Shown here: positions 1-39,456 of the stretch, piece by piece
Layout: every line of letters starts with the position of its first letter
Position numbering within the stretch: position 1 is the stretch's first letter
Source of the DNA: a virus
Virus record (IMG/VR): IMGVR_UViG_3300020274_000011
Span: 1-39,456 of that record
Length of the DNA: 39,456 nt
Reading direction: 5' to 3' (one strand)
Notes under the pieces: generated by a model
Database searches by the model: none
Told to the model about the DNA's origin: nothing
Seen by the model: only the letters and a program-made list of their open reading frames with translations
Made by a program: the position numbers and the translations under genes

Positions 1-972
1 ACCTGAGGATCCAGAAGAACCTGAGGATCCAGAAGAAGAACTGCTACCACTACTACTGCTGCTAGAAGAACTAGAACTTGAAGAGGAAGAACTGCTGCTC
101 GAAGATGAAGAACTTGTTCCGCTGTTGTATGTGCTGCTAGATGTACTACTAGAGGTGCTGCTACTTGCACCTGTGCTAGTTGTTGTAGTTGTAGCATCAG
201 TAGATGTGCTAGTTGCAACTCCTACGCTTCCTGATGTAGTGTTAGAACCAGAGGGACCATAGTCAAATGTAGTTGTGCTAGTTGCTGCTGACTGTCTAGA
301 CACACTAGCAGTAACATAACCCGCAATATCAATGAACCTTGCTGAGATACTCAGTGGGGTTTTCTTATTGTTTACATCATCTAGTTCTGGATGAGGATCA
401 TATGCAATGAGATCTTCAAACTCATCAACCATTAAGTCTGCTAAACCTCTAGTTGGCATTACAATTTGTCTTTTTACTTCATTCTTAAAGACTTCGTGTT
501 CATAGTTTGATACAGGAAATCTTGATTGCTCTGCAGAAAGAACCGTTCCATCTGGCATGACAGTTCTATAACTATCTAAAACTTCAATACCTTTCTTTGT
601 TACGACTGTTGTTCCATCTATTGCTTCTTGAGTTTCATAATGATTAACAGCATCTGGATCTGAATATACAGTATTCACATACTTTTGTAAGTCATAGTCA
701 GTCTTTGGCCATTGCTCATAGAAGTCTGTAACGTTATTACATAAGAGTATAACCCAATCTAAGAACTCATCTCCCAAGAATCTTAGTGCCAAAGATGATG
801 GAGTTTCACCTGGTTTAATAGAGTATGCTTCAAATTGAGTTACAAACTTATTAAGATCTTCTCTTACCTTGACTCGTCTGAATAGATTTGTAACTAAACG
901 ATATCGATAGTTTTGATCATTGGTAATGCCTTCTCCGACATATACATTAGGGAAATAAGAAAAGTAAGACAT
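1..972 (-). CDS. 53: Baseplate wedge protein gp53, C-terminus cut by window edge
   Basis: The minus-strand frame opens at the ATG at 972-970 and stays open for 324 codons to the window edge, so the C-terminus is missing. The N-terminus (MSYFSYFPNVYVGEGI) and the following region with SLALRFLGDEFLDWVILLCN resemble the T4-like gp53 wedge family, which helps join wedges around the hub in the baseplate. Its start overlaps the stop of gp48 (TAATG), so the two are translationally linked. The odd part is the tail. After a Thr/Ser/Gly-rich stretch there is a run of 22 consecutive serines (49-114), then Gly-Ser-Ser repeats running off the window. The serines use both TCN and AGY codons, so this is unlikely to be recent replication slippage. 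Family call is strong; the tail's role is unknown. Confidence 0.85.
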   Translation of the reverse strand, partial: MSYFSYFPNVYVGEGITNDQNYRYRLVTNLFRRVKVREDLNKFVTQFEAYSIKPGETPSSLALRFLGDEFLDWVILLCNNVTDFYEQWPKTDYDLQKYVNTVYSDPDAVNHYETQEAIDGTTVVTKKGIEVLDSYRTVMPDGTVLSAEQSRFPVSNYEHEVFKNEVKRQIVMPTRGLADLMVDEFEDLIAYDPHPELDDVNNKKTPLSISARFIDIAGYVTASVSRQSAATSTTTFDYGPSGSNTTSGSVGVATSTSTDATTTTTSTGASSSTSSSTSSSTYNSGTSSSSSSSSSSSSSSSSSSSSSSGSSSSSGSSGSSGSSG

Positions 973-2036
973 TAGAAACCTCCACCGAAGATATGTTTTT
1001 GAGTAACAAGACTGGTCTCAGTAAAACTCATACTGAGTGCAATGGCAGGTACTGCTACAGCACCATTATCTGTAGTACGGAATGACGAATACTGTCCATC
1101 AGGTGTATAGTTTACAGAAATGTTAGTACATACTGAGGTATGAATTCTAAAATGTAAACCACCATCTTCACCTAGTGTTTCATCTGCGGGATTATATCTA
1201 ACAAACTTAATATCATACTTGTCAGGGACTTCAAAAAATCTTGCTCCTTGAAGCAAACCTTTATTTGCATCTGCTCCTGCTTTAAAATTACCAACCTCAG
1301 TTTCGTCTGCGCCAACTCCTCCTTCTTTCTCTGAACCAAAGATTCCCAACACTGCCTCGTCATCTACTGATTGCACAATAGGTGCAGCACCTGTTTTTAG
1401 GTATCTAATAATATTGAAGTTCTCTTTTGCTTCTTGCATTGAACGAGAGAACAACTTGAACTGGAAAGTGTGAGTTCTAAACTGCATTTCTTTGAAGATC
1501 TGTTCGGCAAAGGGATTGAATACTCTACCCTGACCAACTGCCAAAAGATCTGCTGCTGTTACATTACCTCCTCCACCAATTAATTGGTTGAGACTACCTG
1601 TTATCCCTGCTAATACGTTACCTGTTGCTTGAGGCAATCCTGCCTGTGCAAAGTTCTGAACATTTTCTGCTGCAGAATCTATAGTCATCGATCCACCTGC
1701 TGCATCACCAATCATCGTAGATGCTATAACACCTGCGACACCCATATCAACTTTAGAGTAACTTGCACTATAAGCAGTTGAGATCTGCTTAGGCATCGCT
1801 AAATATACTCTAGTCTTATTAGGTTGAAAGTTTACATCACTTTGAGGAAGACCTTGTGCGTTAGTTTTTAACGTATTTAATCCTTTGTAACCTTTACCAC
1901 CATCGTTATAATTGATTCTCTTTCTTTGAAACATTACATAGTCAACCGTCTCTGTAGGAAATGATTCCTTATCAGATTCTGGCACTACAGGCTCTAGAGG
2001 ATATCGTAATACAGTTTTCTCTTGTTTCTCTGCCAA
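972..2036 (-). CDS. 48: Baseplate tail-tube cap protein gp48
   Basis: This 354-residue protein matches the cyanophage form of gp48, which sits on the hub/baseplate and, with gp54, nucleates tail-tube polymerisation. Recognisable parts are the N-terminal LRYPLEPVVPE, the FNPFAEQIFKEMQFRTHTF segment typical of tube-fold proteins, and the C-terminal beta strands ending in IALSMSFTET. The middle (about residues 95-170) is Gly/Ala-rich and low in complexity. It is immediately followed by gp53 on the same strand with a TAATG overlap. A late promoter-like element lies about 34 bases upstream on the minus strand. The call rests on sequence recognition and the neighbouring baseplate genes; T4 gp48 is of similar length. 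Confidence 0.82.
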   Translation of the reverse strand: MAEKQEKTVLRYPLEPVVPESDKESFPTETVDYVMFQRKRINYNDGGKGYKGLNTLKTNAQGLPQSDVNFQPNKTRVYLAMPKQISTAYSASYSKVDMGVAGVIASTMIGDAAGGSMTIDSAAENVQNFAQAGLPQATGNVLAGITGSLNQLIGGGGNVTAADLLAVGQGRVFNPFAEQIFKEMQFRTHTFQFKLFSRSMQEAKENFNIIRYLKTGAAPIVQSVDDEAVLGIFGSEKEGGVGADETEVGNFKAGADANKGLLQGARFFEVPDKYDIKFVRYNPADETLGEDGGLHFRIHTSVCTNISVNYTPDGQYSSFRTTDNGAVAVPAIALSMSFTETSLVTQKHIFGGGF

Positions 2037-2045
2037 GATTCCTAC

Positions 2046-2052
2046 CTAAATA
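2046..2052 (+). promoter_or_regulatory. Late promoter -10 element (CTAAATA) for gp4
   Basis: CTAAATA ends 22 bases before the gp4 ATG. T4-family late promoters consist essentially of a TATAAATA-like -10 box, and cyanophages use similar degenerate forms. It faces an oppositely oriented element at 2070-2076. Confidence 0.55.
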
Positions 2053-2069
2053 AAAGCGTACACATAGTA

Positions 2070-2076
2070 TATTTAT
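2070..2076 (-). promoter_or_regulatory. Late promoter -10 element (ATAAATA, minus strand) for gp48-gp53
   Basis: The minus strand reads ATAAATA here, 34 bases before the gp48 start. Its sequence overlaps the ATG of gp4 on the plus strand (2075-2077), so promoter and start codon share bases. Confidence 0.55.
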
Positions 2077-2494
2077 GAGGTATCAGGGTAAATACCGACC
2101 AAGTTTCCCTAGAAAGTACAAAGGTGATCCTAATAATGTTATTTATAGGTCATCTTGGGAGTATAAGTTTATGAAGTGGTGTGATGTAACTCCTTCTGTA
2201 CAGGAATGGGGTAGTGAAGAGATTATTATACCTTATGTTTCTCCTGTTGATGGTAGAAAACATAGATATTTCCCTGACTTTTATGTAAAGGTCAAGAATA
2301 AAAAGTATTTGGTTGAAGTCAAACCATTCAAACAAACTCTTGAACCTAAAACTCAAAAACGACATACTAAACGATACATAAATGAGGTCGTCACTTACGC
2401 TGTAAATCAGGCAAAGTGGAAAGCAGCAACCGAGTTCTGTAAAGATAACTCGTGGGAGTTTATGTTAATCACAGAGAAAGAACTTAAAATCTAA
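2075..2494 (+). CDS. 4: Head completion nuclease gp4
   Basis: This 139-residue protein resembles T4 gp4 (also called gp50/65), a small head-completion protein acting on packaged DNA ends before tail joining. It carries a PD-(D/E)XK nuclease pattern: an RSSWEYKFMKW helix with Glu29, Pro67-Asp68 in RYFPDFYV, and Glu81-x-Lys83 in VEVKP. This order (E, PD, ExK) is shared with TnsA-like endonucleases. The gene starts a plus-strand run and its stop overlaps the gp54 start (TAATG). Length is close to T4 gp4. Confidence 0.85.
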   Translation: MRYQGKYRPSFPRKYKGDPNNVIYRSSWEYKFMKWCDVTPSVQEWGSEEIIIPYVSPVDGRKHRYFPDFYVKVKNKKYLVEVKPFKQTLEPKTQKRHTKRYINEVVTYAVNQAKWKAATEFCKDNSWEFMLITEKELKI

Positions 2495-3333
2495 TGGCAA
2501 TTCCAAATTCAGATCAAGCAAGACAGATCGCCAAAACTGGTGGTGGTGTTGGTTCGTTCTTATCTACTATGATCAAGGACGAGACAAAACGTCCTGCGAC
2601 TCTTAATAAGTGGACGATTAGTTTTGCTTCTCCTCCTATCTTACTTGGTCAAAATGTTGGTGGTCAGTCCACTACAGATAAAACTACCTTGGAAAGTAGA
2701 GGTGTTGCTGATTTACTAGATTACTTTGCAAAAAGTGTGAGTTTGCCTAGTAGACAGATTACTACTGGTCAGTTCCAACCTCCAGGTGCGTCAGTAAGAT
2801 ACGCAACCAACCAATCATTTAGTCAGATGCAGATTGAGTTTATCATTCCCTCATCTCAACAGACAAGAGCAATTTTTGAAACATGGGTGAACAGAATAAG
2901 TAGAGACTCTAACCAGATGGTAGACTTCTATCAACAGTATGTGTCTCCAGTAGTGAGAGTTTATAAGTGGGAGTCACAAAGTAATATCAACGTATTGACG
3001 GGTTGTTGGGAGATGTTTAACGTATTCCCGTACAACATTGGTAGTATTCAGTTGAATAATGAACAGAATGGAATCATGACTTTGAGTATGGGATTTTACT
3101 ACGAGAGATATAGATTCCATGCTGCAGAAGCATTTTCAGATCCTGGATTAAGAAAGCAAATTACTGTTCCTGACACATCAGGAGGAACTACAGATGATAG
3201 ATCTGAAAGGAACTTTACTCAGCATATTGGTGGTTTCTTTAATAAATCACAAAAGTTCTTCGTTAAGGCAGGAGGATTTACATATAATGCATTAAGTGGA
3301 GTAAAAGAATATGCAGGTTCGTTCCTTAGCTAA
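2494..3333 (+). CDS. 54: Baseplate tail-tube initiator gp54
   Basis: The 279-residue product matches the cyanophage gp54 family, which binds on top of gp48 and starts tail-tube assembly. After a flexible N-terminus, the body has the tube-protein pattern of paired strands: SVSLPSRQITTGQF, an extended strand containing QMQIEFIIPS, a helix IFETWVNRIS, and the terminal strands GIMTLSMGFYYERYRF. The C-terminal 60 residues are extra and Gly/Phe-rich. T4 gp54 is slightly longer (about 320 residues). The gene lies between gp4 and gp26 and its stop codon is part of the next late promoter. Confidence 0.78.
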   Translation: MAIPNSDQARQIAKTGGGVGSFLSTMIKDETKRPATLNKWTISFASPPILLGQNVGGQSTTDKTTLESRGVADLLDYFAKSVSLPSRQITTGQFQPPGASVRYATNQSFSQMQIEFIIPSSQQTRAIFETWVNRISRDSNQMVDFYQQYVSPVVRVYKWESQSNINVLTGCWEMFNVFPYNIGSIQLNNEQNGIMTLSMGFYYERYRFHAAEAFSDPGLRKQITVPDTSGGTTDDRSERNFTQHIGGFFNKSQKFFVKAGGFTYNALSGVKEYAGSFLS

Positions 3334-3336
3334 ATA
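3330..3336 (+). promoter_or_regulatory. Late promoter -10 element (CTAAATA) for gp26
   Basis: CTAAATA overlaps the TAA stop of gp54 and ends 23 bases before the gp26 ATG. Confidence 0.5.
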
Positions 3337-3359
3337 AAACATGAAGTGAATATTACCTT

Positions 3360-4070
3360 ATGGCATTACCTAAGTTAAATACCCCTAAGTACAAACTGAA
3401 ACTACCTTCTGATGGTAGAACTGTGAACTATAGACCATTTCTTGTTAAAGAAGAAAAGTTACTATTAGTCGCAACTGAAACTGGTGATCAATCAAACATC
3501 ATCGATGCAATCAAAGACATCATTACAAATTGCACAGACCTAGATTCTGTAGACAATTTAGCAACCTTTGATATTGAATATCTTTTCTTACAGATTAGAA
3601 CTAAGTCTGTCGGTGAAGAAGTTGATGTAGTTGTCACCTGTCCTGATGATGGAGAGACCACTGCAAAGGTCTCGATCCCTCTTGATCAAATCAAGGTCAA
3701 GAAAACAAAGGGGCACAAGTCAAGCATTCAGTTAACTGATGAATGTGCTATCGAAATGGGATATCCAAGTTTGGATATGTTTGTGACACTGAACTTCACT
3801 GATCAAAACATCGGTGTAGAAGAAGTCTTTAAGATGGCAGCAGCATGTGTAAAAACTATTCAAGATCCTAATCAGGTCTATGACTGTAAAGATGTACCTC
3901 AAGATGAGGTCCTTGCATTCTTTGATGATATGAATAGTGCACAGTTTGCAAAAGTGCAAGAGTTTTTTGACACTATGCCAAAACTTGCTCACACAGTTAA
4001 GGTAACTAATCCCAACACTAAAGTAGAAAGTGATGTAACACTCGAAGGACTAGCAAGTTTTTTCGGGTAG
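3360..4070 (+). CDS. 26: Baseplate hub assembly protein gp26
   Basis: The 236-residue protein fits the T4 baseplate gp26 family (Pfam T4_baseplate), needed to assemble the central hub. Visible family features are LPSDGRTVNYRPFLVKEEKLLL near the N-terminus, the FDIEYLFLQIRTKSVGE segment, the CPDDGE turn and the MGYPSLDMF motif. The 0-frame ends with Ser-Phe-Phe-Gly-stop, and those codons contain a T TTT TTC slippery heptamer. A -1 slip there would bypass the TAG and add 60 residues, for a 295-residue product. Recognition as gp26 is good; the two-product idea is inference. Confidence 0.82.
   Translation: MALPKLNTPKYKLKLPSDGRTVNYRPFLVKEEKLLLVATETGDQSNIIDAIKDIITNCTDLDSVDNLATFDIEYLFLQIRTKSVGEEVDVVVTCPDDGETTAKVSIPLDQIKVKKTKGHKSSIQLTDECAIEMGYPSLDMFVTLNFTDQNIGVEEVFKMAAACVKTIQDPNQVYDCKDVPQDEVLAFFDDMNSAQFAKVQEFFDTMPKLAHTVKVTNPNTKVESDVTLEGLASFFG
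4058..4064 (+). promoter_or_regulatory. Candidate -1 ribosomal frameshift site (TTTTTTC)
   Basis: In the gp26 frame the bases read T TTT TTC followed by GGG TAG, a classical X-XXY-YYZ slippery heptamer ending six bases from the stop. A Shine-Dalgarno-like GAAGGA lies at 4044-4049, about eight bases upstream, a placement like the stimulator of bacterial dnaX frameshifting. The -1 frame is open from 4034 to the TAG at 4244-4246. No strong downstream hairpin was found by eye. Confidence 0.6.
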
Positions 4071-4246
4071 CCCTACTTCACACATCTCTACAGGCATATT
4101 ATGAGGGTAACTTTGCTTTGATGCACCACCACAAGTGGAACATCGAACACATAGATAACCTCATGCCATGGGAGAAAGAAATCTATGTTGACATGTTAGT
4201 ACAACACCTCAAAGAGGAAGAACGTAGAATGAAGGAGAAACAATAG
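4064..4246 (+). CDS. -1 frame extension of gp26 (hub assembly, possibly gp51-like)
   Basis: This 60-codon open frame follows directly from a -1 slip at 4058-4064 and ends at TAG 4244-4246. It has no convincing start of its own: the first in-frame ATG is at 4121, inside a conserved-looking segment (YYEGNFALMHHHKW), and has no ribosome site. Features are an N-terminal helix with Ala-Leu-Leu and Gln-Ala-Tyr-Tyr, the aromatic centre ending MPWEKEIYVDML, and a highly charged Glu/Arg/Lys tail. Small proteins of this kind (L-P/W-F/W-E-x-x-Y) serve as the second half of tail assembly chaperones in other phages. Equivalence to T4 gp51 is a guess from position. Confidence 0.6.
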   Translation, partial: RVALLHTSLQAYYEGNFALMHHHKWNIEHIDNLMPWEKEIYVDMLVQHLKEEERRMKEKQ

Positions 4247-4248
4247 CA

Positions 4249-6573
4249 GTGGCAAAAGTTGTAGCATACAAACTGGTTTCACCACCAGCAGGTATAAAAA
4301 ACCCTGCTGCTATTGCTGCACGTTCACAATTATTTGCTATTAATCGTGTTGGTAACACGGTTAGCAGTATGGCAGATGGTTTAAATGATCTTGCTAAGAT
4401 TAATAATGCGTTCAAAAGAACTGAAACTGAGATAGAGAAACAGCAACGTAGAAGGTTGCAAAGAGAACGGGATAATGCTGCAGAGGAAGCACAAGAAGGC
4501 AAGAGAATTGAACAGGGTAAGACGGATAAAGAGTTTGATAAAGAGATCAAGAAGAAACCTAAGAAAGGATTATTAGGTGGTCTCTTAAAATCTAAGAATG
4601 GGTTCTTTGGATTCCTAGGAGGATTCATGGCACCTATTGCAGGTCTTCTAGCGAAGGTTGCAGGTACAGCACTCTTCTTAAATCTACTAGTTTACCTAAA
4701 AGATCCAGAAAACACAGAGAAAGTAAAAGTCTTTATTGAAAAGACTGGATTTGTATTCAATAAATTATTTGAGTTTGCTTCAAAGATCACTGGTGCGATA
4801 ATGACCACCGTTGATAATTTGTTTGGTAAAGAAAAAACTATTGGAGATAGACTTAAAGGATTAGGAACAGTTATTGGTGCCATCACTGGTATAACTGGAA
4901 TCCTAATGGCAATCGATGCTGTAGGTGGCCTACTTAATTTAGGAAGACAGGCAGAAGAAACAGCAGATACTATTGATAGTGTTAATGATGCAAGGAAAGC
5001 ATTACAGAAAGGTAAAAAGGCAAAAAACATTCTTAAGAATGTCACTGATGAATTTGGTGAAGCAGCAGGTAAAAAGGCAAAGAAGATATTAGCAGAAACT
5101 GGTGAGGATGGTTTAAGGATTTTTCAGAATGCTTTAAAAAATACTAAACCCGAACCTGGTAATCTAGTTCAAGCAACTAAAGCATATAATCGTCAGATAA
5201 AAAAATTAACAGCGGTAACTGAGGTTGCGGGTGATCTTGCTAATAAAGCAGATGACGTAAAATCAGCATCAAAAGGCAAAAACATCTTCCAAAGAGGATT
5301 TGACAATCTTGTAGATACAGGAAAAAAACTTGGTACAGCAGGACTGGAAGAAATAAACAAAAGAGGAAAGCAACTTGCGAATCTGATTGAGACGGGTTGG
5401 TCTCTTGCGTCAAAGAAAGCAGGTCCTTCAATTCTAGATGCTCTCAAAAGTCTTCCATCTAAAGCAGTTAAAGCATATGATTCAGTATCAAAGGCAAGTA
5501 AGAATGCTCTTGATTTTGGTCTCAACAAGGTAAAGGGTGCTTATAGTTGGGCAGCAGATGGACTCGCTAGTTTAGGTGCGAAGGCAAAGAAAGAGATCCT
5601 TGATAGGTTGATGGCGAAGTTTAAACCTCTTATCGATAACATAACAAAGATCGTGTCACCTATGGTAGATGGTGCTAAGAATATAATTATGAAAATTCCA
5701 GGAATGGATAAGGCACCAAAAGTATTGAAGTCAATAGGTATTGATGGTGGTATTGGAGCTATTCCTAAAGCAGGTAAGATATTAGGTAAGAGAGCAATGT
5801 CATTCTTACCACTTGTAGGTTCTATTGTAAACTTCTTATTTGCTTATGACAGACTTTCAAAAGGTGATACTATTGGTGCTATGTTAGAAGGTGCATCAGG
5901 TGGATTAGAATTAGCAGGTTATCTTGGTACAGCAGGAACTCTTGGTGCAGGAGCACCTCTAGGTGCAGGTGCTGTTGCAGCAGGATATTTCATTGATGGT
6001 TACATGTTCCTTCGTGATCTCATTCCAGAAATGCAAACTGCTGAAGAGAAGTTTGTTAATAAAATTCCAGGTCTTAATAAGATCAAACCAGTCATTGATA
6101 AGGTATACGCTGATATGCTTCCTAGTTTTGGAACTATTGTTGGTGCTGTCACAGGTAATAAGGGTTTAATTGAGGGCATGAAGAATGAAGGTTATGAAGG
6201 TCAAGGTTCTCGTTTGGAAGAGAAGGCAGAAGGTGGTCTTGTTCCTATGAGAGCAGAAGGTGGTATTGTTCCTATGACAGGAATGCCCAACTTTAGCAAG
6301 ACCATGAATGGAATTGTTAAAACCATAAAACCTCACATTGCTACACCTGAGCATAAGATACAACCAATAATTCAGAAGGTTGAGAATCAAATTCAAGCAG
6401 TGTTTATCAGTGGTGGTTTGTCACAAGACATAGCAATAAAAGAATCAGCAGATGAAATGCTGCCAGTTCCAATCATCATGCAAACCTTAGTTCCTATTCC
6501 TACTGCAGTGCCAATAAATAAAGGCGGTGGTGGAACCTCATCTATCTCTTCTGTAACTTCTAGACGCTTATAA
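4249..6573 (+). CDS. Tape-measure-like tail protein (first paralogue)
   Basis: The 774-residue protein starts at GTG three bases after the preceding stop, with GGAG 12 bases upstream. Residues 25-100 are helical and highly charged, then a hydrophobic stretch (about 110-150, GLLGGLLKSKNGFFGF onward) and repeated Ala/Lys-rich amphipathic helices. Near the C-terminus are two copies of AEGG-(L/I)-VPM, a repeat style common in tape-measure proteins. The N-terminal 230 residues align by eye with the next gene (INxxG-N/A-T-x-x-x-MA, hydrophobic block, LSKDEN/LKDPEN, TIG-F/D), so the two are paralogues. It could correspond to T4 gp29, the tail-length determinator, but I see no direct match. Position between gp26 and gp27 supports a hub/tail-core role. 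Confidence 0.65.
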   Translation: MAKVVAYKLVSPPAGIKNPAAIAARSQLFAINRVGNTVSSMADGLNDLAKINNAFKRTETEIEKQQRRRLQRERDNAAEEAQEGKRIEQGKTDKEFDKEIKKKPKKGLLGGLLKSKNGFFGFLGGFMAPIAGLLAKVAGTALFLNLLVYLKDPENTEKVKVFIEKTGFVFNKLFEFASKITGAIMTTVDNLFGKEKTIGDRLKGLGTVIGAITGITGILMAIDAVGGLLNLGRQAEETADTIDSVNDARKALQKGKKAKNILKNVTDEFGEAAGKKAKKILAETGEDGLRIFQNALKNTKPEPGNLVQATKAYNRQIKKLTAVTEVAGDLANKADDVKSASKGKNIFQRGFDNLVDTGKKLGTAGLEEINKRGKQLANLIETGWSLASKKAGPSILDALKSLPSKAVKAYDSVSKASKNALDFGLNKVKGAYSWAADGLASLGAKAKKEILDRLMAKFKPLIDNITKIVSPMVDGAKNIIMKIPGMDKAPKVLKSIGIDGGIGAIPKAGKILGKRAMSFLPLVGSIVNFLFAYDRLSKGDTIGAMLEGASGGLELAGYLGTAGTLGAGAPLGAGAVAAGYFIDGYMFLRDLIPEMQTAEEKFVNKIPGLNKIKPVIDKVYADMLPSFGTIVGAVTGNKGLIEGMKNEGYEGQGSRLEEKAEGGLVPMRAEGGIVPMTGMPNFSKTMNGIVKTIKPHIATPEHKIQPIIQKVENQIQAVFISGGLSQDIAIKESADEMLPVPIIMQTLVPIPTAVPINKGGGGTSSISSVTSRRL

Positions 6574-9365
6574 TGGCAAAGGCAGCAGTACAAAAATCAT
6601 CGAAGATTAACTTTTACAAGTTTGTAAATGTTAAGGAACCGCCTTCTGATTTAGAGAAGAAAGATCCTGGCGAGTATGCGACAACGGTAAGTTTAAACAA
6701 AAGCACTGAAGCAATTAATAATTTAGGTGCCACTATCAATGGCATGGCAGGTATTGTTGCTGATCTAAAAAAGGTAGAACTAGAAAGACTTGAAGATTTA
6801 AACAAGAATAAACCTAAGATGGATCCCAAGTATGGGAAGACCAAGAAAGGTAGTATCATGGGCAAAGTTGCTAAAGGGATACTGAAAAAAGGTGGTGGAT
6901 TTCTTGAAGGACTCTTAGGATTACTGGGTAATCTATTCAAGGGATTGATTATTTTACCTGCTCTTAGTTGGTTATCAAAGGACGAAAATCAATCTAAAGT
7001 TGTAAAGATTATTGAAGTCATTGGTGCTATCGGTAAGTTTATATTTGACTGGGCAAAGTTTGGAATTACCCAGACTATTGACGGACTGTACATGTTACTG
7101 TCTGATGATACTTCTTGGTGGGAAAAAACTATTGGATTTGGTAAGGCAATCATAGGTATAGGTTCTCTATTCCTAGGTTTGCGTTGGTTAACTAATCCAG
7201 TTAAACTTGCAAAAGATATTACAACTGCAGCAAGAACACTAGTAAGAATTCTGACTAAAGGTGCTGGCCCACGCATGCCTGGAAGCAGAGGTGCTTCTTG
7301 GAAGAAACTAGCAGTAGGAGTAGGAGCAACTATCGTAAGCACGGTTGCTGTTAATCAGTTAACAAAATCAAGTGGGGACTCTGGAGATGGTGCTAACCCA
7401 TCTAATGATGATGACAAGAAAGAAGGGAAAGCAAAGGGTGGTATAGTTAAAGGATATTCTAAGGGTGGTTGGATTCAAGGTCCTCAGTCTGGATACCCTG
7501 TATCACTTGATGGTGGTAAATCTACAGCATTCATTGGTCATGGGACAGAGTATGTTTCTATGAAATCAGCAGGTGGACAAGCATTTGTCACACCGTATGA
7601 TACTCCTGCAACCCGTAAGAATCCTGGTTTGACTGCCATGAGACAGGCAGAGGCAAAGAGACTAGGTTATGCTGAAGGTGGAGAGGTAACGAGACAAGAA
7701 GGATGGGACAAATTCACTGAGTGGGGTAAGGAGAAGGGTGCAAAGTATCCGCAACTCGTCAGTGCTCAGTGGGCACTAGAAAGTGGATGGGGATCAGCTT
7801 TGTCTGCTAAAAACAATTTCTTTGGAATCAAAGCAACTGGTGGCGAATCTTCAGCAAATCAGAGAACTAGAGAAGTTATCAATGGTAAAGACGTTTATAT
7901 CAACGCTAACTTCAAAAACTTCGACACACCTCAGGATGCTGTTGGTCATCTTGTAACTCAGTGGTATAAAGATTACAAAGGATATAAAGGTGTCAACAAT
8001 GCGGGTAGTCCTAATGAAGCAGCAGCAATGCTGAAGTCTGAAGGTTATGCTACAGATCCTACTTACCCTAAGAAGTTGATCGAATTGATGCAATCGAAAG
8101 GTGTTAGCAGTGGTCCTGCATATATTAGTGGAGATAGCACTGGACGTACTGATAGTGGTGCAAGAAATAGAACTGAAGATGCCGAACAGGGAAACACGGG
8201 GTTCTTTGGAGGACTTGCCAATAAGTTCCTTAGTGCAATCAAAGGCATAGGACTCTTTGACGGTGGTGGTGAGTACGATCCGAAGACTGGACGACCTCTA
8301 GATACTCGAATGGAGAGGAGAAAAAAACAGTTCATGAAAATGAAGGAGATGGCAGCAGGTGGTGAACTTGGTAAATTGGGTGATAATACTCCTCTTGCTA
8401 ATGCAGCTAGAGGACAATGTACTACTGGTGTTATATTGACAGCAGAAAAAGTTGGAGCAAACATCGGACATCCAAGTGTCTATACCAGTAAAGATCGTAA
8501 TAACCCTAGGGGTCTGATGTCACAGGCAATCAATCGTTTTAAATGGGGATCCATTGAAGGTCTTGGTAAACCGTTTAAAATTAAATCTCCTTACGGAAAT
8601 GCAAATGTTAATGTGATGAATAAGGATGAATGGGCGAAGAGTGTTAAGGATAAAAAGATTCCCTCTGGTGCCTTGATCTTCACCACTAGGCATTCTAATT
8701 GGAACGCTGCTCGCAGTTCAAGTGGCAATGACTCTGCTATTGCTAAGAATGGTGGAATGAAACTTTGGAGTGGACACTGGCAGAATGGTCGTTATAAGGG
8801 AGTTGCTTCTGTGTATGGAGCAGGAACTACAGGAGTTGTTGCACTAACACACCCTGCCAATAATACACTTGGGTATGATGGTACTATTGATACTTCTTCA
8901 GCAGATGATACCACTAGTGGTTCTGACTCTGAGGGTGGTGGTGCTGCAAACAATACAGTAAAACTGATTAATACTTTGGGTCTTGGCAAACCCTCTAGTG
9001 CAAAGAGTATAGAAGAGAGAATGGGAGCAGGAGTTTCCAGTCAGTTTGGATCTGCTTCAAGCGGATCAGGAGCATTAACACAGGCAACTTCAGATAGAAA
9101 TGAATCAAGAAAACAATTCAAAGAAGGCGTAACTAATGCTGTAACTGCTGCAGCAACAACAGTGAGATCATCTAATGCTGCGACTGCTAATGCTGTCAAT
9201 CAAGCACAAGAAGGTCTAGCAGGTGCGTCAGGTGGTGGAGGAGGAGGTTCGACATCGGTAAATAGTTTACCTGGTGTAGGAACTGTAAATATGAATGGTG
9301 TGTTAAAAAGCACAGCATATGCTCTTAATTCCAACAACAACTTTATGAGAGGTCTTTTACGATGA
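6573..9365 (+). CDS. Tail hub/tape-measure-like protein with GH73 muramidase and possible CHAP-like domain
   Basis: This 930-residue protein shares its first 230 residues with the preceding gene. Residues 285-370 hold KGG(I/W) repeats and the FIGHGTEYV segment. Residues about 376-510 look like a FlgJ-type glucosaminidase (GH73): the likely catalytic Glu403 lies in SAQWALESGWG, followed by NNFFGIKA and a Tyr-Lys-Tyr-Lys-rich stretch. Such domains cut the glycan chain of peptidoglycan. Residues about 604-750 have GQC (Cys616), PSGALIF and SGHW (His735), which may be a papain-like CHAP/NlpC-type domain, less sure. A Gly/Ser linker precedes the end. It overlaps gp27 by ATGA. It may provide the lytic activity absent from the gp5 of this phage. 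Confidence 0.7.
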   Translation: MAKAAVQKSSKINFYKFVNVKEPPSDLEKKDPGEYATTVSLNKSTEAINNLGATINGMAGIVADLKKVELERLEDLNKNKPKMDPKYGKTKKGSIMGKVAKGILKKGGGFLEGLLGLLGNLFKGLIILPALSWLSKDENQSKVVKIIEVIGAIGKFIFDWAKFGITQTIDGLYMLLSDDTSWWEKTIGFGKAIIGIGSLFLGLRWLTNPVKLAKDITTAARTLVRILTKGAGPRMPGSRGASWKKLAVGVGATIVSTVAVNQLTKSSGDSGDGANPSNDDDKKEGKAKGGIVKGYSKGGWIQGPQSGYPVSLDGGKSTAFIGHGTEYVSMKSAGGQAFVTPYDTPATRKNPGLTAMRQAEAKRLGYAEGGEVTRQEGWDKFTEWGKEKGAKYPQLVSAQWALESGWGSALSAKNNFFGIKATGGESSANQRTREVINGKDVYINANFKNFDTPQDAVGHLVTQWYKDYKGYKGVNNAGSPNEAAAMLKSEGYATDPTYPKKLIELMQSKGVSSGPAYISGDSTGRTDSGARNRTEDAEQGNTGFFGGLANKFLSAIKGIGLFDGGGEYDPKTGRPLDTRMERRKKQFMKMKEMAAGGELGKLGDNTPLANAARGQCTTGVILTAEKVGANIGHPSVYTSKDRNNPRGLMSQAINRFKWGSIEGLGKPFKIKSPYGNANVNVMNKDEWAKSVKDKKIPSGALIFTTRHSNWNAARSSSGNDSAIAKNGGMKLWSGHWQNGRYKGVASVYGAGTTGVVALTHPANNTLGYDGTIDTSSADDTTSGSDSEGGGAANNTVKLINTLGLGKPSSAKSIEERMGAGVSSQFGSASSGSGALTQATSDRNESRKQFKEGVTNAVTAAATTVRSSNAATANAVNQAQEGLAGASGGGGGGSTSVNSLPGVGTVNMNGVLKSTAYALNSNNNFMRGLLR

Positions 9366-10762
9366 GTATTAAAAGAGTAAATGCGGGTGATTGTACTGTC
9401 ACAATTTCTCTTAAGAGAGATGGAGAAAAACTTACAACTAAAGATGGTGGATATAATTTAATCACCTTTCTCAAAACTTGGGAGATCTACGAGAGCATTG
9501 AGTCTGCAACAATCGAGGCAATGTTTATCTTTGAAGATAGTGCAGGTCTTTCAAATGTTTTTACTGGATCTGAACTGATTAGGTTTGAAGTTAAAGGAAG
9601 TGTTGTTACGAGAAAGTATTCTTTTAGATCATACAACATTAGTAGTAGAAGTAGAGTTACTCAAACTACTGATGCATTTATTATTCATGCATGTTCTGAT
9701 GAATATATTAAGAATGAAGCAGCAAATGTTTTTGGAAACTCAGAAGTAATCTTTAAAAAGACTGGTATTGAAGCAACTGATATTGTCAAAACATTAGTGG
9801 GAAACACTATGTTTCTTGGAAGTCCCAAAAAAGTATTTGCAGAGGATAGTTTAACCAAACATAAGTTTATAGCACCAAACTGGAGACCTTTAGATACAAT
9901 CTATTGGATTACCCAGAGAACAGTCAGAAAAAAGAAAACGGGTGGTAGTTATCAAAACGGGTACACATTCTTTGAAAATGCATTAGGTTATCACTTCAAA
10001 TCTATTGATGGTATGATTGATGATATCAATGATCAGGATGGTGATACCAAAACTGATGAAAAAACAGGTAAAACAAGATTGTATAGTTATTCTCTTTCTT
10101 TAAAGAGGGTAGGTAATGGAGCAACAGACCAGTATAAAATTGATACTGTATCATTCCCAGAGGAGAAAAACTTTTTGATGGGATTGAGGCATGGTGCGTG
10201 GTCAGGATACAGTGTGGGGTTTGATCCTGTAACAATCAATCAATCTAGATGGGGTGGTAAGAGTCCAGACTTAGCAGGAGCAAGTTTCAACTATAATATT
10301 AATGATATCTGGAAATCAATGTCACACTTGGGTGGAAAGAAGGCAGTCAACCCTGTGTCACGACTTGATAATGAAACCAAAAATCTTATTGACAACCCTA
10401 AGAGGGTACGTTATAGTATACTTCCAAACCAAATCTTCGATAAGAAGTGGTATAACTACATACCTGGTTTGAACAGAAGTTCCTCCAAAAATTATGAAGC
10501 ACTCGTAGAGTTGCAAGCATATCAATGGATGAGAATGGAATCACTAAAAAACACAAAACTACAAATCTCAATTCCTGGAAATCTGGACCTCTATGCAGGT
10601 TCTGGTATCGATGTTACCTTACCATCTACAGTAAAATCTGGTGATAAGATTAAGAGAGATAAGAGGTATAGTGGTCGTTACATGATTGTTACGATTGCTC
10701 ATAAAGGATCATCTGATACATTTTCTTCGGAAATGCTCCTCATGAAGGACGCTGTTAGTTGA
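9362..10762 (+). CDS. 27: Baseplate hub protein gp27
   Basis: The 466-residue product resembles the T4 gp27 hub family, a trimer that links the gp5 spike to the tail tube. Supporting segments are the N-terminal strand pair around LITFLKTWEIYESIESATIEAMF, a loading-type domain with FIIHACSDEYIKNEA, and FIAPNWRPLDTIYWITQRT, which matches the F-x-P-x-x-P-x-x-x-I-x-W-L/I pattern of phage hub proteins. The C-terminal DVTLPSTVKSGDKIKRDKRY followed by GRYMIVTIAHK is the usual ending of the fold. The gene overlaps the lytic tape-measure-like protein by ATGA and is followed by a late promoter and two metabolic genes before gp5. Confidence 0.78.
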   Translation: MSIKRVNAGDCTVTISLKRDGEKLTTKDGGYNLITFLKTWEIYESIESATIEAMFIFEDSAGLSNVFTGSELIRFEVKGSVVTRKYSFRSYNISSRSRVTQTTDAFIIHACSDEYIKNEAANVFGNSEVIFKKTGIEATDIVKTLVGNTMFLGSPKKVFAEDSLTKHKFIAPNWRPLDTIYWITQRTVRKKKTGGSYQNGYTFFENALGYHFKSIDGMIDDINDQDGDTKTDEKTGKTRLYSYSLSLKRVGNGATDQYKIDTVSFPEEKNFLMGLRHGAWSGYSVGFDPVTINQSRWGGKSPDLAGASFNYNINDIWKSMSHLGGKKAVNPVSRLDNETKNLIDNPKRVRYSILPNQIFDKKWYNYIPGLNRSSSKNYEALVELQAYQWMRMESLKNTKLQISIPGNLDLYAGSGIDVTLPSTVKSGDKIKRDKRYSGRYMIVTIAHKGSSDTFSSEMLLMKDAVS

Positions 10763-10768
10763 TAAATA
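10761..10768 (+). promoter_or_regulatory. Late promoter -10 element (GATAAATA) for CP12-CpeT
   Basis: GATAAATA partly overlaps the gp27 stop (TGA at 10760-10762) and lies 24 bases before the CP12 ATG. The metabolic pair thus has its own late-type start. Confidence 0.5.
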
Positions 10769-10792
10769 GTTTTGTACTACTAAGGTACTAAC

Positions 10793-11020
10793 ATGAAAAC
10801 ACTAGAAGAACACATCCAAAAAGATCAAGACATCCTAGACAATCCGATGACATCTCCTGCATCTCGCAGACACATTACTGAAGAGTTGCATGAGTTAGAA
10901 GTTTATGCTCATAATCATCGCCACGAGATTGCAGAGGGTGATCACCATGATCCAACTGCGCTTGAACTATTTTGTGAAGTGCATCCTGACGAACCAGAAT
11001 GCCTAATCTATGACGATTGA
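10793..11020 (+). CDS. cp12: CP12-like Calvin cycle regulator
   Basis: The 75-residue protein ends in ELFCEVHPDEPECLIYDD, which fits the C-terminal signature of CP12 (C-x8-C followed by x-x-Y-D-D; here Cys61 and Cys70). In cyanobacteria this end inserts into glyceraldehyde-3-phosphate dehydrogenase and, with phosphoribulokinase, shuts down the Calvin cycle when oxidised. Cyanophages are known to carry CP12 and are thought to divert carbon to the pentose phosphate pathway. The N-terminal half is helical and charged (EEHIQKDQDIL, ITEELHELEVYAHNH). The usual N-terminal Cys pair and the AWD-VEEL core of host CP12 are absent, and the normal Arg after the second Cys is Leu. It overlaps CpeT by 11 bases. 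Confidence 0.8.
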   Translation: MKTLEEHIQKDQDILDNPMTSPASRRHITEELHELEVYAHNHRHEIAEGDHHDPTALELFCEVHPDEPECLIYDD

Positions 11021-11459
11021 GTCTTACCTTTTAGGACTCTGGAATAACATAGCACAAGCACAAGCGAATCCCCATGCCTATGCATCAATTTACATGCATT
11101 GGCAAGAGATAGAAGGGGGTTTTCAGTCTCAAAATTACTATAGAGTTGACGGTCCAAGTAAACCATATAGAAAAAGATATCACAAGAAGGTAATAATATC
11201 AGACACTGAAGTATTAATAGAGAATTACGATTTAGAGTGGACAAAATCTGAAGAGTGTGGTATGCTGTTTACATTTGATGGTAACGCATGGCACGGTTCT
11301 GTAGTGGGAAATTGTATTGCTAATGGAGTTGAAATCAAATCACAGATGTCACTCTTCGGTGACAAGTTACATAGTTGTGACCAAGGGTATGTTGATGGTA
11401 AGATGATCTGGGGTAGTAAAGAAACCTATAAGTTTGTCAAAACCAAAATCGCCTTTTAG
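11010..11459 (+). CDS. cpeT: CpeT/CpcT-like phycobiliprotein lyase
   Basis: The 149-residue protein shows the order of motifs of the CpcT/CpeT chromophore lyase family: the N-terminal LGLWNNIAQAQANPHAY, QNYYRVDG (41-48) followed by PYRKR (52-56), ENYDL (71-75), a Cys83 after the central loop, GNCI (100-103), the strand VEIKSQMSLF, DQGYV (124-128) and WGS (134-136) with FVK after it. The family folds as a lipocalin-like barrel and helps attach bilins to phycobiliprotein cysteines. Cyanophage versions are known and shorter than host ones. It shares 11 bases with CP12, so both are likely expressed together late in infection to adjust host metabolism and pigments. Confidence 0.85.
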   Translation: MTIESYLLGLWNNIAQAQANPHAYASIYMHWQEIEGGFQSQNYYRVDGPSKPYRKRYHKKVIISDTEVLIENYDLEWTKSEECGMLFTFDGNAWHGSVVGNCIANGVEIKSQMSLFGDKLHSCDQGYVDGKMIWGSKETYKFVKTKIAF

Positions 11460-11497
11460 TTTCAAAAATCGGGGCAAAAAAATCCCGCCAAAATTTT

Positions 11498-11513
11498 AAC
11501 CTCCAAGGTTTTT
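11498..11513 (+). terminator. Weak terminator-like hairpin after CpeT
   Basis: AACCT-CCA-AGGTT is a 5-bp stem with a 3-base loop that runs straight into a short T run (11509-11513). It lies between the CpeT stop and the gp5 promoter. An alternative CGGG/CCCG pairing lies at 11470-11487. Short stem, so only a possibility. Confidence 0.35.
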
Positions 11514-11514
11514 C

Positions 11515-11522
11515 CATAAATA
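11515..11522 (+). promoter_or_regulatory. Late promoter -10 element (CATAAATA) for gp5
   Basis: CATAAATA ends 19 bases before the gp5 ATG at 11542, directly downstream of the weak hairpin. Confidence 0.6.
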
Positions 11523-11541
11523 ATCAAAAATCTCAAGATAG

Positions 11542-14067
11542 ATGAACACAGTTGAAGGGATTCTCAATGAACCTACAGTAAATTTCGTTGGTAAAGACGG
11601 ATTTTATTGGTGGGTTGGAGAAGTTGAAGACAATGAAGACCCGATGGAACTCGGTCGGTGTAAGGTTCGTGTGCTCGGATATTACACTAATGTGAGAGGT
11701 GGTACGGTTGCTGACTTACCTACAGACGAATTACCATGGGCAACAGTATTACAACATACTTCTCAGGCAGGTAATGATGGTCAGGGTGAGAGTGCAGGAC
11801 AACTTCAACCTGGTGCGATTGTTATGGGATTCTTCATGGATGGAGAATCTGCTCAAATGCCGATTGTTATTGGTGTTTTGCGTATTCAAAAAAGTCTTGC
11901 GAGTGGTAAAAAGCATCAATTCACCTTAACAGGTGAAGCAATGGAAGGTCCTCAGGTGAACCCTGCACTTAGAAGGACTGCAGATCCTAATAGTAATAAA
12001 GTCAATAATAAGGAGAATGCTTCTGGATCAAATGCTGTAAAAAATCCTGGAAGTAAAGTATCACCAGAACCTGCAGGTCCAGGATCACCTAATAATATAG
12101 GTGTACACCTCCCAGGATCCTCTGGTAATCCAACAAAACCAAGATCACCTAGTAAACCAATCCCTACTGCAAATGGTGTAGGTGGACCATGGAAATCTGT
12201 AGAAGCAAAATTAAACTACCTGTTGGAGGATATTGCTGATACAGCAGGTACACTGATTGCAACAGAAGATGGAGATTTTCTTGACATTGTATCAGGTAAA
12301 GTTGTAACTATTGAGAAACTTACAGCAAAACTACAAAATTTCTTGGGTGCAATCTTCACTCAAATCATCTCTGCGATTAGAGAATCAACATCAGCACTTG
12401 CTGAAAAGTTGGGTGGTCTACTAGACTTTTCCAAACTTGCACCAGGAGTTCCATTTTTACAAATGGGGTTGATTCAAACTGCGGTACAACAGATTTTATC
12501 ACAACTCTGTATCTTTGATAGTCAAATTACTAGTTTTATTTCAGATCCTGTTGGATCTATCACTGGTTTAATTTCGGGAATGTTAGAGGGTGCTATCAGT
12601 AAAGCAGAAATGGTAATGCAAGGTGTGCAAGAAACCATTGATAGTATCGTATGTAATGTACAAAAAGTTCTTAATGATCTTAAAAAGGTAATTTCTGCTG
12701 TAAAAACAACAGTTAGTGCAGTCAGCGGTGCACAAGACATCATCAACAACTGGGAAAAAGGTTCTGGTATCTTTGATGCAGGAAATGACTTCTTTCAAAA
12801 CGGACTTACTGGTCTTTCGGGTCTCCTTTCTCTATTCGTTAAGTTTCTTGGTGGTGGATGCGATAGAAAACCTGATGGAGGTGCTGATAGTCATGGTTAC
12901 TTCCCATTATTCGGTGTTACCAACTGTAGTGACGAAGAATTAGAAAATATCAATAAAATTCGAGGTAGTAATAGAGGAAGTTGTGAAGGTGATAGTGCTG
13001 CAGGTGGTATTCTTGATCAAATCTTTACAAAAGCAGATCCATATCTACAAGTAGCAAAAACATTTGTTGATGGTTCATTTGATCACCATGTAGGAACCCC
13101 AGGTCGTCAGGCACATGTCATGAAGGAACCTAGTGGAACTACTCACTCTTCTTATAACATCAATAACAACACTTTTGCAGAGTGGACATTTCTGAAAAAA
13201 CTTAGAGAAAGTAATGCAGACATTTCAGAGGCAGAGGTAGAAAAGAAACTTGAAGCATATAAAAAGACTAACCGAGGTAATACTAAAGATGATACTGGTA
13301 ACTTAGTTGCCGATCACTCTAGTTACGCAGGAAATCACACCGTAGATGTTATGGGTGACGATTGTACAACTGTAGATGGTGATACTGTTCTAAACGTAGA
13401 AGGTGATTATCGTCTGAAGATTACTGGTGACTGCCATCTTGAAGTTGGTGGAGGTTTCTTCCTCAACGCATCTGGCGCACCTAAAACAGTAGATAAAAAC
13501 GGTAAGAAAAAGAGCAGCAAGATTCAGAAACACACAATTTCATTTAACTCAGATGTAGATGTTAAAACTGCGGGTGCTGCTTTAACATTGCAAGGAGCAG
13601 AATTTAGTAATGGTGCTAATAATACTAAGTTTACTGGATCTATCTATGAAAACTCATGTAAACTTCAAAAGATGAGTGGTAATGAACTTGTATTGTCTGG
13701 TAATAGTGTTATCAACCTTGCGACTCCTGTGTTAAACCAGATGATCAATACTGATCCAACATCAACGATTGCTGCACCAGGAGTTTTTACTACTTGTTTT
13801 GGAGACATTACAACTAAACAATTTCCCTCTAAGACTAGACCAGTTCCGACTAATACCCTATTGAATGAACTTGGTCCTGTAACGGTGACTTCTGGAGCAC
13901 CAGGTTATAATAATGTAGTGACTACAGGTATATTCAATGTTAATGTTAAAGCAGGTGCTATGACAATGGCATGCACCACTGCAGCATCTATCACATCAGG
14001 TGCTGCCATGACCCTGAAGGCAGGTGCAGTTATGAAACTGACTGGTAGCAATATCTACCTAAATTGA
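11542..14067 (+). CDS. 5: Baseplate hub/spike protein gp5 (no lysozyme domain seen)
   Basis: The 841-residue protein has an N-terminal OB-fold-like region (residues 15-115: GFYWWVGEVEDNEDP, GRCKVRVLGYYT, LPWATVL, GAIVMGFFMDG, PIVIGVLR), as in gp5/VgrG spike proteins. A Pro/Gly/Ser linker follows (about 135-215), then a long helical and hydrophobic middle (about 220-440). From about residue 590 there are short repeated strands typical of the spike beta-helix (HTVDVMGDDCTTVDGDTVLN, then MTMACTTAASITSGAAMTLKAGA near the end). T4 gp5 carries a GH24 lysozyme between OB-fold and helix; I see no such domain here. The cell-wall activity may instead be in the protein encoded at 6573-9365. Confidence 0.8.
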   Translation: MNTVEGILNEPTVNFVGKDGFYWWVGEVEDNEDPMELGRCKVRVLGYYTNVRGGTVADLPTDELPWATVLQHTSQAGNDGQGESAGQLQPGAIVMGFFMDGESAQMPIVIGVLRIQKSLASGKKHQFTLTGEAMEGPQVNPALRRTADPNSNKVNNKENASGSNAVKNPGSKVSPEPAGPGSPNNIGVHLPGSSGNPTKPRSPSKPIPTANGVGGPWKSVEAKLNYLLEDIADTAGTLIATEDGDFLDIVSGKVVTIEKLTAKLQNFLGAIFTQIISAIRESTSALAEKLGGLLDFSKLAPGVPFLQMGLIQTAVQQILSQLCIFDSQITSFISDPVGSITGLISGMLEGAISKAEMVMQGVQETIDSIVCNVQKVLNDLKKVISAVKTTVSAVSGAQDIINNWEKGSGIFDAGNDFFQNGLTGLSGLLSLFVKFLGGGCDRKPDGGADSHGYFPLFGVTNCSDEELENINKIRGSNRGSCEGDSAAGGILDQIFTKADPYLQVAKTFVDGSFDHHVGTPGRQAHVMKEPSGTTHSSYNINNNTFAEWTFLKKLRESNADISEAEVEKKLEAYKKTNRGNTKDDTGNLVADHSSYAGNHTVDVMGDDCTTVDGDTVLNVEGDYRLKITGDCHLEVGGGFFLNASGAPKTVDKNGKKKSSKIQKHTISFNSDVDVKTAGAALTLQGAEFSNGANNTKFTGSIYENSCKLQKMSGNELVLSGNSVINLATPVLNQMINTDPTSTIAAPGVFTTCFGDITTKQFPSKTRPVPTNTLLNELGPVTVTSGAPGYNNVVTTGIFNVNVKAGAMTMACTTAASITSGAAMTLKAGAVMKLTGSNIYLN

Positions 14068-14068
14068 C

Positions 14069-14097
14069 TTGACAGGGGTCTAAGGGTCTGTTATACT
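14069..14097 (+). promoter_or_regulatory. Sigma70-type promoter (TTGACA-N17-TATACT)
   Basis: TTGACA at 14069-14074 and TATACT at 14092-14097 are separated by exactly 17 bases, nearly the full bacterial consensus. It begins just after the gp5 stop and leads into the small-ORF island. Similar promoters lie at 34365 and 37821. Confidence 0.8.
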
Positions 14098-14116
14098 ACA
14101 TAGGTACAGGAGAATT

Positions 14117-14314
14117 ATGAACGACACTTGGTTGGAACATGTCTTTGTCAATTTTTCCAAAAGGTCTGTGAAACTCATGGACAACGAGGGATTTGACAGG
14201 ACTATCGAGTGGCAATGGAATAAGGAAGGTGCTGAGGGTTTTGCAGAAATCATCAGTGCTATTCAAGACACCGTTGACCATGACATGATCACTTACTGTT
14301 TTGCTGAACAATGA
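14117..14314 (+). CDS. Small hypothetical protein (65 aa)
   Basis: First gene after the sigma70-type promoter, with a clear AGGAGA ribosome site seven bases before its ATG. The product is acidic and soluble, with Trp-rich patches (MNDTWLEHVFVNF, IEWQWNKEG) and a C-terminal helix (FAEIISAIQDTVDHDM). Its TGA stop overlaps the start of the next gene (ATGA). I do not recognise the family. Position suggests early-type expression, unlike the late genes on either side. Confidence 0.7.
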   Translation: MNDTWLEHVFVNFSKRSVKLMDNEGFDRTIEWQWNKEGAEGFAEIISAIQDTVDHDMITYCFAEQ

Positions 14315-14535
14315 TTGGACCTATTGGAATTACTTTGCGTCAAGCAGAAGATCACTTCGACTTTATTATGGATCTTTGTGAAACGCAACGTGTTTGTTGG
14401 AAAATCACTCGTCCTGACGGGAAGTCTGCTATGATGGTTCCTGTAAATGAGGTACCACCAGTTCCCGAAGAAATTCAAGATCAAGTTGAAGAATTCCGAA
14501 AATCATTCATGGAGGCACCAGGATTAAGTGAATAA
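14311..14535 (+). CDS. Small hypothetical protein (74 aa)
   Basis: Starts at the ATGA overlap with the previous gene. The protein reads as a mixed alpha/beta fold (GITLRQAEDHFDFIMDLCET, then WKITRPDGKSAMMVPV, then an acidic helix EEIQDQVEEFRKSF). No family was recognised. Its end overlaps a possible GTG-started membrane peptide by eight bases. Transcription is most likely from the promoter at 14069. Confidence 0.65.
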   Translation: MIGPIGITLRQAEDHFDFIMDLCETQRVCWKITRPDGKSAMMVPVNEVPPVPEEIQDQVEEFRKSFMEAPGLSE

Positions 14536-14611
14536 CATAGGATTAGAAATCGTATTCTGGACAGTTCTAGGAGTATACATTCTCGCAAAGTTGGGAGTGT
14601 TTAAGAAATGA
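14528..14611 (+). CDS. Possible 27-residue single-span membrane peptide
   Basis: GTG at 14528 with AGGA eight bases upstream opens a 27-codon frame encoding a short polar start, one hydrophobic span (IVFWTVLGVYILAKLGVF) and two lysines at the end. This topology suggests an inner-membrane micropeptide with its C-terminus on the positive-inside side. Its TGA overlaps the next ATG (ATGA), the linkage used throughout this chain, which supports translation. It resembles in size the small single-helix subunits of photosynthetic complexes, but there is no sequence match I can name. Confidence 0.5.
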   Translation: MNNIGLEIVFWTVLGVYILAKLGVFKK

Positions 14612-14772
14612 ATTGTTGGTCATGCGGTTTCCCAAATCTTATTTGGGGTGGAGATAATGAATGCCCCGAAGATTTTGAGTACGAGATAGAAACTAATCTA
14701 ACTTGTCCTCGTTGTGAAGCATTTGTTCTTGTTTATCATCAGTTAAAACCAGAATATGAGACCAGAGACTAG
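14608..14772 (+). CDS. Small zinc-ribbon protein (54 aa)
   Basis: The 54-residue product has paired cysteines: C-x2-C at residues 3-6 (NCWSCGFP) and C-x2-C at 33-36 (TCPRCEAF), a zinc-ribbon layout, with a further Cys at 19. The middle is acidic (ECPEDFEYEIET). It starts at an ATGA overlap with the membrane peptide and runs 17 bases into the next gene. Small ribbons of this type are common in phage early regions, where they may bind nucleic acid or host proteins. No specific family can be given. Confidence 0.65.
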   Translation: MNCWSCGFPNLIWGGDNECPEDFEYEIETNLTCPRCEAFVLVYHQLKPEYETRD

Positions 14773-14950
14773 AAAATCAATGGAAATGCTATTCCATGCT
14801 AGATGGAACTTGCCAAAAGCAGCAGAACATTGTAACCTGACTACTAAGGAGATGAAAATCACCTTTAACGAATACTGTCAATTTCATCCCCAAGATGTAC
14901 CTACCGAACTGGCAAAAACATTCAAAGAAGGATCAGAAGAGGCATCTTAA
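14756..14950 (+). CDS. Small hypothetical helical protein (64 aa)
   Basis: Overlaps the zinc-ribbon gene by 17 bases in another frame. The 64-residue protein looks like a compact helix-turn-helix: helix 1 KSMEMLFHARW, then LPKAAEHCNLTTKEMKITFNEYC, where AAEHCNLTTKEMK resembles a DNA-recognition turn, then an Asp/Glu-rich tail. It could be a small DNA-binding regulator, but the match is only to the general pattern. It is part of the same transcription unit. Confidence 0.65.
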   Translation: MRPETRKSMEMLFHARWNLPKAAEHCNLTTKEMKITFNEYCQFHPQDVPTELAKTFKEGSEEAS

Positions 14951-15026
14951 ACCTCAGGCACTTCGTGCTGCCAAAAAACGACTCAAAGCATTAAAGACTA
15001 AATTGGGAGTGTGGCGGAATCGGTAG
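14895..15026 (+). CDS. Possible small basic protein overlapping the tRNA gene (43 aa)
   Basis: An ATG at 14895, inside the preceding gene, opens a 43-codon frame rich in Lys and Arg (QALRAAKKRLKALKTK) that ends at TAG 15024-15026, inside the tRNA-Leu gene. Coding content beyond the preceding gene's stop makes it plausible. The overlap on both sides and lack of a strong ribosome site keep it uncertain. Confidence 0.35.
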   Translation: MYLPNWQKHSKKDQKRHLKPQALRAAKKRLKALKTKLGVWRNR

Positions 15027-15087
15027 ACGCACCAGACTTAAAATCTGTTGACCTTGTGTCGTGGGGGTTCAAGTCCCCCCACTCCTA
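15005..15087 (+). tRNA. trnL-UAA: tRNA-Leu (anticodon UAA)
   Basis: A full cloverleaf can be drawn: acceptor GGGAGTG/CACTCCT (first pair G-U), D arm GCG...CGC with GGTAGA, anticodon loop CTTAAAA with anticodon TAA, a long class-II variable arm (TTGACCTTGTGTCGT) and a T arm GGGGG-TTCAAGT-CCCCC. The 3' CCA is not encoded and there is no intron. It reads UUA, common in this AT-rich genome. Confidence 0.93.
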
Positions 15088-15111
15088 TATAAGTTAAATG
15101 AGAGACTATGA

Positions 15112-15447
15112 ATGGGAATTTATGATATAATATACTCTCAGTTCGATCTGGGTCCAGGAATGTGGAACCGCGAACTTAGAACTCAGGATCTTGACGGATT
15201 CATGAGTCAATATTATATTGATCCTAAAGGTAAACTCTGGAGTATTGACTATTCTGGAACTTATGCTTTTGAAGATGCTGAATGCATCAAAGTCGCAAAA
15301 AGTACAAATCATGGCAAAGTTACGCCATTTTGTATAACCAAACAACTTGAACTCTACCCTGCAAAATGGGGAGTTCACTATGCACCTACCCCTCGGTGTA
15401 TGGTATCATTTGAAGAGGGGATTATAACTGAATCTTATTTCTCTTAA
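15112..15447 (+). CDS. Conserved phage hypothetical protein (111 aa)
   Basis: The 111-residue protein has the layout of a small protein found in many tailed phages: an N-terminal MGIYDIIYSQFDLGPG, then ELRTQDLDGFMSQYYIDPKGKLW, in which a tract of Gln-Thr-x-Asp-Leu-Asp precedes a beta strand with Gly-x-Leu-Trp. No catalytic residues stand out and its function is unknown. It follows the tRNA gene and joins the next gene by a TAATG overlap. It probably belongs to the transcription unit begun at 14069. Confidence 0.7.
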   Translation: MGIYDIIYSQFDLGPGMWNRELRTQDLDGFMSQYYIDPKGKLWSIDYSGTYAFEDAECIKVAKSTNHGKVTPFCITKQLELYPAKWGVHYAPTPRCMVSFEEGIITESYFS

Positions 15448-16151
15448 TGGCATACTTAGTTCATCCTTTACCTCCCAGAAAAGTATGGGTAAAGAAAGAA
15501 TACTTATACGATCTTGAAAAAGGACATGGGGAACTAACCCCAGGAATTTGGATCTCTGTAAGGAGTATTCAAGCAAAAGCATTATACTTTGAGACCTTAC
15601 TGACTGACTACGGTGCACTCTTCGATAAGTTACCACTCAGTGCCTTTGTATGGAATCCAGATATTGATTGGGATAATCAGTTACCATTAGATGTATTAGA
15701 ACTATGGGATTGCTTTGACTACAATATTACCGTAGTTGAGAAACCTCTGTTAGGTAGGTGTCAGTTCTTTGGTAAAGATAGAAAGATGCACCCAGGTGAA
15801 TATGAATTCACTATTGATACTGCACATCCTGACTTCTCCGTATTAGATACAAACTTCTCAGAGCATGACCCTGAGCATAAGACATTCAATGTTATTGCAC
15901 TAGATAACGGACAATTTGCAGCACAACCTAATAATAGGTGTCAGTTCTTTGATAATAGTCTAGTTGATAATGATCATCTAAAGACACCTGACTTTAAAGT
16001 GTGTACACAAAACTATGCTGTTGAGACACTACCTAAGTGGTGGTCAGTCGGACATACTGACGAATGGGCATATAAAACAATCGAAGAAGAACAAAGAGAG
16101 TATAACGAAGAGAACGCAGTTGAAGTCCAGATCGAACCCGAAGTTGAATAA
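15447..16151 (+). CDS. Conserved phage hypothetical protein (234 aa)
   Basis: This 234-residue soluble protein has an acidic C-terminus (EEEQREYNEENAVEVQIEPEVE). A segment G/N-R-CQFF occurs twice (about residues 107-112 and 163-168), in GRCQFFGKDRKMHPGEYEF and NRCQFFDNSLVDNDHLKT, suggesting two related halves or ligand loops. Many aromatic residues are present (FVWNPDIDWDNQLPLDVLELWDCF). I recall similar uncharacterised proteins in cyanophages but no function. It starts by a TAATG overlap and is the last gene before a perfect late promoter. Confidence 0.7.
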   Translation: MAYLVHPLPPRKVWVKKEYLYDLEKGHGELTPGIWISVRSIQAKALYFETLLTDYGALFDKLPLSAFVWNPDIDWDNQLPLDVLELWDCFDYNITVVEKPLLGRCQFFGKDRKMHPGEYEFTIDTAHPDFSVLDTNFSEHDPEHKTFNVIALDNGQFAAQPNNRCQFFDNSLVDNDHLKTPDFKVCTQNYAVETLPKWWSVGHTDEWAYKTIEEEQREYNEENAVEVQIEPEVE

Positions 16152-16155
16152 CCTG

Positions 16156-16163
16156 TATAAATA
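16156..16163 (+). promoter_or_regulatory. Perfect T4-type late promoter (TATAAATA)
   Basis: TATAAATA, the exact T4 late consensus, ends 27 bases before the GTG start of the structural gene at 16191. It begins a long run of distal tail genes. Confidence 0.75.
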
Positions 16164-16190
16164 AAACTGTAAGAAATAGTGTGATTATTC

Positions 16191-17516
16191 GTGGGAACCA
16201 GAAAGATTTCACAACTGGAGACAATATCTGACGCAAACCTGTCAGGAGAAGCGATTCTTCCTGTGGTGGTGTCGGACCCTTTGATTCCAAACAGAAAGGC
16301 AAAAATTAATCAGTTGTTCAAAGGACTGGCACAGGGTACTAAAACTGCCCCAGGTCTGTCGTTTGATTTGGACCGAGACAGTGGATTGTATCAAAATGCA
16401 TACGATCAAATCGGTATTGCCTTTGGTGATGGTGGTTTCTACTGTACTCGTATTGATAATGGTAACAGCAGCACATCTCTGTACATTACTGCAGTTGATG
16501 ACGTTGCAAACAACACCGATATTGTTCTCGCACCGAAAGGTACGGGTGCTGTAAAGGTTACGGGTAACTTCTTAATCTCTGACCAGACATTTATCTTAGA
16601 AGATGCTCAAGGTCCTAAAGCGAGATTTGAAGTTTCTAATATTGGTACTGGTACTAATACTCGTATCTTCACCCTTCCCGCTATTACCTCTGGTAATGGA
16701 ACTACTGTTGTTGGTGCTGATACTCAGCAGACACTGACAAATAAAACTATTCTTATTGATGAGGATAACTTTGTTATCGTAGATGGCACAGAGGAAGCAA
16801 TCTTCCAAATTAATTGGCCAACTACATCAGGTGCAAGACGTTCTTACTTCCTACCTGACGCAGGTACAGTAACAACTACTGCAGAACCTACTGCAACTTC
16901 ATCTACTTTACTTGATACAAAAGCAGAACAAATTACGCTTAATAAGACTATTGTTGATCTTAGGTTGGCAGCAAACGCAGAAACTGCGACCAACTATGCG
17001 ATTTTTAACACCTCTGCCTTGACTGCTAACAGGACTCTTACAGTTCCTGATTTATCATTAACGTTTGTTGGTACAACGACAACTCAAACACTCTCTAACA
17101 AGAGTTATGAGAATGCAATCTTTTCAGACAATACTGATGCGACTAAAAAGGTTTCATTCAATCTTGCTAACGTAAACACATCAACAAGCGAAGTCTTTAG
17201 ATTCCCTGCTACAGATAATCTAAATAGAGGTGCAGACACATATAACATGCTGATCACTGAGAAGTCTGCAGCAGAACTCTTTAATAAGAGTTTAAACAGT
17301 CCAGTAGTTAAATCAACTGGAAACACTCAGGGACAAATTACACTGTCTGCTGAAGGTATTACAGGTCCTAGAACCATTAAGTTCCCTGACGCTGATGCCA
17401 CACTCCTATCTACTGAAAACGTAACTGTTGATGACGTTACATTCGGTGCAGGTATTGGAGCAAACAACCTCACTGGTCAAACAAGACAACAACAATTCTT
17501 CTACTCAGGATTCTAA
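16191..17516 (+). CDS. Structural protein with repeated beta modules, fibre-like (441 aa)
   Basis: The start is GTG at 16191, directly after the late promoter. The N-terminus (GTRKISQLETISDANLSGEA) is typical of cyanophage virion proteins that anchor fibres. The rest is beta-rich with imperfect repeats of the form TLTNKTI / TLNKTI / TLSNKSY / LFNKSL, each followed by a strand ending in a ...R-x-F/L-x-x-PD turn. Such repeats usually form trimeric fibre shafts. It is followed seven bases later by another structural gene. A role as a distal tail or short-fibre component is inferred from architecture and position. Confidence 0.7.
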   Translation: MGTRKISQLETISDANLSGEAILPVVVSDPLIPNRKAKINQLFKGLAQGTKTAPGLSFDLDRDSGLYQNAYDQIGIAFGDGGFYCTRIDNGNSSTSLYITAVDDVANNTDIVLAPKGTGAVKVTGNFLISDQTFILEDAQGPKARFEVSNIGTGTNTRIFTLPAITSGNGTTVVGADTQQTLTNKTILIDEDNFVIVDGTEEAIFQINWPTTSGARRSYFLPDAGTVTTTAEPTATSSTLLDTKAEQITLNKTIVDLRLAANAETATNYAIFNTSALTANRTLTVPDLSLTFVGTTTTQTLSNKSYENAIFSDNTDATKKVSFNLANVNTSTSEVFRFPATDNLNRGADTYNMLITEKSAAELFNKSLNSPVVKSTGNTQGQITLSAEGITGPRTIKFPDADATLLSTENVTVDDVTFGAGIGANNLTGQTRQQQFFYSGF

Positions 17517-17522
17517 TAAACA

Positions 17523-19010
17523 ATGGCTAAACAAGGACTACTTGCATCAGCAAAACCAGGTGCGACTACCAATACGGTGCTCTACAAGGCACCTATCGAT
17601 GCATCTGCAAGTACGGTTTTGTCTGTGACTGCACAAGGTGGATCAAACACCTCTTTTGACGTTGCTGTAAAAGACTACGATCAACATGTCGTCTTAGACG
17701 CTTCAACTTACAAATTACACACTGGTGACGTGTTCACTGGTTACAGGTTTAACTTAGGTACAGCAGTTGGTGCTGATCAAGGTCTTAACGTTAATCAATT
17801 ACTAACATCTGCTGATGGAGAAAAGACAGCAGTGTTTGAATCATTTTATATTCCACCCTTCACTTCTATTGCAGTAAAGAGTAAGGCAATCAGATCTGTT
17901 GCAGTTGAATCTGTAACTGGTACTTTCGCAGTCGGCAATACTATTTCAAAGGGATCAGGTGGTAACACATCTGTTGCAACTATTTTTGCTGTTGCATCTG
18001 GTTCTGGTGGTTCAACTCTTTACATTGGTCCTTCTACCTTAAATGGTTCTGGATCTGAGTTTACTGATGGTGACTCTATCACAGCATCTGGTGGTGCAAC
18101 TGCCACTATCTCATCTGGTGGTGTTGGTACTGCTGCCAATGAATTTACATTTACTACCTCTGGTGGTACTGAGAATCTTTATCTTGGAACCTCATTTGAA
18201 GTATTGGGAGACAGAACATATCGTTTTGATGTATCAGACTCAAGTATGAGTAGTTTGGCATTCAAACTCTCTGAAACTGTGAATGGTGAGTGGGGTCCTG
18301 ACGGAACTGCAGGTAACTCTGATGACGGTACGGAGTATACGACTGGTAAGACTACAAACGGAACTGCAGGTTCCAGTGGTGCATACATTCAGTATGATCT
18401 TACTGCTAACTCATCACTCCCTGCATCACTTTACTATTATGAAGGAACAACTGGAACTGCTGCAAACTCAAATTACGGGGGAACAGACAGAATTATCAAT
18501 ACATCAAATTCATATAGTTATGACTCTGTTTTCGTATACAATGTTTCTGGGACCTGGGTAGACAACTCAGATACATTTGATTATAACGGTGTAAGTTATA
18601 CTGTTACTAGTCAAACTGCAGGTCCTTTTGGATTTGTTCGTGACTACACAGGAACTGCTCTATATGTTGTTCTTGGTGAAGGTTCTGCGAACATCTCTGG
18701 TTCGGATACATTCTTAGATAATCCTAAGTTAACAACTGGCACTCGTTCTACTGTAACAGTTTCTTCTGTTACTTCTTCTGGTGCAACAGTTGAAACGAAG
18801 CATTACATCCGCAAGGACAATGCTATCACTGCAAATACTACAGAAGAGATCAAGTCTCTTGTTATTGGACCAGGGCAAAGACTGGTCGTTGAGAACAATG
18901 ACGCAGATTGTTCATTTACATTAGTTGGTTTTGAAGACAGTTCTACTGGATTCACTACTCGTACCTATGCTCAAACTGCAGGAACTTCTGGTTCTGGCGG
19001 TGGAAGTTAA
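17523..19010 (+). CDS. Virion structural protein, beta-rich (495 aa)
   Basis: This 495-residue protein lies directly downstream of the fibre-like protein. The N-terminal 130 residues (MAKQGLLASAKPGATTNTVLYKAP, then YIPPFTSIAVKSKAI) resemble a domain seen in cyanophage virion proteins. The remainder is Ser/Thr/Gly-rich strand-turn-strand sequence, with a long Thr/Gly-rich middle and a C-terminal strand set (QRLVVENNDADCSFTLVGFED). No enzymatic motif is visible. It ends in a Gly/Ser tail followed by a late promoter. Confidence 0.65.
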   Translation: MAKQGLLASAKPGATTNTVLYKAPIDASASTVLSVTAQGGSNTSFDVAVKDYDQHVVLDASTYKLHTGDVFTGYRFNLGTAVGADQGLNVNQLLTSADGEKTAVFESFYIPPFTSIAVKSKAIRSVAVESVTGTFAVGNTISKGSGGNTSVATIFAVASGSGGSTLYIGPSTLNGSGSEFTDGDSITASGGATATISSGGVGTAANEFTFTTSGGTENLYLGTSFEVLGDRTYRFDVSDSSMSSLAFKLSETVNGEWGPDGTAGNSDDGTEYTTGKTTNGTAGSSGAYIQYDLTANSSLPASLYYYEGTTGTAANSNYGGTDRIINTSNSYSYDSVFVYNVSGTWVDNSDTFDYNGVSYTVTSQTAGPFGFVRDYTGTALYVVLGEGSANISGSDTFLDNPKLTTGTRSTVTVSSVTSSGATVETKHYIRKDNAITANTTEEIKSLVIGPGQRLVVENNDADCSFTLVGFEDSSTGFTTRTYAQTAGTSGSGGGS

Positions 19011-19015
19011 ACCCC

Positions 19016-19023
19016 AATAAATA
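19016..19023 (+). promoter_or_regulatory. Late promoter -10 element (AATAAATA)
   Basis: AATAAATA ends 19 bases before the ATG of the largest gene in the window, with AGATAGGAA as its ribosome site. Confidence 0.6.
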
Positions 19024-19042
19024 CTAAAAAAGCAGATAGGAA

Positions 19043-22000
19043 ATGTCCCTAACTAGACTGAAGAATATTATTACGTCCAGAACTGGACGTATCATATATG
19101 TCAACCCTGATGACTTCGATGCATCGGATGCTATTGATAACAGAGGTAACTCTGCATTGCGTCCCTTTAAATCGATTCAAAGGGCATTTCTTGAAGTGGC
19201 AAGATTTTCATATAGAGTTGGTTTAAGTAATGACGAGTTTGATGCTTTCAGTATCATGCTCTATCCTGCCGAATATATTGTTGACAACAGACCAGGTGAA
19301 GTTTTATATACAAACGTTGCTCCGATTGACGCAAACTCTAACCTAGACTTAACCTCACCTAACAACGTATTATACAAGTATAATTCTGTTGAAGGTGGTA
19401 TCATCGTACCTAGAGGTTGTTCTTTGGTTGGTACTGACCTTAGAAGAACTAAGATCATCCCCAAGTATGTTCCTTATCCTACGACTTATGCTGCGAAGGG
19501 TATCAACACAGAAGACCAAGTTCCTCCTAGAACTGCAATCTTCAAAGTAACTGGTGGTACATATTTCTGGCAGTTCTCCTTCTTTGATGGTGCTGAGGAG
19601 GGTGTATATTACAAACCTGATAGTGTAGAGACACTTGCACCTAAGTTCTCACACCATAGATTAACTTGTTTTGAGTTTGCTGATGGTCTTAACCCTCTCT
19701 CCAAACTTATTACTGACGGTACAGTTCCAAACACAGATTACTCTGCTGTTCCTAACATTCTTGAAAGAACTGACCTAGAGATTTATTATCAGAAGGTATC
19801 GAAAGCATTCGCAACGATTCCCGATACTTCTGGCGATCCTGCTGCTGACCAGATTCAACCAAGGGTCGAGGAAAATAGAATCGTTGGACCAATTTCAGAT
19901 GAATACAGAGTCTTACAGATCACAAGAAATGGACAGACAGCAACGGCTGTCACTGTTGACGAGTTTGATAATCCCAGGGACCACGGATTTTCTGTTGGTG
20001 TTAACATCAACGTTAGTGGTGTTACAGGATCAACTGGACCGCAATCCGAAGTTGATGCAGGACTTTATAACGGAAGTTTCACGGTCACATCCGCAAGTGG
20101 TAACGTCTTTACTTACCAAATGCAAGGAGAACCAACAGGAAACGCTGTAGGTTCAAACATTGCTGTTAAGACTGAAATCGATACTGTTGACTCAGCATCA
20201 CCTTATGCATTCAACCTGTCACTGAGAAGTGTGTGGGGCATGAATGGTATGCATGCAAACGGTGCTAAAGCAACTGGTTTCAAATCAATGGTTGTGGCAC
20301 AGTTCACTGGTTTGAGTCTTCAAAAAGATGATAGAGCGTTCGTAAGATATAATCAATCAACTGGAAACTATGATGTTGCAACTGCAGGAGACGGTGCACA
20401 CTTAGATGGTTTCGCAGAATATAGAAAAGGATGGGGTCACGAACACATTAAGTGTAGTAATGATTCATTCATCCAAGCGGTGTCAGTGTTCGCTGTGGGA
20501 TATCAAGGTCACTTCACTGCACTCAGCGGTGGTGACATGTCAATCACCAACTCTAACTCCAACTTTGGTAACACTGCTCTTAGATCAGCAGGTTTCAAAG
20601 CAAAAGCATTCTCGAAAGATAAAGCAGGTGCACTGACTCACATCATTCCACCTAAGGCACTCAACGTTATCTCTACTCTTGCTAATGGTTCTACTGGTAC
20701 TAATACCATTACCTTAACTACAGCAAAAGTTGGTGATGCTCTTGGTATTATCCAAGGCATGTCTGTATCAGGACCTAATATTCCTGCAGGTACAACTGTT
20801 GGAACGGTTAATACTAACACTGGTGCTATTACACTTAGTGGCACTCTTACTGGAAACATCTCCTCAGGAAATATAATCTTTGGCGAAGAAACTTCTGTTA
20901 ACTGGGTTAACATCGATATTCAAAGGACTAAGGTCGTTAATGCATCGCTTGCAGGTCAAGGTGGTACCCCTGGAACTAGACTCTATCTGTATGGATACAC
21001 GACTGAAGCGTCACCTCCTACAACTAGAGTGCAGGGTTTCACCGTTGGTGCACGTCAAGATGGCACAGGTGCTAGTGCAGTTGCCGACAAGATCAACTGT
21101 CTCTTAGTTGCAACTGGTGCTTCAACTGCTACTGTTCAATCAGCAAGCATTTCACCTTATGGACCTAGTGTATCTGGTCTGGCAGCAGGTGTCCCAGGAT
21201 CTCCAATTCAATATGATAGTGCAACTTACACCATTGGTGGAGTAGCAGGACAAGTTGGTGGTTGGTATCTATCTGTAAGTTCAAACTCTGACATCTATCA
21301 AACAATATCTACAAACACACAATATAATAACGTAAACTTTACTCCAAGCACATTCCTTAAGAGAATCCCTGACCCTCGTGACTTGCAGGATAGAACCTAT
21401 CGTGTAAGATACGTCATTGATAAGGATAAGTCTAATCCTCTACCTAGAGATCCCCTCTCTGGTTATGTTATGCAACCATTGAATAGTGATACTACGACTT
21501 ATAATCTTCAAAGATGTTTCTACATCTACGATATTGAAATCGTACAACCATTTGAAAGAGGTGTGAATGACGGTATCTATTACATGACATTGTTATGCGG
21601 TTCTATTTCACCTACAACTTCCAACTTTGACGACAGGAAGTTCTCTCAAAACGTTAATGAGGTCTATCCTACGTTTGACAGAGACAACCCCCTTGCAGAC
21701 CCTCTCGCTGCAGTCTCAGTTGCTGATAATGTTACCATTGGTCTTGTTAATGCTACTGATGGTGCAAACCCAACTCCTGCAAAGGATCCTAAGAGATCAA
21801 TTACTAAGGAAGCAATCGAGTTCCTCTTAACTGATACAGGTTGGACTCAACCTGGTACTACACCTAACTATGATTCCAATAACGCAAAACTCTCTAACGT
21901 GCAACTTACTGCACGAGCTGGCGATGAGGAGGTCAGGAAAATCAAGATCAGAGAAAACAACGATGGAACTGTTGCTCCGATCAATGTCGAATTCAGACGT

Positions 22001-23011
22001 CACTCCATCCTCAGATCAGGTAATCACACCTTTGAGTACCTTGGTTTCGGACCTGGAAACTATAGTACAGCGTTCCCTCAAACACAGGTAGAGACTCTAA
22101 CTCAAGAGCAGATCCGATTCTCTCAGTCTATTAAAGAAGAAGGAGGAGTTTCATTCTACTCAGGTCTTAACTCTAATGGTGACCTATTCATTGGTAACCA
22201 AGTTATCAACCCTGTTACAGGTCAGATTACAAACGAAGACATCGCTCAGTTGAACGTTGTTGGTGAAGAGAACACTACAATTCAGACATTCTCTGAGTTG
22301 GTTCTTACCGACAAACTCACCGTACTTGGTGGTGCATCTAACCAGTTAGAATCTATCTTCGCAGGTCCTGTTACATTCCAAGGACTATCAACATTTACTA
22401 ATAATATTCAAGCAAGAAAGATTTCTTACTACAACGCAGATGGCACAGTTATTAAGCAAACCTTACTAGCACCTTCATTAGCGAATGGACAACCAGATTT
22501 TAGTAATATCACCAACTACGATACACCTTCTGATGGTGACCTTGTTTATAATATTAACTGGACACCTGGGAAATCTCTTGGTTGGATTTATTACAATGGA
22601 GTGTGGTCAGAGTTTGGTCTCACAAATACTGGTGAGATCAATATTGATACTTTTAATAACACTGAACATATTGGTATTGGTACTGCTGCGGTATCTGGAT
22701 TCCGAGTGGGCATCCTCGGTAACGCAAAAGTTGATGGTGACTTAGTTGTTACTGGACGAGGTGGTGTTGGTGCTGACAAGTATATCACTAAAACATATAC
22801 AGGAGACGGTACTACTCTAACGTTTGCTGTAACTACATATAGTGGAGGTATCAAACACTCTGATGATTCACTCTTAGTATTCCTTAATGGTGTAGCACAG
22901 ATTGCAGGAACCAATTATACAGTTGATGCAAACGGTGCTAACGTTGTATTCTCATCTGGTGATGCTCCACTCGCATCAGACACTGTTCACATCTTAGAAC
23001 TACCTATCTAA
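19043..23011 (+). CDS. Large structural protein with predicted beta-helix (1322 aa)
   Basis: The longest gene here. Its N-terminus has the cyanophage signature YVNPDDFDASDAIDNRGNS, then RPFKSIQRAFLEVARFSY and the Pro-Ala-Glu-Tyr strand around IMLYPAEYIVDNRPGE, an opening typical of right-handed beta-helix proteins (pectate-lyase-like). Middle parts include GSTGTNTITLTTAKVGDALG, an Ig-like or repeat block, and SHHRLTCFEF. The last 150 residues (GNAKVDGDLVVTGRGGVG, then DDSLLVFLNGVAQI and FSSGDAPLASDTV) resemble a phage fibre tip or attachment module. Proteins of this size in cyanophages are tail-fibre or baseplate-associated. No catalytic residues were assigned. Confidence 0.7.
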   Translation: MSLTRLKNIITSRTGRIIYVNPDDFDASDAIDNRGNSALRPFKSIQRAFLEVARFSYRVGLSNDEFDAFSIMLYPAEYIVDNRPGEVLYTNVAPIDANSNLDLTSPNNVLYKYNSVEGGIIVPRGCSLVGTDLRRTKIIPKYVPYPTTYAAKGINTEDQVPPRTAIFKVTGGTYFWQFSFFDGAEEGVYYKPDSVETLAPKFSHHRLTCFEFADGLNPLSKLITDGTVPNTDYSAVPNILERTDLEIYYQKVSKAFATIPDTSGDPAADQIQPRVEENRIVGPISDEYRVLQITRNGQTATAVTVDEFDNPRDHGFSVGVNINVSGVTGSTGPQSEVDAGLYNGSFTVTSASGNVFTYQMQGEPTGNAVGSNIAVKTEIDTVDSASPYAFNLSLRSVWGMNGMHANGAKATGFKSMVVAQFTGLSLQKDDRAFVRYNQSTGNYDVATAGDGAHLDGFAEYRKGWGHEHIKCSNDSFIQAVSVFAVGYQGHFTALSGGDMSITNSNSNFGNTALRSAGFKAKAFSKDKAGALTHIIPPKALNVISTLANGSTGTNTITLTTAKVGDALGIIQGMSVSGPNIPAGTTVGTVNTNTGAITLSGTLTGNISSGNIIFGEETSVNWVNIDIQRTKVVNASLAGQGGTPGTRLYLYGYTTEASPPTTRVQGFTVGARQDGTGASAVADKINCLLVATGASTATVQSASISPYGPSVSGLAAGVPGSPIQYDSATYTIGGVAGQVGGWYLSVSSNSDIYQTISTNTQYNNVNFTPSTFLKRIPDPRDLQDRTYRVRYVIDKDKSNPLPRDPLSGYVMQPLNSDTTTYNLQRCFYIYDIEIVQPFERGVNDGIYYMTLLCGSISPTTSNFDDRKFSQNVNEVYPTFDRDNPLADPLAAVSVADNVTIGLVNATDGANPTPAKDPKRSITKEAIEFLLTDTGWTQPGTTPNYDSNNAKLSNVQLTARAGDEEVRKIKIRENNDGTVAPINVEFRRHSILRSGNHTFEYLGFGPGNYSTAFPQTQVETLTQEQIRFSQSIKEEGGVSFYSGLNSNGDLFIGNQVINPVTGQITNEDIAQLNVVGEENTTIQTFSELVLTDKLTVLGGASNQLESIFAGPVTFQGLSTFTNNIQARKISYYNADGTVIKQTLLAPSLANGQPDFSNITNYDTPSDGDLVYNINWTPGKSLGWIYYNGVWSEFGLTNTGEINIDTFNNTEHIGIGTAAVSGFRVGILGNAKVDGDLVVTGRGGVGADKYITKTYTGDGTTLTFAVTTYSGGIKHSDDSLLVFLNGVAQIAGTNYTVDANGANVVFSSGDAPLASDTVHILELPI

Positions 23012-23015
23012 TCTC

Positions 23016-23432
23016 ATGGCAATTTCAAGAGTAAGTGGTAATCAGATTGCCACTAGTACACAAGCAATCATAACAACCTTAAGTTTCTTGAACACTAACT
23101 CAGTGTTTAGGTTACCCTCAGGTACTCAGGCACAAAGACCTACTGGTATTTCAGTTGGTACACTAAGATTCAATAGTGATCTTGACTCCGCAGAAATCTA
23201 CAAAGCAGATGATGGTACAGGTAGTGCAGGATGGGCACCAGTTGCAGGTGGTGGACCAAGTTTAGGAACGGATAGTATCATTAGAACTAACGCAAACACT
23301 ATTGCAGAAAATATTTCAGTCGGACCAAGTGCAGGAGCAGAATTTGCTAACGGAATGAGTGCAGGACCTATCACAATTAACTCTGGTTTCACAGTCACTG
23401 TGGAGTCTGGTGGTGCTTGGAGTGTACGATGA
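23016..23432 (+). CDS. Short fibre-like structural protein (138 aa)
   Basis: Residues 35-60 contain the fibre module LPSGTQAQRPTG followed by GTLRFNSDLDSAEIY, found again in three larger genes downstream. The remainder is Gly/Ser/Thr-rich with short strands. With 138 residues it may be a minimal fibre unit or an anchor for larger fibres. It starts four bases after the stop of the large beta-helix protein and overlaps the next gene by ATGA. Confidence 0.6.
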   Translation: MAISRVSGNQIATSTQAIITTLSFLNTNSVFRLPSGTQAQRPTGISVGTLRFNSDLDSAEIYKADDGTGSAGWAPVAGGGPSLGTDSIIRTNANTIAENISVGPSAGAEFANGMSAGPITINSGFTVTVESGGAWSVR

Positions 23433-23698
23433 AGGTAAGAGTTGCACAATTACAAGGACTAACACCTGGATTCACTGTTACTTTAGATCAAGACAGTGAT
23501 TTTGCATTTAAAGGTGGAGCAGAATTAAGAATTACAGGATCACAAAGTGCATTACCATTACCATATGGCACAACTCAACAGTTTGATGATATAGTGATTG
23601 ATAGAGCACCCAACAGAGGATATGTAAACGGGCAGTTAAGATTCAATACGGGATCCAATAAATTAGAAGTATTCAATAACGGTGTCTGGTCAAGCTAA
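23429..23698 (+). CDS. Short fibre-like structural protein (89 aa)
   Basis: The start was placed at the ATGA overlap (ATG 23429), because the earlier in-frame ATG lies inside the preceding gene. The product has beta strands (VAQLQGLTPGFTVTLDQD), then GQLRFNTGSNKLEVFNNGVW, a second version of the (Q/T)LRFN...(L/V)EV(F/Y)NG(V/S)W module of the fibre genes. It lacks the preceding P-x-GT-x-x-QRP part and could be a detached or partner module. Confidence 0.6.
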   Translation: MKVRVAQLQGLTPGFTVTLDQDSDFAFKGGAELRITGSQSALPLPYGTTQQFDDIVIDRAPNRGYVNGQLRFNTGSNKLEVFNNGVWSS

Positions 23699-23870
23699 AC
23701 TGATTGTCGAGGATGGTGATGTACCTGACTTGACATTATATCAAAATCGGATTAGAATATGCAATGACTGTCAGTATAAATCCCCTATTGGGATCTGTAC
23801 TAAATGTAATTGTGTGCTTGCAGTTAAAGCACGCTTTCCTGTATTCCACTGCCCGATTAATAAATGGTAA
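23682..23870 (+). CDS. Small Cys-rich metal-binding protein (62 aa, DUF6171-like)
   Basis: Cysteines are at 27, 30, 39, 42, 44 and 57, in R-x-C-x2-C ... G-x-C-x2-C-x-C ... CP-x-x-x-W. This layout resembles the small DUF6171 family, which probably binds zinc. The start is a GTG at 23682 overlapping the preceding gene by 17 bases; no better start is available. It lies inside the tail-fibre cluster and its stop overlaps the next gene (TAATG). Role unknown; a structural or regulatory use of a metal is inference. Confidence 0.6.
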   Translation: MSGQAKLIVEDGDVPDLTLYQNRIRICNDCQYKSPIGICTKCNCVLAVKARFPVFHCPINKW

Positions 23871-24493
23871 TGAGTCCTTTCGCTTCTCAGTATGGAGGCG
23901 AACCAGTAATCACTAATGTAACACACAACGATAATTTCATTAGTGAGTTTGAAACTAATCTAGATTGTCAACCAATACTGGATTACTATAAGTTCATATC
24001 AGATAATGGTTTGACAATCAAGAGACACGCAGAGAAAGGTGCTGCTGATTCTCAAATCTTTATGCATGAGTTACCAGTAGAATACTTTCATGATAATTTG
24101 TCAAGATCAATCTTCCAACGTTGGAATTATCTTACTGAACAAGCATTAAGAGAGTATGTATTGAAGTATGATATTCTGGTTGGACGTAGGTTTCAACATA
24201 CCATGGCGAAACTCCAAAAGACAGAACCTGGGCAGGGTTATCATGCATGGCACTATGAATCAACACCCTCTGCACCATATCGTAAGTTAGCAACCATGAT
24301 CTATCTAAATGATGGATTTGAAGGTGGTGAAACAGAATTTTTATATCAACATTTCAGAGTAAAACCAAAGGCAGGTAAGTTTGTTATCTTCCCTTGTGAC
24401 TGGGCATGGACACACCGAGGTAATCCGCCCCTAAATAAAGATAAGTACATTGTTACTGCATGGGTGGAGGAGTATCCAACCCCAGGTCAATAA
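23870..24493 (+). CDS. 2OG-Fe(II) oxygenase (prolyl 4-hydroxylase-like)
   Basis: The start is placed at ATG 23870, forming TAATG with the preceding stop; ATG 23864 is also in frame. The 207-residue protein contains the double-stranded beta-helix pattern of 2-oxoglutarate and iron oxygenases: YHAWHYE, YLNDGFEGGETEF, PKAGKFVIFP, and HRGNPPLNKDKYIVTAW. The iron ligands would be the His and Glu of the HYE segment (about 128 and 130) and His172 in TH-R-G, with Lys180 or Lys182 binding 2OG. The first motif is HxE, not the common HxD. Its substrate is unknown; cyanophages carry several such enzymes. It sits between fibre genes, so modification of virion proteins is possible. Confidence 0.78.
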   Translation: MSPFASQYGGEPVITNVTHNDNFISEFETNLDCQPILDYYKFISDNGLTIKRHAEKGAADSQIFMHELPVEYFHDNLSRSIFQRWNYLTEQALREYVLKYDILVGRRFQHTMAKLQKTEPGQGYHAWHYESTPSAPYRKLATMIYLNDGFEGGETEFLYQHFRVKPKAGKFVIFPCDWAWTHRGNPPLNKDKYIVTAWVEEYPTPGQ

Positions 24494-24496
24494 ATA
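24489..24496 (+). promoter_or_regulatory. Late promoter -10 element (AATAAATA)
   Basis: AATAAATA covers the stop of the 2OG oxygenase and ends 20 bases before the next fibre gene. Confidence 0.6.
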
Positions 24497-24515
24497 GAAG
24501 TAAACGCTTAATAGA

Positions 24516-25547
24516 ATGAGCAGACTAACTGTTGGTAGCATCGGTGGCATACCCGCAACACTAAATCAAACATCAATTCCTGCAGGGCATACATTGCAGA
24601 TAAACGGTAATGTTTATCACGATGGAACTGGTGCTTTGCGTCTACCTACAGGTACAACTGGGCAAAGACCAAGTAGTCCAAACCCAGGGTATATACGGTG
24701 GAATACAAGTGATCAGGCGGTAGAAGTATGGAGTGGTAGCACTTGGGTACAATATCAAGGAGAGAATGGTACATCTAATGCACCATTCACATCAATGGCA
24801 AACTTATCAAGTAATGACCCTGGATCTGGATATTGGTATATCAAGTTTGATGGCACTAATACAGAAGAAGTGTATGCATATAAGGATGGTAATGGTAAGT
24901 ATTGGGTCATGGTTGCATCTATTACAGACAATACCTCACATGGTAGTTACACAGGTGGTTCAGACTCTTGGTATGGTAACTGGACAACTACATCAACTAC
25001 TGGTACTGCAAGAAATGCAATGGGAACTGACTTCAAGTCAAATCATTATAGAGGATGGTCAGCAAATGATGTATTGATTATGCAAGGGTTTGCTACAGCA
25101 GGTACACCTTACGATACATCTACTGAAGTTGCATACATCAATGGTGTTTTCACTTCCAGAGGTGGAAACATGTATAATATGTTCAATAGTTACATCTCTC
25201 TAAACAACCATAGTAACATTGGTGGTACACAACTCTCAGGAATGCAGTTCTTGAAAGGATCTGCACAGGCATCAGACAATAGATATAGAGGTAGTAGTGC
25301 AGGTGAACTTAATCCAAACAATACTTGGCATGTTTCACCCGCAAACTGCGAAAACTATACTTTCAGTATGATTAATGCTTTAGGTTGTGCATCTAACGGT
25401 TGTAACGTTGAACACCATGCATGGGTAGGACAGACAGGTAATAACTATTCAAACCAAAACTTCCCAGAACCTAACTGGTCTGGTAGTTGGGGGATAAATA
25501 ACCCTGGATCCCAAAATCATATGTACTGGTTATTCTTCTACGCATAA
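24516..25547 (+). CDS. Tail-fibre/adhesin protein, first of the paralogue array (343 aa)
   Basis: The N-terminus (SRLTVGSIGGIPA) is followed by the shared fibre module at about residues 45-75: LRLPTGTTGQRPSS, GYIRWNTSDQ, VEVWSGSTWVQY. The C-terminal 230 residues form another domain with SGYWYIKFDG, VYAYKDGNGKYWVM and repeated Asn/Gly/Trp-rich strands ending MYWLFFYA. The SGxYW-x-F/P-DG and D-G-x-GKYW turns are reminiscent of fibrinogen-like carbohydrate-binding domains, though this is not certain. Likely a host receptor-binding protein. It is followed three bases later by a paralogue. Confidence 0.65.
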   Translation: MSRLTVGSIGGIPATLNQTSIPAGHTLQINGNVYHDGTGALRLPTGTTGQRPSSPNPGYIRWNTSDQAVEVWSGSTWVQYQGENGTSNAPFTSMANLSSNDPGSGYWYIKFDGTNTEEVYAYKDGNGKYWVMVASITDNTSHGSYTGGSDSWYGNWTTTSTTGTARNAMGTDFKSNHYRGWSANDVLIMQGFATAGTPYDTSTEVAYINGVFTSRGGNMYNMFNSYISLNNHSNIGGTQLSGMQFLKGSAQASDNRYRGSSAGELNPNNTWHVSPANCENYTFSMINALGCASNGCNVEHHAWVGQTGNNYSNQNFPEPNWSGSWGINNPGSQNHMYWLFFYA

Positions 25548-25550
25548 AAC

Positions 25551-26660
25551 ATGAGTACTCTAAACGTTAACGAACTACACGCATCCTCGATGAATAACTT
25601 CGAGATCAACTTCGATGATGGAGAGTCGTTGCTTGTTGCGGGTACATGTAATATGACTGCACTTAATCAATTTAGTTTACCTGCAGGAACTACAGCACAA
25701 AGACCATCATCCCCATCAACAGGAATGATTAGGTTTAATACAGAAGAATTGCAAGTAGAAGTTTATAATGGTAGTTCATGGTTACAAATTGTAAGGGCAT
25801 CATCTGGTGGTAATAATGGTGGAACTGCTGCTACAGCAGCATCTAGTGTTCAAGAACTTATGGATGCAGGTGTTGCTGCTGACGGTAACTACTATCTAAA
25901 CCTAGATGGTACAGTTCGTAGATACTTTGTGCCTGTAAACAGTCATCCATATTATCTTTTGATTGGTAACTGGGGTGGCGGTGGTGCTGCATTCTTCAGT
26001 AACGCATCATCATTATCAGGTAATAACTTGAATGACACAGGAGATACAACTCCTGCAGGTAACTTTACAAACAATAGCACATACGGTTACTACAGAAACG
26101 TAGGTGGATCTGATTATCGATATGCAACCTTTAGTAATAGAGGTGTATCATATCGTTATGTAAAGATGAGATTTAATCTCTATAACTATTATTCTAATGA
26201 TGGTGTCAATGGTCGTAACTTCCTAAATATTTCATCTGGTGTTGGTGATGGTCTAACGATCATGCGTGACAACTCAGGTGCAGGGGATGGACAACACATC
26301 TTTACTTACTATACTGCTATTTCTAATAATGATGGTAACTCATGCCCATCAGTAGCAGGAATGCAACCAACTCACGTTGCAGGTGGTAACAACCCAGGTG
26401 GTTTCATGGGTAATAGATACACATGCTTCTCTAGATCTGGATCTAGTTACACCTCAGAATTTGTGAGAAACTTTACAGTTCAGCCAGGAGATAATTCTGG
26501 TGGTACTGGACCAAACGTGTTTAATGGTGATGCATGGTTCACCGTTGATCTCGGCACATCATACACAGATGATATGCATGTTGTTATTCACTCAGACCAA
26601 GACAGTGGAAACGAGGATACATACCTTAAAAGAGGTTGTGTGCTTGTTCGACCTGCATAA
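25551..26660 (+). CDS. Tail-fibre/adhesin protein, second paralogue (369 aa)
   Basis: Starts with STLNVNELHASSMNNFEINFDDGESLL, then the module LPAGTTAQRPSSPS, GMIRFNTEELQVEVYNGSSW. The C-terminal domain (about residues 100-369) begins SVQELMDAGVAADGNYYLNLDG, YFVPVNSHPYYLLI, and ends CVLVRPA, distinct from the neighbours although DG-x-YY-x-x-x-DG suggests a distant relation to the first paralogue. The shared N-terminal module with differing C-terminal domains is the usual architecture of interchangeable receptor-binding proteins. Confidence 0.65.
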   Translation: MSTLNVNELHASSMNNFEINFDDGESLLVAGTCNMTALNQFSLPAGTTAQRPSSPSTGMIRFNTEELQVEVYNGSSWLQIVRASSGGNNGGTAATAASSVQELMDAGVAADGNYYLNLDGTVRRYFVPVNSHPYYLLIGNWGGGGAAFFSNASSLSGNNLNDTGDTTPAGNFTNNSTYGYYRNVGGSDYRYATFSNRGVSYRYVKMRFNLYNYYSNDGVNGRNFLNISSGVGDGLTIMRDNSGAGDGQHIFTYYTAISNNDGNSCPSVAGMQPTHVAGGNNPGGFMGNRYTCFSRSGSSYTSEFVRNFTVQPGDNSGGTGPNVFNGDAWFTVDLGTSYTDDMHVVIHSDQDSGNEDTYLKRGCVLVRPA

Positions 26661-26663
26661 ATA
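26656..26663 (+). promoter_or_regulatory. Late promoter -10 element (CATAAATA)
   Basis: CATAAATA overlaps the stop of the second fibre paralogue and ends 23 bases before the next ATG, which has a GAAGGAG ribosome site. Confidence 0.65.
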
Positions 26664-26686
26664 ATACGAAGGAGTAAAAACTACAC

Positions 26687-28069
26687 ATGTCTCAGTTAAA
26701 CGTTGATAAAATTGTATCACTAACAGGTGGTGGTGGAACTGCTGAATTCCAACTGGAGGCGGGTGGAAACTTTAACTTTGACTCTGGCACTCTGTATGTT
26801 GACTCTACTAATAATAGACTCGGTGTTAATGATGCATCACCTAGTTATACGTTAGATATTGCAGGTACAGACGGTATGAAAGTACCTGTAGGTACTACCG
26901 CACAAAGACCAGGGGCAGCAGTAGAAGGATTATTCAGATATAACAGTACAGATAGAACCTTTGAAGGTTACTCATACGATCAAGACGCAGGACAGGTACA
27001 ATGGGGTCCGATTGCAGGAGCAGGAAGTTCATTACCAGACCAGTCTAACGATAGATATAGTTTAAATTACACGAACGGAGCATTATTAAGATCAGACGGA
27101 ACTAACGCATATTGGTCATTCGATGGAGAAAACGATAATGGATGGTCAACAGCAAGAATTTGGACACACGGATATGTTGGAGGAGGATACCAAAATGGTT
27201 CGCCTTGGAGAAACGTAAACAGAACGGTACACTCTACAGATACATCATCGAACTTAGGAGATATCTTAGATAGATCAGGTGCTTACATGGCAGGATCATG
27301 GACTGATACTAAGCACTTCTTTCACTCTATGGAGAACACTTATAGAGGTTCTTCAAACTATACCAATGCGATGTCAATGTCAACTGAATCTGGTTTAACA
27401 CACCAGTCGCAGTGGAACATGACGGTGAACAGAGGTTCAATGGGATCTCACCAAGATCATGAACACGCAGGAGGTATGTCTTACCTATATGGTGGTGGTA
27501 ACTCAAGAGTTGACGCTATGAATCTTAAGACTGAAACTATGAGAACCTCAGGTTTCCCACCAAACTATGATGATGGTGGCGATGACCCTACATGGGGTGG
27601 ACATGGAAGACTTTATGGTTGGGTCAAGAGATCTGGAACTAGAAGAGGTCAGTTCTTCAAGACTGAATCTTGGGTGTCATGGGAACATGGACCAGGTGGT
27701 GATGGTTGGAAGAAGATTCTTCCTAGTATGTTAGGACATATGTACGTTGGTACAGGTAATAACAACCAGAATGGTAACCAGAAGTGTAACGACATTACTG
27801 GTATTCAAGTTAGAGGTCTTAACTTCGGTAACATGGGTGAAGAAAACTTTGAAATGGGTATGAGAAAGGGTTATTGCTTGGGTAACTATAATGGTTCTCA
27901 GAACAATAACACATTCAAAGTGAACTATAATAGTGATAGTTACAACAACTTAGGTGGTAGTTCACCACCATCAGGACATGGTGGCATGTCATCAGCACAC
28001 TGTTCGTCCTCTAGTTCTGTATCAGGACAGGGCAACTACGATTACGGTACAAACATTCCTAACTACTAA
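26687..28069 (+). CDS. Tail-fibre/adhesin protein, third paralogue (460 aa)
   Basis: The N-terminus (SQLNVDKIVSLTGGGG) is followed by a shaft-like part ending in the Asn-Arg-Leu-Gly-x-N motif (TNNRLGVNDASPSYTLDIAG) seen in phage fibres, then VPVGTTAQRPGAAVEG, LFRYNSTDRTFEGYSYD. The C-terminal 330 residues are a globular domain rich in Trp, His, Ser and Asn (GGGYQNGSPW, HSMENTYRGSSNY, SHQDHEHAGGMS, WGGHGRLYGW). It ends in a Ser/Gly-rich tail. Its end overlaps the next gene by TAATG, so that gene may be an accessory or chaperone. Confidence 0.65.
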   Translation: MSQLNVDKIVSLTGGGGTAEFQLEAGGNFNFDSGTLYVDSTNNRLGVNDASPSYTLDIAGTDGMKVPVGTTAQRPGAAVEGLFRYNSTDRTFEGYSYDQDAGQVQWGPIAGAGSSLPDQSNDRYSLNYTNGALLRSDGTNAYWSFDGENDNGWSTARIWTHGYVGGGYQNGSPWRNVNRTVHSTDTSSNLGDILDRSGAYMAGSWTDTKHFFHSMENTYRGSSNYTNAMSMSTESGLTHQSQWNMTVNRGSMGSHQDHEHAGGMSYLYGGGNSRVDAMNLKTETMRTSGFPPNYDDGGDDPTWGGHGRLYGWVKRSGTRRGQFFKTESWVSWEHGPGGDGWKKILPSMLGHMYVGTGNNNQNGNQKCNDITGIQVRGLNFGNMGEENFEMGMRKGYCLGNYNGSQNNNTFKVNYNSDSYNNLGGSSPPSGHGGMSSAHCSSSSSVSGQGNYDYGTNIPNY

Positions 28070-28836
28070 TGACAAGCACAACTTCAAATGACGTCATCGT
28101 TTTAGATGTCGAGAAATATCCTAAGGTGGGAGAGTGGGGAGTCCGTATTGGTACTTACCTAGGACTGGAATCATATCATCTTGCAGATGAATACTTTAAG
28201 TATATCCCTCAGCACATTACATATCTCAGATATACCAGTAAAGATGGTATCTTTGGAGACAAGTACTGGGGAGAGATTAGACATCAAAGATCTACTTACG
28301 GACAAAACGAAGAGGGAACTACAAATAAAGAAAAAGAGACTATAGATGATACAATGTACTCAAACTATGTCATTCCTTTCATGAAGGATGTCATGGTACT
28401 GGCAGTGCAAGAAGAGTTTGAGCATAGACATAATGTTCTTAAAACTAAATTCTCTACACTTGAAGAAGCAACATGGTCAGATCAGATTTGTGAAGCAACC
28501 GCATACCTTGCTGATAATGAGTTCGAGACAAAACTTATACATAAGTTAGCAGAGGTCAGAGACTTGACAACTCTACAGTTTGCGACTAAAATAGTTGACA
28601 AGCAATCAGAGTTTAAAACAGGACTCTATGACTTAGCAGTCGCAGAACAAAAGATGATCCAGATTATTAATGGGTGTTCTAGTGTTCGTGAACTGAACGT
28701 TGTACTTGAAGATTACTTCAATAGTGCAATGTCAAATGCACAATGTCTTGAATATGGAAGATGCACAACCAATGAAGAAACAGGAAACATCGAAAGAAAA
28801 CAACCTTTCGACTACTCAAAAGGAATCCAGTTCTGA
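28069..28836 (+). CDS. Hypothetical helical protein after fibre genes (255 aa)
   Basis: The 255-residue protein starts in a TAATG overlap with the fibre gene. It is mainly helical and acidic with a beta-rich N-terminus (VIVLDVEKYPKVGEWGVRIG). Features include a 70-residue loop with IRHQRSTYGQNEEGTTNKEKE, helices around YVIPFMKDVMVLAVQEEFEHRHN, and a repeated TLEEATWSDQICEATAYLADN / DLAVAEQKMIQIINGCSSVRELNVV pattern. No family is recognised. Such proteins next to fibre genes may serve assembly or virion attachment; that is inference. Confidence 0.6.
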   Translation: MTSTTSNDVIVLDVEKYPKVGEWGVRIGTYLGLESYHLADEYFKYIPQHITYLRYTSKDGIFGDKYWGEIRHQRSTYGQNEEGTTNKEKETIDDTMYSNYVIPFMKDVMVLAVQEEFEHRHNVLKTKFSTLEEATWSDQICEATAYLADNEFETKLIHKLAEVRDLTTLQFATKIVDKQSEFKTGLYDLAVAEQKMIQIINGCSSVRELNVVLEDYFNSAMSNAQCLEYGRCTTNEETGNIERKQPFDYSKGIQF

Positions 28837-29656
28837 TACCGATTACAGAGTTTCTGATGTAATTAAGGAACTCGAAGGTATTGATAAATGGGAAGAAATT
28901 GATAAGTTCGATGAATCTCTGATGGCATGGTCAGAGCAACAACACTTCGGACAAACAGAATTTCAAAACAAGTATTACGTTGTTAATAGTCAGGTCACAC
29001 CCTACAGGCAGATCCGACAGGCAATGATGGAGATTCAAGGTAGAACGAATTCTCTATCAAAAAGTACAATTCAATTCAAGCGGTGTCTAAATGATATTGC
29101 TAGAGTTAAGCATGAAATGGAAAAGGAAGAGAATCCTTTTTACAAGCAGGATAAGCAATACGAACTAGAATTGCTGTATCTTGATAGGCAGATTTGGTTA
29201 AACAAACTCAGGCAATGTAAAGAGGAACTCAATGGTTTCTTTAATATTATTAAAGAGAAAGCAGGAACTGACGATGCAAGTGAAATTGTCAAAATTCTAG
29301 AGGACAAACAACTAGAAGAAGTTGAAGAGCATAAGTATTGGATTGCTCGTATGGGTAAACAGTCTGCTATTGACTTGCTAACTACTGGTAGAATCCAAGC
29401 AGGTAACTTGGAATCTATGTTGCAAATGGCACCAGAAGATCAAGGTGCTGTATGTGATCTTGCGATGACATACTCTACTGCTGTCAATAGATCTGTTGGT
29501 GGCATTAAAGAAGCAGCAGAAGCAAGGGTCGATAAAATGATGGAAGGCAAACCACCGCAACTATTTGATACAGCAGGAGTTCTCTCAGATTATGCACACA
29601 ACAACCTCGAAGATAGGCGTATTCAGTCTGCCAATCAATCCGAAGGTAAGTCCTGA
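28754..29656 (+). CDS. Hypothetical coiled-coil protein (300 aa)
   Basis: The frame is open upstream to 28700, but ATG 28754 or 28772 makes a shorter overlap with the previous gene and seems likelier. The product has an acidic Ser/Thr-rich N-terminus, then long charged helices with heptad-like spacing (RQAMMEIQGRTNSLSKSTIQ, RCLNDIARVKHEMEKEE, YELELLYLDRQIWLNKLRQ, ILEDKQLEEVEEHKYWIARM). The C-terminal part has an Ala/Glu helix and KPPQLFDTAGVL. No enzyme motif is seen. It overlaps the next gene's start by about 65 bases. Confidence 0.6.
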   Translation: MEDAQPMKKQETSKENNLSTTQKESSSDTDYRVSDVIKELEGIDKWEEIDKFDESLMAWSEQQHFGQTEFQNKYYVVNSQVTPYRQIRQAMMEIQGRTNSLSKSTIQFKRCLNDIARVKHEMEKEENPFYKQDKQYELELLYLDRQIWLNKLRQCKEELNGFFNIIKEKAGTDDASEIVKILEDKQLEEVEEHKYWIARMGKQSAIDLLTTGRIQAGNLESMLQMAPEDQGAVCDLAMTYSTAVNRSVGGIKEAAEARVDKMMEGKPPQLFDTAGVLSDYAHNNLEDRRIQSANQSEGKS

Positions 29657-31316
29657 GTTTATTGACGAGGAGTTCATTCCATTCCTGCTGAGAAATGGAA
29701 CGGTAATATACGACCTATACTTTACTACAAGAATGCCCCCATTCATGCAGGATGCGATGGGGGATGTTTTTCGCACCAATAGCGATGCACAAGGTGCTGC
29801 AAAGAATGCTTTATACATTTCAGATAAGACAGGTATTCCCCTGTCTGCTACATTCAATAACATTTGGGTAAGACCCGATCAAAAGAACCTAGATGAGTTC
29901 ATCAAGAACTTTAAGTTTCTATATGATAATGGTGTGAGGTGTGCAACTATACCTCATACATCATGGATCATGACTGGACAGATCCAAAAACATTTTCCAG
30001 AACTAGAAATTAAGAATACTATCTTACGAGAGGTGACAAAACCTAACGAGATAGTCACCCTTGCAAGTGCAGGTTTCCATTACATTAACCTTGATAGGGA
30101 TGTGATGAGAGATAGAAATCTGCTGAAAAGAATTGTTGATGCCAAGAAATATTGTGAAGAGAAAGGTAATCCAGTCAAACTATCATTGCTTGTGAATGAG
30201 CATTGTTGGGGTGGATGTCCTATCATGCCAGAACATTATCAATACAATAGTACAAGACAGGGAAGTGAACCTCAATACTTCAATAGCACTATCAGTCGTG
30301 TATCATGTCAGCGATGGGATGCTTATGACCCTGCACATGAACTTAAAGCAGCAAACTTACCCCCTTGGAAGGAGGACTGGCAAGAGTTCTTAGATCTTGG
30401 TATTGATGTATTCAAGTTACATGGTAGAGAAGATGGCATGAGACTAAAAGAGTCCATGGATCTTATTGAAAGATGGCAAGAACCAAGTACGTTGATGTTT
30501 CCTCACTTTGAAGAGTACATGGATGACATCAAGATGCCTGATGCACCCATAAATATCTGGCGAGAGAAGATTAAAACATGTCAATTTGACTGTTGGGATT
30601 GCAACTATTGCGAATCTGTGCTAGACTCTCGATTGAAGAAGCAACAACGAAAAATGAATCCTCTGGTAGATCGTGCCATTCGTGCCATTGATGGTGCTGT
30701 AGATAACAACTCTAATTTTAACCCTGAGGGTTATGATGTGCTTGGATTGTCATCTAATAAAATCAGACACTTACTCAACAACCTATGCAATGAGCGTGGG
30801 ACAGTATATGTTGATGCAGGTGCATACATGGGTAGTACAGTATTCGCTGCTCTATATCAGAATAGTGCAGTCAAGGCATATGCTATTGATGATTTCCAAG
30901 ATGAAATTATCAAACCTAAACGTAAAGACTTGCATAAAGATTACGAGAACGTCACAAATCCAGTTGATGAGTTCATTAAGAACGCAGAGAAATGGATGAA
31001 TACTGATTGTTCTATTGGTTTCTCTGTTAAACCTATTCAAGCAGTTGAATTTAATCCTCAGTATCCCCCTCGTGTGATATTCTATGATGCTGATGTCAAC
31101 GAGGATATGATTCCAAACTTGGAACATCTTCATAAGCATGCTGATAAGGATTACATTCTGGTTATTGATGATGCAAACTTTGAAGGAGTAATGGATAGAG
31201 CAAAGGAGTTTCTAAAAGACAAGAATGTGCTGTGGGAGAGAACTATTCTGACCGAAAAGTCAGAGGATGCTAACGATTTCTGGAATGGTGTACACGTTGC
31301 TGTGATTGAGAAGTAA
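29592..31316 (+). CDS. U32 peptidase-like/Fe-S domain fused to a methyltransferase-like domain
   Basis: A TTG upstream extends the frame to 29565, but ATG 29592 with GGAG 14 bases ahead is preferred (574 residues). Residues about 20-330 resemble the U32 TIM-barrel family: LSATFNNIWV, TKPNEIVTLASAGFHYINLD, then LSLLVNEHCWGGCP with Cys205 and Cys209, and Cys239. A second Cys cluster (C330-x3-C334-x2-C337-x2-C340) could bind iron-sulphur. Residues about 380-574 look like a class I S-adenosylmethionine methyltransferase: YVDAGAYMGSTVFAAL (glycine loop about 408-417) and AYAIDDFQDE. In bacteria, U32 proteins such as TrhP hydroxylate tRNA, and separate methyltransferases complete the modification. 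A fusion would couple both. Domain calls are fair; substrate unknown. Confidence 0.65.
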   Translation: MHTTTSKIGVFSLPINPKVSPEFIDEEFIPFLLRNGTVIYDLYFTTRMPPFMQDAMGDVFRTNSDAQGAAKNALYISDKTGIPLSATFNNIWVRPDQKNLDEFIKNFKFLYDNGVRCATIPHTSWIMTGQIQKHFPELEIKNTILREVTKPNEIVTLASAGFHYINLDRDVMRDRNLLKRIVDAKKYCEEKGNPVKLSLLVNEHCWGGCPIMPEHYQYNSTRQGSEPQYFNSTISRVSCQRWDAYDPAHELKAANLPPWKEDWQEFLDLGIDVFKLHGREDGMRLKESMDLIERWQEPSTLMFPHFEEYMDDIKMPDAPINIWREKIKTCQFDCWDCNYCESVLDSRLKKQQRKMNPLVDRAIRAIDGAVDNNSNFNPEGYDVLGLSSNKIRHLLNNLCNERGTVYVDAGAYMGSTVFAALYQNSAVKAYAIDDFQDEIIKPKRKDLHKDYENVTNPVDEFIKNAEKWMNTDCSIGFSVKPIQAVEFNPQYPPRVIFYDADVNEDMIPNLEHLHKHADKDYILVIDDANFEGVMDRAKEFLKDKNVLWERTILTEKSEDANDFWNGVHVAVIEK

Positions 31317-31319
31317 TAT

Positions 31320-31345
31320 ATAGGATGTTCCATTTGATATCCTAT
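31320..31345 (+). promoter_or_regulatory. Hairpin occluding the ferredoxin start codon
   Basis: ATAGGAT (31320-31326) and ATCCTAT (31339-31345) pair perfectly over 7 bp around a 12-base loop. The right arm includes the first two bases of the ferredoxin ATG, and there is no ordinary ribosome site next to that start. The left arm holds the only GGA. Confidence 0.45.
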
Positions 31346-31631
31346 GAACGTTACTTTTAAACACCCCGATGGCACTAAAGATACCTTTGAATGCGAAGGC
31401 GATCAGTATATTCTAGACGCAGCAGAAGAAGCAGGAGTTGATCTACCATACTCGTGTAGAGCAGGTGCTTGTTCAACTTGTGCAGGTAAAGTCGAGGAAG
31501 GTACAGTCAATCAAGAAGAGCAATCTTTCCTTGATGATGACCAACTCGCAGAAGGATTTGTTCTCACTTGTGTGGCATATCCAGAGTCCGATGTAGTTAT
31601 TCTGAGCAATCAGGAGGAGTCGCTTTATTAA
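31344..31631 (+). CDS. petF: Plant-type [2Fe-2S] ferredoxin
   Basis: The 95-residue protein has the full cluster motif C38-x4-C43-x2-C46-x29-C76 ([16 protein letters not shown] ... FVLTCVAYP), acidic surface residues and the C-terminal strand. It matches cyanobacterial PetF, which carries electrons from photosystem I to NADP reductase, nitrite reductase, bilin reductases and others. Cyanophages carry petF as an auxiliary metabolic gene. It overlaps the next gene by TAATG, a 2OG oxygenase; electrons could serve phage enzymes or host pigment reductases. Its start codon lies in a hairpin arm, so translation may be regulated. Confidence 0.93.
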
Positions 31632-32131
31632 TGATTAATGTAGAAGATCAGTTCCTACCAGTAGAAGAGTTTACACATCTGTATAAGATGATGATGAGTT
31701 ACAACATACTCTGGGAATCATCTAAGATTGTTGATGACACACCTGAGAATGTGAATCGTAATATGCAGATGGTACATTTCTTTTATGACAGGCATGCACC
31801 TGTTGACAAGACTATTGAAGTTCTTTACCCTGTCTTGCAAAAAGTACAACCTTGTGCTATGATCAAGTGCAAAGCAAATCTTGTCATGGGGACTGATCGT
31901 CTCGTTGAACATGGTATGCATGTTGATGTATTGGATGCAGAAGATCGTCCATACATAAAGACAAGTATCCTTTATATGAATACATGTGATGGATACACAG
32001 CATTTGAAGATGGTACTAAGGTAGAATCTGTTGCTAACAGGTTCGTAACCTTTCCAAATGGTATGAAACATACAGGTACATCAACTACAAATGCATCCTT
32101 TAGAATGGTAATCAACTTTAATTATGTCTAA
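31631..32131 (+). CDS. 2OG-Fe(II) oxygenase (166 aa)
   Basis: The start was set at ATG 31631, in a TAATG overlap with the ferredoxin stop, rejecting an in-frame ATG 63 bases upstream inside ferredoxin. The protein has the iron-binding pattern H97-x-D99 (GMHVDVL), distal His147 (PNGMKHTG) and the 2OG-binding Arg158 (ASFRMVINFNYV), with the strand KTSILYMNTCDGYTAFEDG between them. This is a small dioxygenase of the phage-associated 2OG oxygenase group. Substrate unknown. The stop overlaps the next gene by eight bases. Tight linkage to ferredoxin suggests co-expression, although such oxygenases usually take electrons from 2OG. Confidence 0.75.
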   Translation: MINVEDQFLPVEEFTHLYKMMMSYNILWESSKIVDDTPENVNRNMQMVHFFYDRHAPVDKTIEVLYPVLQKVQPCAMIKCKANLVMGTDRLVEHGMHVDVLDAEDRPYIKTSILYMNTCDGYTAFEDGTKVESVANRFVTFPNGMKHTGTSTTNASFRMVINFNYV

Positions 32132-33161
32132 GATCTTAGAATCGATCGCCCAAAAAGAACTCTACATGGGTTACATTTTTGGTATCATGATCCTCGGTGG
32201 ATTTATTCGAGAGTATCATGTACTAGATGATGTTTACTCACTCGCAAAGAAATATATTAAAGACAACAGGGTGATGATTATTATCACCTCTATCTTGGGT
32301 GGTGTACTACCAATCCCAGGCAGGGTAGCACTATCCGCACCACTACTGGATGCTATCGCACCACCAAGTAAAGAAAAGAGATCCAACTTCGGGATCATTG
32401 ATTATCTTTCAACTCATCATTACTATTGGTGGAGTCCATTAGAAAAGACTATCATCCTGCCTATGGCAGCATTGGGTATTACTTATGGACAAATGCTATC
32501 ATATACATTTGTACCTCTGATTATCTGTTTGGTATATACATGGTGGTTCATCTTTACTAAGGTTGATCCCCGATCAGTTGTACCTAACATGGATAATATC
32601 CGAGACTTCAACTGGCAGAGGGCATTACGAGGATGGGCACCATTTATTGCAACGATTTGGTTCTTATTGTGTGTAGGTAAAGCAGGAGCAATATTCTTCT
32701 TTCCTTGGTTCATAGGCATGGCATGTTATTACAGTATCATTTGTAAAGATTGGAAGTGGGGTAAGTATCTTGACGGTCGTTTTGCTATTATTGCTACTAT
32801 TGTTCTTGCTCTTGGTGGTGTGGTAGGTCTTATTAAAGCACCTGTCATGGCATATCTAAAAGCAGCAGATCCTAGTATGATTATTCCTGTAACTCTCGTA
32901 GGTATGGTTGCAGCATATATCATGGGATCATCAGGTAAGTATGCAGGTATGACATCAGCACTTGTATTGATCTTTGGTCAACAGTATCTTGTATGGTTCT
33001 TAGCAACTGAATACTCAGGGTATCTACTATCCCCTGCACATAAATGTTTGATGATCGGACAACAATACTTTGGTACACCTCTCAAGAAATATTATAAGGT
33101 CTTAGGTGGATTGTGTTTATGGTTAATAGGGTATGCATTCCTAGTGACGTTTATTCTATAA
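32124..33161 (+). CDS. Polytopic membrane protein, DUF401/permease-like (345 aa)
   Basis: About nine hydrophobic segments are visible (for example IFGIMILGGFI, IIITSILGGVLPIPG, LIICLVYTWWFIF, PFIATIWFLLCVG, FAIIATIVLALGGVVGLI, IIPVTLVGMVAAYIMG, YKVLGGLCLWLIGYAF). The VLPIPGRVALSAPLLD segment and SPAHKCLMIGQQYFGT near the C-terminus resemble the DUF401 family of integral membrane proteins, related to ion-transporter-type permeases. A phage-encoded permease is unusual. It starts inside the oxygenase gene (eight-base overlap) and is followed by a late promoter. Substrate is unknown; an organic acid or anion would be a guess only. Confidence 0.65.
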   Translation: MSKILESIAQKELYMGYIFGIMILGGFIREYHVLDDVYSLAKKYIKDNRVMIIITSILGGVLPIPGRVALSAPLLDAIAPPSKEKRSNFGIIDYLSTHHYYWWSPLEKTIILPMAALGITYGQMLSYTFVPLIICLVYTWWFIFTKVDPRSVVPNMDNIRDFNWQRALRGWAPFIATIWFLLCVGKAGAIFFFPWFIGMACYYSIICKDWKWGKYLDGRFAIIATIVLALGGVVGLIKAPVMAYLKAADPSMIIPVTLVGMVAAYIMGSSGKYAGMTSALVLIFGQQYLVWFLATEYSGYLLSPAHKCLMIGQQYFGTPLKKYYKVLGGLCLWLIGYAFLVTFIL

Positions 33162-33164
33162 ATA
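33157..33164 (+). promoter_or_regulatory. Perfect T4-type late promoter (TATAAATA)
   Basis: TATAAATA overlaps the stop of the membrane protein and ends 29 bases before the glycine-rich adhesin. Confidence 0.72.
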
Positions 33165-33193
33165 GGATTGTAAGAATTATTGAAGTAGGTTAA

Positions 33194-34003
33194 ATGTCAC
33201 AGTTAAATGTAGGTACTTTGAATGTTGGAACTACCCAGTTTACTGGCGACTCGTCAACTATTAATACTGCACCTGCTACTAATCTGACTGGATTTCTTTC
33301 TGGTACACCCAGTACGAACCATTCTATTATGTGGAACGGATCAGCATGGGTTCCCACCGCAATGGAGGGTAGATTATTAGGTATAAACGTATATACATCG
33401 CAGAATGGTACATGGAACAGTAACTCTACTTCTGGTGGATCTGGAACTTGGACAAAACCTGCGGGTTGCAACCATGTTTTAGTATATGTTACAGGTGGTG
33501 GTGGAGGTTCTAGAACTAACGATAACAACTATCGTGGTGCAGGTGGAGGCGGTGGAGCAACCGCAATTAAATATATTGACGTCTCAGGTGTTAGTACTGT
33601 AAGTTATACTTACGGTGGTGGTGGCGACTATGTTAGGAATGGTGGTAGAGGAGGATCAGGAGGAACTTCATCCTTTGGTTCATACTGTACTGCTACTGGT
33701 GGTGATGGAGGTTATACTGATAACCCATATGAAGGTGGACATGGTGGAAACGCCAGTGGTGGAGACATTAATTTGCCAGGGGGCGGTGGTGAAATGTCCC
33801 ACGGATCTAACAGAGAAGGTGGATCTGGATGTAGTTTCTGGCATAAAGCAGGATCAAACCACCATAACAGTAGCACTAACGCTGAGAACACCCATGGACA
33901 ATGGGGTTCTGGTGGAGGTTATGGATATTATTCTCAAAACAGTTATGCACACAACAACAGTCGTGGTGGTGCAGGTTGTGTAATCGTCTACAATTATTCT
34001 TAA
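33194..34003 (+). CDS. Glycine-rich tail adhesin (269 aa)
   Basis: The N-terminus (SQLNVGTLNVGTTQF) resembles that of the fibre protein at 26687. Residues about 88-100 have the strand WTKPAGCNHVLVYVTGGGGG, the entry of the phage glycine-rich domain (PaG...V-x-V-x-GGGGG). From there to the end the sequence is dominated by Gly with Ser, Asn, Tyr and His (GGRGGSGGTSSFGSY, GGHGGNASGGD, GGGYGYYSQNSY), closing with a GGAGCVIVYNYS strand. In T4-type phages polyglycine helices form receptor-binding tips (gp38-like). So this is a likely host-recognition adhesin, separate from the main fibre cluster. Confidence 0.7.
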   Translation: MSQLNVGTLNVGTTQFTGDSSTINTAPATNLTGFLSGTPSTNHSIMWNGSAWVPTAMEGRLLGINVYTSQNGTWNSNSTSGGSGTWTKPAGCNHVLVYVTGGGGGSRTNDNNYRGAGGGGGATAIKYIDVSGVSTVSYTYGGGGDYVRNGGRGGSGGTSSFGSYCTATGGDGGYTDNPYEGGHGGNASGGDINLPGGGGEMSHGSNREGGSGCSFWHKAGSNHHNSSTNAENTHGQWGSGGGYGYYSQNSYAHNNSRGGAGCVIVYNYS

Positions 34004-34008
34004 GTCAC

Positions 34009-34368
34009 ATGAAAGCATTAGTACACATCGAAGCAGGTCAAGTTCATCAATTAGTAGCAGATGACGCTACATTTGAAGTACACTCTGATTACGAATGGAA
34101 AAATTTTGATGAGTCTGCATTATCATATAAGGCAGATGCAGATGCACCGCCAAGTTTTACATATGATAAAGAAACAGATACTATCTCAAGAGTAAGCACT
34201 CCTACTCAAAGTTATGAGACGTTAAGAAGGTGGGCATATAATCCAATAGAAGAGCAACTCGATCAACTCTGGCATGACATTGATGATGGTAAACTAGGAG
34301 AGACCGCCAAGACTGGTGTCTGGTACAACGGAGTCAAGAGTACGAAGTCGGCATATCCTAAGGGTTGA
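34009..34368 (+). CDS. Conserved phage protein, possible fibre-associated (119 aa)
   Basis: The start was set at ATG 34009, six bases after the adhesin stop; a longer frame back to 33901 overlaps the adhesin and was rejected. The 119-residue protein begins KALVHIEAGQVHQLVADDATF and ends in RRWAYNPIEEQLDQLWHDIDDGKL with WYNGVKSTKSAYPKG. The R-x-x-x-YP/NP-x-x-x-QLDxLWHxIDxGKLG ending is shared by many tailed phage proteins located near tail-fibre genes. Function is unknown; assembly or attachment of the adhesin is plausible from position. Confidence 0.65.
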   Translation: MKALVHIEAGQVHQLVADDATFEVHSDYEWKNFDESALSYKADADAPPSFTYDKETDTISRVSTPTQSYETLRRWAYNPIEEQLDQLWHDIDDGKLGETAKTGVWYNGVKSTKSAYPKG

Positions 34369-34393
34369 CACCCATCTAAAAACCTGCTATACT
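34365..34393 (+). promoter_or_regulatory. Sigma70-type promoter (TTGACA-N17-TATACT)
   Basis: TTGACA at 34365-34370 and TATACT at 34388-34393 with a 17-base spacer, the same hexamers as at 14069. The -35 overlaps the end of the preceding gene. It leads the small-ORF island that runs to 36652. Confidence 0.8.
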
Positions 34394-34418
34394 ACGAGGG
34401 TTCACTTGGTTAAGACCA

Positions 34419-34652
34419 ATGCCCTCTTTTATTTTGACCGCAACTGACGAAGACGGAACTGTCACAACAAAGGAGTTTGAAGGAACACTCATTCAAGATG
34501 TAGTGGAAAAGACTTCAGACTTCTTGCATGGTGTTGGTTATGTTTTTGATGACCTCATCGTTGATGAAGGTATTACTGATACAGAGAATCTTATTCCCTT
34601 TAGCATTACTGATGGGATGTCCCGAACCGTATCAACCGAAACAGAGGTGTGA
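34419..34652 (+). CDS. Small hypothetical protein (77 aa)
   Basis: The first gene after the promoter at 34365. The acidic 77-residue protein looks like a small alpha/beta fold: a beta hairpin (FILTATDEDGTVTTKEFEG), a helix (IQDVVEKTSDFLHGVG), then strands (YVFDDLIVDEGI, IPFSITDGMSRTV). No family is recognised. A 54-base untranslated stretch follows before the next start. Likely early-type expression. Confidence 0.65.
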   Translation: MPSFILTATDEDGTVTTKEFEGTLIQDVVEKTSDFLHGVGYVFDDLIVDEGITDTENLIPFSITDGMSRTVSTETEV

Positions 34653-34706
34653 TCTCACATCTCATATATAAACTGTAGTTTACTTTAGACTAAAATCTAA
34701 ATTTCA

Positions 34707-34889
34707 ATGGGTAAGACGTTCAGAAGGGGTGGAAGCGAACGAGGCAACTACTCCTATGGTAAATCTATCCGAGATAAAAGGACTCGGAATTCAAAATCAA
34801 ACTTTCTTGAAGATACAAATGGCAACTACAAATCAAACAAAAGAAAACAAAGATTCAATGCCAACGTCCAAGACGAAGATTGGGGATGA
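34707..34889 (+). CDS. Small basic Arg/Gly/Asn-rich protein (60 aa)
   Basis: Starts GKTFRRGGSERGNYSYGKS and is rich in Arg, Lys, Asn and Ser, ending QDEDWG. The composition suggests a disordered nucleic-acid-binding peptide; similar short proteins occur in cyanophages. There is no clear ribosome site before the ATG. The last part overlaps another frame that encodes an acidic peptide, so one strand of DNA may encode two small products of opposite charge. Confidence 0.55.
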   Translation: MGKTFRRGGSERGNYSYGKSIRDKRTRNSKSNFLEDTNGNYKSNKRKQRFNANVQDEDWG

Positions 34890-34965
34890 TGATTTGTATG
34901 ATGAAGTAGAGTTTGATGACAGTACCGAAGTAACCTACGAAATGGATTACACAACACAATACTAA
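34819..34965 (+). CDS. Small acidic peptide overlapping the basic gene (48 aa; start uncertain)
   Basis: The frame is open from 34729, but its early part only shadows the basic gene. Possible starts are ATG 34819 (48 residues) or ATG 34858 (35 residues). The end beyond 34889 is distinct coding sequence: DDDLYDEVEFDDSTEVTYEMDY. The strongly acidic tail would match a short DNA-mimic or binding peptide only by composition. Start choice and reality are both uncertain. Confidence 0.4.
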   Translation: MATTNQTKENKDSMPTSKTKIGDDDLYDEVEFDDSTEVTYEMDYTTQY

Positions 34966-34966
34966 C

Positions 34967-35143
34967 ATGTTATCCCCACAGGAAGAAGCATACAACAGAG
35001 GTTTGACTCTTTTTGAAGAGTCATTGTATAAACCTGATTCAGCACTAAGGAATTGTGCGAGAAACCAAACATGTCTTGACGAACTTCTCGAAATACGAGA
35101 TCATGTACTAGAATACACTAAATCATTACGGATAAAGGGATGA
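34967..35143 (+). CDS. Small hypothetical helical protein (58 aa)
   Basis: An ATG at 34967 opens 58 codons to TGA 35141-35143, whose start overlaps the next ATG (ATGA). The protein reads as two helices joined by a turn: PQEEAYNRGLTLFEES and NQTCLDELLEIRDHVLEYTKS, with two cysteines (30 and 36). No family is recognised. The overlap style and balanced composition support it as a real gene. Confidence 0.6.
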   Translation: MLSPQEEAYNRGLTLFEESLYKPDSALRNCARNQTCLDELLEIRDHVLEYTKSLRIKG

Positions 35144-35340
35144 GTTACCTCTATCATTCTGCATTACTAGACATCAACGAGAAGACTATGTTAAAAGAGT
35201 CTCTCGTTAAATACGTTTCATACTTACAGAAACGATACTTCAAAGATAAGAATATCTCTGAAGACTTTTATCATGGACAGATGGACTATGTTCAATCTGT
35301 TGTAGATAAACTTCATCTTAATGATCTTTATAAGCAATGA
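35140..35340 (+). CDS. Small hypothetical helical protein (66 aa)
   Basis: Joined to both neighbours by ATGA overlaps. The 66-residue protein is all helical with basic and aromatic residues (YLYHSALLDINEKTMLKESLV, KYVSYLQKRYFKDKN, FYHGQMDYVQSVVDKLHLND). A coil-type interaction role is possible. No family is recognised. Confidence 0.6.
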   Translation: MSYLYHSALLDINEKTMLKESLVKYVSYLQKRYFKDKNISEDFYHGQMDYVQSVVDKLHLNDLYKQ

Positions 35341-35978
35341 CTATAGAAATGTTCTGTCCTCAATGGTATTACATTGAGACAGTTCCTGTTGAATACCAAC
35401 AACAGATCGAACAATTATTTGAACCGCAGATCAGAGACGAAAGCATCTATGTAGATTCCCCTTGGGATTGTAATTGTCTAAGTACATTTCAATCTCAGGG
35501 TAATCTTGATCTACCTTGGAATGATTGGTTGGAATGTATCCGATCAACCCTAGACAAGATGATCGATGAACTTAAACCTCAAATTGATATAGAGATCAAA
35601 CCTCAAGAGGCATGGGCAAATCTATATAATAAAGGTATGCATCAAGAGTATCATACTCATGATGTTCCTTTTTGTAACCTGAGCATGTGTTACCTATATG
35701 ATGTACCTGACGGAGATCCGTTGTTTCGTTTTATATACAACGATCATGACAAGTATAAGAAGTCTGGTTTAAGTGATGCATTCAAAATGCCAATACAAAC
35801 TAGAGTCATCCCTAAAGCATCTAAGGGAGATCTGATTGTATTCCCATCACATTACCCTCATATGGTTGCACCTAACCCCGTAGATACACCCCGTATTACA
35901 TTCTCAGGGAACTTGTACGTTATGCCAAACGACAAAGCGTCACAAGAGTCCCCCACACCAAAAGATTCAATGTTATGA
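35337..35978 (+). CDS. 2OG-Fe(II) oxygenase (213 aa)
   Basis: The protein matches the 2OG-FeII_Oxy_5-type pattern common in cyanophages: WANLYNKGMHQEYHTHD with His106/His108 as metal-ligand candidates, a hydrophobic Leu-Ser-x-x-YL strand, KASKGDLIVFPSHYPHMVAPN with His175 as the distal ligand, and Arg186 in TPRITFSGNLYV for 2OG binding. The N-terminal 100 residues form a helical part with FCPQWYY and DCNCLSTF. Its substrate is not known. It starts by an ATGA overlap and ends in an ATGA overlap, so it belongs to the small-ORF operon. Confidence 0.75.
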   Translation: MTIEMFCPQWYYIETVPVEYQQQIEQLFEPQIRDESIYVDSPWDCNCLSTFQSQGNLDLPWNDWLECIRSTLDKMIDELKPQIDIEIKPQEAWANLYNKGMHQEYHTHDVPFCNLSMCYLYDVPDGDPLFRFIYNDHDKYKKSGLSDAFKMPIQTRVIPKASKGDLIVFPSHYPHMVAPNPVDTPRITFSGNLYVMPNDKASQESPTPKDSML

Positions 35979-36175
35979 TTACTCCTGTAAACAAACCTAC
36001 AACGAGTGTTGGGATTATTAAATCCATCAACAAGGCACTCAAAGAGGCAAACAAAGACCCATTTTTATACACAGATGACGAAATCAGGACTCTCAAACGC
36101 AAAAAACGTCAATGGCAAGATCTTGAGCGAAGAGCAAACATCGAAGATCGCAAGGGGTTCGGTCAGTACATTTAA
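35975..36175 (+). CDS. Small hypothetical basic protein (66 aa)
   Basis: Starts in an ATGA overlap with the oxygenase. The protein has a flexible N-terminus (TPVNKPTTSVGIIKSINK) and a strongly charged helix (DDEIRTLKRKKRQWQDLERRANIEDRK). Many such Lys/Arg helices in phages contact nucleic acid, but no family is known. Another frame within it opens at ATG 36075. Confidence 0.6.
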   Translation: MITPVNKPTTSVGIIKSINKALKEANKDPFLYTDDEIRTLKRKKRQWQDLERRANIEDRKGFGQYI

Positions 36176-36293
36176 ACTAGATCGAGTCAACATTGAATAC
36201 AACAGTTCATTTGATTGTGTTCAAGAAAACGAGGATGATTGGGTATCTAGTGTACTCGGATCTGAATATGATGCAGTAAACTCACTCTATTGA
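36075..36293 (+). CDS. Small hypothetical protein (72 aa; start uncertain)
   Basis: This frame runs to TGA 36291-36293 and overlaps the preceding gene. ATG 36075 gives 72 residues, TTG 36123 gives 56. Only the last 40 residues lie outside the overlap (FKLDRVNIEYNSSFDCVQEN, then DDWVSSVLGSEYDAVNSLY). These form a plausible acidic domain with one Cys. The frame is open back to 36006, but that part mirrors the other gene. Real coding is likely for the C-terminus. Confidence 0.5.
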   Translation: MTKSGLSNAKNVNGKILSEEQTSKIARGSVSTFKLDRVNIEYNSSFDCVQENEDDWVSSVLGSEYDAVNSLY

Positions 36294-36296
36294 AGC

Positions 36297-36485
36297 ATGA
36301 GAGTAAGACTTGAACCCAGAAAAGAATCAAGGGAAGCATGTGAAATGTTCCAATACCATCTAAAGAAAGATGGTTTCGTTCATGTGAGTGAACGCCTTGA
36401 GAGGTGGTATGTCTTTCATCCTAATATGAATCAAGGATGGTGGGTACACCCAACTGATGACCCTAATTGGATTGTACATCGATGA
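36297..36485 (+). CDS. Small hypothetical protein (62 aa)
   Basis: Begins three bases after the previous stop. The compact protein pattern is a helix (KESREACEMFQYHLKKDG) followed by a strand (FVHVSERLERWYVFH) and an aromatic strand (MNQGWWVHPTD, NWIVHR). Basic residues and Trp-rich beta strands could bind nucleic acid. It ends with an ATGA overlap. No known family. Confidence 0.6.
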   Translation: MRVRLEPRKESREACEMFQYHLKKDGFVHVSERLERWYVFHPNMNQGWWVHPTDDPNWIVHR

Positions 36486-36652
36486 TCCCAAATGCATACC
36501 GAATTGTCTATCATGACAAAGACACACCTTGGAATAAAACAGAGGTCATTACTGTTGGAGAAGAGTCAACTTATCATGTGATGGAACTGTTCAATGAGAA
36601 CATTAATTATGATGTACATTGTGTGAATTTTGAGACATTGACACATAAATAA
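36482..36652 (+). CDS. Small hypothetical protein (56 aa)
   Basis: The start was placed at ATG 36482 (ATGA overlap), not the earlier in-frame ATG at 36467. The product has beta strands (YRIVYHDKDTPWNKTEVITVGEE) and a helix (YHVMELFNENIN), ending in FETLTHK. It resembles a small alpha/beta domain such as a ubiquitin-like or ferredoxin-like half, but nothing definite. It is the last gene of the ATGA chain that begins at 35140. Confidence 0.6.
   Translation: MIPNAYRIVYHDKDTPWNKTEVITVGEESTYHVMELFNENINYDVHCVNFETLTHK
36644..36651 (+). promoter_or_regulatory. Late promoter-like element (CATAAATA)
   Basis: CATAAATA overlaps the stop of the preceding gene. The next start (36748) is 97 bases away, further than usual here, so its use is uncertain. 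A hairpin CTCAT-TATT-ATGAG lies between (36704-36717). Confidence 0.4.
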
Positions 36653-36747
36653 TACCAGTCAGCATATGCTACACACAGAGGAAAACAAGATGCACTAAAC
36701 CCTCTCATTATTATGAGATAATTATGATATTATCGTGAGGAAAACCT

Positions 36748-36915
36748 ATGCATAACATTTTAACGCACAAACAAACTCCAGAATACAACCACTTTGATGC
36801 CGATACATACGAATCAGAGTTATGGAACGACTATTTCGATTGTTTAGTCGATTCTGAGAACTTAAAACACAACAAATCGGCACGAAGAATTTGTAGGTAT
36901 CTAGTTCCTGAGTAG
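36748..36915 (+). CDS. Small hypothetical protein (55 aa)
   Basis: ATG 36748 has a GTGAGGAAAA ribosome site, and 55 codons end at TAG 36913-36915. The protein has an acidic aromatic middle (NHFDADTYESELWNDYFDCLVD) and a basic end (KHNKSARRICRYLVPE). The layout suits a small adaptor that binds a basic or nucleic partner at different ends. It is followed by a strong terminator, so it closes a transcription unit. No known family. Confidence 0.6.
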   Translation: MHNILTHKQTPEYNHFDADTYESELWNDYFDCLVDSENLKHNKSARRICRYLVPE

Positions 36916-36935
36916 GACAATCTACAAACTGTCAC

Positions 36936-36962
36936 ATGACCCCTAGGCAGGGGTCATTTTTT
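36936..36962 (+). terminator. Rho-independent terminator
   Basis: A perfect 9-bp stem ATGACCCCT/AGGGGTCAT with a 4-base loop (AGGC) is followed by six T's. It closes the small-ORF island after 36915. Confidence 0.88.
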
Positions 36963-36993
36963 ATGCCATACTATTAATAGTTAAGAAAAACAC

Positions 36994-37425
36994 ATGTCAA
37001 CCAACGCAAGAATCGGACTTCAACTAGCAGATGGTTCAATCCTCTCAGTATATCATCATTGGGATGGTTATCCTGAGTGGTTGGGTGTTACTCTCAAAGA
37101 ACAGTACAATACAAAAAAGAATATTGCTGATCTTATTGATGGTGGTAACATGAGTTCATGTTATTCAGATAATGTGTATGATAGTGAAAAGCAAGAATGG
37201 GTAAAGAGAGATCCCCAACCAGAATATTATGGTGGAGATAGTGAAGCACCTCGTCTTGATGGAAACTTTGATGAGTATGCAGAGAACTCAAACTCAGGAG
37301 AAGAGTTCTTATATGTCTACAATGGCAAGTGGGAAGCATTTGCTATTGATACAAAGTATGATGACAATTATAACGTAGTCGGTACTAATATCGTTCCTGT
37401 ATCAATTCCAGAGGTGGTATCATGA
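36994..37425 (+). CDS. Conserved phage hypothetical protein (143 aa)
   Basis: The protein starts STNARIGLQLADGSILSVYHHWDGYPEWLG, a segment I recognise from uncharacterised proteins in many phages and plasmids. In these, an N-terminal strand pair precedes Tyr-His-His-Trp-Asp-Gly-Tyr-Pro. The rest is acidic with Tyr/Asp (CYSDNVYDSEKQEW, EYYGGDSEAPRLDG), ending in YVYNGKWEAFAIDT. No activity is known. It is the first gene after the terminator at 36936; a separate start of transcription must lie between 36960 and 36990. Its stop overlaps the next gene (ATGA). Confidence 0.7.
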   Translation: MSTNARIGLQLADGSILSVYHHWDGYPEWLGVTLKEQYNTKKNIADLIDGGNMSSCYSDNVYDSEKQEWVKRDPQPEYYGGDSEAPRLDGNFDEYAENSNSGEEFLYVYNGKWEAFAIDTKYDDNYNVVGTNIVPVSIPEVVS

Positions 37426-37583
37426 TCGCATTCTCTCAAAAGTATTATCCTGATCTCGATCCATACGAGCAACAGTATAACGACATTTGGTTCTTCCGTA
37501 TGCTATCATTGTTAAAAGATGATGGTGTGCTATTCATCCCTGATCTCAACATTACATTCAACAAAAAAGGACAAGAGGTTTGA
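37422..37583 (+). CDS. Small hypothetical protein (53 aa)
   Basis: ATG 37422 overlaps the previous TGA and 53 codons end at TGA 37581-37583, which shares one base with the next ATG (TGATG). The protein reads as a helix (PYEQQYNDIWFFRMLSLLKDD) and a strand (GVLFIPDLNITFNKKGQEV). Such short proteins with a KDDG-x-LFIPDLN ending are seen in phages near replication genes, but I cannot name a family. Confidence 0.6.
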   Translation: MIAFSQKYYPDLDPYEQQYNDIWFFRMLSLLKDDGVLFIPDLNITFNKKGQEV

Positions 37584-37795
37584 TGCAAACGACAACTCAA
37601 ACGTACAACATCAAAATTGAATACAACGATGGAACTATCGAACAGTTCACTAGGACAATGCCAACTAAACCAACAACACATAAAGGTAAGGTTGCACAAA
37701 ATGATCGTATGGTTAAATGGGTAGACAATTATGTTGCTGATCGATCCATTAAGTTGAACGTAGAGTGTAAACGTCATGAAGTGACACCCTTGTGA
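37583..37795 (+). CDS. Small hypothetical protein (70 aa)
   Basis: ATG 37583 (TGATG overlap) is preferred over a TTG one codon earlier. The 70-residue product has a beta hairpin (TQTYNIKIEYNDGTIEQFTR) and a basic helix (GKVAQNDRMVKWVDNYVADRS). It could bind nucleic acid. It is the last gene before the terminator at 37817. Confidence 0.6.
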   Translation: MQTTTQTYNIKIEYNDGTIEQFTRTMPTKPTTHKGKVAQNDRMVKWVDNYVADRSIKLNVECKRHEVTPL

Positions 37796-37816
37796 CAGTT
37801 GCCAAACTGGACTAAA

Positions 37817-37839
37817 CCCCTTGACACAAGGGGTTTTTT
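37817..37839 (+). terminator. Rho-independent terminator overlapping a promoter
   Basis: CCCCTTG/CAAGGGG is a perfect 7-bp stem with the loop ACA, followed by six T's (37834-37839). The -35 hexamer of the next promoter is made of the end of the left arm and the loop. Confidence 0.85.
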
Positions 37840-37849
37840 CTTGTATTAT
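37821..37849 (+). promoter_or_regulatory. Sigma70-type promoter (TTGACA-N17-TATTAT) inside the terminator
   Basis: TTGACA (37821-37826) and TATTAT (37844-37849) are 17 bases apart. The spacer holds the right arm and T-run of the terminator. It leads to the helicase gene 22 bases later. Confidence 0.75.
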
Positions 37850-37871
37850 TATATTATTGAAAGATTGATTT

Positions 37872-39104
37872 ATGAACTTGAGACCACATCAGCAACGTGC
37901 ATTTGATCGCATGCAGGAATACAACATGGGTCAGATCATCGTGCCTACTGGTGGTGGTAAGACTTATATCATGATCGCTGATTTGTTGGAGCAAATGAAG
38001 CAGAGATATGATTCAACTACAGTTGTAGTTGCACCTCGTATTCTGTTGGCAAATCAGTTGTGTGCAGAGTTTACAGAGTTCAGTCTCGATGCAGATATTA
38101 TGCATGTTCACTCAGGAGAGACACACTATTTCTCTAGCACAAAAGCAGAGGATGTGAAACTATTTGTAAGCACACATACTAAGCATAAGATCATTTTTAC
38201 AACTTATCACTCATTGCATCGTGTGGTAGATGCTGACATCAATGTTGATACCATTTACTACGATGAAGCACACAATGGAACAGGCAAAAGATTCTTTGAA
38301 GGTGTGATGGGCATGACATACAATGCTAGTCGCAGGTTTGCATTCACAGCAACACCTAAGTTTGGACGTGGTGCATCAAAGAATCGTGGCATGAACAACT
38401 CACAAGTGTGGGGTCAGACTCTAGAGTCAGTACCCGCACAGGAATTGATCGAAGCAGGTGCTATTCTACCACCTAAAGTTGTGCCTTTCGAGACTGATCG
38501 AGTCAGGGATAAGCACAACAACTTTGAGGTAGATGCTGCCAACCTAAAAGACATTCTAGATTCATTCGATAGTAATGAAGTAGCAAAAGTTTTGGTTGCT
38601 GCCCCTAGTTCAAAGATCCTAGGTTTCATGTTGGGTAGGACTGACATTCTACACTATCTCAAAGAGAATGGATATGACGTTATGCATATCACATCAAAGT
38701 TTGGTGCTATCATCAATGGCAAGAAAGTTGGACGTGAAGAGTTTTTCAATACTCTTACTGAGTGGGGCAACGATAACAGTAGGAGGTTCGTTGTTTTTCA
38801 CTACAGCATACTGTCTGAAGGTATCAATGTTACTGGTCTCACTCATACTGTTTTGTTGAGGAACTTGCCTATTATTGAAATGGCACAAACTATTGGTAGG
38901 GTCATTCGTATTCACAAAGATGATCGTAAAGCAGTTGAGCAGGGACTCATTCCAGTTGGTGCATTCAACTTGTATAAAAAACAGTTTGGTCAGGCAATCG
39001 TACCTACTGGTTACAAGTATGGAGATCGCATTGCAAAGAGACTACAGAATGTCATTGATTATATCTTTGTTGAGGGCATTCCGCCAGTATCCTATGTTTC
39101 CTAA
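37872..39104 (+). CDS. SF2 DEAH-box helicase, UvsW-like
   Basis: The 410-residue protein has all SF2 motifs: the Q-motif-like RPHQQRA (4-10), Walker A PTGGGKT (25-31), DEAH (131-134), TATP (159-162), motif V SEGINV (315-320) and motif VI QTIGRVIR (339-346). Proteins of this layout in T4-like phages are related to UvsW, which unwinds branched DNA and removes R-loops to switch replication modes. At about 410 residues it is shorter than T4 UvsW (587), lacking the N-terminal DNA-binding domain, so it may be a second, smaller helicase. It is driven by the composite promoter at 37821. Confidence 0.8.
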   Translation: MNLRPHQQRAFDRMQEYNMGQIIVPTGGGKTYIMIADLLEQMKQRYDSTTVVVAPRILLANQLCAEFTEFSLDADIMHVHSGETHYFSSTKAEDVKLFVSTHTKHKIIFTTYHSLHRVVDADINVDTIYYDEAHNGTGKRFFEGVMGMTYNASRRFAFTATPKFGRGASKNRGMNNSQVWGQTLESVPAQELIEAGAILPPKVVPFETDRVRDKHNNFEVDAANLKDILDSFDSNEVAKVLVAAPSSKILGFMLGRTDILHYLKENGYDVMHITSKFGAIINGKKVGREEFFNTLTEWGNDNSRRFVVFHYSILSEGINVTGLTHTVLLRNLPIIEMAQTIGRVIRIHKDDRKAVEQGLIPVGAFNLYKKQFGQAIVPTGYKYGDRIAKRLQNVIDYIFVEGIPPVSYVS

Positions 39105-39128
39105 TGTGCCACTACTTAAAGTGGCACA
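39105..39128 (+). repeat. Hairpin after the helicase (TGTGCCACT/AGTGGCACA)
   Basis: A perfect 9-bp stem with a 6-base loop ACTTAA starts one base after the helicase stop. There is no T run after it, so it is more likely to stabilise the mRNA end or be a binding site than a terminator. Confidence 0.6.
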
Positions 39129-39169
39129 CAGAGGCACACAGCAGGGTCTCAGCATGTTATATTAATAAT

Positions 39170-39243
39170 GTCGAAACAAACCACCGAACTCATTTGTGGG
39201 GTTATCCTACTAAGATATGAGAATCAGTGAGTTTTGTTTCGAC
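39170..39243 (+). repeat. Structured noncoding element with 11-bp inverted repeat
   Basis: GTCGAAACAAA (39170-39180) and TTTGTTTCGAC (39233-39243) pair perfectly over 11 bp, enclosing 52 bases that include internal pairings (CCAC/GTGG and CTCAT/ATGAG). Part of the left arm starts an ORF of only 20 codons (39168-39230) without a ribosome site. Together with the hairpin at 39105, the 159-base interval between helicase and next gene is mostly structure. It may be a small RNA or a regulatory site. Confidence 0.5.
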
Positions 39244-39263
39244 CCATCTAATTTAAGGTCACT

Positions 39264-39443
39264 ATGGTCACACTCACATTGACAAAAGATCAATTCAATG
39301 AACTGTATGATGCAGTCAAAGATCTACCAGACATCTATAAGTCTGAAGCACTTGCAGGAGAATATGAATTGGATAATGCACACTATGATTTGTTTGATGC
39401 AGTTAAAGCAATGGACAAAATAGCATTAGGAGATTCAAAATGA
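39264..39443 (+). CDS. Small hypothetical acidic protein (59 aa)
   Basis: ATG 39264 has a weak AAGG ribosome site, and 59 codons end at TGA 39441-39443, overlapping the next ATG (ATGA). The helical protein (TKDQFNELYDAVKDLPDIYKS, YELDNAHYDLFDAVKAMDKIA) repeats the LYDAVK/LFDAVK sequence, suggesting a two-fold helical repeat. No family is known. It directly follows the structured element and may be regulated by it. Confidence 0.6.
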   Translation: MVTLTLTKDQFNELYDAVKDLPDIYKSEALAGEYELDNAHYDLFDAVKAMDKIALGDSK

Positions 39444-39456
39444 AACTTTTAGTAAC
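39440..39456 (+). CDS. Start of the next gene, cut by window edge
   Basis: ATGAAACTTTTAGTAAC begins an open frame at an ATGA overlap with the preceding stop; only five full codons (M-K-L-L-V) are in the window, so the product cannot be identified. Confidence 0.5.

Follow-up and report, generated by a model that had tools for sequence, protein, structure and literature searches.

Short and long forms of one protein, made by −1 frameshifting, are a hallmark of tail-assembly chaperones, as in the G/GT pair of phage lambda and the E/E+E′ pair of P2. The work on these tail chaperones is reportedly that of Xu, Hendrix and Duda in 2004 and of Christie et al. in 2002. In the dnaX gene of E. coli, a Shine-Dalgarno-like stimulator lies about 10 nt ahead of the slippery heptamer. 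For T4-like phages, the PRFect paper (PMC10885494) credits Vladimirov, Gautam & Davidson 2022 with the identification of tail-assembly chaperones (TACs), and the Adele paper (PMC12846349) cites the same study (Virology 566:9) for poly-T slippery sequences in T4-like TAC-N genes. According to these papers, some T4-like phages carry a short copy and a fused long copy instead (PMC10885494, PMC12846349).

As far as these citing texts go, the described TACs match gp26/gp51 in their short and long forms, in the poly-T site within the short gene and in the existence of a fused copy; the present instance differs in belonging to an uncultured cyanophage. The citing papers name neither gene, and the identification of the described TACs with gp26/gp51 is our own, based on the match of the description and on the annotation of phage AM101. 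Tail-chaperone frameshifting in T4-like phages therefore appears, from the citing texts, to be already described, and gp26/gp51 here is a further well-supported instance. The initial annotation had held that such a shift was not known to be described for T4-type gp26. This claim has to be withdrawn in view of the cited reports of poly-T slippery signals (PMC10885494, PMC12846349), and because of these reports our finding is an added case of a described device and not a discovery. In the accessible literature, a numerical census, a selection on Shine-Dalgarno codons and an account of the ‘truncated gp51’ of 2010 were not found.

The DNA analyzed here (the window) comprises the 39,456 bases of an IMG/VR virus record and derives from an uncultured marine T4-like cyanophage. 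The nearest relatives are Prochlorococcus/Synechococcus myoviruses, with P-RSM1 and metaG-MbCM1 sharing 84–85% DNA identity across the gp26/gp51 region. The gp26 gene (3360..4070, + strand) encodes in the 0 frame the short product of 236 aa and 26.3 kDa, which matches PF12322 T4_baseplate (E 1.1e-74) and phrog_150 baseplate hub (E 2.6e-85). With a probability of roughly 94%, we read gp26/gp51 from the sequence as one gene with two products, obtained via a −1 frameshift, which would likely be a tail-assembly chaperone pair.

The 3′ end of gp26 reads AGT TTT TTC GGG TAG. The slippery heptamer T TTT TTC (4058..4064, + strand) stands in the correct X XXY YYZ phase, and the 0-frame stop TAG (4068..4070, + strand) is located one codon past it. 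A Shine-Dalgarno-like GAAGGA (4044..4049, + strand), the presumed frameshift stimulator, lies 8 nt ahead of the heptamer in the layout GAAGGA CTAGCAAG TTTTTTC GGG TAG. The −1 frame is free of stops from 4034 to 4243 and closes at 4244–4246; its gp51 segment (4064..4246, + strand) comprises 60 codons after the slip and the stop. The initial annotation had proposed −1 programmed frameshifting at this site, pointing to the GAAGGA element and to the missing start of the −1 frame, and had expected a fusion product near 33 kDa. All of these points stand: gp26 plus the −1 segment gives a predicted fusion of 295 aa with a computed mass of 33.7 kDa. The predicted junction is LASFF-RVALLH, such that one tryptic peptide ends in LASFFR and the next one begins VALLHTSLQAYYEGNFALMHHHK in window numbering; LLHTSLQAYYEGNFAL is a segment of the −1 frame product. 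The small ORF is no unknown segment: its match to phrog_634 (E 1.5e-29), labelled ‘baseplate hub assembly catalyst’, places it in the gp51 family.

Conservation of the heptamer was assessed in a census of IMG/VR loci, for which gp51, S-PM2 gp26, a gp26 alignment and T4 gp51 served as queries and to which isolate records were added; Rhizobium gp26 as a search seed returned a single locus. In all 254 loci having both parts as separate open frames, gp51 lies in the −1 frame of gp26. Clustering dereplicated these loci to 152, which include cyanophage, Stenotrophomonas, Vibrio, Aeromonas, Cronobacter and rhizobial phages. All 152 carry the in-phase T6 heptamer (149 TTTTTTC; 2 TTTTTTG, the Rhizobium type; 1 TTTTTTT, from Sinorhizobium), and the 0-frame stop is found exactly one codon past it in 151. 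The proposal that heptamer and −1 ORF are conserved at the same place in relatives is thereby borne out.

Of 180 other Phe-Phe pairs inside the same genes, which favor TTC TTT, just 2 read T_TTT_TTY. Synonymous change at both slip codons was absent from 2468 pair comparisons (145 clusters), against a mean of 0.455 over the body of the gene (codons −60 to −16) and 0.44–0.71 in the six codons directly upstream; the codons on either side of the slip pair vary freely. The conservation of the heptamer is far beyond chance. Direct reading finds T TTT TTC in phase in the cyanophages P-RSM1, ACG-2014b, Syn33, S-PM2, S-SSM7 and P-HM2. The same holds for Stenotrophomonas DLP6, Vibrio PVA8, Aeromonas Ah1, BUCT-ZZ01, Cronobacter LPCS28, S-PRM1, MC09, Vibrio Bakedbeans and one freshwater clade, and Melnitz-2 has T TTT TTT.

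Homopolymer runs are error-prone, and a sequencing or assembly error in the T-run could in principle split one continuous gene. This explanation was considered and rejected as having practically no probability, ruled out by the 152-cluster census: the same T6 and −1 relation recurs across these clusters and in the genomes of isolates from numerous laboratories, and the 0-frame gp26 lengths are uniform.

One distant phage departs from the pattern. Pseudomonas phage Cygsa01 (gp26/gp51 region at 1072–1982 of its record) reads C ATT TTC and keeps both ORFs, with an ATG overlapping the gp26 stop. Loss of the heptamer with both ORFs retained had been named as evidence against the shift; it occurs in this one phage. 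Since Cygsa01 combines the missing heptamer with the overlapping ATG, gp51 may start separately in its lineage, which possibly abandoned frameshifting without duplication.

The −1 frame itself bears the signature of a translated sequence. In none of the 152 loci does the −1 ORF contain a start codon ahead of the slip, and in 60 of them none occurs within 15 codons past it. In the window, the earliest ATG/GTG/TTG of this frame are TTG 4118 and then ATG 4121, at codons 18 and 19 after the slip, which leaves the conserved first third of the frame without a start. The window-like clade comprises 46 clusters, of which 42 contain no start codon among the 17 codons that follow the slip. For these 42 loci, dN/dS at codons 3–17 is 0.07 in the −1 frame and exceeds 2 in each of the two alternative frames. 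In the clade as a whole, codons 3–50 contain no stops in the −1 frame versus 187 and 213 in the others. The segment is selected as a protein yet is unable to start alone, and must therefore be reached by upstream ribosomes.

These data bear on a rival reading, in which the heptamer is incidental and gp51 is a small gene of its own that initiates at ATG 4121 or TTG 4118, or through reinitiation once gp26 has terminated. In several records, e.g. Syn33 and P-HM2, gp51 is indeed annotated as a short gene with an internal ATG as its start, and a GAGGG is found about 9–10 nt ahead of TTG 4118. However, the 18 conserved codons preceding ATG 4121 are selected as protein despite having no start, and Ile stands in place of the annotators' ATG (codon 19) in 8 of the 46 window-like clusters. 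An independent start in relatives had also been named as evidence against the shift, and this part of the objection has some substance: in about half of the clusters an ATG/GTG/TTG occurs at most 4 codons past the slip, and an ATG 2–4 codons past it in about half of the loci makes a free gp51 possible there. The heptamer is kept all the same, in every locus with or without a following ATG. The Met near the slip (residue 3) alternates with Leu among relatives, and the location of the Shine-Dalgarno-like element suits the slip, its distance to the relatives' early ATG being about 21 nt. We consider an independent gp51 very improbable and −1 frameshifting, giving gp26 and a gp26–gp51 fusion, almost certain on the sequence evidence.

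Shine-Dalgarno-like elements are enriched in the region preceding the slip. Anti-Shine-Dalgarno pairing of −5 kcal/mol or stronger within 40 nt upstream characterizes 91% of the sites versus 19% of control windows, and the 3′ end of the best-pairing 8-mer is most often 6–7 nt from the heptamer. The element is GAAGGA/GAGGG and sits close to the slip. In relatives, the Glu codon at position −7 is GAG in 90 of 136 cases (GAG:other 90:46) compared with 29% elsewhere (991:2435); the corresponding p of 1.9e-18 is too small since the clusters are related, the direction being clear. From this skew to GAG, the nucleotide, and not the amino acid alone, appears to be selected. No downstream stem-loop or pseudoknot was conserved clearly above column shuffles (RNAalifold). 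Folded as single sequences, the regions 3′ of the site are somewhat more stable than the gene body (−11.3 vs −8.6 kcal/mol), without conserved pairs. The gp26 site thus resembles dnaX in its upstream Shine-Dalgarno-like element but differs in that dnaX uses A AAA AAG and a downstream hairpin, whereas gp26 has T TTT TTC and no conserved hairpin.

As gp26 ends on a conserved slippery site, a minority of ribosomes should slip into the −1 frame. The majority would terminate at TAG 4068 and yield gp26. The upstream Shine-Dalgarno-like contact would aid the slip at T TTT TTC (4058–4064), and the fraction of ribosomes that slipped would translate to 4246 and yield the gp26–gp51 fusion. The short and long forms would then serve as a tail-assembly (tape-measure) chaperone. 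In T4 and its close relatives, the same two proteins come from the separate genes 26 and 51.

T4 gp26 (208 aa) and gp51 (249 aa) are encoded on opposite strands, and both match PF12322. In profile comparisons, gp26 aligns to residues 7–201 of T4-type gp51 (E 2.5e-12) and the −1 ORF to residues 208–250 (E 1.3e-8; five column shuffles gave E of at least 0.12). Since gp26 and the −1 ORF both match along T4-type gp51, T4 gp51 is a natural in-frame counterpart of the predicted fusion, with its two parts joined close to the position of the slip. T4 gp26 corresponds to the short form and T4 gp51 to gp26 plus the C-terminal gp51 segment; the difference is that T4 has two separate divergent genes without a slippery site. 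The Phe pair of gp26 is TTC TTT in T4 and Serratia phage 4S, which does not permit this kind of slip, and the pair is absent from gp26 of AM101 and phiAS4. Where the fused protein has a gene of its own, the heptamer is missing, as expected if duplication replaced the shift, or the reverse. We tentatively suggest, as a minority possibility, that the Shine-Dalgarno-stimulated −1 shift is ancestral and that T4 genes 26 and 51 arose by duplication and in-frame fusion with loss of the heptamer.

Two side observations concern these genes. Within T4 gene 26, an internal in-frame start is annotated as well (gp26′; 3803–4090 of its record in our set), which is a second route to two products in the gp26 family. 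A T4-type gp51 in one IMG/VR record (L264, 1501–2246) has 16 stops over the match and is not in one frame, through a sequencing error or because the gene is broken.

We infer the chaperone role from homology and from analogy with lambda G/GT and P2 E/E+E′, and it is the most likely function of the short and long forms. The initial annotation had likened the locus to G/GT, and the short/long pattern agrees with this: short and long −1 shift forms are predicted here as well, and the common N-terminus of the two forms, a TAC-like trait, follows by sequence from the slip site and from T4 gp51 as a natural fusion. Differences include another heptamer, a T4-type contractile tail and a stop one codon after the heptamer, and no sequence similarity to the lambda and P2 chaperones is shown here. 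In the structural comparisons, T4-type gp51 was modeled as a stand-in for the predicted fusion. The gp26 model (pLDDT 85) had a weak, non-significant Foldseek match to HK97 gp13, a protein with the TAC fold (2ob9_B; prob 0.38, E 2.7, 63 columns, rmsd 3.6); neither the gp26 nor the gp51 model had a significant match among PDB structures, and a sequence search for solved relatives gave none. The viral structure library yielded relatives of gp26/gp51 and a single ‘Tape measure chaperone’, from Citrobacter phage Moon (E 2.2e-3).

The short/long −1 pairing, a mark of tail-assembly chaperones, argues against a reading in which the frameshift is real and the pair works in baseplate hub assembly, the function by which T4 genetics names gp26 and gp51 hub assembly chaperones. 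The Acinetobacter AM101 record names both proteins ‘tape measure protein assembly chaperone’. In favor of the hub reading, tail assembly in T4 requires gp51 although the virion does not contain it (PMC3004832); T4-like TACs are reported in the citing texts as tail-assembly chaperones (PMC10885494, PMC12846349). Hub assembly in place of the tape-measure role is in our opinion unlikely, and the ‘chaperone fusion in hub assembly’ of the initial annotation is better read as a tail/tape-measure chaperone pair. The two functions overlap, since T4 gp29 serves as tape measure and as hub protein.

A TAC gene is expected between the tail-tube and tape-measure genes of a long-tailed phage. The gene order places gp26/gp51 between a tail-tube-like gene (2494..3333, + strand; phrog_45, E 2.7e-47) and a long ORF. 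This 774-aa ORF directly 3′ of gp51 (4249..6573, + strand; phrog_790, labelled endolysin) is a candidate tape-measure partner from its position and size. It is the first of two long ORFs 3′ of gp51, 4249–6573 and 6573–9365, both labelled endolysin by PHROGs, the second (930 aa) being of the phrog_1200 family end to end. For both, a structural or tape-measure role with a lysin domain is more likely than a lysis endolysin. In other cyanophages, the two ORFs after gp51 measure 1565 and 1456 aa in S-CREM2 (418-nm tail; 4484–13555 of its record in our set), 933 and 722 aa in S-N03 (138 nm) and 936 and 735 aa in S-H34 (129 nm), while S-CRM01 (140–170 nm) has a single 864-aa ORF. Among the cluster C phages, both ORFs are larger in S-CREM2 and neither scales cleanly with tail length. 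The ORFs after gp51 may include the cyanophage tape measure, now labelled endolysin or chitinase.

Lastly, the locus bears on genome annotation. Sullivan et al. (2010) described cyanophage gp51 as about 20% of the usual length, with the first ~200 residues absent, and gp51 as missing in Aeh1 (PMC3037559). The ~200 residues ‘lost’ from cyanophage gp51 are gp26 itself. In current records, gp51 is unannotated in P-RSM1, ACG-2014b, Ah1, LPCS28 and S-PRM1, and annotated too short in Syn33, P-HM2, BUCT-ZZ01, Bakedbeans and Melnitz-2. It is present in the −1 frame in Aeromonas Ah1, of the genus of Aeh1, and in Cronobacter LPCS28. The annotation of a core gene is thereby corrected in hundreds of cyanophage genomes, gp51 being read as the frameshifted tail of gp26 and not as a truncated gene that stands alone. 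If the ancestral-shift reading is true and new, it would account for the cyanophage gp51 described as ‘truncated’ and for the gp51 ‘missing’ from Aeh1. The relation between gp26 and gp51 would also provide a simple reason for the two essential, paralogous hub-assembly genes of T4.
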